DNA from: Bacteroidia bacterium
GTDB taxonomy: Bacteria > Bacteroidota > Bacteroidia > Flavobacteriales_E > Vicingaceae
Length of the DNA: 59,944 nucleotides
Reading direction: 5' to 3'
Assembly: GCA_030426475.1 (NCBI GenBank)
Contig: JAUHYR010000005.1
Coordinates: 1 to 59,944 of the forward strand
This document shows positions 1 to 59,944 of this stretch, one piece after another. The position numbers were made by a program, and so were the translations under genes. The notes below the pieces were generated by a model. That model saw nothing but the letters and a program-made list of their open reading frames with translations. It was not told where the DNA came from and searched no databases. The first letter of the stretch is position 1. Every line of letters starts with the position of its first letter.

Positions 1-954
1 TTTAGGGTTATCTTCTTCTATGTTTTCAAAAGGAATAAACTCATAATAAATTCCGTAATCCAACATTAATAGCATGTCATTTTCCCTTAAGTCATCTTGT
101 ATTCCAAAAAACCCCTCAGATGCGTTGTAAGTCTCTTGATAATGCATTTTTGAAACATCAGTAATTGCTTTAAACTGATTTCTGTAAGGAGCAAAGTTCA
201 CGCCACCATGAATAAACAGCTCTAGATTAGGCCATACTTTATGAATAGAATCAACTCCTTTAATCTCCATTATCTTTTTCATTAGCACCAACATCCAGCT
301 GGGCACTCCCGAAACTAAGGTTACGTCTTCCACCATAGTTGAACGTGCCATTTTTTCAATCTTTTCCTCCCAGTTATCCATTAACGCAATTGACATTTCC
401 GGTGTTCGTTTATACTCTACCCAAAATGGTAAATTTTTCATAATTATAGAAGATAAGTCACCATAAAAAGAATTATTACTAAAGCTGTTTATGTTCATGC
501 TTCCGCCCAAAACAAGGGTTTTTCCTGAAGCAATGCCGCCATTGGGATTATAGTGGTAATAAAGGCAAAGCATGTCTTTTCCGCCTTTATAATGGCAGTC
601 TTCCAACGACTCTTTACTAACGGGAATAAACTTACTTCTTTCAGAAGTAGTACCGGATGATTTTGCAAACCACTTGATTTCCGTAGGCCATAACACATTC
701 TGTTCTCCCTGCTTTATTCTAATAATTTGGTCTTTTAGTGATTCGTAATCTTGAAGAGGAACTTGTTCTCGATAATCCTCAATATTTTTGATGTTTTTAT
801 AACCATATTTTTTTCCCCATTCGGTTGATTTAGCCTTATCTACTAACTTTAAAAACAACTCATTTTGTACTTCATTAGGGTATTTTCGGAATAATTCTAT
901 CTGATGAATTCTTTTCTTCAACAGCCATGAGTAGATAGAATTAATGATTGCCAT
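1..954 (-). CDS. GH3-family acyl-adenylating protein, partial (C-terminus cut by window edge)
   Basis: The minus-strand reading frame is open from an ATG at 954 to the window edge and gives 318 residues; the family is usually about 500 residues, so roughly the last third is missing. The motif SSGTTSERSK at residues 99-108 matches the ATP/AMP-binding loop of the GH3 branch of adenylating enzymes. The surrounding sequence (ending KWFAKSS before the loop, then a conserved FIPVS) also looks like bacterial 'GH3 auxin-responsive promoter family' proteins. Plant GH3 enzymes join amino acids to acyl acids via an acyl-adenylate; the substrate of the bacterial proteins is unknown. It is transcribed divergently from the acyltransferase at 1041. 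No signal peptide is visible, so it should be cytoplasmic. Family membership is fairly sure; activity is inferred only. Confidence 0.8.
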   Translation of the reverse strand, partial: MAIINSIYSWLLKKRIHQIELFRKYPNEVQNELFLKLVDKAKSTEWGKKYGYKNIKNIEDYREQVPLQDYESLKDQIIRIKQGEQNVLWPTEIKWFAKSSGTTSERSKFIPVSKESLEDCHYKGGKDMLCLYYHYNPNGGIASGKTLVLGGSMNINSFSNNSFYGDLSSIIMKNLPFWVEYKRTPEMSIALMDNWEEKIEKMARSTMVEDVTLVSGVPSWMLVLMKKIMEIKGVDSIHKVWPNLELFIHGGVNFAPYRNQFKAITDVSKMHYQETYNASEGFFGIQDDLRENDMLLMLDYGIYYEFIPFENIEEDNPK

Positions 955-978
955 TTGTCTTGCTTAAACTTAAATAGT

Positions 979-986
979 TAATTTTG
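979..986 (+). promoter_or_regulatory. Predicted promoter -7 element (TAATTTTG) for the acyltransferase gene
   Basis: TAATTTTG fits the Bacteroidota -7 consensus TAnnTTTG. A TTTG at 954-957 lies 21 bp upstream and could be the -33 element; it overlaps the start codon of the divergent GH3 gene. The coding start is at 1041, leaving a leader of about 45 nt. Confidence 0.5.
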
Positions 987-1040
987 GTAAATATAAAAAC
1001 TCTTTGGGTTGAATGTTATAAGTTAAATGTATAAAGTTTA

Positions 1041-1913
1041 TTGTTGTTGCAAGCTATTGTTTATTATATATCACTCCCTTTTATTTATCTGATTGCCTAC
1101 TTACCCTTTCCTCTTTTGTATTTGTTCTCTGACTTCTTAAACTTTTGGGTGTTTTCGGTTTTTGGTTATCGCAAAAAAGTAGTGCAAACCAATCTCCATA
1201 AATCTTTTCCCGAAAAGTCAGAAAAGGAATTAAGGGCTATTGAAAAGAGGTTTTACCAGTTTTTTTGTGATCTTATAGTAGAAACCATTAAAACATTAAC
1301 CATCACCCCAAAGCAAGTTAAAAAAAGAGTTTCTGTTGATAATTTGGATATTTATCAAGACTATTTTTCGCAAAGACAAAGTTTAATTATGGTGCTTGGG
1401 CATTTCGGAAATTGGGAGTTAGCGGGCGCCAGATACAGCCAAGAGCCTTACCATCAATTAAAAGTAATTTATCATCCGTTAAAAAATAAATACTTCAACC
1501 AACTGATTATAAAAATGCGAACCAGACTTGGAAACGGTTTATACCCTATGAAAGAAACTGTAAGGTGTATGATTCAAGATAAAAACACTCCTACCATTAC
1601 TGCCTTTATTGCCGACCAAACTCCACCACCGGAAAAGGCTTACTGGACTACTTTTTTGAATCAGGAAACTCCTGTTTTTTTTGGAACTGAAAAATTTTCT
1701 AAAAAATTTAATTACCCTATTATTTACACCGCAACCAAAAGAATAAAAAGAGGTTATTATCACATTCATACTGAGGTTTTGGTAGAAGACCCTTCAAAAA
1801 TGGAAGAGTATGAAATTTCGGAACTTCATACCAAGCGATTAGAGCAAGATATTCTCGCCCAGCCTGAAATTTGGCTTTGGACACACAAAAGATGGAAGCA
1901 TAAGAGAAAATGA
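1041..1913 (+). CDS. LpxL/HtrB-like lysophospholipid acyltransferase (lipid A late acyltransferase family)
   Basis: A 290-residue protein with a hydrophobic N-terminal segment (about residues 3-42) that should anchor it to the inner membrane. The catalytic H-x4-E motif GHFGNWE lies at residues 120-126 (H121, E126), FIADQTP at 189-195 matches the second conserved block, and WLWTHKRWK near the C-terminus is typical of the LpxL/LpxM family. These enzymes add a secondary acyl chain to lipid A precursors, or in Bacteroidota to other amino- or lysolipids. The start is a TTG at 1041; no in-frame ATG is nearby. The downstream gene starts inside its stop codon (ATGA overlap), so the two are co-transcribed. 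The exact lipid substrate cannot be read from sequence. Confidence 0.85.
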   Translation: MLLQAIVYYISLPFIYLIAYLPFPLLYLFSDFLNFWVFSVFGYRKKVVQTNLHKSFPEKSEKELRAIEKRFYQFFCDLIVETIKTLTITPKQVKKRVSVDNLDIYQDYFSQRQSLIMVLGHFGNWELAGARYSQEPYHQLKVIYHPLKNKYFNQLIIKMRTRLGNGLYPMKETVRCMIQDKNTPTITAFIADQTPPPEKAYWTTFLNQETPVFFGTEKFSKKFNYPIIYTATKRIKRGYYHIHTEVLVEDPSKMEEYEISELHTKRLEQDILAQPEIWLWTHKRWKHKRK

Positions 1914-2578
1914 AGTCTCTCTCTATAATAATATTTTTCTTTTTTTCTTTGAGTTTGATTAGTCAAGAAGAAATTGACACTACTTTTTTTTCAAAAAAAG
2001 ATACATTAAATTTATTCTTGTCCTCATACGATATTTATATTGGTAAAAAACTTTTAAGCAACTCTCCTTTTAATGAGTTGAACTCCATTGATAATTTTAA
2101 TGCTAAAAAACCCCTTTCTTATATTGGAGTTGGGTATAGTGGTCGCTTTATTGTTAATAGAAGCAGCGACTATGACGGCCATATAATCTATAATCAGATT
2201 ATCCCTCAGAAAGTAAGCTATGATTCTCTAAATCTAGTCTTGAGCGGCTTTTCTTTTGCACTAACATATGGGAAAGCACTCATCTCAAAAAACAAAAAAC
2301 AGTCGATTATTTTTTCTTTGGGTTTTAATACTGGAAGAATTAAGCTTAAAAATAGTTCTTTGGGCTTACACTATAAAAACCCTTTTTTCTCTCCTAAGCT
2401 TTCTTTACAGCCAAAAACTAAAATTGGAAAAAGTTTCCTCTCTTTTATAATTGACTACGAATACGACATTTCTAACTACAAATGGAAAGAAAGAAGAAAA
2501 AACTCCTTGTCATATTCTTTTGCTAAAACAACCCTAACTGGTATTACAATATTGTTTTCTTTAGCTTTTCCCTTTTAA
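1910..2578 (+). CDS. Hypothetical secreted, possibly outer-membrane beta-barrel protein
   Basis: A 222-residue protein of no family I recognise. It has a signal peptide (about residues 1-18, K then a long F/I/L/S stretch ending ISQ). The body alternates polar and hydrophobic residues, is rich in G, S, Y and F, and ends in phenylalanine, which is the usual look of a small outer-membrane beta-barrel. It overlaps the upstream acyltransferase by 4 bp (ATGA) and its stop overlaps the stop of the convergent phosphatase gene (2575-2578). Co-transcription with a lipid acyltransferase hints at an envelope role, but that is inference. Confidence 0.65.
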   Translation: MKSLSIIIFFFFSLSLISQEEIDTTFFSKKDTLNLFLSSYDIYIGKKLLSNSPFNELNSIDNFNAKKPLSYIGVGYSGRFIVNRSSDYDGHIIYNQIIPQKVSYDSLNLVLSGFSFALTYGKALISKNKKQSIIFSLGFNTGRIKLKNSSLGLHYKNPFFSPKLSLQPKTKIGKSFLSFIIDYEYDISNYKWKERRKNSLSYSFAKTTLTGITILFSLAFPF

Positions 2579-4479
2579 ACCCTAACTCCCATCACACACA
2601 CATCATCTATTTGTTCTAAGTTGCCTTTCCAGTCTTTGAAAGTTTTGTCTATGATTATCTTTTGTTCTTCCATTGACTTTTCTTGAACTGATAAAAGAAG
2701 TTTCTTGAAGTTAGCCGCTTTGTACTTTTTACTTTTTTCTCCGCCAAACTGGTCTACATATCCATCTGTGAATATATAAATGCTGTCGCCTTTTTCTAAC
2801 TCTATACTGTGTGTCGTATAAGGATTGTTCGCTGCATATTTTCCTATCGGTTGTTTGTCTGCTTTTATCTCTAGTATCTCTCCGTTTCTTATTATCCATA
2901 ATGGATTATTTGCGCCTGCGTATTGAAGTTTATTTCCGTCAAGAGAACAAAGTGCGATGTCCATTCCGTCTTTTACTTCTTCTTCGCTTTTCTCAAATTC
3001 TGCTATTATTATTTCTCTAGTCTTGTCTAATATTTTTCCGGGTTCTGTTAATCCATGTTCTCTCACGCTTCTGTTTAATCCATTATTGCATACTACGCTT
3101 ACCATGGCTCCGGGTACGCCATGTCCGGTGCAATCCGCTGCTGCAAAAAGTACTTTTCCGTCTTTATGTTCTAACCAATAAAAATCTCCGGCTACTATAT
3201 CTTTAGGTTGATATAATATAAAGCTATGGGGTAAATGTTCCTTTATTGTTTTGATTGACGGAAGAATAGCTCCTTGAATTCGTTTTGCGTAATTTATACT
3301 GTCGGTAATTTCTTTATTCTTCTCCTCTATTATTACTTTTTGATACTTTGTTACTTTAAATCGGTTGAATAATAATACTAGCCCAATTATAAGTATTACG
3401 AGTCCGCACACTACAGCAATTATTACAACTTTTTGTTTTTCCTGACGTGACTTTTCAACTATTAATTGAGCCTGATGTTCTTTTTCTTTCAGAGCAATTT
3501 CTTTTTCATGTTCAAAATTTAACTGTGCCTCAACAATTTTTTTTGCGCTTTCGGCATCATTAATTGAGTCATTAATAACCGTGTATTCTTTAAAATAGTA
3601 GTAAGCACTATCAATGTTATTGCCCTTTTCAAATGCTGTAAAAAGAAGCCTGTTTATATCTGGCAAAGCCCAAGTGTTTTCAGTTGTTTTAGCAAGCGAC
3701 AAAGCTTTCCTGGCGTGTAATATAGACTTAGAATAGTTTTCAACTAAGAACTCTATTTGAGAAAGATTTATTTCAATCCAAATATTCGAATAAACATCTT
3801 CTTTATGTATTATTCTCAAGGCTTTATTGACATAGTACCTGGCGGAATCTATCCTATTAAGCCTTCTATAGGCCTCAGAAATTTGATTAAATGTTAGAGT
3901 TAGTTTTGTTGAATTCCCCTGCTTAATTCTATAGTTTTTACTTAAATAAAGATACTCTAAAGACTTATTAAACTCATTAAGGTTTATATATGCTGTTCCT
4001 ATATTGTGACAAACTTCTGCCTTTGTGTTAAAATCTGATTCTTTTAAACCTTCTAGTGTTGCTTTAAAATATTTAATTGCTTTGTCGTACTCTCCTGTGT
4101 AATAATAAACAGTTCCTAGGTTTCCATAAATATTAACCGGGTTTTGTCCTAATTCTTCATATAAATCAATTGATTTTTGATAGGCTTTTGTGGCGGCAAA
4201 AGAATTTCCTTTATACAGGCTTGCTCCTCCTTTACTGTTCCAAAAAAAAGCCTCTTGGGCAATCATTTTATTTTTCCTTGATAATTCAATACCTATATCT
4301 GCTATTTTTTCTGTAGAGTCCGGGTTGTTTTGAAGAATCAACATTGAGTATTTTCCTAAAGCTTTAAGCCTTATAGAATCGGAGTTTGATTTATCATTCC
4401 AAATATTTAATAGGCTATCTCCCTGGCTATATGAAATAGTGCTGACAAAAAATAATGTAATTAAAAATAAAGCTCTCAT
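2575..4479 (-). CDS. Membrane-anchored TPR sensor with SpoIIE-type PP2C phosphatase
   Basis: A 634-residue protein. A signal peptide (residues 1-19) is followed by an exported TPR region (about 40-310), a coiled-coil stretch (320-350), one membrane segment (351-371) and a cytoplasmic PPM/SpoIIE phosphatase domain (about 395-634). All blocks of the phosphatase are present: GDFYW 431-435, DCTGHG 449-454, DGMD 504-507, TDGYVDQFGG 571-580 and QIDDV 623-627, so the metal-binding aspartates are intact. Relatives dephosphorylate STAS anti-sigma-factor antagonists in partner-switching circuits. It is the last gene of a four-gene operon; its ATG overlaps the stop of the gene upstream by 4 bp. Its 3' end is nearly identical in DNA to that of the paralogue upstream. 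Confidence 0.9.
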   Translation of the reverse strand: MRALFLITLFFVSTISYSQGDSLLNIWNDKSNSDSIRLKALGKYSMLILQNNPDSTEKIADIGIELSRKNKMIAQEAFFWNSKGGASLYKGNSFAATKAYQKSIDLYEELGQNPVNIYGNLGTVYYYTGEYDKAIKYFKATLEGLKESDFNTKAEVCHNIGTAYINLNEFNKSLEYLYLSKNYRIKQGNSTKLTLTFNQISEAYRRLNRIDSARYYVNKALRIIHKEDVYSNIWIEINLSQIEFLVENYSKSILHARKALSLAKTTENTWALPDINRLLFTAFEKGNNIDSAYYYFKEYTVINDSINDAESAKKIVEAQLNFEHEKEIALKEKEHQAQLIVEKSRQEKQKVVIIAVVCGLVILIIGLVLLFNRFKVTKYQKVIIEEKNKEITDSINYAKRIQGAILPSIKTIKEHLPHSFILYQPKDIVAGDFYWLEHKDGKVLFAAADCTGHGVPGAMVSVVCNNGLNRSVREHGLTEPGKILDKTREIIIAEFEKSEEEVKDGMDIALCSLDGNKLQYAGANNPLWIIRNGEILEIKADKQPIGKYAANNPYTTHSIELEKGDSIYIFTDGYVDQFGGEKSKKYKAANFKKLLLSVQEKSMEEQKIIIDKTFKDWKGNLEQIDDVCVMGVRV

Positions 4480-6293
4480 ATTTTAACTCCAATTACACAC
4501 ACATCATCTATTTGTTCTAAGTTGCCTTTCCACTTTTCAAAAGCTTCCGCTAATTTTTCCTTTTGAGTATTCATGCTTAATGCATGTATTGACAATAAAA
4601 GCTCTTTAAACGGTTTTGATTTAAGTTTTTTTCCACTTTCTCCTCCAAACTGATCTATATAACCATCTGAAAAAAGATAAAGAACATCTCCTGTTTCAAC
4701 CTTTATTTCTTTTTTGGAAAAAGTGTTGTCATCGTAACTAACTCCGCCTATTGATTTTCTGTCTGCATCAACATCTATAACTTCACCTTTTCTTATGATT
4801 ACTAGCGGTCTATTTGCTCCGGAAAAAAGCAGTTTATTTCTTTCTTTATTGATTGCACAGAGTGCTATATCCATTCCATCATTTGCCTCAGATTTCGCTC
4901 CTTCTTTTTTAAAAACCGAACGAACTCCACTACTCACTTTTTCTAATATTTTTGCTGTATCATTTTCATCGTCTTCAATAATAATTTTGTTTAGTGCGTT
5001 GTTACACACCATTGAAACCATTGCGCCAGGCACGCCATGACCGGTACAGTCTGCCACAGCAATAAAATTAATGTCCTTTTTAGAGTGAAACCAATAAAAA
5101 TCACCACTCACAATATCTTTTGGCTGAAATAAAATAAAATGCTCCGGAAATTCTTGGGCTATAATTTCAGGTGAACAAAGTATGGTTTCTTGAAGCATTT
5201 TTGCATATTCAATACTGCTTCGTATTTCTTTATTTTTTTCTTTAAATAAAAGCGCTTCTTTTTCTGCCTGTTCAACCGCCATTGCAATTTGTTGTTGCTT
5301 TAATTGGTTAGCGGTTTCTGAGTTTAAAATGCTTTCTCTTATTTGATGAAACTGTTTTAGATAATTTAACGATTGCTGGTAATTGTTTCTGTTTTCTTCC
5401 AGAATAGAGAGTTGCTCTAATACTTCTGCATGAAGAGATTTTACATTAAGTTCTTGAGAGATTTTTAACGCTAATTCCAGATTTTTTTCTGCTTCTGAGC
5501 TTTCATGAGTTTTTAGTTGGTTTTTTGCTATTCCTAAATGACATAAAAGCTTTAAACGACTATCGTTTGTATTGGCTGACTTTATAGCTTCTTTATAATA
5601 CGTAATTGATTTTTCCGCTTCTCCTTGACTTTCAAACAAACTTGCCAGCCCCAAATAAGTCCAAGGTAATCCGTTTATGTCTCCGATATTATTTCTAAGC
5701 TCTAAGCTTTTATGATAATATTCCTCTGAAGTAGAAAAGTCTTTATTCAAAAGGTGGTTTCTTCCCAAAAGATTATATGCAGAAGCTTTTCCTAAATCAT
5801 CTTTTTCTTCGTTTCTAATACCAAGCACCAACTTGAAGCATTCTATTGCACTAGGATATTCTCTTATTCTAGAATATACTTGACCTAAAGTAGTTAGCGC
5901 ATCTGCAATTGCTGATTTATAATTTGCCTCTTTTGCAATGTTTACTGCTTTAGATGCATAGTGAAGTGCTTTTTCGTACTGACCGTATTGGTCGTAAATA
6001 AGCGCCAGTATGTTTTTACTTCTGGTTAAACCTAATTGGTCTTTCGATGCTTGAAAAAAATTGTGACACTCTAAAACTTCTTGTAAAAAATTATGGTCTT
6101 CTCCTTGCCAAAATTCCAGTAAAAGGATGTTTAATTTAGAAAAACAAATGCCTTTAAAATATGCTTGTTCTTTAGATTTTTCAAGGGATTGTGCCGCAAG
6201 TTCAAGCGATTTTTTTCGATTAGTGTATCTGTTTTGCCAAGCCTCTTGAAGCCGTTGGTTAATTTCCTTTTCTATTACTTTTTCTTCCGTCAT
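4476..6293 (-). CDS. Cytoplasmic TPR protein with SpoIIE-type PP2C phosphatase
   Basis: A 605-residue paralogue of the next gene in the operon, but without a signal peptide or membrane segment, so it should be cytoplasmic. Residues 15-325 form TPR repeats (for example around 90-160 and 170-240), a coiled coil follows (325-365), and the phosphatase domain fills 370-605 with GDFYW 397-401, DCTGHG 415-420, DGMD 472-475, SDGYIDQFGG 542-551 and QIDDV 594-598. The catalytic aspartates are intact. TPR regions of this type usually bind a partner protein that controls the phosphatase. It sits 1 bp after the CsgG-like gene and overlaps the membrane phosphatase gene by 4 bp, so the two phosphatases are probably made together. 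The dephosphorylated substrate is unknown; an STAS protein is the family precedent. Confidence 0.9.
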   Translation of the reverse strand: MTEEKVIEKEINQRLQEAWQNRYTNRKKSLELAAQSLEKSKEQAYFKGICFSKLNILLLEFWQGEDHNFLQEVLECHNFFQASKDQLGLTRSKNILALIYDQYGQYEKALHYASKAVNIAKEANYKSAIADALTTLGQVYSRIREYPSAIECFKLVLGIRNEEKDDLGKASAYNLLGRNHLLNKDFSTSEEYYHKSLELRNNIGDINGLPWTYLGLASLFESQGEAEKSITYYKEAIKSANTNDSRLKLLCHLGIAKNQLKTHESSEAEKNLELALKISQELNVKSLHAEVLEQLSILEENRNNYQQSLNYLKQFHQIRESILNSETANQLKQQQIAMAVEQAEKEALLFKEKNKEIRSSIEYAKMLQETILCSPEIIAQEFPEHFILFQPKDIVSGDFYWFHSKKDINFIAVADCTGHGVPGAMVSMVCNNALNKIIIEDDENDTAKILEKVSSGVRSVFKKEGAKSEANDGMDIALCAINKERNKLLFSGANRPLVIIRKGEVIDVDADRKSIGGVSYDDNTFSKKEIKVETGDVLYLFSDGYIDQFGGESGKKLKSKPFKELLLSIHALSMNTQKEKLAEAFEKWKGNLEQIDDVCVIGVKI

Positions 6294-6294
6294 T

Positions 6295-8388
6295 TTATTT
6301 TGGCCAAAACTTCATGGTTGTTTCCAGTGCTTTTGTACTTGAATCATTTGGGTGGGTTTCCATAAGGCTTTTTGTGACTTTTCTCGCCTCATCAAAATAA
6401 CCAATGTTTGTATAAGCAAGTGCTATCAGCATTATTTGTGATGATTCCATTTCGCTATTTATAAACGTACAGGTTTTTAATGCTGCATATCTGGTATTAA
6501 TTTCATCTATATACTGATGAGCGTCTTTATATTTTTGGGCATTTTCAGTAAGTATTCCACAAGATAGTTTATCGTCAGACGATAGTCTGTTGAAGTTTTT
6601 AGTTTGTTGTTCGGCAGTTTTAATGGCTGATTTTAACTGGCTTACTGTAGTTGTAAATTCTTTTGGTTCAAATGGTGTTTTTTCATTCGCCTTTTTAAAT
6701 TTTTCAAGAGCTTCTTCAGCTTCTTTTATTTTTCCTTTATCAGCTAATGTTTCTATTAAATCTTCCCATGCATCTATGGTAATGTCAAGTTCTTTTTCTG
6801 ATGATGGAGGAAACTTTTTAAGATAAAGCTCGCAGAGTTCAACCACTAAATCTAACTGATTATCCATTTCTCTTTTACTAAACCCCCATTTAACCAACTC
6901 TTCAATTTCCTGCTTCTTTCCTGCTTTAATTTTCTCTTTAATCTGTATTACTTTTTGTTGATTTTCTCTTATCTTATAAATGTCTTCTATACAATCTGTT
7001 TGCAGGTCGTAACTTTCCGATTCATCGTCTGTTCCTTCATACATCTTCAGTCCAAAATCTACTATTTTTTTCATGAAAACAGTATCCTCAAAATAAACCG
7101 CCATGGGATAAAAAGAGGTCATTTCATCAAAAGAAACATCTTCTTGGTGAACTAAAATTTCTTCTTTTTTTCTACTTAATATATTAACCGAATAAATTGA
7201 TTTTAATCGTTCGTACTGGCGTTTGTCGAGCTTGTGAAATACATAATCCCAGTCTAAGTCGTCAAAAAAATCTGCTGTTTCTGAAACTTCTGTTAATGCG
7301 ATAAGCGATTGTACGTTTTTCTTGCCTCTTTCTCTTGCTTCCAATTCTTCAATGGCATTCTCCAGTTGTAATTTAACGCTAGTATAATACATACTTGTTG
7401 CATATTTTTCGATGTATTTTCCTCCCACCTCAACCACTTCCTCAAGTCTTTTTAAAGAATTTAGCGCTAACACATCGTACATTCCCATCATTTCTCCGGC
7501 AGTAATTGCAGATGCCTCTCCATACAATTTAAGATCCGGCTTAATTCCCATTTTTCTAATCTCTTCATTAAATTCAAGCAGTTGACTATAGTTGTATGAC
7601 GAAAGTAAACTACTCCAAATATTTGTAAGCTTCATTCCTAAATCGGAAGCTTCCATATTTACTTGATTGATTTGCTCTTTAATTTGTTCTTTCAAAAGCT
7701 TTTCTCGCTGAGCATCAATTTCTTTTATTCTTTGTTTTACTTCTTCTAATTTACTCTTTGCTACTAAGAAACTTGGGTAACTATTAGTTGTTTCTTCTAA
7801 TATTTTTTTGGCTTCGCCCGTTAACCCTTGATCTTGGTAGTTAATGGCGTTAGAATAATTAATTACAGCAGTAAGCTCTACATCTTTTTTGGTATCAAAA
7901 ACTTCAGTTTTTTCAGGATTATATTGAACTTTTAATCCTTTCGAAAGAATGCTCACCAACTGCTTGTGAAGACTAAAAAAATTACTTTGATTTCCTGTTA
8001 CCTCTTCTGCAACAATTACTCCTCCTGTCTCTACATCTATCAGCCTTGCATCTATTCTTATGGTGTTATCTAAAATAAAAAATGCGCCTGTAAGAATAGT
8101 TTGTGCCCCTAAGCCTTGCCCTAATTTTTGAGCTGTGCTTTGATCAAAATATTTTGATTGATTAAGCTTTATTTCACCTATTAGTTTTTCTAGTTTTTCT
8201 CTCTCAACAATAGTAATTCCGGGAACTTTGGAAAAATCGGTAATAAGCATATCAGCAATTCCTTTGGAAAGTGCATTATATTTTGCGTTGCCCGAAGTAT
8301 TGTCAAAGTATGATATTGCAACTGTTCTACCGTAAAATGAAATACAACACCACAAAAAAATAAAAAGTATAGTCCCTCTTTTTAACAT
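6295..8388 (-). CDS. Exported CsgG/FlgO-like protein with TPR and helical C-terminal region
   Basis: A 697-residue protein. A hydrophobic signal sequence (about 1-20) is followed by a CsgG/FlgO-type domain (21-155): TVAISYFDN at 22-30, ITIVERE at 58-64, ILTGAFF at 98-104 and RIDARLIDVETG at 111-122. After it come a TPR-like pair (about 171-215), a coiled coil (205-245) and a long mostly helical region to the end. The N-terminus contains WCC at 13-15, but the preceding residues do not make a convincing lipobox, so periplasmic or membrane-anchored placement is open. CsgG forms the curli secretion pore, yet the transmembrane hairpins of CsgG are not evident here and no curlin genes are nearby. 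The gene shares a 1-bp overlap with the upstream CsgG-like gene. Confidence 0.75.
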   Translation of the reverse strand: MLKRGTILFIFLWCCISFYGRTVAISYFDNTSGNAKYNALSKGIADMLITDFSKVPGITIVEREKLEKLIGEIKLNQSKYFDQSTAQKLGQGLGAQTILTGAFFILDNTIRIDARLIDVETGGVIVAEEVTGNQSNFFSLHKQLVSILSKGLKVQYNPEKTEVFDTKKDVELTAVINYSNAINYQDQGLTGEAKKILEETTNSYPSFLVAKSKLEEVKQRIKEIDAQREKLLKEQIKEQINQVNMEASDLGMKLTNIWSSLLSSYNYSQLLEFNEEIRKMGIKPDLKLYGEASAITAGEMMGMYDVLALNSLKRLEEVVEVGGKYIEKYATSMYYTSVKLQLENAIEELEARERGKKNVQSLIALTEVSETADFFDDLDWDYVFHKLDKRQYERLKSIYSVNILSRKKEEILVHQEDVSFDEMTSFYPMAVYFEDTVFMKKIVDFGLKMYEGTDDESESYDLQTDCIEDIYKIRENQQKVIQIKEKIKAGKKQEIEELVKWGFSKREMDNQLDLVVELCELYLKKFPPSSEKELDITIDAWEDLIETLADKGKIKEAEEALEKFKKANEKTPFEPKEFTTTVSQLKSAIKTAEQQTKNFNRLSSDDKLSCGILTENAQKYKDAHQYIDEINTRYAALKTCTFINSEMESSQIMLIALAYTNIGYFDEARKVTKSLMETHPNDSSTKALETTMKFWPK

Positions 8389-9695
8389 TAAACAGGTTGT
8401 TTGAGTTGTTCAAGTGCCTTTTTCGCAGGCTCAAAGTTTGGTTGTGATTTAAGTATTTCTTCAAATTTTTGGATTGCCTCTGTGGTTTTTCCTGCGTCCA
8501 TTAATTCAAGTCCTTCTGAATATTTCAAACTTGCTTCGTAAGATATTTTTTCCTTCATAAAATCTTGCTCTACTTCTTGCTTTTCTTCCACCGCTAAATC
8601 AATGTTCAGTCCGCTTAGTAGTTTCCATACTAATTTCTTTTCAAGGGAAAAAAACTCTGTGGAAGGGCCGTCAACTCCTTCTGACTTTAGAATTTTTCCG
8701 GTTTCCACATCTATTATTCTGGCGTCTATTCTTAAACTGCCCATCAGCTCAAAGTAAGCTCCGGTTAAAACATGTTCTACACCTAAAAGTTTTCCTATTT
8801 TGCTTGCGGTAGCTGCATCAAAGTTTTTAGTGTTATTCATCTTTTGTTCTTCTATAATTTCTTGTATTCGGTCTCTTTCTATTACGCTCAACATTTTAAC
8901 TTTAGATAAGTCAGATATCATCATTGCGGCAAGTCCTTTTTTAAGTTTATCTAAACTTTTATCGTCTGAGCTGTTGTCAAAATACCATACCGCTATTCGT
9001 TTTGCATCAGGATTGGGGGTAATATTATTTAAGTTTTCAACCATTTCTTCCTGGTTTTCTATCTCGGTATTTTCAGTAGATATTGGGTCTGCTACTTCTG
9101 TATTATTTATTGTTGTTTCCTGTTTATTGAATAGCTGTTCTTTAAAAATAAATATTAACGTAATGATAACCGCTGCCAGCCCTATAGAGTAAACAAATGC
9201 CTTATTGCTTTTCTTACTTTTTTGTTCCAGTTTAATGGCTGGCGATTTTTCCGCATAATCTTGAATTGGGGATTGTAATTCGTTCGGAATTTGACCATGT
9301 AAATATTCTAGAAAAAACCAATTGGATAAGCTGGCAAGTGCTGATTGGCAAGGGGCAATCCATTCCTGGGTGGTTTCGGATAAATCTTCTTGGGCGTGAG
9401 AGGCATAATTTCCATACGTTTGAATTGTGCCGATTAAAATTCCTATTCTGTCCGGAACAATTTTTTTCTGAACTAACTCGCGTCCATAATCGCTCAACAT
9501 CATTTTCTTTTTCGGCTCGCCAATATCTTTCAGGTAGATAAACCTGCAGATTGCTTCGGTTGTTTTTCTTGCATTTTGTAAAAAAGTGTCCGGATCTTGC
9601 TCGGCATAACCAAAAGACTTAACAAGCATTCGGCTCAGGTGACTTACCTTTTCTTCAAGGCTTTCAATTTTTGAGTCTTTGTCGTTTTCTTGCAT
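8388..9695 (-). CDS. Single-pass membrane protein: DUF4145-like N-terminus, CsgG/FlgO-like domain, TPR
   Basis: A 435-residue protein and first gene of the four-gene operon. Residues about 15-130 resemble the helical DUF4145-type domain found in restriction and defence proteins (R51 to H100 region). A membrane segment lies at 167-184, a low-complexity acidic linker at 190-230, a CsgG/FlgO-like domain at 232-365 (AVWYFDNSS 235-243, VIERDRI 271-277, LTGAYFELMG 310-319, RIDARIIDVETG 322-333) and a TPR pair at 383-430. With the positive cluster at 157-165, the N-terminal domain should face the cytoplasm and the CsgG-like domain the periplasm. This arrangement would link an envelope CsgG-like module to the cytoplasm and hence to the phosphatases encoded downstream; that role is inferred. 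Confidence 0.7.
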   Translation of the reverse strand: MQENDKDSKIESLEEKVSHLSRMLVKSFGYAEQDPDTFLQNARKTTEAICRFIYLKDIGEPKKKMMLSDYGRELVQKKIVPDRIGILIGTIQTYGNYASHAQEDLSETTQEWIAPCQSALASLSNWFFLEYLHGQIPNELQSPIQDYAEKSPAIKLEQKSKKSNKAFVYSIGLAAVIITLIFIFKEQLFNKQETTINNTEVADPISTENTEIENQEEMVENLNNITPNPDAKRIAVWYFDNSSDDKSLDKLKKGLAAMMISDLSKVKMLSVIERDRIQEIIEEQKMNNTKNFDAATASKIGKLLGVEHVLTGAYFELMGSLRIDARIIDVETGKILKSEGVDGPSTEFFSLEKKLVWKLLSGLNIDLAVEEKQEVEQDFMKEKISYEASLKYSEGLELMDAGKTTEAIQKFEEILKSQPNFEPAKKALEQLKQPV

Positions 9696-9754
9696 GAGAA
9701 ATTAAAAAAGTATCTCCCGAAGATAAGAAAAGCTACAAAACACTTTTACTTTAA

Positions 9755-11530
9755 CTAAAAATAAAAGTATGGAATAATAAAGGATGCCGATATCCATAAT
9801 ATAATAGACAATATTCCTCCTATGAGTAAAAAGTGTTTGAATTTATACACTCCTATTCCATAAATAATTGCATTTGTTTGATAACCAATAGGTGTAAAAA
9901 AGCTAAAGCTGGCAGCAAACATAATTGCCAAAATAAATGGTTTTGCATTCATTTCTAACATGGAGGATAGTGATATTGCTATAGGTACAATAACAATCGC
10001 AGTAGCATTATTAGACACAAATCCGCTTAAAATCATTGTAAATAGAAAAAATACAGACAATACTATTCCGGGAGATTTTCCTGCCAAGAGCTCTCTTAAT
10101 ATTTCTGCAATGTACATATCTGTTCCGGTGTTTTTCATGCCTATTCCCAAAGGAATCATGCCTGCCAGCAAGAATATAACTTGCCAATTTATTCCTTCAT
10201 AAGCTTTTTTGAAGCTTATTGTTCTCGTAAAAACACACATTGCTAAACCAATTAAGGCACTTTGCATAATGGTTAAAAAACCACATCCCGCCAATAAAAC
10301 TACTGTAATAATTGATATAAAGGAAACCGCCTTTTTATATCTTGGGATTTCGTTATATGCATTTACTGACCTTAATAAATGAGATTTTGTTCTTTGTTCC
10401 AGTAGTTTTTTTGCTTTACGGCTTCCTCCTATTAGTATTCTATCTCCAACTTCTACTTTAATTTTTGAAAACAGGCTTTTTCCAACTCTAATTCCCGTAA
10501 AAAAGTCTTTATTCTTCTGGATAGCAAGAGGAGTCATTTCAGTTGCAAGGTTTTTTTCAAGCTCCTCTAAATCATAGCCTATGTATGGAGAGTTAGGTAA
10601 TATAAGTAGCTCATGAAGCGATGAGTAATATGATTCTGAACCGTTCTTTTTTAATATTGATATCCCTTCCTTTTTTGAGGAGTTTATTAAGCTTTCAAAG
10701 TCTGCTTTTAAAATCACCTTATCTCCTTCTTCAAGTATTAAACTTCTCTGCGGGCTATTATATATTCTTCTTCCTCTTTCAATTTTAAAAACATGTATTT
10801 GGGGGTTCGTATGAAAAAAAGTTTCCTTTATGGGTTTTCCGACTAGCGGAGACCCTTCGTTTATACTAATAGACGCAATATAGTTATCTTGATTTTCAAG
10901 TTCAGTATCTTTTTCAGGTTGTTTAGGTAAACAATACATACTTAGTATTACTATTACCGGAGTTGCTATAAAAAATAAGATTACCCCTATATGAGTAAAC
11001 TCAAAAAACTGAAATGTTTCTTGACCGTAGGTTTTTGTGATGTTGTTTACAATAAGGTTGGTACTGGTTCCCATTAGGGTTGAGGTTCCTCCTAAAATCC
11101 CTGCAAACGAAATAGGAAGCAATAGTTTATTTCTATCTATTCGGTTTTTTTTCGCTAAATCATTTACCAGTTTTATAAATACAATTACTACTGCCGTTGT
11201 ACTTATAAAAGATGAAAAAAGCCCGACAAAAAACATGATTAAAGGAATAACCAGCCACAACGACAATTGTGAAAGGGTGCTAAACCTATTTGCTATACCG
11301 GCTATAACTCCATTTTCTTCTAAGGCTTTTGCCAATACCATTAAACACAAAATAGTTATTACTGCCGGATTCGAAAAGCCGGAAACAGCCTCTTCAGGCG
11401 TTACCAAGCCACATAGCATGGTAGATATAAGGATAAAAAAGGCTGTTTTATCTACAGAAAAAATATCTATTATAAATAAAACAACCGTTATCCCTAAAAT
11501 AAGGAGGGTTAACAGAATAGGTGTTTCCAT
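9755..11530 (-). CDS. SLC13/DASS-family transporter with two TrkA-C (RCK_C) domains
   Basis: A 591-residue inner-membrane transporter. N-terminal membrane helices (about 5-200) carry the motif GTSTNLIV at 154-161, the SNT-type substrate and sodium site of the divalent anion/sodium symporter family. Two soluble TrkA-C domains occupy about 216-285 and 302-385. The second helical half (about 400-591) contains the matching SNNATAIV motif. Relatives carry dicarboxylates, sulfate or other anions; TrkA-C insertions are common in the sulfate-transporter-like branch, but the substrate cannot be fixed here. The gene lies 9 bp after the NRAMP-like gene and is probably the last gene of that operon. Confidence 0.88.
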   Translation of the reverse strand: METPILLTLLILGITVVLFIIDIFSVDKTAFFILISTMLCGLVTPEEAVSGFSNPAVITILCLMVLAKALEENGVIAGIANRFSTLSQLSLWLVIPLIMFFVGLFSSFISTTAVVIVFIKLVNDLAKKNRIDRNKLLLPISFAGILGGTSTLMGTSTNLIVNNITKTYGQETFQFFEFTHIGVILFFIATPVIVILSMYCLPKQPEKDTELENQDNYIASISINEGSPLVGKPIKETFFHTNPQIHVFKIERGRRIYNSPQRSLILEEGDKVILKADFESLINSSKKEGISILKKNGSESYYSSLHELLILPNSPYIGYDLEELEKNLATEMTPLAIQKNKDFFTGIRVGKSLFSKIKVEVGDRILIGGSRKAKKLLEQRTKSHLLRSVNAYNEIPRYKKAVSFISIITVVLLAGCGFLTIMQSALIGLAMCVFTRTISFKKAYEGINWQVIFLLAGMIPLGIGMKNTGTDMYIAEILRELLAGKSPGIVLSVFFLFTMILSGFVSNNATAIVIVPIAISLSSMLEMNAKPFILAIMFAASFSFFTPIGYQTNAIIYGIGVYKFKHFLLIGGILSIILWISASFIIPYFYF

Positions 11531-11539
11531 TTTAATGTT

Positions 11540-12799
11540 TTATACTATTGAATAAACATATACAATAGTAAAAACCACTAAAAAAACTATACCAAAATAG
11601 CTCAATATCCTAAGCCATAAAGGGGGTCTGTTTATTGAAGGAATATACTTTTTTGAAACCAGTCGAAAGTTTACAATAGCGATTACAGGCGCAATTAAAA
11701 AAGAAATTGTTGTTGCTAAATCAATAAGAGCTTTAAACCCTTTTGGCTGATTATGAAACACATAGATGATAAAAAATGCTCCTAAACCTATTAATATAAG
11801 TGCTATATTGTAAATTGATTTTTTCTCTTTTGTGTTAAAAAACAATATTTCTAAGGTTCTTTTTAGCGCCCTTGCATAACCGTCAAAAACGGCAATACAG
11901 GTTCCAAACATAATTGAAAAAGCGGCTGAAGCGATAATAATTCTACTCCAAGAACCTATAGTTTGTGTATATAATTCTACAACTTGATTGGCAAATTTTG
12001 CCCCACTTTCTGAAAAAACCATTCCCGAGCCATACATCAAATATGCTCCTAAAAAAATAAAACATATCGCTAAAACAGAACTAACAATGTAGCCTAGATT
12101 AAAGTCAAATAAAGTTTCTTTAAGTGTCGGTTTATAACCTGTTTGTTTTATTCTTTCTATTGTCCATAAACTGTTCCAAGCAGATAAATCAACAGCCGTT
12201 GGCATCCAGCCCATTAATGCAATTAAAAAACCTATCCCTGCTCCATCCCAAATTTCAGGAGGAATAAATCCCTCTGCTTTCTCAACAGGACCATTGGCTA
12301 GTGTTAGAATAAATGCAATGATTGTAGTTACTAAAAGAACGCTTCCGATGATTTTTATTAACCCGTCTAGTAAATTGTACTTACCAAAAAACAGAATAAT
12401 TACACAAATACTAAATAAAATAGCAGTTGTGGTTAAAATATTAATGTGGTTTGCCAGGCCAAAAAGATTATCTAAAAATCCGGCTGTTACAAAACCAACT
12501 GCCGAACAGACAAAAAACATAGAAACTAGAGTTATCAAAAAATATAACCATATCATCCAGCTTCCAATTTTTTTATATCCATCAATTATGCTCTGCCCTG
12601 TAACATTTGCATAACGTGAACCATACTCAAAAAAAGGATATTTAAATAAATTAGCCAGAATGACCGCCCAAAGTAACCCAAAACCAAAATTTGCTCCGGC
12701 TCTTGTTGATTGTACTAAATGCGAAACTCCTATTGCTGTTGAAGCAAATAAAATTCCGGGACCTAATGTTTTTAATAAATGTTGAACCTTAATGTTCAT
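11540..12799 (-). CDS. NRAMP-superfamily transporter lacking the canonical metal-site motifs
   Basis: A 419-residue membrane protein with about 11 helices. It opens with LGPGILFAS at 12-20, typical of NRAMP (MntH) proteins, and has the overall NRAMP hydrophobic pattern. However, the helix-1 DPGN motif that binds the metal is replaced by AIGVS (22-26), and the helix-6 MPH region reads MGWMPTAVDLS (196-206) with no histidine. Transport of Mn or Fe as in MntH is therefore doubtful; the substrate may be another cation or a different solute. It overlaps the upstream isomerase gene by 11 bp and lies 9 bp before the SLC13 gene, forming a three-gene operon. Confidence 0.8.
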   Translation of the reverse strand: MNIKVQHLLKTLGPGILFASTAIGVSHLVQSTRAGANFGFGLLWAVILANLFKYPFFEYGSRYANVTGQSIIDGYKKIGSWMIWLYFLITLVSMFFVCSAVGFVTAGFLDNLFGLANHINILTTTAILFSICVIILFFGKYNLLDGLIKIIGSVLLVTTIIAFILTLANGPVEKAEGFIPPEIWDGAGIGFLIALMGWMPTAVDLSAWNSLWTIERIKQTGYKPTLKETLFDFNLGYIVSSVLAICFIFLGAYLMYGSGMVFSESGAKFANQVVELYTQTIGSWSRIIIASAAFSIMFGTCIAVFDGYARALKRTLEILFFNTKEKKSIYNIALILIGLGAFFIIYVFHNQPKGFKALIDLATTISFLIAPVIAIVNFRLVSKKYIPSINRPPLWLRILSYFGIVFLVVFTIVYVYSIV

Positions 12800-13787
12800 T
12801 CAGAGGAATTTCTGAAAGTTTGCTTTTCAAAAATACAATGTTTTTAATCAGTTCAGGGTCTGCATCGTTTAACTCGGCTAAAATAAGGGATACCCAATCG
12901 CAAATATTTATTAAATATAATGTCCGTTCTATTCTGTTTTGTCCCTTAGATTTTATAGTAATTATTTCTTCTACTTGAGGAGCTATTATTTCCTTATTTA
13001 TATCTATCCTATAGTTATTTCTATCACTCTCATCCCCACCAACCAAAAAAACAGGGGCAATAAAAGGGTAGTTTATATCCCAGCCTACTAGTTCATTATG
13101 ATTCATTTCAGGAATAGCATGATGCCAACAAAGCGTTTTAGAGTTTTCGTTAAGTTGTTGTCTAAACCTTACGGCTACACCCGAGTAAAACGTTTCAGCA
13201 TAAATAACCGGTATTTTTCCTTTTAGCTGATGAGCAATTTTTTCAGCTTCCTTTATAATTTCCTTTTGGTTTTTTTCAATTAGGGTTGCAGAAGCCAAAA
13301 ATTCAGTTTCATAATTAGACTCAATTACTCCATAGTGTTTTAAAATAAAAAATAGCTGAGGAAATGAGTATCCAAAGGCACTTCTTGGTGGTTGCCCGGA
13401 AGGAATTTTTATAGAATTATATCCCTTTTGTTTTGCAATATCTAACAAAACCCCTCCACTAGTCAAGACCACCACCTCACATCCTTTTGTTCCGGCTTGT
13501 TGAATGCAGCTAATAGTTTCCTCTGTATTACCTGAATAAGAACTCGTTATTACCAAAGTATTTTTATTGACAAATGCCGGTAACTGATAGGATTTACAAC
13601 AAATTACCGGTAGTTGACAGCTATTGTATATAATTTGGGAAGCAATAGTTCCTCCTATTCCGGAGCCACCCATCCCACAAATAACCACATTTGTAATTTC
13701 TCCTTCAAAAGTGTTGAAACGAGTTGCTTTTGCAATTTCTACCGCTTCATTTAAATCTTTCGGAAATCTTTTTAATAATTCTTTCAT
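12789..13787 (-). CDS. Bifunctional phosphoglucose/phosphomannose isomerase
   Basis: A 332-residue SIS-domain enzyme of the bifunctional PGI/PMI family, which interconverts glucose 6-phosphate or mannose 6-phosphate with fructose 6-phosphate. Visible family features are GMGGSGIGG at 38-46, SSYSGNTEET at 82-91 (phosphate-binding loop), PRSAFGYSF at 134-142, and EMNHNE at 227-232 containing the catalytic glutamate and histidine region. The length matches the family (about 300-340). It heads an operon with the NRAMP-like and SLC13 genes and is divergent from lysS across a 159-bp gap. Confidence 0.9.
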   Translation of the reverse strand: MKELLKRFPKDLNEAVEIAKATRFNTFEGEITNVVICGMGGSGIGGTIASQIIYNSCQLPVICCKSYQLPAFVNKNTLVITSSYSGNTEETISCIQQAGTKGCEVVVLTSGGVLLDIAKQKGYNSIKIPSGQPPRSAFGYSFPQLFFILKHYGVIESNYETEFLASATLIEKNQKEIIKEAEKIAHQLKGKIPVIYAETFYSGVAVRFRQQLNENSKTLCWHHAIPEMNHNELVGWDINYPFIAPVFLVGGDESDRNNYRIDINKEIIAPQVEEIITIKSKGQNRIERTLYLINICDWVSLILAELNDADPELIKNIVFLKSKLSEIPLNEH

Positions 13788-13915
13788 TGGCTTTCTCAGA
13801 CGTCAACAGCAACATTTTAGTTGCAATTTTGCGTAAAAATAGAACAATGCAGCATTTATTAAAATTTATAATGCACAATATCACTATCGTTACAAAGTTT
13901 TCATAAGTTATTTAC

Positions 13916-13923
13916 TACCTTTG
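13916..13923 (+). promoter_or_regulatory. Predicted promoter -7 element (TACCTTTG) for lysS
   Basis: TACCTTTG matches the Bacteroidota -7 consensus TAnnTTTG, 23 bp before the lysS ATG at 13947. Transcription should start near 13930, giving a short leader. No clear TTTG -33 element is seen at the usual distance. Confidence 0.55.
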
Positions 13924-13946
13924 CCACCGAAAAATAAACGCATAAA

Positions 13947-15653
13947 ATGGCACAATTGTCAGAACAAGAAGTAATCAGAAGAGAGACATTAAAAGAGTTT
14001 GAAAAACTAGGAATTGATCCTTATCCCGCAAGTCTTTTTCCGGTAAATTCATACACAAAAGATATTAAAGAAAATTTTGAAGAAGGAAAAGAAGTGATTC
14101 TTGCAGGAAGAATGATGAGTAGAAGAATTATGGGAAAAGCTTCTTTTGCAGAAATTCAAGACTCTAAAGGCAGACTTCAGGTTTATATTAATAGAGACGA
14201 AATATGTGAAGGAGAAGACAAAGAGCTTTACAATACCGTTTTTAAAAAATTACTTGACATTGGTGACTTTATAGGAATAAAAGGGAACTTATTTACTACA
14301 CAAGTGGGTGAAAAATCAGTAAAAGTAAAAGAGTTAACTGTTCTAAGCAAAGCCATCAAACCTTTACCTATTGTTAAAACTGATAGTGAAGGAAATACTC
14401 ATGATGCTTTTTCTGACCCTGAACTTCGTTACAGACAGAGGTATGTAGATTTAGTGGTAAACCCCCAAGTGAAAGACATATTCGTTAAGAGAACCAAAAT
14501 TATTCAGGCAATGCGAAACTTCTTTAACCAACAAGGTTATTTAGAAGTAGATACGCCTGTGTTACAACCTATTCCCGGAGGGGCAAGCGCTAGACCTTTC
14601 GTGACACATCACAATGCTTTAGACATTCCCCTATATTTAAGAATTGCTAATGAGCTTTACTTAAAACGATTAATTGTTGGCGGATTTGAAGGTGTTTATG
14701 AGTTTTCACGAAACTTTAGAAATGAGGGAATGGATAGAACCCACAACCCTGAATTTACAGCCATGGAAATTTATGTTGCTTATAAAGACTATCATTGGAT
14801 GATGGAATTTTGTGAGCAATTGCTAGAAAGTGTTTGTTTAGAAGTAAATGGCAATACAAAAGTAACTTTTGGGCAACATGAAGTGGACTTTAAAGCCCCT
14901 TATGCAAGATATACTATGACTGAAGCTATTAAAAAATTCACTGATTTTGATATTACAGGAAAATCAGAAGAGGAGTTGACTGCATGGTGTAAAAGCAATG
15001 GGATTGAAGTTGACAATACAATGGGAAAAGGAAAATTGATAGATGAAATTTTTGGTGCTAAATGTGAAGGAAATTTTATACAACCAACCTTTATTACTGA
15101 CTACCCTATAGAAATGTCTCCGCTCTGCAAAAAACATAGAGAAAACCCTGAGCTTACCGAACGTTTTGAGTTGATGGTTTGCGGAAAAGAAATAGCCAAC
15201 GCATATTCCGAGCTAAATGACCCTATTGACCAAAGAAACAGGTTTGAAGAACAGTTAAAACTTTCGGAAAAAGGAGATGATGAAGCAATGTTTATAGATA
15301 AAGATTTTCTTCGTTCACTAGAATATGGTATGCCCCCAACATCAGGAATGGGAATAGGAATAGATAGATTGGTTATGTTTTTAACCAACCAACAAAGTAT
15401 TCAGGAAGTTTTATTTTTCCCTCAAATGCGTCCTGAAAAATTTGAAGAAAAGAAAGACCCTGAATTATCTGAAAATGAAAAGCTCATTTTTGATATTCTC
15501 TCTAAAGAAAAATCTATGTTGCTTGATGATTTAAAAAATCAAGCCGGACTTAGCAATAAGCAATGGGATAAAGGAATAAAAAGCCTTTCCAGTCATGGTT
15601 TAGCAAAAGTTAAGAAGGAAGAAGATAAGCTTATTGTTGATCTAATTGATTAA
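13947..15653 (+). CDS. lysS: Lysyl-tRNA synthetase (class II)
   Basis: A 568-residue cytoplasmic enzyme that charges tRNA-Lys. An N-terminal OB-fold anticodon-binding domain (about 50-150) precedes the class II catalytic core with motif 2 at 255-270 (RNFRNEGMDRTHNPEF) and motif 3 near 467-475 (GIGIDRLVM). The core ends around FPQMRPE (about 491). About 65 further residues (505-568) form an extra winged-helix-like tail that E. coli LysS lacks; longer LysRS of this kind is common in Bacteroidota. A TAnnTTTG promoter lies just upstream. The DUF983 gene follows after 5 bp. Confidence 0.96.
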   Translation: MAQLSEQEVIRRETLKEFEKLGIDPYPASLFPVNSYTKDIKENFEEGKEVILAGRMMSRRIMGKASFAEIQDSKGRLQVYINRDEICEGEDKELYNTVFKKLLDIGDFIGIKGNLFTTQVGEKSVKVKELTVLSKAIKPLPIVKTDSEGNTHDAFSDPELRYRQRYVDLVVNPQVKDIFVKRTKIIQAMRNFFNQQGYLEVDTPVLQPIPGGASARPFVTHHNALDIPLYLRIANELYLKRLIVGGFEGVYEFSRNFRNEGMDRTHNPEFTAMEIYVAYKDYHWMMEFCEQLLESVCLEVNGNTKVTFGQHEVDFKAPYARYTMTEAIKKFTDFDITGKSEEELTAWCKSNGIEVDNTMGKGKLIDEIFGAKCEGNFIQPTFITDYPIEMSPLCKKHRENPELTERFELMVCGKEIANAYSELNDPIDQRNRFEEQLKLSEKGDDEAMFIDKDFLRSLEYGMPPTSGMGIGIDRLVMFLTNQQSIQEVLFFPQMRPEKFEEKKDPELSENEKLIFDILSKEKSMLLDDLKNQAGLSNKQWDKGIKSLSSHGLAKVKKEEDKLIVDLID

Positions 15654-15658
15654 ACATT

Positions 15659-16057
15659 ATGTTTAAAAAAGGAACTAAATTATACAGTATTTTTAACAAT
15701 AAATGCCCGCATTGCCAAGAAGGAGATTTTTACATCTCTAAAAACCCTTTTTCCATAAAACACCTTGGTGAGCTAAATAAAAAGTGTGAAAAATGTGGGA
15801 AGAGTTATTATAAAGAACCGGGCTTTTATTTTGGCGCAATGTATGTCGCTTATGCTCTTGGATGTGGTTTTTTTATTAGTTCTTGGGTGGCATTTAGAAT
15901 TATTGCTCCCAGTACAGAAACATTTACACAAATCATTACAATTGGAATATTGGCTATTATTATTTCTCCCTACTTTTTTTGGCTTTCAAAAATAATTTGG
16001 GCAAATATGTTTATGCATTATAAATCAAACTCAAAAAATTATGAAACACATTCTTAA
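15659..16057 (+). CDS. DUF983 membrane protein
   Basis: A 132-residue protein with two zinc-knuckle-like cysteine pairs, CPHC at 16-19 and CEKC at 43-46, followed by two membrane segments (about 62-82 and 92-112). This is the layout of DUF983, a family common in alphaproteobacteria and Bacteroidota with no settled function. The gene follows lysS by 5 bp, and its 3' end overlaps the rhodanese lipoprotein gene by 17 bp, so it is part of a plus-strand operon. Confidence 0.85.
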   Translation: MFKKGTKLYSIFNNKCPHCQEGDFYISKNPFSIKHLGELNKKCEKCGKSYYKEPGFYFGAMYVAYALGCGFFISSWVAFRIIAPSTETFTQIITIGILAIIISPYFFWLSKIIWANMFMHYKSNSKNYETHS

Positions 16058-16409
16058 CCTAAGCTTTATTTTATTGCTTTTCGCATCAGCATGCGCACAA
16101 AACAATCAGAGTCAAAATGATAATTTCAAAAGAATAACCCAAGAAGAGTTTAAAAAAGAATTGCAGAAAGATGTTCAGCTAATTGACGTTAGAACACCCA
16201 AAGAGTTTGCTGCAGGACACATAGAAGGAGCAATTAATATTGACTTTCACAATGACTTTGAAAATCAAATTCAAAAAATTGATTTGACTAAAAAGACCTT
16301 AATTTACTGCCATTCAGGTGGAAGAAGCGCAAAAGCTCTAGAAATAATGAAGCCTATGGGCTTCCCGGCTGTTTATGAACTTGAAGGAGGCTTTTCTTCC
16401 TGGAAGTAG
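16041..16409 (+). CDS. Rhodanese-domain lipoprotein
   Basis: A 122-residue exported protein. The signal sequence ends in a lipobox FASAC with the lipidated cysteine at 18, followed by a single rhodanese domain (about 30-122). The active-site loop is CHSGGRS with the catalytic cysteine at 90, and DVRTPKEF at 49-56 is the conserved entry motif. It probably moves sulfane sulfur in the periplasm; the partner is unknown. It overlaps the DUF983 gene by 17 bp, and its stop overlaps the GTG start of the next gene by 1 bp. Confidence 0.9.
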   Translation: MKHILNLSFILLLFASACAQNNQSQNDNFKRITQEEFKKELQKDVQLIDVRTPKEFAAGHIEGAINIDFHNDFENQIQKIDLTKKTLIYCHSGGRSAKALEIMKPMGFPAVYELEGGFSSWK

Positions 16410-16636
16410 TGAAAAAATTTATTTTTGAAAATACTTCTTTGTGGCTGATTTTCTCCTTAACGCTTGGACTAGCCCCATTCTTTCCAGAACCACACATTTA
16501 TGGTAAAATTAAATGGGTTTTAGGAGGCGCAAAAGGAATGGTGCTGGTCGATTGGTTTGATTTATTTATGCATGGTACTCCATGGTTATTTTTATTTGTA
16601 TCTTTACTTTCCAAATTTTTAATTAAAAAACATTAA
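16409..16636 (+). CDS. Small two-helix membrane protein
   Basis: A 75-residue protein starting at a GTG that shares one base with the stop of the rhodanese gene. Two hydrophobic segments (about 10-24 and 55-71) flank a central part containing FPEPHIYGK and GAKGMVLVDWFD. Similar short proteins with a PEPH motif are found in Bacteroidota, sometimes mislabelled as RND transporters. I know no function. The tight coupling suggests it is made with the rhodanese lipoprotein. Confidence 0.7.
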   Translation: MKKFIFENTSLWLIFSLTLGLAPFFPEPHIYGKIKWVLGGAKGMVLVDWFDLFMHGTPWLFLFVSLLSKFLIKKH

Positions 16637-16640
16637 TCAC

Positions 16641-16763
16641 ATGAAAAAAATTGCCTTAGCCCTTTCATCTCTTTTAGTTTTAGGAATATTAATGAGTAGC
16701 TGTACTTCAAATAAAAAATGTGGTGGAAGAAAAGCCATTAAAACCCCTATGGGAAAAATGTAA
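16641..16763 (+). CDS. Very small lipoprotein (40 residues)
   Basis: An ATG at 16641, 4 bp after the previous stop, opens a 40-residue frame ending in TAA. The sequence has a positive start (MKK), a hydrophobic core and a lipobox LMSSC with cysteine 21, followed by a short tail with CGG and ending in a basic PMGKM. The signal peptide makes up half the protein, so the mature form would be a lipid-anchored peptide of about 20 residues. Comparable tiny lipoproteins occur in other Bacteroidota. No function is known. Confidence 0.65.
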   Translation: MKKIALALSSLLVLGILMSSCTSNKKCGGRKAIKTPMGKM

Positions 16764-16810
16764 TTAACACTTTTTAAAGAAATTTAATCTTTAAAATATC
16801 TCTTCTTTTT

Positions 16811-16818
16811 TAGCTTTG
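16811..16818 (+). promoter_or_regulatory. Predicted promoter -7 element (TAGCTTTG) for the DUF3098 gene
   Basis: TAGCTTTG fits TAnnTTTG and lies 19 bp before the ATG at 16838. This would start the DUF3098-uppP-truB transcript. Confidence 0.5.
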
Positions 16819-16837
16819 CCTATTAATGATTTAAAAT

Positions 16838-17092
16838 ATGTCTAACACACAACAAGAATTTATCTTTCACAAAGAAAACTATAAATGGCTTTTAATTGCT
16901 GTTGGTGTAATTGTTTTAGGCTTTTGCCTGATGGTTGGCGGAGGCTCCGATGACCCAAATGTTTTTAGCGAAGATGTACTAAGCCCAAGAAGAATTACCA
17001 TAGCACCAATTGTTGTAATGATTGGTTTTGCGGGAGTTGTTTATGCTATTTTAAAAAAATCTCCTCAAAAAAATAATTCGGTAGAAGAGTAG
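16838..17092 (+). CDS. DUF3098 two-helix membrane protein
   Basis: An 84-residue protein with two membrane helices (about 17-33 and 53-69) joined by a loop containing GGGSDDPNVFSEDV and SPRRITIAP, the conserved pattern of DUF3098. The family is restricted to Bacteroidota and commonly sits beside uppP and truB, as here (3 bp before uppP). Its role is unknown; the context suggests the cell envelope or division. Confidence 0.85.
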   Translation: MSNTQQEFIFHKENYKWLLIAVGVIVLGFCLMVGGGSDDPNVFSEDVLSPRRITIAPIVVMIGFAGVVYAILKKSPQKNNSVEE

Positions 17093-17095
17093 CCA

Positions 17096-17887
17096 ATGTC
17101 TTTATTAGAAGCTATTATTCTTGGCATTGTTCAAGGGTTAACCGAATTTTTGCCTGTTAGTAGCAGCGGACACATTGAAATAGCCAAATCTCTTTTAGGT
17201 GTAGAGTTAGGAAGCGGTGAAGAGGAGCTATTGTTTACTATCTTACTACACGGAGCAACAGCCTTATCTACAATTGTTGTTTTCAGAAAATATATTTTCC
17301 AAATTATAAAAGACCTTTTTTCATTTCAATGGAATGACTCCACTAAGTTCTCACTATTTATTGTTCTTTCTATGATACCGGCAGGTATTGTAGGGGTTTT
17401 GTTTAAAGACGAACTCGAAGCATTAATGAGCGGAAGAGTTTTGTGGGTTGGCGTTTTTTTAATAATTACTGCCCTTTTACTTTATTTTACTGATGTCTAT
17501 AAACCAAAATCCAAAGACTTAGGAGTTGGGAACAGTTTTGTAATAGGAATAGCCCAAGCCATTGCCATTTTACCCGGAATTTCTCGCTCAGGAGCAACAA
17601 TTGCAACTGCTCTTATTTTAGGTGTTAATAGAGAGAAAGCCGCAAGTTTTTCATTTTTAATGGTTTTACCTTTAATTTTTGGTGCTATGGCCAAAGAATT
17701 TATGGATGCTGAAACTATAGTTACTGAAGCAACCAATATTGGAGTAATAACCGCTGGCTTTATAGCCGCTTTTGTTAGCGGAATTTTTGCCTGTAATTGG
17801 ATGATTGCTCTAGTTAAAAAAAGTAAGCTCACCTATTTTGCCGTGTATTGCCTTTTGGTGGGTATTTTAACCATTATTTTTTCATGA
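17096..17887 (+). CDS. uppP: Undecaprenyl-diphosphate phosphatase
   Basis: A 263-residue polytopic inner-membrane enzyme of the BacA/UppP family that removes a phosphate from undecaprenyl diphosphate so the lipid carrier can be reused in peptidoglycan and O-antigen synthesis. The two signature motifs are present: EFLPVSSSGH at 17-26 and LPGISRSGA at 159-167, containing the catalytic glutamate, serine and arginine residues. The length is typical (260-280). Its stop TGA overlaps the ATG of truB. Confidence 0.95.
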   Translation: MSLLEAIILGIVQGLTEFLPVSSSGHIEIAKSLLGVELGSGEEELLFTILLHGATALSTIVVFRKYIFQIIKDLFSFQWNDSTKFSLFIVLSMIPAGIVGVLFKDELEALMSGRVLWVGVFLIITALLLYFTDVYKPKSKDLGVGNSFVIGIAQAIAILPGISRSGATIATALILGVNREKAASFSFLMVLPLIFGAMAKEFMDAETIVTEATNIGVITAGFIAAFVSGIFACNWMIALVKKSKLTYFAVYCLLVGILTIIFS

Positions 17888-18618
17888 TGGATGAGCTTTT
17901 GGAAAAGGCTATATCTCCTGAAAAAGGAATATTATTGATTGACAAGCCTTATGGCTGGACTTCTTTTCAGGCAGTTAAAAAAGTTAGATATCTTCTTCAA
18001 AAAAAATTTAATATAAAAAAATTAAAAGTTGGTCATGCCGGAACATTAGACCCTCTAGCAACAGGTCTTTTAATTATTTGCTACGGAAAAGAAACCAAAA
18101 ACATTCAGGATTACCAATCTTTAGAAAAAGAATATACCGGTAGTTTTTATTTAGGTGCCACAACCCCATGTTTTGACAGGGAAAAAGAAATTAATCAAAC
18201 ATTTGATATTACAGGCATTACCGAAAAACAAATTCGAGAGGTAGCCAAAACTTTTTTGGGAAAACAAATGCAGGTTGCCCCACTATTTTCCGCAAAAAAA
18301 ATTGATGGTAAAAAAGCTTATGAAATAGCCCGAGCAGGAGATGAAAAAGAAATTAAAGCGAATGAAATTGAAATAACACAGTTTGAAATAACAAAAATAG
18401 AGTTGCCATTGGTCTATTTTAAAATCACTTGCAGTAAAGGAACTTATATTCGTTCCATCGCCAGAGATTTAGGCGAAAAGCTAAATTCCGGAGCCTTTCT
18501 CTATGATTTAAAAAGAGAGCGCATTGGCTCCTATTTTCCTGAAATAACGATTGACACAACCGAAAAAGATGCCGCAATAAAACCGTCTGTCACTAAAAAT
18601 GCTGTGATTATGAAATAA
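17884..18618 (+). CDS. truB: tRNA pseudouridine(55) synthase
   Basis: A protein of 244 residues that converts uridine 55 of the tRNA T-loop to pseudouridine. The catalytic block HAGTLDPLATGLL lies at 51-63 with the nucleophile D56, and GTYIRSIARDLG is the later conserved motif. The frame is open further upstream, but I place the start at the ATG at 17884 (ATGA overlap with the uppP stop); the alternative ATG is the next codon. The uppP-truB pairing is common in Bacteroidota. Confidence 0.95.
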   Translation: MMDELLEKAISPEKGILLIDKPYGWTSFQAVKKVRYLLQKKFNIKKLKVGHAGTLDPLATGLLIICYGKETKNIQDYQSLEKEYTGSFYLGATTPCFDREKEINQTFDITGITEKQIREVAKTFLGKQMQVAPLFSAKKIDGKKAYEIARAGDEKEIKANEIEITQFEITKIELPLVYFKITCSKGTYIRSIARDLGEKLNSGAFLYDLKRERIGSYFPEITIDTTEKDAAIKPSVTKNAVIMK

Positions 18619-18644
18619 CTATTCTCTTAATCAGTTAGTTTTTA

Positions 18645-18652
18645 TAAATTTG
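18645..18652 (+). promoter_or_regulatory. Predicted promoter -7 element (TAAATTTG) for queA
   Basis: TAAATTTG fits TAnnTTTG. Transcription would start near 18659, directly before the inverted repeat at 18661, leaving a leader of about 95 nt before queA. Confidence 0.5.
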
Positions 18653-18660
18653 CAGCCCTT

Positions 18661-18675
18661 TCACACCTAGTGTGA
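18661..18675. repeat. Short inverted repeat in the queA leader (TCACAC-CTA-GTGTGA)
   Basis: Perfect 6-bp arms separated by 3 bp. It sits about 8 bp after the predicted -7 box, so it would overlap the transcription start: the place for a repressor site or a 5' end hairpin. It also lies 42 bp past the truB stop and is followed by TTTAT, so a weak truB terminator is an alternative. Confidence 0.45.
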
Positions 18676-18752
18676 TTTATTATTGAGAAAATAGGCTTAA
18701 AAGCAATTTCGCTAAAAAGTTCATTTTCAATTAAATTAACAAAAAGATAAAC

Positions 18753-19799
18753 ATGAAATTATCAAAATTTAAGTTTGACCTTCCAAAAAATCTACTAGCA
18801 GAAAGACCAGCTAAAGAAAGAGATGAAGCAAGATTAATGGTGATTAATAGAGAAAAAGGTAAAATTGAGCACAAGGTTTTTAAAGATGTGTTGAAGTACT
18901 TTGGAGATGGCGACACTTTCATCATGAATAATACCAAAGTATTTCCTGCCAGACTTTATGGAAATAAAGAAAAAACCGGAGCTAAAATTGAGGTTTTCCT
19001 TTTAAGAGAATTAAGCAGAGAAAGTCTTTTGTGGGATGTATTGGTCGACCCTGCCAGAAAAATACGAATCGGAAACAAGTTGTATTTTGGAGAAGATGAT
19101 TTGGTTGCTGAAGTAATTGACAATACAACATCTAGAGGAAGAACCTTACGTTTCCTTTATGACGGGCCGTATGAAGAATTTAAAGCAACTTTACTTGGAT
19201 TAGGAAGCACGCCTCTTCCAAAATATATCAAAAGAGCTGCAGACGAAAGTGATGAAGAAAGATACCAAACGGTATATGCAACCAATGAAGGTGCTGTAGC
19301 TGCTCCTACTGCCGGATTACACTTTAGTAAAAATTTAATGAAGAGAATGGAAATCAAAGGAATTAACTTTGCCTTCACCACTCTTCATGTTGGTTTAGGA
19401 ACATTTCGCTCTGTTGAAGTAGAAGACCTTACTAAACACAAAATGGACTCTGAGGAAATTGAAATCACTCAGGAGTGTTGCGATATTGTAAATGCTGCAA
19501 AAGCTAAAAAAGCAAAAATTTGTGCTGTTGGAACAACAACCATGCGCGCCATTGAGTCTTCTTTTTCTACTGAAGGAAAGCTTCAACCTTATAAAGGGTG
19601 GACGAACAAATTTATCTTCCCTCCTTATGACTTTACTGTTGCAAATAGTATGATTACAAACTTTCACTTACCGGAATCTACACTTTTGATGATGGTTTGT
19701 GCCTTTGGAGGATATGATTTGATTATGGAGGCATATAAACAAGCTATTAAAGAGAAATACCGTTTCTATAGTTATGGCGATGCCATGTTAATCATCTAA
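18753..19799 (+). CDS. queA: S-adenosylmethionine:tRNA ribosyltransferase-isomerase
   Basis: A 348-residue cytoplasmic enzyme that moves the ribosyl part of SAM onto preQ1 in tRNA to make epoxyqueuosine. Recognised by [24 protein letters not shown]-type N-terminal order (residues 6-28), [12 protein letters not shown] near 50-62, PTAGLHF near 188-194 and [13 protein letters not shown] near 208-220. Length matches the family (340-360). The stop shares a base with the start of rseP, so the two form an operon. No other queuosine genes are in the window. Confidence 0.96.
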
Positions 19800-21130
19800 T
19801 GGATATTGTAATTCAAATATCTCAGTTTTTACTGAGCCTTTCTATTCTTATCATCTTACATGAGCTAGGACACTTTATTCCTGCCAAAATTTTTAAGACA
19901 AGAGTAGAAAAATTCTATCTTTTTTTCGACCCATGGTTTTCCTTGTTCAAATTTAAAAAAGGAGAAACGGAATATGGTATTGGCTGGCTACCGCTTGGCG
20001 GGTATGTAAAAATATCGGGCATGGTAGACGAAAGTATGGACAAAGAACAAATGGCAAAAGACCCTGAACCTTGGGAGTTTCGTTCTAAACCGGCTTGGCA
20101 AAGATTGATTATCATGTGCGGAGGTGTAATTGTAAACATCCTTTTAGCAATGCTTATTTATGCCATGGTGTTGTTTGTTTGGGGGAAAGAATATTTACCT
20201 GCCAATAATGCAACTTATGGTATTTATTGCGATTCTTTAGCTCTAGATATTGGTTTTCAAAACGGAGATAAAATAGTTGAACTAGGCGGCAAACCAGTAC
20301 CCGATGATTATACTTATGGAACCATTACCAAAGAAATTCTTTTAAACGATGACATCAACTCTGTAGTAGTAGATAGAAATGGTGAAAAAATAACCATAGA
20401 AATTCCAGAAGGATTTGAAAACAAAGTAGTTGCTGCAAGGGTTAGGGGTTTATTTCAGGAATTAACTCCTTACAAAGTAGACTCTATAGCACCAAATATG
20501 CCTGCTGCAAAGTCTGACCTACAAAAAGGAGATCAAATAATTGCTATTAATGATTATTCCACTCCATTTTTCCAAGATTTTAGATCCAAAATAAATGATT
20601 ACAAAGGAAAGAATGTATCTATTTCTGTTATAAGAAATGGCGATACTCTACCCTTTCCATTAACTGTTTCAGAAAATGGAACTATAGGTGTGTATAATGT
20701 TTTTCCTTCTACATTTTTTGAAATAGAAAAGAAATCTTATGGTTTTATTGAGGCAATACCCGCAGGTATTGGCGAAGCAATTAATACTCTTGATGGTTAT
20801 GTACAACAATTCAAATTAGTATTTACTAAGGAAGGTATTCAGCAAATTGGAGGATTTGGGACCATTGGAGGACTTTACGAGAAAAAATGGAACTGGCAAT
20901 CTTTTTGGGCGACAACAGGATTTATTTCTATCATCTTAGCTTTTATGAACATTTTGCCTATTCCTGCGCTTGATGGCGGACATGTGATGTTCTTGTTATA
21001 CGAAATTATTACAGGAAGAAAGCCAAATCAAAAGATTTTAGAGTACGCCCAAATGGCGGGTATGATTTTCCTTTTAGCCTTTATGCTTTATGCAAATGGG
21101 CTAGACGTACTTAGGGGTTGTTCAAGATAG
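19799..21130 (+). CDS. rseP: Site-2 zinc metalloprotease (RseP family)
   Basis: A 443-residue intramembrane protease. The zinc motif HELGH is at 21-25 in the first membrane helix, one or two PDZ domains fill about 130-300, and the second ligand motif PALDGGH lies near 386-392 in a late helix. Family members cut anti-sigma factors and signal-peptide remnants in the membrane. It starts on the last base of queA. No anti-sigma gene is adjacent, so the substrate is unknown. Confidence 0.93.
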   Translation: MDIVIQISQFLLSLSILIILHELGHFIPAKIFKTRVEKFYLFFDPWFSLFKFKKGETEYGIGWLPLGGYVKISGMVDESMDKEQMAKDPEPWEFRSKPAWQRLIIMCGGVIVNILLAMLIYAMVLFVWGKEYLPANNATYGIYCDSLALDIGFQNGDKIVELGGKPVPDDYTYGTITKEILLNDDINSVVVDRNGEKITIEIPEGFENKVVAARVRGLFQELTPYKVDSIAPNMPAAKSDLQKGDQIIAINDYSTPFFQDFRSKINDYKGKNVSISVIRNGDTLPFPLTVSENGTIGVYNVFPSTFFEIEKKSYGFIEAIPAGIGEAINTLDGYVQQFKLVFTKEGIQQIGGFGTIGGLYEKKWNWQSFWATTGFISIILAFMNILPIPALDGGHVMFLLYEIITGRKPNQKILEYAQMAGMIFLLAFMLYANGLDVLRGCSR

Positions 21131-21168
21131 TTTTCTAACGTATATTTACGGTTTATAGCGCTATTATC

Positions 21169-21609
21169 ATGGACAGATCTCACCATCTTAATTTTTGTAA
21201 GAAATGTAAAAACAGATCATTTGACTTGAAAAAAGGAATCTTATGTTCATTAACAAATGACTATGCAAATTTTTTTAATGACTGCCCCTCTTTTATAGAA
21301 GATACTGATGCTGCGGCTAAACTTGAATTAGAAGAAAAATTGAAAATTGAACGAGAGCAAAGCGAAGAATCTTTGGGGTTAAGTAGTTTTGGAATTAAAA
21401 ATGGAATTACAGCAGGAATGGTTCTCATCGCTTTTGGTTTTTGCTGGATTTTATTTGGTATAATGTATCTTGATAGGATTTTTTTCTTTCCTTTTGTTTT
21501 AATCATTTTAGGCATTATTGTTTGGGCTAAAGGACACAAAAAAGCAAATCTTAATAAAAACCCTTCTATTAAAGACGACTCTGTGCTTGATAGAGATTTT
21601 GGAAAATGA
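21169..21609 (+). CDS. Small membrane protein with an N-terminal cysteine cluster
   Basis: A 146-residue protein not assigned to a named family. Cysteines at 10, 13, 26 and 39 could form a zinc-ribbon-like knuckle (FCKKC at 9-13). A charged helix (about 50-70) and two membrane segments (about 81-101 and 105-122) follow, with a basic cytoplasmic tail. Similar proteins annotated as hypothetical occur in flavobacteria. It overlaps the PqqB-like gene by 4 bp (ATGA) and is likely co-transcribed with it. Confidence 0.7.
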   Translation: MDRSHHLNFCKKCKNRSFDLKKGILCSLTNDYANFFNDCPSFIEDTDAAAKLELEEKLKIEREQSEESLGLSSFGIKNGITAGMVLIAFGFCWILFGIMYLDRIFFFPFVLIILGIIVWAKGHKKANLNKNPSIKDDSVLDRDFGK

Positions 21610-22604
21610 CTTTTTTTCTTAAAATAATATTTCCTTTTTTCCTTGTTTTCTCTTTATCATCATGCTCCGATACAAGCGAACAAGATACTTCTGTCAATAA
21701 AGCTACTCCTGAAATACAGGAAAAAATTAATAAAAAAGAAGGCATACAGTTAATTGTATTGGGAACAGTGCAAGATGCCGGTTCACCACATGCAGGCTGT
21801 AAAAAGGATTGTTGTAAAGGTCTTTTTTCTCAACCTAACCCAAATAGAAAAGTCGTTTCTCTTGGTTTAATAGATTATGAGTCGCAAAAAAACTGGATGT
21901 TTGAAGCCACCCCTGATCTCAGTACTCAAATGAAGTTACTTAAATCATTTTGTCCTTTTCAGGAAAAAGAAACACCAGATGGTATCTTTTTAACACATGC
22001 CCACATTGGGCATTATGCCGGGTTGATGTATTTGGGCAGAGAGGCTATGAATGCCAATGGTGTTGCGGTCTATGCCATGCCAAAAATGAAATCGTTTTTG
22101 GAGCAAAACGGTCCCTGGAGTCAGTTAATTACACTAAACAATATTCAAGTTGAAGAGTTAAAAAATGAAACCGCTTTATCTTTAAACGAAAGTGTCAAGA
22201 TTGTTCCTTTTACCGTTCCCCACCGTGATGAATTTTCCGAAACGGTTGGCTACAAAATTATTGGACCAAATAAATCAGTATTATTTGTTCCTGATATAGA
22301 CAAATGGGAAAAGTGGGATAAAAATATTATAGAAGAACTCTCAAGTGTTGATTTCGCTTTTCTTGATGCTACTTTTTATGATGCTGAAGAAATAAACAAT
22401 CGGAACATTTCTGAAATTCCTCATCCCTTTATCATAGAAAGCATGTCTATTTTTAAAAACTTGCCAAGGTCAGAAAAAAATAAAATTTATTTCATCCACT
22501 TAAATCACACTAATCCTGCTTTAATAGAAGAAAGTAATGCTTATAAAACTATTCTTGAAAAGGGGTTTCATGTTGCTAAAATAAAAGGGGTTTTTCAGTT
22601 ATAG
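21606..22604 (+). CDS. PqqB-like metallo-beta-lactamase-fold lipoprotein
   Basis: A 332-residue protein. A signal sequence ends in lipobox LSSC (cysteine 20). The body resembles PqqB: LGTVQDAGSPHAGC at 52-65, a CC pair at 69-70, and the metal motif HAHIGH at 131-136 (where PqqB has a similar HxHxGH). LDATFYDAEEI follows later in the chain. No other pqq genes are present and the protein is exported, so it is unlikely to act in PQQ synthesis; a hydrolase of unknown substrate is the safe reading. It ends 21 bp from the convergent efflux operon. Confidence 0.8.
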   Translation: MTFFLKIIFPFFLVFSLSSCSDTSEQDTSVNKATPEIQEKINKKEGIQLIVLGTVQDAGSPHAGCKKDCCKGLFSQPNPNRKVVSLGLIDYESQKNWMFEATPDLSTQMKLLKSFCPFQEKETPDGIFLTHAHIGHYAGLMYLGREAMNANGVAVYAMPKMKSFLEQNGPWSQLITLNNIQVEELKNETALSLNESVKIVPFTVPHRDEFSETVGYKIIGPNKSVLFVPDIDKWEKWDKNIIEELSSVDFAFLDATFYDAEEINNRNISEIPHPFIIESMSIFKNLPRSEKNKIYFIHLNHTNPALIEESNAYKTILEKGFHVAKIKGVFQL

Positions 22605-22625
22605 TTTTCCCTTCTTTAAGCAAAA

Positions 22626-24059
22626 TTAATTCCAGCCACCTCCAAGAGCCCTATATACATTGACTTTTGCATTCATTTGTTTCATCTTAACTTCAATTAG
22701 CTCCATTTTGGACTCCAATGCTTCTCGCTGAGTCAATAATACTTCCATATAGTCAGCTCTTGCTGATTTAAATAGGTTGTTTGAAATGGTAATTGATTGC
22801 GTTAGTATTTCCACTTCTTTTGATTTTGTATTATAACTTTTTTCGTAGTTGTTTATTTTTGACAGTTGATTAACTACTTCTACATAGGCGTTTAATATTT
22901 TTTGTTCGTAGTTATAGACTGCCTGTATCTGTTTTGAATTAGCTGTATTATATGCGGCCTTAATAGCATTTCTGTTTATTAATGGAGCCATTAAATCTCC
23001 TGCCAAAGAATAAAGCATTGATTCAGGGTCAACTAAAAAACTAGGATTAAATGCCTGAAAACCAACCCCTGCATCAACCCTAAAAGATGGATAAAAATTT
23101 GCTCTGGCAACTTTTACATCTAATTTTGTTGCGGCCAATTCGTATTCTGCTTGTCTTATATCAGGTCTGTTTTCCAGTAACTGAGATGGTAATCCAGAAT
23201 AAACAGAATCTACTTGAATTGTGCTAAAAACAATAGAGTTTCTTTTTATTGTTTGTGGAAATCGTCCTACCAAAAAATTAAGCTCATTCTCCGTCTCAAC
23301 AATTTTTTGCAAAACATCATACTGAAGGTTTTTTGTGTTAAGTAATTGTGCTTCAAATCTGTTTACTGCCAATTGAGAAACTTTAGCCGCCTCCTTCTCT
23401 TGTTTTATTGTTTGCAGCGCATTTGCTTGAACATCAATATTCCTTTGTACAATGCCTAACAAATTATCTAGCGCCATTAGCTCGTAATATGAGCTAGCTA
23501 TTTCTGCTATCAAATTTGTTACCATAAAGTTTTTTCCTTCTATGCTGGATAGATATCTGGCTAATGCGGACTTTTTAGAGTTTCTAAGCTTTTTCCACAC
23601 ATCTAACTCCCATGAAGCATATAGTCCAAACATATAATCGGGCAGAGGTTCCGGAAATGCTGTGCCGGGCTTAATTTCTAAGTTTTCACCCACAGCACCG
23701 TGCCTTGTATATTTTCCATCTTTTTCAATGCCTGCTCCGCCTTTTAATCCTAAAAATGGCAAATACTCTCCTTTTCTTGCCCTAACTTCATTTTTCCCAA
23801 TTTGAATTTCCTGTAAAGTAATATTCAGCTCCTGATTGTTTTTTAATGCAGTATCAATCAGTGCTATTAGGTTTTCATCCGAAAAGTAGTTTCGCCAATT
23901 AACTTTTGCACTATTGGTAGTATCTTGTGAATCAGCATAGCTACCAGGCACAGTTTTATTCTCAGTTTTAACCGCATTGCTAGGTGTTTTACACCCCAAA
24001 AGCAAGTTAAAGAATATAAAAACTAATGCTAGATATAAATAATCTCTTCTTTTTAACAT
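22626..24059 (-). CDS. RND efflux outer-membrane channel (OprM/NodT family lipoprotein)
   Basis: A 477-residue protein with a lipobox LLLGC (cysteine 23) and two OEP domains forming the TolC-like alpha/beta barrel. GEYLPFLGLKGG and the internal repeat ARANFYPSFRVDAGVG are typical of the NodT family, as is ENRPDIRQAEYEL. It is the third gene of an operon with the adaptor and pump (18 bp after the pump gene) and should form the exit duct of the tripartite complex. Confidence 0.93.
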   Translation of the reverse strand: MLKRRDYLYLALVFIFFNLLLGCKTPSNAVKTENKTVPGSYADSQDTTNSAKVNWRNYFSDENLIALIDTALKNNQELNITLQEIQIGKNEVRARKGEYLPFLGLKGGAGIEKDGKYTRHGAVGENLEIKPGTAFPEPLPDYMFGLYASWELDVWKKLRNSKKSALARYLSSIEGKNFMVTNLIAEIASSYYELMALDNLLGIVQRNIDVQANALQTIKQEKEAAKVSQLAVNRFEAQLLNTKNLQYDVLQKIVETENELNFLVGRFPQTIKRNSIVFSTIQVDSVYSGLPSQLLENRPDIRQAEYELAATKLDVKVARANFYPSFRVDAGVGFQAFNPSFLVDPESMLYSLAGDLMAPLINRNAIKAAYNTANSKQIQAVYNYEQKILNAYVEVVNQLSKINNYEKSYNTKSKEVEILTQSITISNNLFKSARADYMEVLLTQREALESKMELIEVKMKQMNAKVNVYRALGGGWN

Positions 24060-24077
24060 CTTACAAGTTTTGTTGTG

Positions 24078-27000
24078 TTATTTTTTTCCTTTTCTTCTTA
24101 ATAGCCATTTTATTCTAATGTTAGCTCTTCTAAGACTTTCAGCAATTTTGTTTTGCTCTTCTCTTGTTCTAACAAAGCTTTCTGATAAGCTCTCGTCATC
24201 CTCATCTCTTATAAGTTGATGGCCTTCTGCTAGCTTGGCAAATATGAAGTATAAGCCAGGAATAATTATTACTCCGAAAATTGTTCCGAGCAACATTCCT
24301 CCCATTGCCGAGCCTCCTATTGTTTTATTTCCTATAGCCCCTGCTCCCGATGCAAGAACAAGAGGTATTAAGCCCGCAACAAAAGCAAATGAAGTCATAA
24401 GTATTGGTCTGAACCTTACTTTCGCTCCCTCTATTGCTGCTTCAAATACAGGGGTTCCTTGTCTGCGTTTTTGAACAGCAAATTCCACAATTAAAACAGC
24501 ATTTTTTCCCAATAAACCTACCAACATAATAAGTCCTACCTGAGCATATACATCATTTGCCAATCCCATAAGTTTAAGTAGCATAAATGAGCCAAAAACC
24601 CCAACAGGCAGAGAAAAAATTACAGCCAGAGGTAATAAAAAACTCTCGTATTGAGCCGCCAATACTAGATACACAAATATCAATACTATGATAAAAATAT
24701 AAAGCGACTCGTTTCCTCTTCGGGATTCATCATAAGAAAGCCCCTCCCAGGCAATATCGTATCCTTTAGGTAGTTTCTCATTAGCAACTTCTTGTATGGC
24801 TTTAATTGCATCTGCCGAAGTATAGCCTTTTGCCGGAAGCCCCCTTATAGATGCTGAATTATACATGTTAAATCGGGTAATCTCATTAGGTCCTTGTGTT
24901 TTTCGCATTTTCATAAAAGATGAATAAGGCACCATTTCTCCATGGTCATTTCTGACAAATAGGTTAAGAACATCACTCGGGAGCCTTCTAAACTCAGGAG
25001 CAGATTGAACATAAACCTTAAAAAACCTACCAAACCTGATAAAACCTTGCTCATAAGTACTCCCTATTAAGATGTTTAGGTTCTCCATTGCTTCTCCTAT
25101 CGAAACTCCTTTTTGCATTGCTATTTTGTTGTCTATTTCTAGCTCATATTGAGGGTAGTTCGCTGCAAAAAAAGTAAACAAGCCTGTTAGCTCTTTGCGA
25201 CTGCTTAAAGCATCCATGAAGCTTTTATTTATTTTATCAAACTCTTGGTAGTCGGTTGATGTTGTTTTGTCTAATAAACGTAAAGAAAAACCTCCGGAAG
25301 AACCAAACCCGGGAACAGCAGGCGGTTCAAAAAACTCTACAATTGCTCCAAGGTTCTTAGACTTTCCCTCTAATTCCTCCATAATTTCATGAACGGAATG
25401 TTCTCGTTCAGACCAACCTTTTAAGTTAATCAAACAGGTTCCTGCATTAGACCCTCTTCCTTCAGTCATAATTTCATATCCCGCTAAAGAAGAAACAGAC
25501 TCCACTCCTTCAATTTCTTCACATATTTCTTGAAGCTCTCTAGATATTTGATTTGTTCTTTCTAAGGTAGCTCCCGGAGGTGTTTGAATAATGGCGTATA
25601 TGGTTCCTTGGTCTTCTCCCGGAATAAAGCCTGCCGGAAGTATTTTGTTTTCAAAAACAATGCCTAACCCAAAAAGTAAAAGCACCCCAAAAGTAACCAG
25701 CCTTCTATTCACTATTAATTTTAATAGCCCGACATATCGTCCGGTAAGTTTCTCAAACCCCCTATTAAACCAGTCAATGAATTTATTGACAGGTGATTTT
25801 TTTCTTGGTTTTCCATGATTGTTTTTCAAAATCATTGCACAAAGAACAGGCGTTAAAGTAAGTGCAACCAGTGCTGAAAGAATAATAGAACTTGCCATGG
25901 TAATAGAAAATTGTCTGTAAAATGTACCTACCGGACCCGACATAAAAGCAATCGGAACAAATACAGAAACCATTACAAGGGTAATAGCGATAATCGCCCC
26001 ACTAATCTCTCCCATTACCTTTTTTACTGCATTATAAGGAGAAAGGTGTTCCTCCTCCATTTTTGCATGCACGGCTTCTACTACCACAATCGCATCATCT
26101 ACCACAATTCCTATTGCCAATACTAGCGCAAATAAAGTAATTAGGTTAATGGAAAGCCCGAAGAGTTGCATTACAAAAAAAGCTCCTATTAATGACACCG
26201 GAACAGCAAGAATCGGTATCAATGTGGAGCGCCAATCTCCTAAAAATAAAAACACTACCAAAGCCACCAATATAAAAGCATCTCTTAAAGTATGGAGTAC
26301 TTGCTCTATAGATGCGTCTAAAAACTTAGATACGTCATAGCTTATTTTATAGTCAATGCCTGGAGGAAAAATAGCCTCCATTTCTTGTAGCTTTTCTTTT
26401 ACTTCTTTTATTACTTCTGTCGCATTGCTTCCATAATTTTGTTTTAGTACAATAGCAGCTGAGGGATGCCCATCTAAGTTGGAATAAATATCAAAAAACT
26501 CGCTACCAAGCTCAACTTCAGCAATATCCTTTAAGTGTATGCTTTCTCCTTCTGAATTTGCCCTTACAATAATCTCATCATATTCTTCTGGTTTATTAAA
26601 TCTTCCCTTATAAGTTAACACATATTCTAAAGATTGTGCTGATATTCCAGAGCTTTGCCCTATCCTTCCGGGTCTACCTATAATACTTTGTTCAGCCAAA
26701 GCTTCCATAACTTCATCTATAGAAATATTATATGCTCTCATTCTATCTGGGTTTAACCAAATACGCATTGCATATGTTCTGCTACCTAATATTTGTGCTC
26801 TGGCTACTCCTTTAATTCTATTAATCTCAGGAATCATATGAACATTTGCATAGTTATATAGAAATTTTTCGTCCATGCTTTTGTCTGTGCCGTATAAATT
26901 CACATACATCAACATACTTGGTTGAATCGGTGTTATAATAACTCCTTCTCTTTGAACAAGCTCAGGTAGAAGCGGCATAACTTGATCTACCCTTGTTTTC

Positions 27001-27320
27001 ACTCTAATAACAGCTTGGTTAGGGTCAGTTCCTGGCTCAAAAATTACACTAATCGTTGCTTCTCCGGCACTTGTGGCGTCTGTTGTCATATACCTCATGT
27101 CCTGAACGCCATTTATAGCATTTTCAAGAGTAATTAAGGTAGACTTTACTAAAACATCAGCACTTGAGCCAGGATAAGCAATAAAAATACTTACCGTTGT
27201 TGGCGCTATTTGCGGAAACTGTGAGGTAGGCAGCTGGTTGATTGCCAGTGTTCCTGTAAAAACAATAATAATAGAAATTACAATTGCTAATACCGGTCTG
27301 TGTATAATCTTACTAAACAT
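24078..27320 (-). CDS. RND multidrug efflux pump, AcrB/HAE1 family
   Basis: A 1080-residue inner-membrane proton antiporter with 12 membrane helices and two large periplasmic loops. The N-terminus MFSKIIHRPVLAIV and the proton-relay aspartates D408-D409 (VVDDAIVVVEA) match AcrB, as does the length. The second half contains the FVYLVLAAQYESF and LPVGVFG motifs. About 40 extra charged residues at the C-terminus are cytoplasmic. It lies 26 bp after the adaptor gene and 18 bp before the channel gene. The substrates cannot be told. Confidence 0.95.
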   Translation of the reverse strand: MFSKIIHRPVLAIVISIIIVFTGTLAINQLPTSQFPQIAPTTVSIFIAYPGSSADVLVKSTLITLENAINGVQDMRYMTTDATSAGEATISVIFEPGTDPNQAVIRVKTRVDQVMPLLPELVQREGVIITPIQPSMLMYVNLYGTDKSMDEKFLYNYANVHMIPEINRIKGVARAQILGSRTYAMRIWLNPDRMRAYNISIDEVMEALAEQSIIGRPGRIGQSSGISAQSLEYVLTYKGRFNKPEEYDEIIVRANSEGESIHLKDIAEVELGSEFFDIYSNLDGHPSAAIVLKQNYGSNATEVIKEVKEKLQEMEAIFPPGIDYKISYDVSKFLDASIEQVLHTLRDAFILVALVVFLFLGDWRSTLIPILAVPVSLIGAFFVMQLFGLSINLITLFALVLAIGIVVDDAIVVVEAVHAKMEEEHLSPYNAVKKVMGEISGAIIAITLVMVSVFVPIAFMSGPVGTFYRQFSITMASSIILSALVALTLTPVLCAMILKNNHGKPRKKSPVNKFIDWFNRGFEKLTGRYVGLLKLIVNRRLVTFGVLLLFGLGIVFENKILPAGFIPGEDQGTIYAIIQTPPGATLERTNQISRELQEICEEIEGVESVSSLAGYEIMTEGRGSNAGTCLINLKGWSEREHSVHEIMEELEGKSKNLGAIVEFFEPPAVPGFGSSGGFSLRLLDKTTSTDYQEFDKINKSFMDALSSRKELTGLFTFFAANYPQYELEIDNKIAMQKGVSIGEAMENLNILIGSTYEQGFIRFGRFFKVYVQSAPEFRRLPSDVLNLFVRNDHGEMVPYSSFMKMRKTQGPNEITRFNMYNSASIRGLPAKGYTSADAIKAIQEVANEKLPKGYDIAWEGLSYDESRRGNESLYIFIIVLIFVYLVLAAQYESFLLPLAVIFSLPVGVFGSFMLLKLMGLANDVYAQVGLIMLVGLLGKNAVLIVEFAVQKRRQGTPVFEAAIEGAKVRFRPILMTSFAFVAGLIPLVLASGAGAIGNKTIGGSAMGGMLLGTIFGVIIIPGLYFIFAKLAEGHQLIRDEDDESLSESFVRTREEQNKIAESLRRANIRIKWLLRRKGKK

Positions 27321-27346
27321 AGTTCTTTCTTTTTAGATGTTTATAT

Positions 27347-28429
27347 TTATTCCGCATATAATTCTAAGTGCGACATTGCAGAACTAGGCTTTACATATTC
27401 ATAATCTATTTCTTCTTTTTCTCTAACTTTTCGTAAACCCTCTAAAAGAATTTTATCATTTGTTGACAAACCGCTAGCAACCACATAAAGATGTGGCATT
27501 TCTGCTGCAACAGTAATTTGTCTGGATCTTATTGTGTTATTTTCATCTACAACAAAAACATACTTCTTTTCTAAAACTTCAAAAGTTGCTTTTTGAGGAA
27601 TTAGTAATGCGTTTTTAAGAGGTGTTTTTATTTGTATGTTCCCGGTTTCACCATGCCTTAAAAGACTATTAGGATTGGGAAATGTTGCTCTAAAGGCAAT
27701 GTTTCCTGTTTCGTTATTAAAGTCAGCTTCTATTGTTTCAACTATTCCTTGATATTCAAACATCTGATTATTTGCCATTAATAAACTCACTTTCATTAAG
27801 CTATCTTTCTTTAGTTTGGTTTTATAGTCCAAATACTCTGCTTCAGGAACATTAAAGTATACCCACATTTTACTGTTGTCTGACAGGCTGGTTAGCAGCT
27901 CTCCCTCATCTAAAAGGCTACCCAGCCTTACATGAAAACGATCCATTATACCATCAAAAGGAGCTTTAATTTGAGTAAACCCAAGGTGAACTTGCGCTAA
28001 AGACAATTCTGCTTTTGCTTTATCATATTTTGCCTTAGCTAGGGCTAATTCATTTTTTGATACAATATTGCTATCGGCTAATGATTTTGTATTCAGGTAC
28101 TCAATTTCTGCGAAACTAGCTTCCGCTTCTGCCTTTTGTAGTTCTGCCTGATACAATAAAGGCATGATTTGAAACATCATTTGTCCTTTTTTAACAAACT
28201 GCCCTTCATCAACATAAATGTTTTCTAAATATCCTTTTTCAAGAACTCTTAATTCAATATGTTGTATGGAGTGTATTTGGCATACATACTCTTTCGTAAT
28301 GCAAGTGTCCTTTTCTAAAGGGCTTGTTACTAAAAACTTTGACTCTTCTTTTTCTTCTTCCTTTCCTGACTCGCAGCCTGTATGAAGCAAAATGGCCATT
28401 AAACCAATAATCGTTGCAATTTTTTTCAT
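27347..28429 (-). CDS. RND efflux periplasmic adaptor (membrane fusion protein)
   Basis: A 360-residue lipoprotein (lipobox HTGC, cysteine 19) with the barrel-hairpin-barrel order of AcrA-type adaptors: a lipoyl half-motif near 65-95, a helical hairpin (about 95-150), then IKAPFDGIMD as the second lipoyl half and a beta-barrel. I start it at the ATG at 28429; the frame also has a TTG two codons upstream. First gene of the efflux operon. No TetR or other regulator is adjacent, so control must come from elsewhere. Confidence 0.93.
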   Translation of the reverse strand: MKKIATIIGLMAILLHTGCESGKEEEKEESKFLVTSPLEKDTCITKEYVCQIHSIQHIELRVLEKGYLENIYVDEGQFVKKGQMMFQIMPLLYQAELQKAEAEASFAEIEYLNTKSLADSNIVSKNELALAKAKYDKAKAELSLAQVHLGFTQIKAPFDGIMDRFHVRLGSLLDEGELLTSLSDNSKMWVYFNVPEAEYLDYKTKLKKDSLMKVSLLMANNQMFEYQGIVETIEADFNNETGNIAFRATFPNPNSLLRHGETGNIQIKTPLKNALLIPQKATFEVLEKKYVFVVDENNTIRSRQITVAAEMPHLYVVASGLSTNDKILLEGLRKVREKEEIDYEYVKPSSAMSHLELYAE

Positions 28430-28557
28430 AAACAATATTGTTTACTTTTTAATTTTTCTTAAAATTTTGTGAATGTTATTTATGCCCATTTATCCCATAG
28501 GAGTAATGGCATAGGGAAATTGGGGAGAGAGAAGCTAGGTTTGCCTCTCGCTAATTA

Positions 28558-28983
28558 TCATATTTTAAATGTCTGGAGCAGAACACACCAAGCTTTGGTA
28601 GAAAGACTTGTGCTTTTATAAAATGAGGGAGTCCTTTCCTCAAAAAGAAAACAAGACTCTGGGTTAAGTACATTAAAAATCTTTGTGATGTACTTATTGC
28701 CAACAAGGTATTTTTTATAGGATGTTTTCTTATTATTTTCTTCTTCGCTTTCAAAAAATAGAAGGTCGAATATGTATTGATCTCTTTCTTTACCATAAAA
28801 AGAGTCTTCGGCTAAACTATTATCACTTTTTTGAATAGTACTCGAACTAATCTGTTGTAAATCCTGAATTCCAATACTATAAATGTCCTGTTCTGTTTGT
28901 CTATGTATATATGTTGTGGCGCTAATTCCACAAGCAAATATGAAAAGGAAACAAAGCGAATATTTTATTAAGGTCTTCACCAT
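28558..28983 (-). CDS. Hypothetical small exported protein
   Basis: A protein of 141 residues with an N-terminal hydrophobic segment (about 4-21) likely to be a signal peptide or anchor, then a polar region with no motif I recognise. The open frame extends to a GTG at 28992, but a TATCTTTG promoter element occupies 28992-28999 on this strand, so the ATG at 28983 is the better start and the mRNA would be nearly leaderless. It lies 128 bp upstream of the efflux operon on the same strand. Confidence 0.55.
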   Translation of the reverse strand: MVKTLIKYSLCFLFIFACGISATTYIHRQTEQDIYSIGIQDLQQISSSTIQKSDNSLAEDSFYGKERDQYIFDLLFFESEEENNKKTSYKKYLVGNKYITKIFNVLNPESCFLFEERTPSFYKSTSLSTKAWCVLLQTFKI

Positions 28984-28991
28984 TTGGGGCA

Positions 28992-28999
28992 CAAAGATA
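28992..28999 (-). promoter_or_regulatory. Predicted promoter -7 element (TATCTTTG) for the small exported protein
   Basis: On the minus strand TATCTTTG matches TAnnTTTG, and a TTG lies 18 bp upstream as a -33 element, the best-spaced pair seen in the window. It ends 8 bp before the ATG at 28983. Confidence 0.6.
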
Positions 29000-29063
29000 G
29001 CATAAGACTAATGACTACAATATCATTCTTCGTGTTAAAATAGTGTTAAAAGAAAAAGGCTGT

Positions 29064-30440
29064 CTAAACTAAGTGTGCCTTTTCTAATGGTAAACCGGTC
29101 TTTTCAATTGCCAAATAACCACCTGCAACATCAACTAATTTCTTATATCCGTTAGCCTGTAGTATAGAACACGCTATTACGGAACGATACCCGGAACGAC
29201 AATGAATATGATACGTCTCTTCTTTATTTAATTGATTTAAATGGCTATTTATAAAATCTAGTGGATAAGAAACGGCCCCTTTCACATGACCCTCCTCATA
29301 TTCGCTAGGTTTTCTCGCATCAATAATATTTTCTTTTCCGGTAAGTTTAGAAGCTTCAACAGAGTCTAGCTTAGTCACTTCTTTTCCTACGCTTTTCCAT
29401 GCTTCTAGCCCTCCTGCTAAATAGCCAATGCAGTTGTCGTAACCGACTCTAGCCAATCGTAAAACTGCTTCCTCCTCTTTTCCTTCATCTGCAATAATTA
29501 TTATTGGTTGATTTAAGTTTTCTATAAGTGTTCCTGCCCAAACAGCAAATTGCCCTCCTAAACCAATAAACCAAGCATTTGGAATATGTCCTGCACAAAA
29601 ATCCTTTTGGTGACGTGTGTCAAGAACTAATGCTCCAGCTTTTTGATGTTGTTCAACTTCTTCGGCTGACAGCGCTTTAGTTCCTTTTTGCATAGCACTG
29701 TCTATGCTTTCGTATCCACCTTTATTTAACATCGCATTTTTTGCAAAATATTGAGGAGCAGGCATAATTCCGGTAGTCAGCTCTTTAATAAACTCTTCTC
29801 TACTTATATTTTGAAGAGCATAATTTGTTTCCTTTTGCTGACCAAGTGTAGCAAAGGTTTCATCACTCATTTTTTTCCCGCAGGCAGAGCCGGCACCATG
29901 TGCGGGATAAACTATTACATCGTCTTCTAATGGCATTATTTTGCTTCTCAAAGAATCATATAACATTCCTGCTAAATCTTCTTGGGTTAATCCATTTCCA
30001 ATAGCCAAGTCAGGCCGACCAACATCACCAATAAATAAGGTGTCTCCGGTAAATATACAGTGATTTTTTCCATTTTCATCTATTAACAAAAAAGTACTTG
30101 ACTCAAGGGTGTGTCCGGGAGTATGAAGCACTTTTATTTTGATTTTTCCTATTTCAAAAATTTCTCCGTCTTTCGCTGAGTAAGCATCATAAGAAGTCTG
30201 GGCGTTTGGTCCAAAAACAATTTTTGCGCCTGTTTTTTTCGCTAAATCTAGATGACCTGAGACAAAATCTGCATGAAAATGAGTTTCAAAAATATATTTG
30301 ATTTTTGTGTTTCTTGCTGCTGCTTTTTGGATGTAGGGCTCTGTTTCTCTAAGCGGGTCAATAATGGCAGCCTCTCCTTCCGATTCTATATAATATGCAG
30401 CCTCTGCAAGACAGCCGGTATAAAGTTGTTCAATATACAT
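29064..30440 (-). CDS. MBL-fold hydrolase fused to two rhodanese domains (persulfide dioxygenase-like)
   Basis: A protein of 458 residues. The N-terminal metallo-beta-lactamase domain (about 1-240) has THFHADFVSGH at 53-63 and HTPGHT near 113, as in ETHE1/persulfide dioxygenases. The first rhodanese domain (about 262-350) has no cysteine in its active loop (IIADEGKEE), while the second (about 365-455) keeps it at C414 (CRSGYRS). Such fusions handle sulfane sulfur and are common in Bacteroidota. I chose the ATG at 30440 over a TTG at 30446. A TAATTTTG promoter element lies at 30457-30464. Confidence 0.92.
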   Translation of the reverse strand: MYIEQLYTGCLAEAAYYIESEGEAAIIDPLRETEPYIQKAAARNTKIKYIFETHFHADFVSGHLDLAKKTGAKIVFGPNAQTSYDAYSAKDGEIFEIGKIKIKVLHTPGHTLESSTFLLIDENGKNHCIFTGDTLFIGDVGRPDLAIGNGLTQEDLAGMLYDSLRSKIMPLEDDVIVYPAHGAGSACGKKMSDETFATLGQQKETNYALQNISREEFIKELTTGIMPAPQYFAKNAMLNKGGYESIDSAMQKGTKALSAEEVEQHQKAGALVLDTRHQKDFCAGHIPNAWFIGLGGQFAVWAGTLIENLNQPIIIIADEGKEEEAVLRLARVGYDNCIGYLAGGLEAWKSVGKEVTKLDSVEASKLTGKENIIDARKPSEYEEGHVKGAVSYPLDFINSHLNQLNKEETYHIHCRSGYRSVIACSILQANGYKKLVDVAGGYLAIEKTGLPLEKAHLV

Positions 30441-30456
30441 ACACAATAAATTTCTG

Positions 30457-30464
30457 CAAAATTA
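30457..30464 (-). promoter_or_regulatory. Predicted promoter -7 element (TAATTTTG) for the MBL-rhodanese gene
   Basis: Minus-strand TAATTTTG, 16 bp before the ATG at 30440, fits TAnnTTTG. It lies between the terminator of the Kazal gene and the MBL gene, so the two genes are separately transcribed. Confidence 0.5.
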
Positions 30465-30488
30465 CAAATAAAAGCACCCATATAAAAT

Positions 30489-30513
30489 AAAAAACCCTGA
30501 CATTGGTCAGGGT
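30489..30513 (-). terminator. Intrinsic terminator of the Kazal lipoprotein gene
   Basis: On the minus strand an 8-bp stem (arms ACCCTGAC and GTCAGGGT at 30494-30513, loop of 4) is followed by a run of six T and then TATTTTATA, 26 bp past the Kazal stop codon. Confidence 0.85.
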
Positions 30514-30538
30514 CATTGTCTTTTTTGTTATGCCTCTT

Positions 30539-30754
30539 TTACTGTCCGCAAGGTCCTTCTGTATAAGTTAATACTCCATCGCATTCTGCATAGCAAGCAT
30601 TAGTATATTGTTGTCCGTTACATCCACAAACAGGTTCTGCTATTTGGTAACAAACACAATTTTCTTGAATATTCTTTTTTTCTACACACTCATCTTTTTT
30701 ACATGATAAAGAAAGCATTGCAAGGGCTACAAAAGTTATAGATAGATATTTCAT
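30539..30754 (-). CDS. Kazal-type protease-inhibitor-like lipoprotein
   Basis: A 71-residue exported protein. The signal sequence ends in LSLSC (lipidated cysteine 18). The mature part has eight cysteines and the Kazal signature CGCNGQQYTNAC at 43-54 with the closing GPC at 67-69. Kazal domains are tight serine-protease inhibitors best known in animals but also found in bacteria. As a surface lipoprotein it might protect against host, predator or self proteases; that is inference. It has its own terminator and is divergent from the methyltransferase across a 57-bp gap. Confidence 0.85.
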   Translation of the reverse strand: MKYLSITFVALAMLSLSCKKDECVEKKNIQENCVCYQIAEPVCGCNGQQYTNACYAECDGVLTYTEGPCGQ

Positions 30755-30799
30755 ACTTTAAGATTTTAAAGGCTAAATATAAAAATAACTTTACAATAT

Positions 30800-30807
30800 T
30801 AACTTTG
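30800..30807 (+). promoter_or_regulatory. Predicted promoter -7 element (TAACTTTG) for the methyltransferase gene
   Basis: TAACTTTG fits TAnnTTTG and ends only 4 bp before the ATG at 30812, so transcription would begin at or just inside the start codon; a leaderless mRNA, or a downstream start, is implied. Confidence 0.45.
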
Positions 30808-30811
30808 CGCC

Positions 30812-31687
30812 ATGAATATTACCTTGCTTACTCCTACTCAATGGAAAGATTACGAGTTGATTGATTGTGGCAACGAAGAAAAGCTGGAGCGGTTTGGTGA
30901 GGTAATTACCATCCGCCCTGAACCCCAAGCAGTTTGGGATAGAAGGCTTTCAGAAAAAGAGTGGTTCCAAAAAGCAAATTATAAGTTTGTCGGTCTTTCT
31001 AGTTCTAAAGGAAAGTGGGATTGCTTAAAAAAAGGTAGTCCCGAACAGTGGAATATTGATTATCATCCGCTTAATTTAAAGTTTAGGCTTGGACTTACTT
31101 CTTTTAAACATGTCGGCATTTTTCCTGAACAAGCAGCCAATTGGGACTTTATAGCGGATAGTGTTTTTGAGTTAAAAAAAACCGTTGAAGAACCAAAGGT
31201 TTTGAATCTCTTTGCTTATACGGGCGGTGCTTCAATAGCGGCAAAAAGAGCAGGGGCAGATGTTACGCATCTTGATAGCATTAAGCAAGTAGTAACTTGG
31301 GCTAATCAAAACATGGAATTATCTAGTTTAGAAAATATTCGTTGGATTGTGGATGATGCCATGAAGTTTTGTCAACGAGCTGCTAGAAATGGAAAAAAGT
31401 TTCATGGAATAATATTGGATCCTCCGGCATTTGGTCATGGGCCAAAAGGTGAAAACTGGAAACTAGAAAGAGACATTAATGAGATGCTTAAACATGTTTT
31501 TGCTATGTTAGAAGAACAGCACTTTTTGGTCTTAAACACTTACTCTCTTGGCTTTTCTTCTATGATATTAGAAAACTTTATAGAGCCTCTTTCATCGCAA
31601 GAAAAAGAAATTGGGGAGCTCTTCCTGCAAGCTTCGTCAGGGGTAAAATTACCGCTTGGTGTTTTTGCCAGATTAAGAAATCTGTGA
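30812..31687 (+). CDS. Class I SAM-dependent methyltransferase (RlmI/RlmK-like, lacks PUA domain)
   Basis: A 291-residue protein with the Rossmann methyltransferase core: motif I LNLFAYTGGASIAA near 131-144, THLDS near 151-155, and the LDPPAFGHG catalytic loop near 201-209. These match the RlmI/YccW group of rRNA cytosine methyltransferases, but the N-terminal PUA domain of RlmI is absent; an N-terminal beta-rich region of about 100 residues replaces it. The target (rRNA or otherwise) is not determined. It is the first gene of the plus-strand run that continues with the DUF4175 gene after 23 bp. Confidence 0.85.
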   Translation: MNITLLTPTQWKDYELIDCGNEEKLERFGEVITIRPEPQAVWDRRLSEKEWFQKANYKFVGLSSSKGKWDCLKKGSPEQWNIDYHPLNLKFRLGLTSFKHVGIFPEQAANWDFIADSVFELKKTVEEPKVLNLFAYTGGASIAAKRAGADVTHLDSIKQVVTWANQNMELSSLENIRWIVDDAMKFCQRAARNGKKFHGIILDPPAFGHGPKGENWKLERDINEMLKHVFAMLEEQHFLVLNTYSLGFSSMILENFIEPLSSQEKEIGELFLQASSGVKLPLGVFARLRNL

Positions 31688-31710
31688 AGTTTTGATTTTT
31701 TAACATCTTA

Positions 31711-34700
31711 TTGAAAAACTTTTTCCGAACTTTACCGTTACTAAATACAGTGAGAAATAACGCTTACCATATTATCCTCCAAAAAATTGATGCTTTCATC
31801 AGGAAGTATTATAAAAATCAATTAATAAAAGGCGCTCTATTAAGTGTTTCTGCCATTGGTTCTTATTTTATTTTAGCCACCGTTTTAGAGTATTACGGAA
31901 ATTTTAGTTCTTTAGTTAGGGGTGGTTTGTTTTTCGGGTTCGTTGGGGTAACACTTTTCTTTTTATCAAAATACGTTGCACTTCCGTTAATGAAGTTAAA
32001 TAAAATGGGAGACGTTATTTCTCACCAAGAAGCCGCAAAGGTAATTGGTAATCATTTTAGCAATGTAAAAGATAAACTCATAAATATTCTTCAATTAAAA
32101 GAGCAGGCAGGTAATCAGCCACAAGCTGAGCTACTGCTGGCAAGCATAGAGCAAAAAACCACTGAGTTAAGACCCATTCCTTTTGGCTCTGCCATTGATA
32201 TTCGTGAAAATATTAAGTACTTGAAATATGCTGCCATCCCCTTATTTCTGTTTTTGATAATCGCTCTTTACAAAATCAATATTCTTACCGACTCTTCTGA
32301 AAGACTAATAAATTACGGCACTTACTTTGAAAAACCGGCTCCTTTTAAATTTGAGCTCACTTCGGCTAACTTACAAGCAATAAAAAATGAAGATTTTTCG
32401 GTTAGCACAAAGCTTTCAGGAAATGAAATCCCACAACAAGTTTATGTAGAAATTAGCGGACAACTATTTAAGCTAGATAAGCTAGATAAATTTTCGCACG
32501 AGTTTACTTTTAACAATATTCAAGAAAACACCACTTTTCGGTTTTTCGCTGACGGATTTTATTCTGCTCCTTGTGAAATTTCTGTCCTACCCAACCCAAG
32601 CCTTCAGGGCTTTGATGTTGAGTTGGTTTATCCAAAGTATTTAAAGCGCTCTAATCAGCAACTTTCAAATGCAGGAGATATACAGATTCCTCAAGGAACT
32701 GTGGTAAAATGGAATTTTCAAACTCAGGACGTTGAACAACTTAATTTAGCTATCTCAGACACCTCTTTGGAAGCAGAAAGAGTTTCCGAAACCAATTTTC
32801 AATACAAAAAACAATTTTATAAAAGCACTCCTTATGCTGTCTCCGGCAAAAATAAATTCATTACCTCAAAAGATACGCTTCGTTATTTTATAGATGTTGT
32901 TCCTGATCTTTATCCGAGCATTGAGTTGGAGCAAAGAACAGATTCAGTGTCCTCCAAAAGAGTTTATTTTAAGGGCTATATCAAAGATGACTATGGGCTT
33001 ACTCAACTTACTTTTAACTATCGTTTTTTAAATAAAGAAGAAGACAAAACTTTTCATTCCGAAAAAATTGGATTTAATATTAATTCTAATCAAGACCAGT
33101 TTTTCCACTTCTGGAACCTTGCTCCGCTTAATATTGAGTCAGGAGACGAAATAGAGTATTATTTTGAAGTTTGGGATAATGACGGGATAAACGGAAGAAA
33201 GTCCAGCAGGTCTTCTAAAATGGTGTTTAAAGCGCCTACTTTAAATGAACTAAGCGAGCAAACTAAAAAGAATAACGAAGAAATTAAAAACGACTTGCAG
33301 CAGAGTATTAACTCCGCCAAAAACATTAAAAAAGGCTTAGAAGATTTAAATAAAAAAATGCTCGAGAAAAAGAATTTGGGTTGGGAAGAAAAGAAAAAGT
33401 TTGACGAGTTGTTAGAGCAACAAAAGGAGCTTCAAAAAGAATTAGAGCAAATCAATCAGCAAAACCAACAAAATAATCAACAAAACGAAGAATACCGACA
33501 GATAGACGAAAGGATTCTAGAAAAGCAAGAACAATTGCAAAAGATTTTTGATGAGTTGATGAACGAAGACCTCAAAAAAATGTTTGAGGAAATGGAAAAG
33601 CTAATGGAGAGGATGGACAAAAATCAGCTTCAACAACAATTGGAGCAAATGGAGTTGAAAAATGAAGATTTAGAAAAAGAGTTGGACAGAACACTTGAGC
33701 TGTTTAAGCAACTTGAGGTTGAACAAAAAATTGATGAGCTAAAAAATAAGCTGGATGATTTAGCGGAAAAACAAGAAAAACTTTCTGAACAAACGAAAAA
33801 TAAGGAGCTGTCAAAAGAAGAACTAGAAAAAAAACAGGAGGAGTTGAATAAAGAGTTTGACAAAATTCAGGAAGACTTTAAAGAGTTAGATGAAAAAAAT
33901 CAGGAGCTGGAAAAACCAAATGAAATGCCCAACACCTCTGATGAACAAAAGAAGATAGACGAAAACATGGGGCAGGGAAAGGAAGAAATTTCCAAAGGAA
34001 AAAACAGCAAAGCCTCCGAAATGCAAAAGCAAGCTTCCGATGACATGAAATCGCTATCTGACAAACTCTCTCAAATGCAAGGTCAAATGTCATCTCAACA
34101 AACCGGAGAAGACATGGAAAACCTTCGCCAAATTTTAGAAAACTTATTGCGTTTATCTTTTGACCAAGAAGAGTTAATGGAAAAGGTAAAAGCAACCAAC
34201 TTTACCGACCCCAATTATTTGACTCTTACCCAAAAACAAAAACAACTTAAAGACGCATCGAAAGTAATTCAGGATTCTTTATTTGAACTAAGCAAACGAG
34301 TAGTTCAACTACAATCTATTGTTAACAAAGAAATCAATGCCATTAACAATAATATGGACAAAGCCGTTGAACAAATGGCAAACAGAAACACGGGTGTAGC
34401 AACTTCTCGTCAGCAATTAGCCATGACCTCCATTAATAATTTAGCGCTTTTGTTAGACGAAGCCGTTCAGCAAATGCAAAAGCAAATGGCCGCCCAACAA
34501 AACTCCGGAAGCTGTAAAAATCCGGGCTCTAATCCAGGACAAAAACCGGGCAATAGTGCAGCTATTGGTAATATGAAAAAGCTACAAGAGCAGCTAAATA
34601 AGCAAATGCAGGAAATGAAGGACGCTTTGGAAAAAGGAGAAAAACCGGGACAGAAAAATGATGGTGGAAAAACCGGTGGTTTTGGCATGAGCAAAGAAAT

Positions 34701-35139
34701 AGCAAAAATGGCAGCCACCCAAGGAGCGCTTCGTCAAAAACTACAAGAGCTTCAAAAACAAATGGAATCAGAAGGTGGTGTGGATGGAAAAAAAGCCGGA
34801 AACAAGCTAAACGAAATTTCTAAAATGATGGAAGAAACCGAAACCGACTTGGTTAATAAAAATCTTACCAGGCAGACCATGCAGCGACAAGAAGAAATTT
34901 TAACTCGCTTGTTAGAGTCTGAAAAAGCCATGCGCGAAAGAGAATTTGACGACAAAAGAGAATCGCGAGAAGCAAAAAATGAGGAATATCGTAACCCTTC
35001 CGAATTTTTTGAGTATAATAGCATCAAAAACAAGGAAATCGAATTACTTAAAACTCTACCCCCATCCTTTTCTACGTTTTACAAAGAAAAGGTGTCAGGG
35101 TACTTTAAAACTATTCAAAACACTAGTGGTAGCAATTGA
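31711..35139 (+). CDS. DUF4175 large membrane-anchored coiled-coil protein
   Basis: A 1142-residue protein. Three membrane segments near the N-terminus (about 41-60, 67-88 and 172-190) are followed by a beta-rich exported region (about 200-510), then a long glutamate-, lysine- and glutamine-rich coiled coil (about 515-960) and a less regular G/K/P-rich region with further coiled coil to the end. This is the DUF4175 layout found throughout Bacteroidota; function unknown. I give the TTG at 31711 as start; an in-frame GTG at 31750 is an alternative. The next gene begins inside its 3' end. Confidence 0.85.
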   Translation: MKNFFRTLPLLNTVRNNAYHIILQKIDAFIRKYYKNQLIKGALLSVSAIGSYFILATVLEYYGNFSSLVRGGLFFGFVGVTLFFLSKYVALPLMKLNKMGDVISHQEAAKVIGNHFSNVKDKLINILQLKEQAGNQPQAELLLASIEQKTTELRPIPFGSAIDIRENIKYLKYAAIPLFLFLIIALYKINILTDSSERLINYGTYFEKPAPFKFELTSANLQAIKNEDFSVSTKLSGNEIPQQVYVEISGQLFKLDKLDKFSHEFTFNNIQENTTFRFFADGFYSAPCEISVLPNPSLQGFDVELVYPKYLKRSNQQLSNAGDIQIPQGTVVKWNFQTQDVEQLNLAISDTSLEAERVSETNFQYKKQFYKSTPYAVSGKNKFITSKDTLRYFIDVVPDLYPSIELEQRTDSVSSKRVYFKGYIKDDYGLTQLTFNYRFLNKEEDKTFHSEKIGFNINSNQDQFFHFWNLAPLNIESGDEIEYYFEVWDNDGINGRKSSRSSKMVFKAPTLNELSEQTKKNNEEIKNDLQQSINSAKNIKKGLEDLNKKMLEKKNLGWEEKKKFDELLEQQKELQKELEQINQQNQQNNQQNEEYRQIDERILEKQEQLQKIFDELMNEDLKKMFEEMEKLMERMDKNQLQQQLEQMELKNEDLEKELDRTLELFKQLEVEQKIDELKNKLDDLAEKQEKLSEQTKNKELSKEELEKKQEELNKEFDKIQEDFKELDEKNQELEKPNEMPNTSDEQKKIDENMGQGKEEISKGKNSKASEMQKQASDDMKSLSDKLSQMQGQMSSQQTGEDMENLRQILENLLRLSFDQEELMEKVKATNFTDPNYLTLTQKQKQLKDASKVIQDSLFELSKRVVQLQSIVNKEINAINNNMDKAVEQMANRNTGVATSRQQLAMTSINNLALLLDEAVQQMQKQMAAQQNSGSCKNPGSNPGQKPGNSAAIGNMKKLQEQLNKQMQEMKDALEKGEKPGQKNDGGKTGGFGMSKEIAKMAATQGALRQKLQELQKQMESEGGVDGKKAGNKLNEISKMMEETETDLVNKNLTRQTMQRQEEILTRLLESEKAMREREFDDKRESREAKNEEYRNPSEFFEYNSIKNKEIELLKTLPPSFSTFYKEKVSGYFKTIQNTSGSN

Positions 35140-35536
35140 TTTAAAGATAGAATCTAAAATAGAAAACCTTCACAAGGTAGAGGCATTAATAGAAAATATT
35201 TGCCGAGATCTTCAGTTGGAAGAAGATGCTTTTGGAAACCTTTTAATTGCCGTTACCGAAGCAGTAAATAATGCCATTCAACACGGAAATAAAAATAATC
35301 CTGATAAAACTGTAAATATTCAGTTCAAAAAAGAGCAAGACAATCTAACGTTTAGTATTGAAGATGAAGGAGACGGCTTTGATTTTGAAAACCTTCCCGA
35401 CCCAACTGCGCCAGAAAACATTGAAAACCCAAGCGGCAGAGGAGTTTTCTTAATGAAAAATTTAGCTGACGGAGTAGACTTTCAAAACAACGGCAAAAGA
35501 GTAGACCTTAAATTCAATTTAATGGTTGCGGTATAA
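35126..35536 (+). CDS. RsbW-like HATPase (anti-sigma-factor kinase family)
   Basis: A protein of 136 residues with the GHKL ATPase motifs of RsbW/SpoIIAB: N-box EAVNNAIQHGNK at 45-56, G1 box DEGDGFD at 80-86 and G2 box GRGVFLM at 104-110. The open frame extends far upstream inside the DUF4175 gene, but a GTG at 35126 gives the usual family length and overlaps the DUF4175 end by 14 bp. RsbW-type proteins bind sigma factors and phosphorylate STAS antagonists; two SpoIIE phosphatases, which would reverse that step, are encoded at 2.6-6.3 kb. A link is plausible but unproven. ybeY starts on its last base. Confidence 0.88.
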   Translation: MVAIDLKIESKIENLHKVEALIENICRDLQLEEDAFGNLLIAVTEAVNNAIQHGNKNNPDKTVNIQFKKEQDNLTFSIEDEGDGFDFENLPDPTAPENIENPSGRGVFLMKNLADGVDFQNNGKRVDLKFNLMVAV

Positions 35537-35970
35537 TGTCGGCCACCATCAATTTTTATAACCAAGACAATCCTTACTCCTTAAAACAAAAAACCATTAT
35601 CAAAAGATGGTTGATTGATTCCGCTAAAAAAGAAGGCTTTTCCATTAAAGATTTAAACTATATTTTTTGCTCTGACGACTATTTGCTTTCCATTAACCAA
35701 CAACACCTCAAGCACGATTACTATACCGATATTATTTCGTTTGACTATACCGAAAAACAACTCATTTCAGGCGACATTTTTATTAGTATAGACCGTGTAA
35801 AAGACAACGCCAAAACCTACAACCAAGAGTTTATAAAAGAGCTGTACCGGGTAATGATACACGGAGTATTACACTTTATGGGTTATAAAGACAAAACCAC
35901 TAACGAAAAACAAGTAATGCGCGCCAAAGAAGACGCTTTTGTGGCTTTGTTGAGTAAGGAGTTAAAATAG
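35536..35970 (+). CDS. ybeY: Endoribonuclease YbeY (rRNA maturation)
   Basis: A 144-residue protein of the UPF0054 family that processes 16S rRNA 3' ends. The motif HGVLHFMGYKD lies at 109-119. Most YbeY proteins read HGxLHxxGYDH; here two zinc histidines (H109, H113) are kept and the third is D119, a change I believe is common in Bacteroidota. It starts on the last base of the RsbW-like gene. In related genomes mnmG usually follows directly; here a small lipoprotein gene intervenes. Confidence 0.92.
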   Translation: MSATINFYNQDNPYSLKQKTIIKRWLIDSAKKEGFSIKDLNYIFCSDDYLLSINQQHLKHDYYTDIISFDYTEKQLISGDIFISIDRVKDNAKTYNQEFIKELYRVMIHGVLHFMGYKDKTTNEKQVMRAKEDAFVALLSKELK

Positions 35971-36041
35971 CTTTCTCAACAAAAAAGTATTTTTTTATAC
36001 CTAATTATACCGGTTATGTGGCATATGCCGTTTAGCTAATA

Positions 36042-36051
36042 GTTAGTAATC
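36042..36051. repeat. Left copy of a 10-bp inverted repeat flanking the small lipoprotein gene
   Basis: GTTAGTAATC here is the exact reverse complement of GATTACTAAC at 36443-36452. The two copies bracket the gene at 36059. A 10-bp palindrome GGCATATGCC lies just outside at 36020-36029. Confidence 0.6.
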
Positions 36052-36058
36052 ATTTGAA

Positions 36059-36439
36059 ATGTACAGAAATATTTTAGTCTTAATATTGATTGCATTAGCT
36101 TCAGCTAGTTGTGATCATTACTACAGAGCAATAACAGTTGTGAAGAACAAATCCAATTCTGATATCACCGTAATAAATACTACAGGCGAAATTCAATGTG
36201 GCGTGATGATTTATGGAAAGGGTTATGAGATGGATAGTCTAATCGTTCCCAAAAATACTGATTATATAATTTGCTCTGCACATGAATTAGGATACTGGGC
36301 CTCAGCCAAAAATTCATTAAACGACTCCATCAGGCAAGTATATTTTGACTCTATCTTAGTTATTAAAGGGAATGACAATATTTTAATCCACCCTGTATAC
36401 AAGAGGTTTAGAAAAAAGACAAAATTGATTGTGAAATGA
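36059..36439 (+). CDS. Hypothetical lipoprotein, possibly a gene cassette
   Basis: A 126-residue lipoprotein (lipobox SASC, cysteine 18) of no known family. The mature part looks beta-rich (VVKNKSNSDITVIN and following) and ends in basic residues. It lies between ybeY and mnmG and is bracketed by perfect 10-bp inverted repeats (36042-36051 and 36443-36452), 7 bp before its ATG and 3 bp after its stop. This, plus the usual ybeY-mnmG adjacency in related genomes, suggests an inserted unit. No transposase or integrase is present. Confidence 0.65.
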   Translation: MYRNILVLILIALASASCDHYYRAITVVKNKSNSDITVINTTGEIQCGVMIYGKGYEMDSLIVPKNTDYIICSAHELGYWASAKNSLNDSIRQVYFDSILVIKGNDNILIHPVYKRFRKKTKLIVK

Positions 36440-36442
36440 ACC

Positions 36443-36452
36443 GATTACTAAC
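36443..36452. repeat. Right copy of the 10-bp inverted repeat
   Basis: GATTACTAAC, reverse complement of GTTAGTAATC at 36042-36051. It starts 3 bp after the stop of the lipoprotein gene. Confidence 0.6.
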
Positions 36453-36457
36453 AAAAC

Positions 36458-36483
36458 CTAAAACCAATTTAAACTGGTTTTAG
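36458..36483 (+). terminator. Hairpin after the small lipoprotein gene, possible terminator
   Basis: Perfect 9-bp arms CTAAAACCA and TGGTTTTAG with an 8-base loop, 18 bp past the stop codon. It lacks a T-run, so termination is uncertain; it precedes the mnmG promoter. Confidence 0.4.
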
Positions 36484-36592
36484 CAAAACCGTTAAGGAAT
36501 AATTGTCTGCGGCACAAAACACAACATTATTTCTTTTTTGCTTCGCAAAATAGTGGTTTAAGAGGTTTTGTTTTCCTCTCATGAACAAATCG

Positions 36593-36600
36593 TATCTTTG
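36593..36600 (+). promoter_or_regulatory. Predicted promoter -7 element (TATCTTTG) for mnmG
   Basis: TATCTTTG fits TAnnTTTG, with TTTG at 36567-36570 as a possible -33 element 22 bp upstream. It sits downstream of the TTG at 36568 and so favours the TTG at 36619 as the mnmG start. Confidence 0.6.
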
Positions 36601-36618
36601 CCGTCCAAAATTTATTGC

Positions 36619-38478
36619 TTGTACAAAGAATACGACATAATTGTTGTTGGCGGAGGCCATGCCGGCTGTGAGGCTGCTGCTGCTGCGGCCAACCTAGGCT
36701 CCAAAACATTACTTGTTACCATGAACATGGGTGTTATTGCTCAAATGAGCTGTAATCCGGCCATGGGCGGTGTTGCCAAAGGTCAAATTGTTCGTGAAAT
36801 AGATGCTTTAGGCGGATATTCAGGTATTGTAAGCGATAAATCTGCTATACAGTTTCGTATGCTCAACCGCTCCAAAGGCCCTGCCATGTGGAGCCCCAGA
36901 ACACAAAACGACAGAAATTTATTTGCCAAAGAATGGCGCATCATGCTAGAGCAAACGCCCAATGTAGATTTTTGGCAAGACATGGTAAATGAGTTAATCA
37001 TTGAAGAGAATAAAATTGTTGGCGTAAAAACCCAGCTAGGCGTTGAGTTTAAATGCAAAGCAGTAGTGCTAACTAACGGCACTTTTTTAAACGGTTTAAT
37101 TCATATTGGAGAAAAGAATTTTGGTGGAGGAAGAGCAGGAGAAAGAGCCGCAACAGGCATAACTGAACAGTTAATTAAACTAGGGTTCGACCATGGCAGA
37201 ATGAAAACCGGAACACCTCCAAGAATTGACGGTAGAAGCCTGAATTACAGCAAGATGGAAGAACAAAAAGGAGATGAAAATCCTTCTAAGTTTTCGTTTA
37301 GCAATATTACTTCTCCGCTTAAGCATCAGCATAGTTGCCATATTACTTATACTAATCCAACAGTTCATGAACTCCTTCAAGAAGGTTTTGAAAAATCGCC
37401 TATGTTTACAGGCAGAATTCAGGGCTTAGGGCCAAGATATTGTCCGTCTATTGAAGATAAAATTGTTCGTTTTTCAGAAAGGGAAAGACATCAGCTTTTT
37501 GTAGAACCTGAAGGTTGGGATACCGTAGAAATTTACGTCAACGGATTTTCTACTTCTTTGCCTGAGGAAGTTCAGTATAAAGCTTTACAACAAATTCCGG
37601 GTTTTGAAAACTGTAAAATGTTTCGTCCCGGTTATGCTATAGAATATGATTATTTCCCCCCTACTCAACTAAAACATACGTTAGAAACCAAATTGATTTC
37701 AGGTTTATTTTTTGCCGGACAAATTAACGGCACAACAGGATATGAAGAAGCTGCTTGCCAAGGATTAATGGCGGGAATAAACGCCCATCAGGTTGCGCAA
37801 GAAAAAGAAGCGTTTACCTTAAAAAGAGATGAGGCATACATTGGTGTATTAATTGATGACTTAATTACAAAAGGAACGAAAGAGCCTTACCGTATGTTTA
37901 CCTCTCGCGCAGAGTATCGTATTTTATTACGACAAGATAATGCAGACATTCGTTTAACTCCTATTTCACATCAACTTGGTTTGGCTTCTGACGAAAGAAT
38001 GAAAAGGGTTGAACAAAAACAAAAATGGACGGAAGAAGTAATTGCCTTGTTTAAATCAGAAAGTGTTTCTCCTGAAGAAATGAATCCTGTTTTAGAAGAA
38101 ATTGGTTCATCTCCTATCAAGCAAAAAATTAAAGCTGCTCAAGTATTGTCTCGCCCACACGTTAATATTAATAATTTCAATCACACCGAACTGCTTTCGG
38201 AAACTTTAAAAAGCATGGATGAAGAAAGCAAAGAAGAAGCAGAAATTTTAATTAAATACGAAGGATATATAGAGCGTGAAAAAGAAACAGCGGATAAATT
38301 AAACCGGCTGGAAAACGTAAAAATTCCTGCTAATTTTGATTACACTAAACTATCCATATCAGCAGAGTCGGCCGAAAAGCTTTCTCAAATTAAACCAACA
38401 ACTCTTGGGCAAGCCTCCAGAATTTCCGGAGTTTCTCCTTCCGATGTTTCTATTTTAATGGTTCATTTAGGAAGATAG
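36619..38478 (+). CDS. mnmG: tRNA uridine 5-carboxymethylaminomethyl modification enzyme MnmG
   Basis: A protein of 619 residues that with MnmE installs the carboxymethylaminomethyl group on U34 of tRNA. The FAD-binding [10 protein letters not shown] is at 11-20, PAMGGVAKG follows near 48-56, and the C-terminal helical MnmE-binding domain is present. I start it at the TTG at 36619, which gives the normal family length and begins [10 protein letters not shown]; an upstream TTG at 36568 would lie before the promoter element. In many bacteria mnmG is near the replication origin; two parS-like sites lie directly after it. Confidence 0.96.
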
Positions 38479-38493
38479 TTTTTTCTTTTTTGT

Positions 38494-38513
38494 AAAGTTT
38501 CACGTGAAACTTT
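38494..38513. other. parS-like ParB-binding site, perfect 20-bp palindrome
   Basis: AAAGTTTCACGTGAAACTTT is a perfect palindrome whose core GTTTCACGTGAAAC (38497-38510) is the centre of the bacterial parS consensus TGTTTCACGTGAAACA, matching 14 of 16 positions (the outermost pair differs). It lies between the convergent mnmG and DUF4139 genes, 15 bp after the mnmG stop. parS sites load ParB for chromosome segregation and usually sit near oriC. Confidence 0.8.
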
Positions 38514-38552
38514 TGCGGCTTTTTACCTCAACTTTTACTCAAGATAATTTTG

Positions 38553-38566
38553 GTTTCCCGTGAAAC
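38553..38566. other. Second parS-like site, one core mismatch
   Basis: GTTTCCCGTGAAAC differs from the parS core GTTTCACGTGAAAC at one position and is followed by the consensus A. It lies exactly 56 bp from the perfect site in the same convergent gap. Confidence 0.65.
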
Positions 38567-38577
38567 AATTTTATGTT

Positions 38578-40515
38578 TTAGTCTAAATAAACCATGTTTC
38601 CTTTTGGATATTTTACCGAATATTTGAAGTCAACTTTATCAGATTTACCTGCATTGGTTTTTAAAACCCAGGTAATAATTCCTGTATTTTCATCCACCTT
38701 TCCGCCAGATTTTTCTTCCTGCTTTACTTCTATTCTTTGGTCAGAAGAAACCGGAAACTGATCTTCTATCATTAAGTTAATTTGTTGCTTTTTATTATTC
38801 TTTACCAAGATTTCATACTTGCGGACATCTATGGCTTCGTTGCCTATAAACTCTTTTTTCTTAAATTCTTTTAGCGTTTTTCTTTCTACAACAATGCTTT
38901 TATCTCTTCCTAAAGAAACATCTAAAGTGTCGGAGGCAAAACGAACATCTAGCAGGTTTGTTCCGATATAAGTTCCTTCAAAAAAAACATTTGCCTGACC
39001 TTCTAAAAAGTTGTATTCATCCCAATTGGTTAAAAGTGCCGTTAAGAAAACTCCTTTATCCTGTTTCGGAGCTGTATAATATTGATAATATGCTGGCACA
39101 TTTATTTCTTCAATATTTACCGTATATGATTTTGCATCAGAAGGAATGCTGTATTTTTCGTCCAGTTTAAATTCAACACTCACTACATTTTCTGTTTTGG
39201 AAACTTGTACAGGAATGCTTTTGGTTGGAGAATACTTTTTCTGACGTCCTTTTGATTTTTCTGAAACTATATCGTAAGATTGTATGGTTGATGATGGGGC
39301 ATTTGCTTCATATTTTCTTTCTGCTCTTTTGTCGTTTTTAATTGAAAAATTTGCCACCTCAAATGCCTCCAGCTCAACTTGATTTTCTTCCAAAACTAGA
39401 TTAAGAAAATTTCCATTAATTGGATAAGTAACGCTTTTATATCCAATATAATTTACCTGAACTGAGGAAGCATTAGGGGGAAGTTTCAATGTGAATTTTC
39501 CTTCAAAGTCTGTAGTTGTGCCTACCGTTGTTCCCACAATTAAAACATTTGCAAAAGGCAGGGGCTCGCCATATTCATCCGTTACCATTCCCGTTACGCT
39601 TCCATATTGAGTTCCTGTATATCGTGTGTTATTACTAACCTGAGGGCGCTGAACGGTGTTTTGGTTTAAATACAGTCTCCAGGCATTTAGTTTTGGTTTT
39701 TGAGAGCCTTCATTAGGATCGTTGGTGCTTAGCGTAAGGTTTATTCCGTCCCAGTCTTCTCCTGTTTGTTGTGAAATATTTGCCTTATAATCAACCATCA
39801 TAGGGCTTTCAACGTTTTTTACTCGTAAATCATAGCTAGGGAACCACCTTACGCTATTTACATAGTAAGACACTTTAAATGAGGAGTTTACAGTACTTTT
39901 TGCACTTACCTTTACAACAATATCGCTGCTTGCAGTAGACTTTTTTATTGATAATGCACTAAGCTTTTGTTTTACAAGGTTTAAATCTTCCGTAATCGCT
40001 GAAACCTCTTTGCTTACTTTCTTTTTTTCTGAACGAATCTCGTTCATTTGTGCGTGTATTAAAAGCCTAGCCTCTTTCACTAAAGCAATATTAAAGTCTT
40101 TTTGATTGGGGTTAATTTGTTTTAAATTAGAGATGAGTGCTTCTTCTTCATTTAACACACTAAGCCTCAGATTAAGGTCTTCTATTTTTTCTTCCATTTC
40201 CCTCTTTTGCCGTTCAAGCTTAGCCACCTCCTCTTTTGGTGGTTCTTGCTTATCATAACTAATTTGGTGATTGACCGAAAGAATGGTGAAGTTGCCTTCA
40301 CCGGTAACTTGAATACTTTCCTTTTTTAAGAGAGGGGTTACATCTTTAAATATTAATTCATGCGTTCCGGAAGGAATGGTATAATTGGCTACCCTTGTGA
40401 CTTGCGCTCCGTTTAAAAAAACAACAACTTCATTAATGGTAGATTTTACATTTTTTTCCGCCCCAAAAAGTGAAGCATTTAAAAAAACTAATAGGATAAA
40501 AATAGTGCGTTTCAT
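38578..40515 (-). CDS. DUF4140/DUF4139 protein with inserted carboxypeptidase-regulatory-like domain
   Basis: A protein of 645 residues. After a signal peptide (about 1-17), residues about 25-125 form the DUF4140 domain, a coiled coil follows (about 90-180), and DUF4139 fills the rest. DUF4139 is interrupted at about 315-390 by a beta-sandwich of the carboxypeptidase-regulatory-like type (GMVTDEYGEPLPFANVLIVG, then GTTTDFEGKFTLKLP), a domain best known from TonB-dependent receptors in Bacteroidota. I start at the ATG at 40515, which begins a proper signal peptide; the open frame runs 20 codons further. Function unknown; probably periplasmic or surface. Confidence 0.85.
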   Translation of the reverse strand: MKRTIFILLVFLNASLFGAEKNVKSTINEVVVFLNGAQVTRVANYTIPSGTHELIFKDVTPLLKKESIQVTGEGNFTILSVNHQISYDKQEPPKEEVAKLERQKREMEEKIEDLNLRLSVLNEEEALISNLKQINPNQKDFNIALVKEARLLIHAQMNEIRSEKKKVSKEVSAITEDLNLVKQKLSALSIKKSTASSDIVVKVSAKSTVNSSFKVSYYVNSVRWFPSYDLRVKNVESPMMVDYKANISQQTGEDWDGINLTLSTNDPNEGSQKPKLNAWRLYLNQNTVQRPQVSNNTRYTGTQYGSVTGMVTDEYGEPLPFANVLIVGTTVGTTTDFEGKFTLKLPPNASSVQVNYIGYKSVTYPINGNFLNLVLEENQVELEAFEVANFSIKNDKRAERKYEANAPSSTIQSYDIVSEKSKGRQKKYSPTKSIPVQVSKTENVVSVEFKLDEKYSIPSDAKSYTVNIEEINVPAYYQYYTAPKQDKGVFLTALLTNWDEYNFLEGQANVFFEGTYIGTNLLDVRFASDTLDVSLGRDKSIVVERKTLKEFKKKEFIGNEAIDVRKYEILVKNNKKQQINLMIEDQFPVSSDQRIEVKQEEKSGGKVDENTGIITWVLKTNAGKSDKVDFKYSVKYPKGNMVYLD

Positions 40516-40644
40516 GATTGTAAATTTTAAGTTCGTTTGTTGAGATGTTAAACTTTTTTCTTTCCATAAAAACATATTTCAAATGACTATCTTTACGCCT
40601 TTGTGCAATATTTTTAAAGATATTTTGTTTAACTAACGCATATT

Positions 40645-43209
40645 TTGAAGCGCCTTTTTTGCATATTATTTCTATTCGTTCTCTTTGGTTGTTCAACCAA
40701 TAAAGACAAGGCATTAAATAGGTTTTTTCATCGCACTACTACACACTATAACTATTACTATAATGCTCGTGAAATATTTAATGCAGCAGTAACAAAGGTT
40801 GAATCGTCACAAAAAGACGACTATTCTGAGTTGCTTCCTTTATTTGTTTATGGCGATGAAAGCTCTGCCCGAAGTATTTTTCCGGAAATGGATGTGGCAA
40901 TAGAAAAAAGCTCAACAGCCATTAAAAAGCACTCCATGAGAATTAAAAGGCAAGAAAGAAACAATTGGATAGATGATTGTTACTTGCTTATTGGTAAGGC
41001 TTATTTTTATAAAAAAGAATACTTCAACGCTAAAGAAAATTTTGACTATTTATTCAGAAGCTTCAAAGATCGGGATACCAGAGTTCAGGGTTTAATATGG
41101 TCTGCCAGAACCTCCATGGAAGAAAAAGACTTAGGAAAAGTAGATTACTGGATGAAAAAACTGGAGGAAGAAAACCCTGAAAGTGATAAGGTAAAAGCTG
41201 AAATGTATGCTGTTTTAGCGGACTATGAAATTAAAAAGAAAAATTTCGACAGAGCAATTGAAATGCTTGAAAAAGCGGTTACAAGAACCAAAGAAAAAAA
41301 GAAAAGAGCTCGTTTTACTTATGTTTTAGCACAGCTATATCATCAAAAGTTTGAGTATAAAAAGGCGACTCGTGCCTACTCTGAAGTAATAAAAATGCGT
41401 CCCGGTTATGAAATGGAGTTTCAAGCCAAAATTGCCAGAGCTAGAGCTTATGACTTTAAGTCAAAAGACGTTTCGGTGGTTAAGAAAGAAATGAATAAAC
41501 TCTTAAGGGATAAAAAAAATAAAGAGTATCGTGATCAAATTTATTTTGCTTTAGCTGAATTAGCTTTTAGAGAGGGTGATGAGCCTTTGGGAATCGAATA
41601 TCTAAGAAAATCTGCGGCTTCCAGCACCAGTAATATTAAGCAAAAAACTCAGTCTTACTTACGATTAGCAAAATATTACTATAACAAACCGGAATATAGA
41701 AACGCTCACATGTTTTATGATAGTACTGCTGCTGTTGTGCCAAAAAACTACGAGTTTTATGATGAGGTAATGAGTCGAAAGGACTACTTGACTGACCTTA
41801 TTAAAAACATGGACATTATAGCCAGAGAAGATAGCCTCCAGTTGATTGTTTTTGATGAAAAAAAGAGAAGGAAGGTAATTGGCCAATTAATAGATGATGC
41901 AAAAGCCGAAAAAGAGAGGAAAATAAAAGAACTAGAACAGGACAATAGCGGGTCTAACAACAATTTTTTTGCTAATGACAACAACAAGAACCCTTTTAAT
42001 GCAGCAACCGCTACCTCAGGAAAGTGGTATTTCTACAATCCTTCTACCATGGCGCTAGGTGTATCTAGCTTTCAAAGGGTTTGGGGAAAAAGGCCGCTTG
42101 AAGATGACTGGAGAAGAAGCAATAAAAATAATGCTACAACTCTTCAAAATGATACCAGCAGTAACGAAGATGGTCCTAAAATTGACTTTGACGAAGACAG
42201 ACTTTCAGAAGAATATTATCTTAAAGACTTGCCGCTCGATGACAGCTCTCTTATTGCTTCAAACAAAAGTATTGAGGAGGCAATGTTTAATGTAGGAAGC
42301 ATTTTTAGAGAAAACATACAAGATTATCGAGCAGCTATTGAAACATTTGAAAAGTTAGTTTCTCGTTTTCCGGAAGGAGAGTTATTGTTGCCTTCATACT
42401 ATCAGCTTTACCGTCTTGCTCTTGAGATTGATGATGATAAAAGAACTGCAAAATATCGTAAAATTATTGTGGACAATTATCCTGATTCGGAATATGCTGA
42501 AATAATTTTAGACCCGACTTCCGCAAAAGTTGTTCGGGAAAACAAAAAGAGGGTAGAAAACTATTATGCCCAAGCTTATGAGTATTATCAAAATAAAAAA
42601 TACGACATTGTAATTGCTCGTTGTGAAAAAGCTAAGTCAATTTTTCCGGAAAATCACATTGCCTCAAAATATGACTTCTTAAAAGCACTTTCTATTGGTC
42701 ACTCAAACACGGTTGATACTTTTAAAATGGCTTTAGAGTCTGTTATTGAACTTCACCCAAACACAGAAGAAGAAGCAAAGGCAAAGGAAATATTAAATAA
42801 GATAATGAATGCGCCTACAAACGAAAATAACAACGGGCCTGTTTATCAAAAAAATGAAACGGAACAGCATTATTTTGTTATGATGGTTGCCAACTCTGAT
42901 AAACAAATGCAGATGTATAAAGCATACGTTGCTAATTTTAACAACGCCTATTTTTCAGGAAAAAAATACAGTGTAGAAACCATTGGTTATGATGCTGAGT
43001 TTGACTTGCTAACAATAAAGGGGCTAGAAAATGAGAGTGCCGCCATAACCTATTTTAAGGCTTTTTTAGAAAACAAAGACCATCTGGCAAAATTAAATCA
43101 AAAGGGCTACAATGCCTTTATAATAAACATTTCTAACTTTGGTGAAATGTATAAAAAACGAGACACAAGCGGCTATCTTACTTTCTTTTTAGGAAACTAT
43201 ATGAAGTAG
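40645..43209 (+). CDS. sprE: TPR lipoprotein, SprE/PorW-like (gliding motility / type IX secretion)
   Basis: An 854-residue lipoprotein (lipobox LFGC, cysteine 16; start TTG at 40645) made mainly of TPR repeats (about 100-380 and 545-720). The N-terminal block with FFHRTTTHYNYYYNAREIFNAA-type order (residues 27-48) and PLFVYGDES resembles SprE of Flavobacterium and PorW of Porphyromonas, lipoproteins needed for type IX secretion and gliding. The length agrees (about 870 in Flavobacterium). No other T9SS genes are in the window. A variant -7 element TATCTTTA lies at 40588-40595. The symbol is by resemblance. Confidence 0.75.
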   Translation: MKRLFCILFLFVLFGCSTNKDKALNRFFHRTTTHYNYYYNAREIFNAAVTKVESSQKDDYSELLPLFVYGDESSARSIFPEMDVAIEKSSTAIKKHSMRIKRQERNNWIDDCYLLIGKAYFYKKEYFNAKENFDYLFRSFKDRDTRVQGLIWSARTSMEEKDLGKVDYWMKKLEEENPESDKVKAEMYAVLADYEIKKKNFDRAIEMLEKAVTRTKEKKKRARFTYVLAQLYHQKFEYKKATRAYSEVIKMRPGYEMEFQAKIARARAYDFKSKDVSVVKKEMNKLLRDKKNKEYRDQIYFALAELAFREGDEPLGIEYLRKSAASSTSNIKQKTQSYLRLAKYYYNKPEYRNAHMFYDSTAAVVPKNYEFYDEVMSRKDYLTDLIKNMDIIAREDSLQLIVFDEKKRRKVIGQLIDDAKAEKERKIKELEQDNSGSNNNFFANDNNKNPFNAATATSGKWYFYNPSTMALGVSSFQRVWGKRPLEDDWRRSNKNNATTLQNDTSSNEDGPKIDFDEDRLSEEYYLKDLPLDDSSLIASNKSIEEAMFNVGSIFRENIQDYRAAIETFEKLVSRFPEGELLLPSYYQLYRLALEIDDDKRTAKYRKIIVDNYPDSEYAEIILDPTSAKVVRENKKRVENYYAQAYEYYQNKKYDIVIARCEKAKSIFPENHIASKYDFLKALSIGHSNTVDTFKMALESVIELHPNTEEEAKAKEILNKIMNAPTNENNNGPVYQKNETEQHYFVMMVANSDKQMQMYKAYVANFNNAYFSGKKYSVETIGYDAEFDLLTIKGLENESAAITYFKAFLENKDHLAKLNQKGYNAFIINISNFGEMYKKRDTSGYLTFFLGNYMK

Positions 43210-43276
43210 CATCTTTAGGCTTAAGATATTTTAACATTCCTAAAGCAATACTTCTTTTATTTTCCGTTTTTCTTTT

Positions 43277-43645
43277 ATGAAAAGACTTTTACATCAGAGA
43301 TACAAGAGCTTTTTATACGCCTTTAATGGAATAAAATATGCCTTTCGGCAGCCCAATTTTAAAACTATTTCTTTATTTGCTGCTCTTGCTATATTCTTTT
43401 GTGTCTTTTTCAAAATTAGTCTTATAGAATGGTTTATCGTTTTACTTTGTATAATAGGCGTTATAGCTGCTGAATTGTTTAATTCCGCCATTGAGGAGCT
43501 TGCTGATACTACACATCCTAATTACTCCCTAGGAATAAAAAAAACAAAAGATATGGCTGCTGCCGCCACTTTAATTATATCCTTCTTTTCTCTAATAATT
43601 GGGTTATTTATTTTCATCCCTAAGCTTGGTCTTTTATTTTCTTGA
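43277..43645 (+). CDS. dgkA: Diacylglycerol kinase family protein
   Basis: A 122-residue inner-membrane protein with three helices and the motif ELFNSAIEELAD near 72-83, the catalytic signature of prokaryotic DgkA (E-x3-N-[ST]-AIE). It phosphorylates diacylglycerol or undecaprenol; Gram-positive-type members prefer undecaprenol, and which applies here is open. It follows the SprE-like gene by 67 bp. Confidence 0.9.
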   Translation: MKRLLHQRYKSFLYAFNGIKYAFRQPNFKTISLFAALAIFFCVFFKISLIEWFIVLLCIIGVIAAELFNSAIEELADTTHPNYSLGIKKTKDMAAAATLIISFFSLIIGLFIFIPKLGLLFS

Positions 43646-43653
43646 AAAATGTT

Positions 43654-43661
43654 TACCTTTG
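43654..43661 (+). promoter_or_regulatory. Predicted promoter -7 element (TACCTTTG) for the histidine kinase
   Basis: TACCTTTG fits TAnnTTTG and lies 66 bp before the TTG start at 43728. No -33 TTTG is seen at the usual distance. Confidence 0.5.
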
Positions 43662-43727
43662 GGATTCCAAAAAATCCGCCTATAGCTTTATTTCTACGTT
43701 TTTAAACATTTTCTAAACTTAGTTTAC

Positions 43728-45236
43728 TTGAATATTTATTCGCGAAAGCAGCGGTGGAAGCTTATTCTTTCTTTGATAGCATTGGTTATTGTATCGCTTT
43801 CTATTTGGTACTCTAACTATATTGTTGACCAAATATCTCAAGAAGAAAAGCAAAAAGTAAAGCTTTGGGCAGAGGCCATAAAAAGCAAAGCAGAATTAGT
43901 AAATTATACCAATAGCTTATTTGGAGACATTACCATTGAAGAAAGAAAGCGCATTGAAATTTGGGCTAAAGCTACACGTAGAATTGCCTATACCAATGAC
44001 GATGAAGACCGAAATTTTTACATTGAATTAATCTCAAGCAACACCACCATCCCTGTAATTGCTGTAGGAGAAGGAGAAAAGATATTCACCCATAGAAACT
44101 TAATGCTTACTCCCGAACAAGAAAAAGACACCAGCCTGCTTCGTTCTCTACTAAATCAAATGAAAGAAAAGTATCCTCCCATTGAAATTGAGACCTTTGG
44201 AGGAAAAAAACAGCGCCTTTATTATAACGACTCAAAAATCTTTTCTGATTTAAAAAATGTAATTGAAAACTTAATCTCTTCTTTTATTTCGGAAGTGGTT
44301 ATTAACTCTGCCTCTGTGCCGGTTATTTTTACTGACAGCAGTGGTTCAAACATTTTAGAATATGGAAATATTCAACCAAAAGACACCTCCAAACTTCCGG
44401 TTATACTGGAAGAAATGAAGTTAGAAAACGAGCCTATTTTAGTTGATTTAAATAATGAACACCAACATCAAATTTTTTACAAAAACTCGGTTATTTTAAC
44501 CCGGTTAAAGTATTTCCCATACATACAGTTTGCTGTAATTGCTCTGTTTTTGTTAATCTCCTATTATTTATTTAGCACTTCTCGAAATGCTGAACAAAAT
44601 CAGGTTTGGGTTGGTATGGCAAAAGAAACTGCCCATCAGCTTGGAACGCCTCTTTCTTCTTTAATTGCCTGGAAAGAATACCTTGCAACAAAAGACATAA
44701 ATCTTGACAAAAAAATAATTGTTGAAATAGGAAAAGACCTAAACAGGCTTGAAACGATTACGGAGCGTTTTTCAAAAATCGGCTCTATTCCCAATCTTAA
44801 ACCTGAAGACATTTATGCTGCGGTGAATGACTCTGTCAACTATTTAAAATCAAGAGTTTCTAATAATGTAGAGTTTGAAGTGGTGCCGCCAAAAGATGAG
44901 TTGAGAGTAGGCTTAAACACTTCTTTATTTGGGTGGGTTTTAGAAAACCTTATAAAAAATGCCGTTGATGCCATGGAAGGCAAGGGAAAAATTACCATAA
45001 ACTTTGTAGATCAGATTCAATATGTATATGTTGATGTTACTGATACCGGAAAAGGAATTCATCAAAACAAAATTAAAACGGTTTTTGAGCCGGGCTTTAC
45101 TACTAAAGACAGAGGCTGGGGGCTAGGGCTATCGCTTGCAAAAAGAATCATTGAAAACTACCATGAGGGAAAAATATTTGTAAAACATTCCGAGCCCGGA
45201 AAAGGAACAACTTTTAGAATCGTTCTTAAAAAATAG
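43728..45236 (+). CDS. Membrane sensor histidine kinase
   Basis: A 502-residue protein. Two membrane segments (about 11-30 and 265-283) enclose a periplasmic sensor region of about 230 residues with no named fold. The kinase core follows: H-box MAKETAHQLGTPLSSL with phospho-acceptor H303, N-box ENLIKNAVDAMEG, G1 DTGKGI and G2 RGWGLGLSLAKRI. No HAMP or PAS domain is evident. No response regulator is next to it, so it is an orphan kinase. The start is TTG at 43728; hemW follows after 2 bp. Confidence 0.9.
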   Translation: MNIYSRKQRWKLILSLIALVIVSLSIWYSNYIVDQISQEEKQKVKLWAEAIKSKAELVNYTNSLFGDITIEERKRIEIWAKATRRIAYTNDDEDRNFYIELISSNTTIPVIAVGEGEKIFTHRNLMLTPEQEKDTSLLRSLLNQMKEKYPPIEIETFGGKKQRLYYNDSKIFSDLKNVIENLISSFISEVVINSASVPVIFTDSSGSNILEYGNIQPKDTSKLPVILEEMKLENEPILVDLNNEHQHQIFYKNSVILTRLKYFPYIQFAVIALFLLISYYLFSTSRNAEQNQVWVGMAKETAHQLGTPLSSLIAWKEYLATKDINLDKKIIVEIGKDLNRLETITERFSKIGSIPNLKPEDIYAAVNDSVNYLKSRVSNNVEFEVVPPKDELRVGLNTSLFGWVLENLIKNAVDAMEGKGKITINFVDQIQYVYVDVTDTGKGIHQNKIKTVFEPGFTTKDRGWGLGLSLAKRIIENYHEGKIFVKHSEPGKGTTFRIVLKK

Positions 45237-45238
45237 CC

Positions 45239-46363
45239 TTGGCAGGAATTTATATTCATATTCCTTTTTGCACAAAAGCATGTCATTATTGTGACTTTCA
45301 TTTTTCCACCTCATTAAAAAATAAAACACATTTAATTGAGGCTATTCTTAGTGAAATAGAAATAAGAAAAGACTACTTAAAAGGAGAGTTGATAGAAACC
45401 ATTTATTTTGGAGGGGGAACTCCCGGTCTTCTTTCAAAAAAAGAGCTTTCGGCTATCTTAGAAAAAATATATCGCCTGCATTCTATTAAAAAAGATGCGG
45501 AAATAACACTAGAAGTTAACCCGGAAAATATTTCCGCAAAATATATTAAAGAGATTAAGTCTCTTGGAGTTAATAGGCTAAGTATTGGTGTTCAATCTTT
45601 TTTTGATGAACATCTAAAGTGGATGAATCGCTCACATTCCGCCAAGCAGGCATTTTCTTCAATCAAAACAGCACAAAATGAAGGCATAGAAAATATTACT
45701 ATTGACCTTATTTATGGGTTTTCAAAATTAACGACTAATCAATGGAAAGAAAACATTGATAAAGTTATAGCGTTAAATATTCCTCATTTTTCAGCTTACT
45801 GCTTAACCATTGAGCCCAAGACAGCATTGGCAAAAATAGTATCAAAAGATGCCACTCTTATTCCAAAAGATGAAACATCACTAAATCAGTTTAATTTTTT
45901 AATTGAAAAGGCAAAAGATGAGGGGTTTATTCATTACGAAATATCCAATTTTGCAAAAGAAAAATGTTTCTCTAAACACAACTCTTCTTACTGGAAAGGG
46001 TCTAGTTATATAGGTATTGGTCCTTCCGCTCATTCTTTTAATAGTTTTTCCAGACAATGGAACATTAGTAATAATAACCTTTATATTAAAAGTGTTTCTT
46101 CTAACAAACCATTTTACGAAAAAGAAACTTTGACCACAAAAAATCAATACAATGAATATGTGCTAACATCATTAAGAACTGTTTGGGGAACATCTGCTGA
46201 AAAAATTAAAACAGAGTTCCCTGAGTTTTACCGGCACTTTATTAAACATGCTGAAGACCTTTTAGAAAGAAATTTATTAAAAAAGCAAAATAATATTTTC
46301 TTTTTAGCAGAAAAAGCTAAATTTATGGCTGATAACATTGCTTTAGAATTATTTGCAGATTGA
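45239..46363 (+). CDS. hemW: Radical SAM protein HemW (heme chaperone, formerly HemN-like)
   Basis: A 374-residue cytoplasmic radical SAM protein. The iron-sulfur motif CxxxCxxC is at residues 11, 15 and 18 (HIPFCTKACHYCDF), GGGTPGLL marks the SAM region, and the heme-binding HNSSYW motif follows later, which distinguishes HemW from true HemN coproporphyrinogen dehydrogenase. The start is TTG at 45239, 2 bp after the kinase stop. Its stop overlaps the TTG start of the cyclase gene by 4 bp. Confidence 0.93.
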   Translation: MAGIYIHIPFCTKACHYCDFHFSTSLKNKTHLIEAILSEIEIRKDYLKGELIETIYFGGGTPGLLSKKELSAILEKIYRLHSIKKDAEITLEVNPENISAKYIKEIKSLGVNRLSIGVQSFFDEHLKWMNRSHSAKQAFSSIKTAQNEGIENITIDLIYGFSKLTTNQWKENIDKVIALNIPHFSAYCLTIEPKTALAKIVSKDATLIPKDETSLNQFNFLIEKAKDEGFIHYEISNFAKEKCFSKHNSSYWKGSSYIGIGPSAHSFNSFSRQWNISNNNLYIKSVSSNKPFYEKETLTTKNQYNEYVLTSLRTVWGTSAEKIKTEFPEFYRHFIKHAEDLLERNLLKKQNNIFFLAEKAKFMADNIALELFAD

Positions 46364-47106
46364 AGACTTTTTCGGAAATAACTTTGGGTGAAACCACTAT
46401 TAAAGTTGACTTATCCCAACCCTTAGACCTTTCTTTTCCAATAAAAGAGGGTGCGGCAACCGCCTGGTATGTTCCTCCCGTTAGGTTTGAGCCTGTTAAA
46501 ATGGATGGCTTCATAGGAGACGTTAGCTTGGGCGGTTCTGTTAATTTTAGAAACATCTTTTTCAACCCTCACGGACATGGAACCCACACAGAATGTATAG
46601 GGCATATTAGTAAAGAGTTTTATTCATTAAACAGCTGCCTAAAGACTTTCTTTTTTCTTGCTCAAGTAATTAGCGTCATTCCTGAACCAAAAGGTGATGA
46701 CCAAGTAATTACTAGACGTCATTTTAAAGAGAAAATAAATGAAAACACCCAGGCAATAATTATCAGAACGCTTCCAAATAACGAAGAAAAAATTACCAAG
46801 CAATATAGCAACACTAATCCTCCTTATATTGACGAAGAAGCCATTGTTTATTTAAATTCTTGCGGAATTAAACATTTATTAATAGACACCCCTTCTGTTG
46901 ATAAGGAAGTAGATGGCGGACTATTAAAGGCGCATAAAGCATTTTGGAATTATCCAACAAAACCAGAGCTAGAAAAGACAATTACAGAATTAATTTTTGT
47001 GCCAAACAATATTTCGGATGGCGTCTATTTACTTAATTTAATGATTGCGTCTTTTGAAAATGATGCATCCCCATCAAAACCAATTTTATATAAAATTATT
47101 AAGTGA
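46360..47106 (+). CDS. Cyclase-family metal-dependent hydrolase (kynurenine formamidase-like)
   Basis: A 248-residue protein with the cyclase-family metal motif HGHGTHTE at 71-78 and a following GH, close to the HxGTHxDxPxH signature; E replaces the usual D. Bacterial relatives hydrolyse N-formylkynurenine or cyclic amides, but this branch is not characterised. It starts at a TTG overlapping the hemW stop (TTGA), so the kinase, hemW and cyclase genes are one transcript. Confidence 0.85.
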   Translation: MKTFSEITLGETTIKVDLSQPLDLSFPIKEGAATAWYVPPVRFEPVKMDGFIGDVSLGGSVNFRNIFFNPHGHGTHTECIGHISKEFYSLNSCLKTFFFLAQVISVIPEPKGDDQVITRRHFKEKINENTQAIIIRTLPNNEEKITKQYSNTNPPYIDEEAIVYLNSCGIKHLLIDTPSVDKEVDGGLLKAHKAFWNYPTKPELEKTITELIFVPNNISDGVYLLNLMIASFENDASPSKPILYKIIK

Positions 47107-47118
47107 TATAAAATTTTT

Positions 47119-47126
47119 TATTTTTG
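47119..47126 (+). promoter_or_regulatory. Predicted promoter -7 element (TATTTTTG) for the Lrp/AsnC gene
   Basis: TATTTTTG fits TAnnTTTG, 21 bp before the ATG at 47148. Confidence 0.45.
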
Positions 47127-47147
47127 TTATAATTAAAACATTATTTC

Positions 47148-47639
47148 ATGAAAGAAAGCAAGAAGCTTGACAGTATTGACCTAAGTATTTTAGAGATTTT
47201 ACAGGAAAACGGGAAAATCACTAACCTTCAATTATCTAAAGAAATTGGGTTGTCTCCGGCTCCCACCTTAGAAAGGGTAAAAAAGCTTGAAAGCACCGGT
47301 GTAATAAAAAGCTACCATGCAAAAGTAGAAGAAACAGCTCTTGACATAGGTATCGTTGCATACATGCAGGTTTCTTTAGTAAGGCAAGCGAATAATGCAA
47401 TAGACAAGTTTGCTCAACATGTACAAACAATTGACGAAGTTGTTGAGTGCTATCAAGTTACCGGTCAAGCCGACCTTCTGTTAAAAGTAATGGTAAGAGA
47501 TATTCCCGCATTTGATAAAATGGTAAGAGATAAGTTCAATCACATTGCGGAAATCGACAGGATTGAGACCATGATTGTGCTTTCTACAGAAAAGCAAATC
47601 AATAAAATACCTTTTGAATATCGCCCAAAGAAAAAATAA
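47148..47639 (+). CDS. Lrp/AsnC-family transcriptional regulator
   Basis: A 163-residue regulator. The N-terminal winged helix-turn-helix (about 10-60) contains LDSIDLSILEILQENG and LSKEIGLSPAPTLERVKKLE, the classic Lrp pattern, and the C-terminal RAM domain (about 70-155) contains VVECYQVTGQADLLLKV, which binds amino acids and assembles dimers or octamers. Its targets are not evident; it lies 59 bp upstream of the DUF502 gene, whose leader holds a strong inverted repeat. Confidence 0.93.
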   Translation: MKESKKLDSIDLSILEILQENGKITNLQLSKEIGLSPAPTLERVKKLESTGVIKSYHAKVEETALDIGIVAYMQVSLVRQANNAIDKFAQHVQTIDEVVECYQVTGQADLLLKVMVRDIPAFDKMVRDKFNHIAEIDRIETMIVLSTEKQINKIPFEYRPKKK

Positions 47640-47652
47640 CCATTTTTTCCAT

Positions 47653-47660
47653 TAGTTTTG
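47653..47660 (+). promoter_or_regulatory. Predicted promoter -7 element (TAGTTTTG) for the DUF502 gene
   Basis: TAGTTTTG fits TAnnTTTG and lies 38 bp before the ATG at 47699; the inverted repeat at 47662-47695 begins directly after it. Confidence 0.5.
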
Positions 47661-47661
47661 T

Positions 47662-47695
47662 AGCGTTAATTTAATGTTCATTAACATTAAACGCT
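47662..47695. repeat. Inverted repeat in the DUF502 leader
   Basis: Inner arms TTAATGTT and AACATTAA (47671-47678 and 47683-47690) around a 4-base loop, extended by outer arms AGCGT and ACGCT (47662-47666 and 47691-47695) with a 4-base bulge on the left. It fills the leader between the -7 element and the ATG, so it can be an operator or an mRNA hairpin next to the ribosome site. Confidence 0.6.
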
Positions 47696-47698
47696 CTC

Positions 47699-48325
47699 AT
47701 GTCTGAAGTTAAATTTAAGTTTAAAAAGATTAGCAAGAAACTTCTTAGCTATCTTGCTCAGGGGCTTTTATATATAGGTCCTGTTGCTGTTTTATGTTAT
47801 GTGGTATACCGCATTTTCGTTTTTATTGACGGCATTATCCCTATAGATGCAAAAGTTCCCGGACTGGGGATATTGATTTTATTAATTGCCTTTACCGTTT
47901 TGGGTTATTTAGCCTCCACCATAGTAGCCAAGCCGCTTAGATACTACTTTAATAGTTTACTAGACAGAGTTCCTCTCATTAAAACCATTTATTCTTCTTT
48001 AAAAGATCTTTTTTCAGCCTTTGTTGGAAAAGATAAAAAGTTTGGTCATCCGGTGCTTGTAAAAATGAATAAAGAAGCCGAGTTGGAAAAGCTAGGATTT
48101 CTTACAGAGCCAGATTTACACAAACTTGGCATAGATAATGCTAAAGTAGCCGTATATTTACCTCATTCATATAATTTTTCAGGAAATTTGTACATTGTTC
48201 CTCAGGAAAATGTTACTAAATTAGATGTTCCTGCTTCTGTTGTTATGAAGTTTATAGTTTCTGGCGGCATTTCAGGAATAGAAGAGTTACATGAAGAAGA
48301 AATTACTAACCAATTAAAAAAATAG
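47699..48325 (+). CDS. DUF502 membrane protein
   Basis: A 208-residue protein with two membrane helices (about 15-38 and 57-80) and a soluble C-terminal part with LDRVPLIKTIYSSLKDL near 92-108, the hallmark of DUF502. The family is widespread and uncharacterised. Just before its start are a TAnnTTTG promoter element and an inverted repeat. The next gene follows after 4 bp. Confidence 0.9.
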   Translation: MSEVKFKFKKISKKLLSYLAQGLLYIGPVAVLCYVVYRIFVFIDGIIPIDAKVPGLGILILLIAFTVLGYLASTIVAKPLRYYFNSLLDRVPLIKTIYSSLKDLFSAFVGKDKKFGHPVLVKMNKEAELEKLGFLTEPDLHKLGIDNAKVAVYLPHSYNFSGNLYIVPQENVTKLDVPASVVMKFIVSGGISGIEELHEEEITNQLKK

Positions 48326-48329
48326 ATTT

Positions 48330-48995
48330 ATGAAAAAACTTGTTTTTACAACTGTTGCGGCTCTTTGCTTTTTGTTTGGTTCTGCTCAAAAATCAATTGA
48401 AGTTCAAGAAGGGAATCACTCTTTTTCTAAAGGAAATGTAAATGCGCTTTCGGTTATTATTTATGGCGGAAATGTATCTGATGTAGAAAAAGGACTTAAA
48501 GATTTAATGAAAAAATACAACGCAAAAGTAAGTTCTAAAAAAGAAATGTTTGGCGATGACGCAGAAATTAAAAAAATTAGTGATAACACGATTGACTTAT
48601 ACGGAAAAGTAGAGCAGTCGGGAAAAGAAGACGTAAAAGTTATCATTGGTTTTGATTTAGGCGGTGTTTTTCTTTCTTCTTCTCAGCACGGAGATAAGTT
48701 TAAGGTGGCCAAAAGCATTGTCTATGATTTTGGTGTTCAGGAAACCAAAAATGCTATTGGAGCAGTATTAAAGGAAGAAGAAAAGAACTTAGAAAAACTT
48801 CAAAAGGAACAAGAAGATTTAGTGAGAGACAAAGAAAAACTAGAAAAGGATATAGCAGGATGGGAAGAAGACATTAAAAAGGCAAAAGAAGACATAGAAA
48901 AAAATAAAAAAGACCAAGAAGCAAAAGAAAAAGAGATTAAAGCTCAGGGAGAAGTAGTTGAAAAGGTAAAGGCAAAATCTGCAGCAATTAAATAA
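48330..48995 (+). CDS. Hypothetical secreted coiled-coil protein
   Basis: A 221-residue protein with a signal peptide (about 1-19). The middle part (25-140) looks mixed alpha/beta and contains IIGFDLGGVFLS. Residues about 145-215 form an uninterrupted lysine/glutamate-rich coiled coil. Similar proteins occur in flavobacteria without assigned function. It ends at a bidirectional terminator. Confidence 0.75.
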   Translation: MKKLVFTTVAALCFLFGSAQKSIEVQEGNHSFSKGNVNALSVIIYGGNVSDVEKGLKDLMKKYNAKVSSKKEMFGDDAEIKKISDNTIDLYGKVEQSGKEDVKVIIGFDLGGVFLSSSQHGDKFKVAKSIVYDFGVQETKNAIGAVLKEEEKNLEKLQKEQEDLVRDKEKLEKDIAGWEEDIKKAKEDIEKNKKDQEAKEKEIKAQGEVVEKVKAKSAAIK

Positions 48996-49020
48996 TCTTT
49001 TTTTTATTAAGTTCTTTTCA

Positions 49021-49046
49021 AAAAGCGGGCAAAAAAGCCCGCTTTT
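49021..49046. terminator. Bidirectional intrinsic terminator
   Basis: A perfect 10-bp stem AAAAGCGGGC / GCCCGCTTTT with a loop of six A. The A and T ends give a U-tract on either strand, so it serves the plus-strand coiled-coil gene (stop at 48995) and the convergent Ig-like gene, whose stop codon abuts it. Confidence 0.92.
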
Positions 49047-50624
49047 CTATTCTACAACCCACTTAACTTCTTGTTCCCAGTTTGCTTTTATTGAAAACCC
49101 TCCCTTAAAAAAGTAGGTTTTTTCAGCTTGCTTTTTGCTTAAATAGACCCCTGTGTCCCAGCGATCATTATTGTTTTCATCAATAATTATTTTTAGGTCA
49201 TATTTTCCAGGTATCAGATGTGCAAACTCTATCTCTTTTTGAGTTGGTGAAACAAAAAGTCTTTTTACTACTTTCTCTTGTTGTATTAATTCAATAATTA
49301 CACTTTCTTCTCTTTCAAACAAAGCAATCTTTACTTTTCCAAAGTCTTCTTCAGGCATAGTTTTAAAATTATACTTTAGTGTATCATTTGTCGCTCCATA
49401 AATTGACTGCATTGCACCAGGAAAAATCCTTAACTGATATTCTGATCCTTCTTTCCAGACATAGTCTATAAATAACTCTGTTTTTAGCTCTCCTCCGACA
49501 GCTGACTTTGTTATCACTTTTACGCTATCCTCAGTTAAAAGAATTTCTTCTTCATTAATATTCTCTATCGGTGATGAAAACAAAAGTTGAAGTGGCTTAA
49601 AAACAGGTTGTTTGTTGCCTATAAGGCTTGTTTTAGTTGCTTTTAAACTAGAGTCTAATGGTGTAGGCTTTACTAATTCTAGCGTATCTGAAAAACCACC
49701 CCCTGAGAGATATAAAAAAATACTGTCTTGCTGAGGAATCTCTTTAAATATAACTCTAAGAGAGTCTTTTATCCTTGATTCTGTCTGCCTATAAATAGTG
49801 TAGTTATTAGCCGTTGACACTTCCATTTTTTCATAAGGTCGACTGAAGACAACACTTATTTCTGCGGGTGATATATACTTTGCTTCTTTCACCTGTTGTT
49901 TTCTGTGGTCCTCTTTAAAGCTATATAGGTTAATATTACTAATGTCTTTATCTAACACCAATATAGTGTCTATAAAAGCTATTTCTTCATTTATGTCAAA
50001 TAAGTAATTACTGTTTTCATCCTTCACTGCTACTAGTTTATAGCTTCCTTCTTTTAGATTGGTTAAAGAAAAGCTTCCTGAGGTGTTTGATTTAGATAAA
50101 TAAAAAGGCTTTTTATGAAAGACCACACTGTCATTTTTTTCTTTATAAAGCATTACCAGCATTTTCTCCATGGGTTTGAGAGAAAAAGCGTCTATTGCTT
50201 TTCCGCTAATGCTTAAAGAGTCTAACACATCTCCCGTAGAAAAGACATATTTAAAGTTGGCCACTTTATTTCCCTCAGTAATATCTTGTATAACATCCGG
50301 TAATTGTATAGAATAGGTAGTGTTTGGTTGTAAACTATCGGGAAGCTCTATTATTAATTTTTTCCCTTTTACCCTAAACTTTGGTATGCTTGGCATTACA
50401 GGGCTAATAATGGCATTGGTGCTTACAGAGTTTAACTTTATATATTCATCAAACCTTACTTCTATTGTTTTTGAGGAAAAATTTGTGGTGTAGTTATTTG
50501 GAAAATACAAAGAGTCTTTAGGGGGAAGAGTATCCTTTTCTCCACCTGTGGGTGTTGACATTTGAGCACAAGAGAATAAAAGGCTTAGCGCAATAAATAT
50601 TATTCCGTTTTGTAATATCTTCAT
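49047..50624 (-). CDS. Lipoprotein with N-terminal Ig-like (SbsA-type) domain
   Basis: A 525-residue lipoprotein (lipobox LLFSC, cysteine 19). Directly after the lipid anchor comes a PTGGEKDTLPPKD-like linker and an Ig-like SbsA domain (about 30-135). A carboxypeptidase-regulatory-like beta-sandwich follows (about 145-225), and a further beta-rich region ends in NNDRWDTG (calcium-loop-like) near 490. Such proteins are conserved in Bacteroidota; function unknown. Its ATG overlaps the stop of the fRMsr gene by 1 bp. Confidence 0.8.
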   Translation of the reverse strand: MKILQNGIIFIALSLLFSCAQMSTPTGGEKDTLPPKDSLYFPNNYTTNFSSKTIEVRFDEYIKLNSVSTNAIISPVMPSIPKFRVKGKKLIIELPDSLQPNTTYSIQLPDVIQDITEGNKVANFKYVFSTGDVLDSLSISGKAIDAFSLKPMEKMLVMLYKEKNDSVVFHKKPFYLSKSNTSGSFSLTNLKEGSYKLVAVKDENSNYLFDINEEIAFIDTILVLDKDISNINLYSFKEDHRKQQVKEAKYISPAEISVVFSRPYEKMEVSTANNYTIYRQTESRIKDSLRVIFKEIPQQDSIFLYLSGGGFSDTLELVKPTPLDSSLKATKTSLIGNKQPVFKPLQLLFSSPIENINEEEILLTEDSVKVITKSAVGGELKTELFIDYVWKEGSEYQLRIFPGAMQSIYGATNDTLKYNFKTMPEEDFGKVKIALFEREESVIIELIQQEKVVKRLFVSPTQKEIEFAHLIPGKYDLKIIIDENNNDRWDTGVYLSKKQAEKTYFFKGGFSIKANWEQEVKWVVE

Positions 50625-51109
50625 CAGAGTTTGGAAGATATTAATTTTGCTAACTCTTCTAAATAAACTTTATCGATTTTATCAAACGAAGCAGGTTCGT
50701 CACTATCGACATCCAAAACCAATGTTAACTTCTTGTTAGTGTTAAATATCGGAACCACAATCTCCGACTTTGAAAGACTACTGCAGGCAATGTGTCCCGG
50801 AAAGTCTTCTACATTGTCAACTATAATAGTCTTCTCTTGCTCCCAACAAGCCCCACAAACTCCTTTTCCTTTTGGTATTCTTGTACACGCCACAGTTCCT
50901 TGAAATGGGCCTAGAACTAATTCGCCTTCTTTTACCAAATAAAAGCCCACCCAAAAAAAATTCATTCCATATTTAAGAGCTGAGGCTACATTAGAAAGAT
51001 TTGCAATTAAATCCTTTTCGGGTTCAACTAATGCCTTTATTTGCGGAATTAAAGACTTGTATTTTTCTTCTTTAGAAAGTTTTTCGTCTAGAATTAATTC
51101 TTCTGCCAT
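50624..51109 (-). CDS. GAF-domain free methionine-R-sulfoxide reductase
   Basis: A 161-residue cytoplasmic GAF protein of the fRMsr type, which reduces free methionine-(R)-sulfoxide. Diagnostic residues are cysteines C75 (ACTRIP), C85 (GVCG) and C109 (HIACSS), and NFFWVGFY at 50-57. The spacing agrees with E. coli MsrC (fRMsr). It is the upstream partner of the Ig-like lipoprotein gene. Confidence 0.88.
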   Translation of the reverse strand: MAEELILDEKLSKEEKYKSLIPQIKALVEPEKDLIANLSNVASALKYGMNFFWVGFYLVKEGELVLGPFQGTVACTRIPKGKGVCGACWEQEKTIIVDNVEDFPGHIACSSLSKSEIVVPIFNTNKKLTLVLDVDSDEPASFDKIDKVYLEELAKLISSKL

Positions 51110-51178
51110 GTTGCAAAAGTAATGCTTCCTTTTAATTAAACATTTTTAAGTATAGGTTATCTTTAGATTTGCCATAAA

Positions 51179-51856
51179 CTAATGCGCATAGGCAATTGTT
51201 GCAACACTTACTTTGTCTGTTATTTGTTTAAGTGTTTGTGCGCAAGCCTCAATAGTAGAGCCTGTTGTAACCACATCGTCAACCAATAAAATATGTTTTC
51301 CTTCTAGATTCTTTGGTTCTTTTAATTGAAAAACTTTTTCTACGTTTTTCCACCTTTCTTCTCTATTTTTATTCGTTTGTGAAGATGTATTTATGTTTCG
51401 ATATAAATTATTCACTATAATTTCCTTTTCTGTGATTTTAGCAAAGCCTTGTGCTATCATTTCGGCCTGATTATACCCCCTTTTCTTTTGCTTTTTTGGG
51501 TGAAGTGGAATGGGTATCACCGCATCTACATCTTCATATAATGGTGCTTTTTTTAGCTCTTTTCCTAAGTGGTTACCAAACCTAACACCTATTTCTTTTA
51601 TGCCGTTATATTTTAGCTTATGCATTAGACCTTGTAGTCGGTTTCCTTTGTGAAAAAAATAAAGAGATGTTGCCGCTTGTAGGTCAATTCGGCCTAAAAA
51701 TATTTTCATAACCGGATTCATTAATTCTTTTGAATACTCCGTTTTAGGCAAGCTTAACTCACATCCGGAGCATATTGTCTCTTCATGCTTTAATAAAGGT
51801 TGTCCACAACCTTCACATATTCTTGGGAAAAACAAGGAAACAAAGTCTGTTATCAT
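51179..51856 (-). CDS. ComF-family phosphoribosyltransferase-like protein
   Basis: A 225-residue protein with an N-terminal zinc-ribbon (cysteines 14, 17, 29 and 32) and a type I phosphoribosyltransferase domain with the PRPP loop LLVDDVVTTGST near 190-201. ComF proteins take part in DNA uptake in competent bacteria, and a dprA gene lies 1.3 kb away, but ComF is also found in non-competent species. It stands alone, 69 bp before the fRMsr gene. Confidence 0.9.
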   Translation of the reverse strand: MITDFVSLFFPRICEGCGQPLLKHEETICSGCELSLPKTEYSKELMNPVMKIFLGRIDLQAATSLYFFHKGNRLQGLMHKLKYNGIKEIGVRFGNHLGKELKKAPLYEDVDAVIPIPLHPKKQKKRGYNQAEMIAQGFAKITEKEIIVNNLYRNINTSSQTNKNREERWKNVEKVFQLKEPKNLEGKHILLVDDVVTTGSTIEACAQTLKQITDKVSVATIAYAH

Positions 51857-52040
51857 CTCTTAATCTTTTGAGATGTTTTTTAACGAATCTTTTAGCCTTT
51901 TGTTTCCATTTGTCCTTTTATTCTGCTGCTCATCTGTTTTTCCTGCCGCCAATAACTTTTAAATAAATTTTTTTCGCTTGAGGAGTAACTAAATATAGGC
52001 GTTTCTTGTCTAACCGTTAAATCAAAAACAAACAAATCTT

Positions 52041-52361
52041 ATGAAAAAGTTATTTTTATTATCTACATGCATTACTCTTTTTTTAGTTTCCTCTGCAAGC
52101 TCAACGGAAGATCTTAAATCTCTTCTAAAAGAAAGGGTTACGTTTGACAAAACAGCCTTGCCTATAGAAAAGAACAGTGTTCATTTTGTTAGGGTTTCAT
52201 TTAAAGTTGATGAGAATGGCCTAATCAATATTTTAGAAGCAAACTACTCCAATGGTGAAATTAAAGAGCTCTTATTTAAAAAGCTTTCTCAAGTTAATCT
52301 TAAAGAAATCTCTTTTAAAGAAGATATTTATTACTATGAGTTTACTTTTCGCAAAGAGTAG
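52041..52361 (+). CDS. Hypothetical small secreted protein
   Basis: A 106-residue protein with a signal peptide (about 1-21). The mature part contains VRVSFKVDENGLINILEANYSN (near 50-71), a pattern that resembles the core of TonB C-terminal-like proteins in Bacteroidota, but the match is weak. It ends 2 bp before the stop of the convergent kdsB. The 184-bp gap upstream, shared with ComF, holds no feature I can name. Confidence 0.65.
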   Translation: MKKLFLLSTCITLFLVSSASSTEDLKSLLKERVTFDKTALPIEKNSVHFVRVSFKVDENGLINILEANYSNGEIKELLFKKLSQVNLKEISFKEDIYYYEFTFRKE

Positions 52362-52363
52362 AA

Positions 52364-53104
52364 TCACCCTTCTCGACTTAACAGCTCGTCTAAATCTTCA
52401 GGGGTATCAATAGCATAAGAGTCGTGCTCGGTAATTCCTACGCGCATCTTATGGCCATTTTCTAGCCACTTAAGCTGCTCCAATGCCTCTGCCTTTTCTA
52501 GTGCTGAAGGTTTTAGTTGATTGTATTTTAAAAGCTCTTCTTTTCTGTAACCATAAAGACCAAGGTGCTTATAATAAATGTGATGCTTTCCCCACTCATT
52601 GTTGTCTTTTCCTCTTAAAAAAGGAATAGGGCTTCGACTAAAATATAGGGCATCCATACTTTTGTCTATAACCACCTTTACCCTACTGGGATTAAGAATG
52701 TCATCTGCAGAATGGGTTTGTTTGGCCAGTGTTCCCAGTCTCACGTTTTCATTTTCAAACAAAGAACAAAGCTTGTCAATTTGTTCGGGATGAACATAAG
52801 GCTCGTCTCCTTGAATGTTTATTATCACATCATACTCCGGCAGATGTTTTTCTATAACTTCTCTGCACCTGTCTGTTCCGTTTTCACAGCTTTCTGAAGT
52901 CATAATAACCTTTCCTCCAAACCCCATCACGGCATCATATATTCTTTGATCGTCAGTTGCCACTACAACTTCTGACAACCGTTTTGCCTGAATTGCCCGC
53001 TCATAAACATGCTGCACCATGGGTTTTCCTTTAATGTTCACCAAAGGTTTCCCGGGAAATCGGCTGGATGCATATCGCGATGGAATAACTCCTAATATCT
53101 TCAT
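52364..53104 (-). CDS. kdsB: 3-deoxy-manno-octulosonate cytidylyltransferase (CMP-Kdo synthetase)
   Basis: A 246-residue cytoplasmic enzyme that activates Kdo with CTP for lipopolysaccharide core synthesis. The start IPSRYASSRFPGKPL at 7-21 is the CTP-binding signature, and INIQGDEPYV near 96-105 holds the metal site. Length is typical. It is divergent from dprA with only 26 bp between the start codons, so its promoter must reach into dprA coding DNA. Confidence 0.95.
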   Translation of the reverse strand: MKILGVIPSRYASSRFPGKPLVNIKGKPMVQHVYERAIQAKRLSEVVVATDDQRIYDAVMGFGGKVIMTSESCENGTDRCREVIEKHLPEYDVIINIQGDEPYVHPEQIDKLCSLFENENVRLGTLAKQTHSADDILNPSRVKVVIDKSMDALYFSRSPIPFLRGKDNNEWGKHHIYYKHLGLYGYRKEELLKYNQLKPSALEKAEALEQLKWLENGHKMRVGITEHDSYAIDTPEDLDELLSREG

Positions 53105-53113
53105 TTGAGTTTA

Positions 53114-53121
53114 TATCTTTG
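53114..53121 (+). promoter_or_regulatory. Predicted promoter -7 element (TATCTTTG) for dprA
   Basis: TATCTTTG fits TAnnTTTG and ends 9 bp before the dprA ATG at 53131, implying a leader of a few bases at most. Confidence 0.5.
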
Positions 53122-53130
53122 GGCTAAAGT

Positions 53131-54240
53131 ATGGAAAATAAAGAAGAGCTACTATATCAAATTGCTTTAACTTTAATACCAAATATCGGAAGTATTACTG
53201 CTAAAAAGTTATTGGAGAAAAACTCTTCCGCTAAAGCTCTTTTTGATGAGCCTCCCTCTTTCTTTGAGTCTATAAGCGGCATTAGAAAAGACACCAGAAA
53301 AACGATGCAGGAAAACAAAGATGAGGCATTAAAAAGGGCTGATGAAGAAATAAAGTTTATAGAGCGGTTTAAAATTAATGTGCTAAGCTGTTTTTCTGAA
53401 GACTACCCAAAAAAACTAAAACACTGTGATGATAGTCCGCCTATTCTTTTTTTTAAAGGCGCTTGCAACATTAATAATCATAAAACAATAGGTATTGTAG
53501 GAACCAGAAAAGCAACCAAATACGGAAAAAGCTGCGTTACTGATTTTATAGAACAAGTTAAGGCATACGACCCTATAATTGTAAGTGGCTTGGCAGAAGG
53601 CATTGATACCACAGCTCATTTCTCTTCTATCAAAAACCAGGTTTCTACCATTGGCTGCCTTGGTCATGGGCTAGATAAAATATATCCTTCTGAAAACAGA
53701 AAAATTGCTGAGCAAATGATTGAAAAGGGCGGTTTGCTAACGGAGTTCTTATCCAAGACAAAACCCGACAGAGAAAATTTTCCTAAGCGGAATAGGATTA
53801 TTGCAGGACTTTGTGATGTTTTGTTAGTTGTTGAAAGCGGTAAAAAAGGGGGCTCTTTGATTACCGCAGAAATAGCTAATTCATACAATAGAGATGTTTT
53901 TGCCTTTCCCGGAAGAATAGACGACATCCAATCTGAAGGCTGTAATAAGCTTATTTTTAACCATAAAGCACATGCGTACACTTGTTTTGAAGACTTTATT
54001 CAACTAATGGGCTGGAAAGAAAAGGATAATTTAAAAGAACAAAGTGATAGCCGCTCAATCGCTGATCTAACTGAAGAAGAAAAAAAGCTTGTTTCTTTTC
54101 TTAAGGAAAAAGAAAGGGCTTCTTTCGATGAAATATCACTGGCATTAAATATTTCGGTTAGCGAGCTTTCTGTGACTTTATTTACGCTTGAAATAAAAGG
54201 AATTATAAAATCATTGCCCGGAAAAAACTATTGCTTATAA
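53131..54240 (+). CDS. dprA: DNA-processing protein DprA
   Basis: A 369-residue protein that loads RecA on incoming single-stranded DNA. An N-terminal helix-hairpin region (about 1-65) leads to the Rossmann-like DprA domain with GIVGTRKAT near 118-126, SGLAEGIDTTAH near 153-164, GLDKIYPSENR and FPKRNRIIAGL. A C-terminal winged helix (about 310-369) completes the family layout. It overlaps the convergent FtsX-like gene by 6 bp at its 3' end. Confidence 0.95.
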   Translation: MENKEELLYQIALTLIPNIGSITAKKLLEKNSSAKALFDEPPSFFESISGIRKDTRKTMQENKDEALKRADEEIKFIERFKINVLSCFSEDYPKKLKHCDDSPPILFFKGACNINNHKTIGIVGTRKATKYGKSCVTDFIEQVKAYDPIIVSGLAEGIDTTAHFSSIKNQVSTIGCLGHGLDKIYPSENRKIAEQMIEKGGLLTEFLSKTKPDRENFPKRNRIIAGLCDVLLVVESGKKGGSLITAEIANSYNRDVFAFPGRIDDIQSEGCNKLIFNHKAHAYTCFEDFIQLMGWKEKDNLKEQSDSRSIADLTEEEKKLVSFLKEKERASFDEISLALNISVSELSVTLFTLEIKGIIKSLPGKNYCL

Positions 54241-55458
54241 GTTCTGGTTTATGAAAAACCTTTTCTTTAACACCAGCTTTACCGGATACCAAGAAAATAG
54301 AGCCCCTGTTATTAGTATCATTCCGGCTATTAATAAATAATCTTGTATTTTAAATGCCATGGGATAAAACTCTACTACACCACCCTCAAGCCTTAGTAGG
54401 CCAATATTGGTTTGTAACCAATATACCAAAAACCCTAAAAACATTCCTATCGCTCCGCCTATGTAAGTTATCATTAGTCCTTGGGAAAAAAATACTTTTC
54501 TTATTTGCTCAAAACTTGCGCCAATGCTCCTCAAGGTTCTAATGTCTTTTTGCTTTTCCAAAAGAATGAGCGTTAGTGTACTAATTACATTAAAGCTTGC
54601 CACAATTAAAACAAAAATCAATAAAATAAACGTTATCCACTTTTCTGTTTCATTCGTTTTATAAATTAGTTCATTTTGCTGATATCTGGTTTTTACCTGA
54701 AACTCTTTTCCAAAAATTTTAGTGAGATTTTCCGACACTTCTTCCATTTTAGATTCATCATAAAGAGAAACTTCTATAGCAGAACATTTATTCTTCTTCT
54801 CTAATAAGTTTCTTATAAAAGCAATATCAACTATTGCATATTTGTTGTCAAAATCAGGACTAATAGCAAATACTGCGGAAGGAAATGCTTCTTTTTTATA
54901 AAAAGAGGAGCCCGGAAGGTTTGAATATTCTTCTATTGGTTTTGGAATATATACAGACACCGGTTCAATATTATGATTAACCGACAATTCCAAATTGCTT
55001 GCTACGCCATAGCCTAAAACACAATAGTTTGCCGAACCGGAACGAAGCAAAAAATCTCCTTCATAAATCATACTGTCAATCCCTGTTACTTCTTTCCACT
55101 TTTTATCCACTCCTTTTAGGCTTACTATGCTTTGAAAATTATCATGCCTCAGCATCGCCATTTCCTCCAATACTTCTGAATAATTAGCAATTTCTGGGAT
55201 AGAAGATATCTTTTCTTCTTGTTCATAAGATAGTTCAAACAATTGCTGGTTAGTCATTGTTATCTTTATATCAGGGTCGAAGGAAGCATATAAAGAGTCT
55301 ACTAATTGTTGAAGGCCGTTGAATGCGCTTAAAATAATAACTATAGATGCAGTTGCAACGGTTATGGAAAATACGGAGATAAAAGCGATAATATTTACTG
55401 CTGCTTTTGATTTCCTTGAAAAGAAATATCTTTTTGATATAAATAACGAAACATCCAA
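54235..55458 (-). CDS. FtsX/LolE-like ABC transporter permease
   Basis: A 407-residue inner-membrane protein with one N-terminal membrane helix (about 20-45), a large periplasmic MacB-like domain (about 50-265) and three C-terminal helices (about 275-300, 320-350 and 375-395). This is the LolC/LolE layout, and DIRTLRSIGAS in the cytoplasmic loop is typical. The family moves lipoproteins or acts in division and signalling. The matching ATPase gene is not adjacent. It follows rbfA by 3 bp. Confidence 0.88.
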   Translation of the reverse strand: MDVSLFISKRYFFSRKSKAAVNIIAFISVFSITVATASIVIILSAFNGLQQLVDSLYASFDPDIKITMTNQQLFELSYEQEEKISSIPEIANYSEVLEEMAMLRHDNFQSIVSLKGVDKKWKEVTGIDSMIYEGDFLLRSGSANYCVLGYGVASNLELSVNHNIEPVSVYIPKPIEEYSNLPGSSFYKKEAFPSAVFAISPDFDNKYAIVDIAFIRNLLEKKNKCSAIEVSLYDESKMEEVSENLTKIFGKEFQVKTRYQQNELIYKTNETEKWITFILLIFVLIVASFNVISTLTLILLEKQKDIRTLRSIGASFEQIRKVFFSQGLMITYIGGAIGMFLGFLVYWLQTNIGLLRLEGGVVEFYPMAFKIQDYLLIAGMILITGALFSWYPVKLVLKKRFFINQNL

Positions 55459-55461
55459 TTT

Positions 55462-55800
55462 CTATTTTTTTAAAAGCTCGTTTATTCTTTCTGCATAATC
55501 TAAGGAGTCATCAATATAAAACTCAAAATCAGGAACTTTTCTTATTTGTTTTCCTATTTTTCCTCCCAACCTTTGTCTAATGATATAGCTTTTTTCTCTC
55601 AGCTCTTTAATAAATGCTTCATTTTCATTTGATGGGAATATGCTCAAATAAAACCTTGCAATGGACAAGTCCGGTGTAACTTTTGATTTGGTAACGGTAA
55701 CCATCTTTCCATTTAATAGGTCTTTGCCGTCCACCAAAAAAAAGTTTGCCATTTCTTTTTGTAAAAGTCTTGATATTTTATCCTGTCTAATTGTTGCCAT
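55462..55800 (-). CDS. rbfA: Ribosome-binding factor A
   Basis: A 112-residue KH-fold protein needed for late 30S subunit maturation. The pattern RQDKISRLLQKEMANFF at the start and LRxRLGGKIGKQIRKVPDFEF-type order (about 75-95) are characteristic. It overlaps the upstream M28 peptidase gene by 14 bp and precedes the FtsX-like gene by 3 bp, an order common in Bacteroidota. Confidence 0.93.
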   Translation of the reverse strand: MATIRQDKISRLLQKEMANFFLVDGKDLLNGKMVTVTKSKVTPDLSIARFYLSIFPSNENEAFIKELREKSYIIRQRLGGKIGKQIRKVPDFEFYIDDSLDYAERINELLKK

Positions 55801-57319
55801 CTTCGTCTTTTAAATCAATTTTCAATCGTTCTTCCTTGTTTGCCAATTGCCATGTCGTTAAAAAAACTAACCTGGTAATTTTTTCCATTTTTTCAAAGTT
55901 TATTTTATCTACCGTGTCAGTCGGTTTATGGTAATCTTCATGTACTCCATTAAAATAAAAAATTACCGGAATATTATACTTTGCAAAGTTATAGTGGTCG
56001 GACCTATAAAAATATCTATTAGGATCATCGTCACTGTTATAGGTGTAATCTAACTCCAGATTAGTGTTGCTTTTATTTATTTCTTCGCTTATTTCTTTTA
56101 ATTCTTTACTTACTTTATCAGGCCCTATTAAATAAACATAATTTGGATTTCCCTCATGCTCCTTGTCTATTCTACCTATCATATCTATGTTTAGATTTAC
56201 CATACATCTTTCAAATTGAAACTCTGGGCTATTCACAAAGTATTTAGAGCCTAACAATCCTTTTTCTTCGCCTGAAAAAGCAACTATCATAATTGATCTT
56301 CTCGGGCGTAAGTTTTTTTCTTTTATTGCTTTAGAAAACGCTTCTGCTATTTCTATTAGAGCTACTGAGCCAGAACCATCGTCATCCGCTCCATTATAAA
56401 CTATACCGTCTTTTTTTCCTAAATGGTCATAATGTGCTGATATCACTATTATTTCCTCTTTTTTATCCGTTCCCTCAATATAAGCTATGATATTATCGCC
56501 TATTAATTTTTCTATGTTTCCCTTTGCTACAATTTTTAGTGTTCCCTTTTTTTCTATAGGATATTTAGAAGGGCTTTTTTCAGCATTCTTTTTTTCTTTT
56601 TTATATTTTAATTGTCCTGAAAAAACCTCTTCAAACATTTCTTTACCTGTAATAAAAACAGGGATTTGATTTTCTTTATACTCTTTTGCTAACATCATTT
56701 TATTATGATTGGCATATTTTTCCAATCCGTTTTTGTATGCCTTAAAATCTTCGCTAATAATAAAAAGTGCAGAGGCTTTTTTCTTTTCAAAAAAATTAAC
56801 TTTCTTTTCAAGCTTTTGTTCCCATCCTGCGTCTTCCATTTTTTTAGGAAGCCCATCTAATATAAACACTGCTTTTCCTTTAAAATCAAAGTTCTTTACA
56901 TCATTATGTTTTACTCCATCTATTCCATAGCCGGAAAAAACCAAGCTATGGAATAAAAGGGTCTCATCTTTCATGCCGGTATGAGAATAAAACCCATTAA
57001 AATAATTATATTCTTTTCCGTTTATATAAATAGTTATTCCTTCATTTTTTCGTTCTATTAAATCGTAAGGCTGTTTGTATCCGCTGGCTATATCAATAAA
57101 AGGAATGCCGTAGTCAAGGTATTGATTAGTAAAGTATTCGGCTGCTAATTTTTGTCCCTCTTTTCCTGTTTCTCTTCCTTCCATTTCATCAGAAGCGAAA
57201 ATAGAAAGGTGTCTCTTTAAGTCCTCTGCAGTTATTGATTTTTCAAATTCCTTTGCCTCTTCTAAAGATTGCCCAAAACAAACAAAAGGAAAAAATAAAA
57301 CTATTATTATCCTCTTCAT
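55787..57319 (-). CDS. M28-family zinc aminopeptidase with PA-like insert
   Basis: A 510-residue exported peptidase. A signal peptide (about 1-16) is followed by a cap region, a PA-like insert (about 120-235) and the M28 catalytic domain: HYDHLG 296-301, GADDDGSG 310-317 (bridging D312), SGEEKGLLGS 349-358 with the catalytic glutamate pair, a later IDMIGR block, and HEDYHKPTDT with the last metal histidine. The zinc ligands are all present. Its ATG overlaps the stop of rpiB by 4 bp. Confidence 0.92.
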   Translation of the reverse strand: MKRIIIVLFFPFVCFGQSLEEAKEFEKSITAEDLKRHLSIFASDEMEGRETGKEGQKLAAEYFTNQYLDYGIPFIDIASGYKQPYDLIERKNEGITIYINGKEYNYFNGFYSHTGMKDETLLFHSLVFSGYGIDGVKHNDVKNFDFKGKAVFILDGLPKKMEDAGWEQKLEKKVNFFEKKKASALFIISEDFKAYKNGLEKYANHNKMMLAKEYKENQIPVFITGKEMFEEVFSGQLKYKKEKKNAEKSPSKYPIEKKGTLKIVAKGNIEKLIGDNIIAYIEGTDKKEEIIVISAHYDHLGKKDGIVYNGADDDGSGSVALIEIAEAFSKAIKEKNLRPRRSIMIVAFSGEEKGLLGSKYFVNSPEFQFERCMVNLNIDMIGRIDKEHEGNPNYVYLIGPDKVSKELKEISEEINKSNTNLELDYTYNSDDDPNRYFYRSDHYNFAKYNIPVIFYFNGVHEDYHKPTDTVDKINFEKMEKITRLVFLTTWQLANKEERLKIDLKDEDGNN

Positions 57320-57732
57320 ATTTTTTCTACTCTTCTTTGGTGTCTTCCTCCTTCAAAAGAAGTAGTTATAAAAGCTTTTACTATTTCAAGAGCCTCTTCT
57401 TTACTCACATATCTTGCCGGTAAAGAAACTATATTTGCATCATTATGTTGGCGAGCCAATTCTGCTATTTCTTTCTTCCAGCTTAGTGCGGCTCTTATTC
57501 CTTTATGTTTATTTGCCGCCATACTTATTCCGTTTCCGCTTCCACAAATTAATATTCCAAAATCTACCTCTTTTTTTTCTACTTTTTCAGCCACAGGATG
57601 AGCATAATCCGGATAATCGCAACTTTCTTCACTTTTCGTTCCAACATCAAAAAATTCTATTCCTTCTAACTTTTCTTTTAAAAACTCTTTTAATTCATAT
57701 CCTGCATGATCACTTCCTATTGCAATTTTCAT
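57316..57732 (-). CDS. rpiB: Ribose-5-phosphate isomerase B
   Basis: A 138-residue cytoplasmic enzyme of the RpiB/LacAB family, interconverting ribose 5-phosphate and ribulose 5-phosphate. IGSDHAGYELKEFL at 5-18 and CGSGNGISMAANKHKGIRAAL (catalytic cysteine near 64) are signatures. It is the first gene of the minus-strand operon rpiB - M28 peptidase - rbfA - FtsX-like permease. Confidence 0.95.
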   Translation of the reverse strand: MKIAIGSDHAGYELKEFLKEKLEGIEFFDVGTKSEESCDYPDYAHPVAEKVEKKEVDFGILICGSGNGISMAANKHKGIRAALSWKKEIAELARQHNDANIVSLPARYVSKEEALEIVKAFITTSFEGGRHQRRVEKI

Positions 57733-58151
57733 TTTTTATAAATTGTGTGTTAATAATGAAGTTAAAATTACTCTTTTATGGTTAATAAGTAATATCTTTT
57801 TTTTCTTTCATTATCCAAATTTAAAACTACTTCTAAAAACATTTATTTCTCACAACATTTTAGTAATTCTTTTTAAGCTTTTTATTAGACTTGTTTTAAG
57901 CAGAAAAAAACAATATTTTTATAAAATTAGGGTTGTTAAATTGCTATTAACATTAGTTAATAAAAAAGAGAAAGTAGTTGATTTTGTTTGCTTTCAATCT
58001 TTTTTTGTTGTTCGTTTTTTGTTTCTTCTTTTTCATAACTCAAAATTGAAAGAGAAAATATAAAAATTTTCTAACAGAACTAACAAGATAATAATAGTAA
58101 TAGATAATTATTTAAACTTAATATATATTTATTGTCTTATTAATAAAAAGT
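57733..58151. other. AT-rich intergenic region, no gene supported
   Basis: This 419-bp divergent gap between rpiB and the MORN gene is very AT-rich. It holds an inverted repeat TATTAACATTAGTTAATA at 57945-57962 (7-bp arms, 4-base loop) and must contain both promoters, though no exact TAnnTTTG element stands out near either start. An open frame at 57743-58063 is judged spurious. Confidence 0.6.
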
Positions 58152-59669
58152 ATGTCTAAAAAAATTGGAATAGCTTGTTTGGTAATTTTATTAGCATCAA
58201 CTTTGTTCGCTCAAGAAAAAGTTAATCCAAATGGTCACAACATTTTTTATTATCCAAACGGAAAAATATCCAGCGAAGGAAACTTAAAAAACGGAAAACC
58301 TGAAGGATATTGGTATAATTATTACAATACTGGAATTCTAAAATCGGAGGGAAACAGAAAAAACTTTTTATTGGATAGTAGTTGGATATTTTATAATCCG
58401 CAAGGAGATATTACCACCATAATAAATTATAAAAAAGGACTTAAAAATGGAGTAAAAAAAGAATTCAACGACAGTTGTTTTCTTATAAAAAAAGAAGTTT
58501 TTATTGAAGATACTCTGCATGGAGAAGTTAAATATTACTATGGAAAAAAAGGAAACCCTTTAAAGGAAACCCTTCCTTATGAGAAAGGGGTAAGAGAAGG
58601 AATAGGCTATGAATACGCAGAAGACGAAGAAAGGATAGTAACTGTTATAAAATACACGAAAGGTTCTATAGAATATGTAGAAAAAATAAATGCTAAAGAT
58701 TATAAAGGAAGAAAGCAGGGAAGGTGGCAAGAGTTTTATCCTAGCGGAAGATTAAAAAAAGAAGTTGCTTATAAGGATGATATTCTTCACGGTTATACAA
58801 AAGAATATGATGAAAATGGAAAACTCTTAAATGCATATTTATATATAAACGGAGAGTTGCAAAAAGATGCAGAAGAAGTAATGATTTTGGATGTAAAAAA
58901 GGATTATTACGATAACGGAAAAGTAAAAAGAGAGGGAACATATAACTTACTAGGAAAAAAGCAGGGAACATTTAAAGAATATGATACTTCCGGAGTAATA
59001 ATAAAAACAGAAGTTTATAAAAACGACTTACTTATTGCCAAGGGGTTAATAGACGAATTAGGCTATAAACAAGGCTATTGGGAGTATTATTATTTATCAG
59101 GAAAAATAAAGAAAAAAGGAAATTATAAGGATGACCTAGAAGAAGGAAACTGGGAATTTTTATTTGAAACGGGCGAGACCGAGCAAAAAGGGAGCTATAG
59201 TAATGGAAAGAAAAATGGTGATTGGGTATGGTATTATCCGAGCGGAAATGTACTTAGAAAAGAAAACTTCAGAAAAGGAAACGAAGAAGGATTTATGTTT
59301 GAATTAACCAATGAAGGAGACACCATAATAAGAGGCGATTATATAGACGGACAAAGAGATGGATACTGGTATTATCACATGGGTGACCATACCGAAAAGG
59401 GAGAATATAGAAACGATAAAAGATTCGGAGCATGGAATTTTTATCATCTAAACGGAAAGAAAAGTTTTGAAGGAAAATTTATTGATGGAGAACCGGATGG
59501 AGAGCACTTTTATTATTATGAAAACGGAAAAGTTAAGTGGGAAAAAAATTATACTCTGGGAACAAAACAAGGAACATGGAAAAAGTATGATGAATACGGA
59601 ATGGAAGTATTAAGTATCGTTTACAAAGAAGGAGAGGAGTACAAAATTGACGGAACAAAAATTAAGTAA
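58152..59669 (+). CDS. Secreted MORN-repeat (YwqK-like) protein
   Basis: A 505-residue exported protein with a signal peptide (about 1-20) followed almost entirely by tandem 20-25-residue MORN/YwqK-type repeats of the form YY-x-NGK-x2-x-EG-x-Y-x2-GKK-x-G-x-W-x2-Y, for example at about 34-57, 57-79, 315-360 and 435-485. Such repeats build elongated beta structures. Some homologues are labelled YwqK antitoxins, but the signal peptide and the many repeats make an antitoxin role unlikely. A PAS-domain protein is encoded 6 bp downstream, which suggests the repeat protein is part of a sensing pair. Confidence 0.85.
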   Translation: MSKKIGIACLVILLASTLFAQEKVNPNGHNIFYYPNGKISSEGNLKNGKPEGYWYNYYNTGILKSEGNRKNFLLDSSWIFYNPQGDITTIINYKKGLKNGVKKEFNDSCFLIKKEVFIEDTLHGEVKYYYGKKGNPLKETLPYEKGVREGIGYEYAEDEERIVTVIKYTKGSIEYVEKINAKDYKGRKQGRWQEFYPSGRLKKEVAYKDDILHGYTKEYDENGKLLNAYLYINGELQKDAEEVMILDVKKDYYDNGKVKREGTYNLLGKKQGTFKEYDTSGVIIKTEVYKNDLLIAKGLIDELGYKQGYWEYYYLSGKIKKKGNYKDDLEEGNWEFLFETGETEQKGSYSNGKKNGDWVWYYPSGNVLRKENFRKGNEEGFMFELTNEGDTIIRGDYIDGQRDGYWYYHMGDHTEKGEYRNDKRFGAWNFYHLNGKKSFEGKFIDGEPDGEHFYYYENGKVKWEKNYTLGTKQGTWKKYDEYGMEVLSIVYKEGEEYKIDGTKIK

Positions 59670-59675
59670 AAGTTC

Positions 59676-59944
59676 TTGAAAGAAGAATATAAAAATAAAA
59701 GCAAGGAAGAGTTAATTAAAGAGCTAACTTCATTAAAAAAGAAGTTCAGTAGCTGGTTTGATTTAGTTGACGGAGAAAAAGAAGTAAATGAAAATGCTTT
59801 TGAATTTATATTAAAAAACATAAGCGAAGTAATATATTTCTATAAAAGGGAAGGAGAAAAAAGAACGCTTCAATTACAAGGGGCAGACCCGGAGAAAATA
59901 TTCGGATACTCAAGCAAAGAGTATATAAGCATGTCCGATAAAAA
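59676..59944 (+). CDS. PAS-domain signalling protein, partial (cut by right edge)
   Basis: A frame starting at a TTG at 59676 is open to the window end (89 residues). An N-terminal charged coiled coil (about 1-30) is followed by the start of a PAS domain (about 35 on), with NISEVIYFYKR and GADPEKIFGYSSKEYI as the typical opening of a sensor kinase PAS fold. The start is chosen for lack of an ATG and for the 6-bp spacing to the MORN gene. It is probably a histidine kinase or related signalling protein; the output domain is outside the window. Confidence 0.7.
   Translation, partial: MKEEYKNKSKEELIKELTSLKKKFSSWFDLVDGEKEVNENAFEFILKNISEVIYFYKREGEKRTLQLQGADPEKIFGYSSKEYISMSDK

Follow-up and report, generated by a model that had tools for sequence, protein, structure and literature searches.

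The window, a stretch of 59,944 nucleotides that forms one contig of a 2.87-Mb assembly (139 contigs, 97.7% complete), carries four consecutive minus-strand open reading frames, g1 (9695-8388, 435 amino acids), g2 (8388-6295, 697 amino acids), g3 (6293-4476, 605 amino acids) and g4 (4479-2575, 634 amino acids), which are joined by junctions of -1, +1 and -4 bp. An earlier note on this DNA had described this layout and the domain make-up of the four products; the coordinates of the reading frames bear out the former, and Pfam matches with hydropathy the latter. Promoter and terminator scans gave signals no better than those in shuffled sequence. Judged by its own genes and those of its relatives, the window presumably comes from Bacteroidota.

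The first gene, g1 (8388..9695), encodes a DUF4145/HEPN-like cytoplasmic domain, one transmembrane (TM) helix, a periplasmic CsgG-like domain and one TPR-like repeat, as assigned from Pfam, alignment and hydropathy. The N-terminal domain (residues 10-145; 9261..9668) matches DUF4145 of the HEPN clan with an E value of 0.0026 in the window protein, below the Pfam cut-off, and two orthologues score 26.7 and 23.5 bits against a gathering score of 23.1, so the label 'DUF4145-like' used in the earlier note holds. All seven g1 orthologues have the motif TYGNYA(A/S)H, in which N and H of the HEPN motif are retained. Because alignment shows the R of the catalytic R-x4-6-H motif to be absent from all seven, we read the domain as a putative binding domain rather than a cutting one. 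When this domain alone was searched against 395 genomes, strong matches were confined to the window and two orthologues, with two weak matches elsewhere, making this version of the domain specific to the operon. It is also the best-conserved part of the operon, with 82-83% amino-acid identity to its counterpart in G259, G143 or G438, the three complete orthologous loci described below, and with only 25-30% identity, near random, at four-fold degenerate sites. Because these sites are near random, the domain is held by selection; recent transfer as the cause of its conservation was rejected, silent sites being saturated. The single TM helix in the hydropathy profile (residues 166-184; 9144..9200) is preceded by KKSNK, and these positive residues N-terminal to the helix predict an N-in/C-out topology. 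Beyond it lies the CsgG-like domain (residues 231-365; 8601..9005), the a copy, assigned from Pfam (residues 232-313, E 2.6e-14), alignment, tree and profile-profile alignment. AlphaFold predictions from single window sequences without an alignment reached pLDDT values of 48 and 40, too low for complexes; at this low pLDDT, the g1 prediction had weak secondary structure with a helical N terminus and a mixed alpha/beta region at 233-362, which is compatible with HEPN-like plus CsgG-like domains and no more. PDB profile searches with g1 and g2 returned repeat-protein chance matches only.

The second gene, g2 (6295..8388), encodes a protein with a signal-like N-terminal segment in the hydropathy profile, a CsgG-like domain (the b copy; residues 21-150; 7939..8328; Pfam CsgG at residues 22-104, E 1.9e-12) and a long helical, TPR-like C-terminal region. 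The only two CsgG matches in the genome are those in g1 and g2, and profile-profile alignment of the two regions extends over 200 columns (Prob 100), indicating that the domains are paralogues. In a tree of 34 CsgG domains, the g2 domains group together (100/99), apart from a second group made up of the g1 and caspase-type domains (93/95). Copies of the a and b types from distant loci likewise separate; several distant branches are long, which leaves the deepest order uncertain. Because the a and b clades separate, the duplication predates the phosphatase and caspase variants of the locus described below, and the pair has stayed together. The domains are about 135 residues long, and the best coverage of the CsgG profile runs from about position 10 to 97 of 210. 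Alignments show no conserved Cys, and thus no lipobox, at the mature N terminus of g2, and g1 has a TM helix instead; in an hhalign alignment of low probability with Escherichia coli CsgG, the insert matching the CsgG membrane segment is skipped. Because the domains are short and lack a lipobox, a role as a curli-type channel is unlikely. The FlgO profile gave 22.0 and 22.1 bits in the window against a cut-off of 22.6, and 22.9-23.1 bits in orthologues, which also exceed the LpoB cut-off. The CsgG/FlgO identity proposed in the earlier note is thus kept for the fold family but not for an export channel, as the domains are short and match only the first half of the profile.

The conserved unit consists of three genes, g1-g2-g3. 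When 395 genomes of the class were searched with a g2 profile, seven others proved to carry g2 at full length, six of them with an adjoining g1-type CsgG gene; in the seventh, G170, the g1-type gene lies on a separate contig, and both contigs end there. A family-wide g1 search added G438, G431, G433 and G441. In all, the g1-g2-g3 core is present in six more genomes, all of another family: it is complete in G259, G143 and G438, cut by the contig end within g3 in G431 and G433, and cut within g2 in G441. The g1 proteins of these six share the DUF4145-TM-CsgG architecture, gene order and strand are kept, and the junctions measure -1 to 30 bp apart from one of 98 bp; g3 follows g2 at 3-30 bp in 5/5 loci whose contig extends that far. 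When the window is compared with G259, G143 or G438, identity is 76% for the g2 CsgG domain, 68-73% for the g1 CsgG domain and 47-50% for the SpoIIE domain, and 28-43% for the linker-TM, helical and TPR regions, with 12-55% identity at four-fold degenerate sites across all regions, based on small counts. A search of genome contigs with g2 yielded just two remote Nitrospirae CsgG proteins, and scans of viral contigs gave no matches. The earlier note had treated all four genes as one linked unit and had proposed a survey of their co-occurrence: g1-g2-g3 recurs as a linked set in another family, but g4 falls outside it, being absent from all three complete orthologous loci.

The third gene, g3 (4476..6293), encodes a TPR-SpoIIE phosphatase for which hydropathy gives no TM segment and which is therefore taken as cytoplasmic; its SpoIIE/PP2C catalytic domain spans residues 411-604 (4482..5063; Pfam E 1.6e-20). 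At an E-value threshold of 1e-10, its sole PDB match is 6K4E (E 4.5e-37), the PP2C domain of SiaA (PMC7647112), and the acidic residues aligned with the SiaA catalytic domain are retained. SiaA also ranks first in NCBIfam, where local matches to NF038263 have E values of 3e-57 and 7e-53. Because the scores of 194.5 and 180.1 bits are far under the equivalog cut-off of 700 bits for whole SiaA, g3 is classed as SiaA-like but not as SiaA. T68 of SiaC is dephosphorylated by SiaA and phosphorylated by SiaB (PMC7647112). The genome has three SiaC genes, none more than about 3 kb from a SpoIIE gene. They adjoin genes for DUF6272, which we take to be the SiaB family, or other SpoIIE genes. One of the three SiaC proteins has LEYFNTSSSK, which resembles the T68 peptide LLYLNTSSIK (PMC7647112); the other two have LEYFNSASTK and LDYISSRSV at the same place. 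SiaC was found in 16/16 related genomes tested, including control genomes without the operon, so its presence is compatible with a SiaC substrate but not specific. The earlier note had named STAS proteins as the known targets of SpoIIE phosphatases. In view of the best PDB match (6K4E), the best NCBIfam match (SiaA) and the SiaC genes, the expected partner is instead SiaC, with SiaB as the kinase, and no STAS partner need be postulated. The genome encodes one clear stand-alone STAS protein and one RsbW-like ATPase, the latter in the window near 35 kb; as the note had remarked, no STAS antagonist is encoded beside the phosphatase.

The fourth gene, g4 (2575..4479), encodes a signal peptide, exported TPRs, one TM helix (residues 351-369) and a SpoIIE domain (residues 440-634, E 1.6e-20). 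It is one of 35 SpoIIE genes in the genome. Identity over its SpoIIE domain is 55-65% with other SpoIIE proteins encoded by this genome and 51% with g3, and nothing closely similar to its TPRs occurs at the orthologous loci. On this paralogue comparison, g4 appears to be a local, lineage-specific addition from the large resident paralogue family.

The CsgG pair also occurs with other partners. In G068, G146, G178, G103 and G170, a signal peptide-CsgG-caspase protein stands in the place of g1 (in G170, on a contig separate from that of g2). Peptidase_C14 in the G068 fusion has an E value of 1e-20, and the sister-family caspase, predicted to be periplasmic, keeps its GHG and DACFSG motifs. No SpoIIE gene lies beside the caspase-type operon, although G178 has one about 5 kb off. 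In other classes, g1-like CsgG genes are again paired. Among the 17 distant loci fetched, a Hanks-type kinase lies beside or near the CsgG gene in 12 (ten identified by motif and two more visible in the neighbourhoods; three were checked with Pfam and carry PEGA repeats), a PP2C gene is present in eight and an FHA gene in some. Type VI secretion genes were confirmed with Pfam at two distant loci, and another four share a layout in which the CsgG genes stand several kb apart, with a CHASE2-cyclase confirmed in one; these data describe neighbourhoods, not proven couplings. Possibly, though in our view doubtfully, the paralogous pair is a general, exchangeable envelope platform of the phylum, whose outputs would include a SiaA-like phosphatase via a HEPN-like TM adaptor, a periplasmic caspase, Hanks kinase/PP2C/FHA sets and CHASE2-cyclase loci.

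The operon probably serves to signal across the cell envelope. The placement that the earlier note had deduced, in which the CsgG-like modules lie outside, linked on one chain to a cytoplasmic domain, and the TPR-phosphatase lies inside, is supported by the predicted topologies. We propose, with confidence that comes close to even, that the CsgG pair controls the SiaA-like phosphatase via the cytoplasmic domain of g1. In the periplasm, the CsgG-like domains of membrane-anchored g1 and of soluble, exported g2 would pair; a ligand or an envelope condition, read by the long helical region of g2, would determine the state of the pair, which would be relayed through the single TM helix of g1 to its conserved HEPN/DUF4145-like domain. 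This domain would dock the TPRs of g3 and switch the phosphatase, which would dephosphorylate a SiaC-type protein that a SiaB-type kinase keeps phosphorylated. In this lineage, g4 may act as a second phosphatase with its own exported TPR input. Of these elements, the composition, the conserved linkage, the constraint and the likeness to known families are observed, whereas we infer the CsgG pairing, the HEPN-TPR docking, the signal and its direction, and SiaC as the substrate. Some observations weigh against the model. With 35 phosphatases and three SiaC genes, it leaves specificity unexplained; neither siaB nor siaC is found within or beside the operon in the window, the SiaC genes being on other contigs. 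The caspase variant has the same g2 without a cytoplasmic part, so coupling to a phosphatase is not the sole role of the CsgG pair.

The main rival, which we regard as unlikely, is control from the inside out: the CsgG pair would be an effector that builds the envelope or assists secretion, and the phosphatase, recruited by the cytoplasmic domain of g1, would regulate the pair or a kinase acting on it. Relatives with the CsgG fold are mostly structural or activating envelope proteins; CsgG-fold proteins occur, for instance, in curli and Pel export. In favour of this reading, too, distant CsgG pairs adjoin Hanks kinase, PP2C and FHA genes, some near type VI secretion genes, and threonine phosphorylation is known to switch the type VI apparatus on (PMC3953482). 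However, the operon has no structural or secretion genes as neighbours in the window, nor do any recur at the orthologous loci; the CsgG domains are short and lack a lipobox, and the cytoplasmic domain shares the strongest conservation with CsgG.

Two further readings fare worse. That the locus is a conflict or cell-death device, with the HEPN-like and caspase domains as alternative killing effectors on a CsgG-pair receptor, is suggested by the frequency of HEPN/DUF4145 domains in defence (PMC3710099) and by the intact caspase motifs of the sister family. We consider this very improbable, since the HEPN motif lacks its R, the domain is conserved across families, unlike arms-race effectors, PADLOC matches are weak or generic, the caspase is predicted to be periplasmic, and the loci hold no defence genes except one nSTAND gene near the G259 copy. 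Least probable of all is that the genes are mere neighbours without functional coupling. So many SpoIIE genes make a chance junction likely, and g4 resembles such an insertion; for g3 this reading is already disfavoured, as all five orthologous loci whose contig extends far enough have this gene, its TPR region orthologous too, after g1-g2. That TPR region is 37-44% identical to its orthologues against 21-24% to paralogues in its own genome.

The operon shares features with several known systems. It resembles SiaABC(D) of Pseudomonas aeruginosa (PMC7647112) in the g3 phosphatase domain, whose nearest solved relative is 6K4E, and in the SiaC and SiaB-family homologues of the genome, one SiaC having the NTSS site; it differs in that its input consists of TPRs and a separate CsgG pair, in place of the sensor part that SiaA itself contains, and in that siaB, siaC and siaD lie outside the operon. 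Within the CsgG/FlgO/LpoB/TolB_N fold family, g1 and g2 exceed the Pfam CsgG cut-off, as their orthologues do those of LpoB and FlgO, but beyond their shortness, missing lipobox and apparent lack of the membrane-segment insert, the domains come in pairs and are joined to TM, HEPN-like or caspase parts. With RsbU/SpoIIE-STAS-RsbW partner switching the operon has in common a PP2C of the SpoIIE Pfam family, in a genome with STAS and RsbW-like proteins; yet g3 resembles SiaA best, and the STAS and RsbW genes are away from the operon. The distant CsgG pairs, which neighbour Hanks kinase, PP2C and FHA genes and sometimes lie in type VI clusters, recall the control of type VI secretion by PpkA/PppA/Fha threonine phosphorylation, whereas genes for a kinase, FHA or type VI secretion are absent from the window locus.

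Both SiaA-like phosphatases and proteins of the CsgG fold are known already; what appears new is that they are joined, in a conserved arrangement, by a HEPN-like TM adaptor. In agreement with the earlier note, we found no description of this combination in the literature searched, which covers a minority of subscription journals. Bacteria of this group have dozens of phosphatases of the SpoIIE type, and almost no inputs to them are known. For one such phosphatase, the operon supplies a transmembrane partner pair that is defined and conserved, so that its input can be tested; it also ties proteins of the CsgG fold, usually regarded as factors for export or peptidoglycan, to Ser/Thr phospho-signalling.

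The exported CsgG–caspase fusion protein that replaces g1 in the sister operon was found at L050 (6733–10346), a locus of another genome, and also at the loci L086, L087, L088, L089 and L090. The gene for its CsgG/helical-repeat partner, g2, adjoins the fusion gene at L050, L086, L087 and L088, and was absent from the fetched contigs L089 and L090; the caspase motifs, GHG and DACFSG, are intact in the fusions of L050 and L089. Downstream of the operon in G259, a genome of another family, and there only, lies a gene encoding an nSTAND1–WD40 protein (L084, 3385–6303).

More distant CsgG pairs (L145–L156) are adjoined by Hanks kinases with PEGA repeats, PP2C and FHA; two of these loci, L153 and L156, also carry genes for type VI secretion (VasE, VipA/VipB and DUF2169). 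L142, L143, L144 and L157 have a common layout in which several kilobases separate two CsgG genes, with a protein of 1,100–1,470 amino acids encoded between them at L142, L144 and L157; at L142, a CHASE2-adenylate/guanylate cyclase adjoins a succinate dehydrogenase-like gene.

In the window, an RsbW-like HATPase_c_2 protein (34946–35536; E = 2e-27) is encoded between ybeY and the gene for a long coiled-coil protein. The gene for the sole STAS protein with a clear score and stand-alone size neighbours a ribonuclease Z-like gene on a different contig. The 2.87-Mb genome contains 35 SpoIIE phosphatase genes, in tandem at several places (three on contig C100, two each on C82 and C12), versus only three SiaC genes. 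Judged from these gene numbers, the few putative substrates may receive many inputs.
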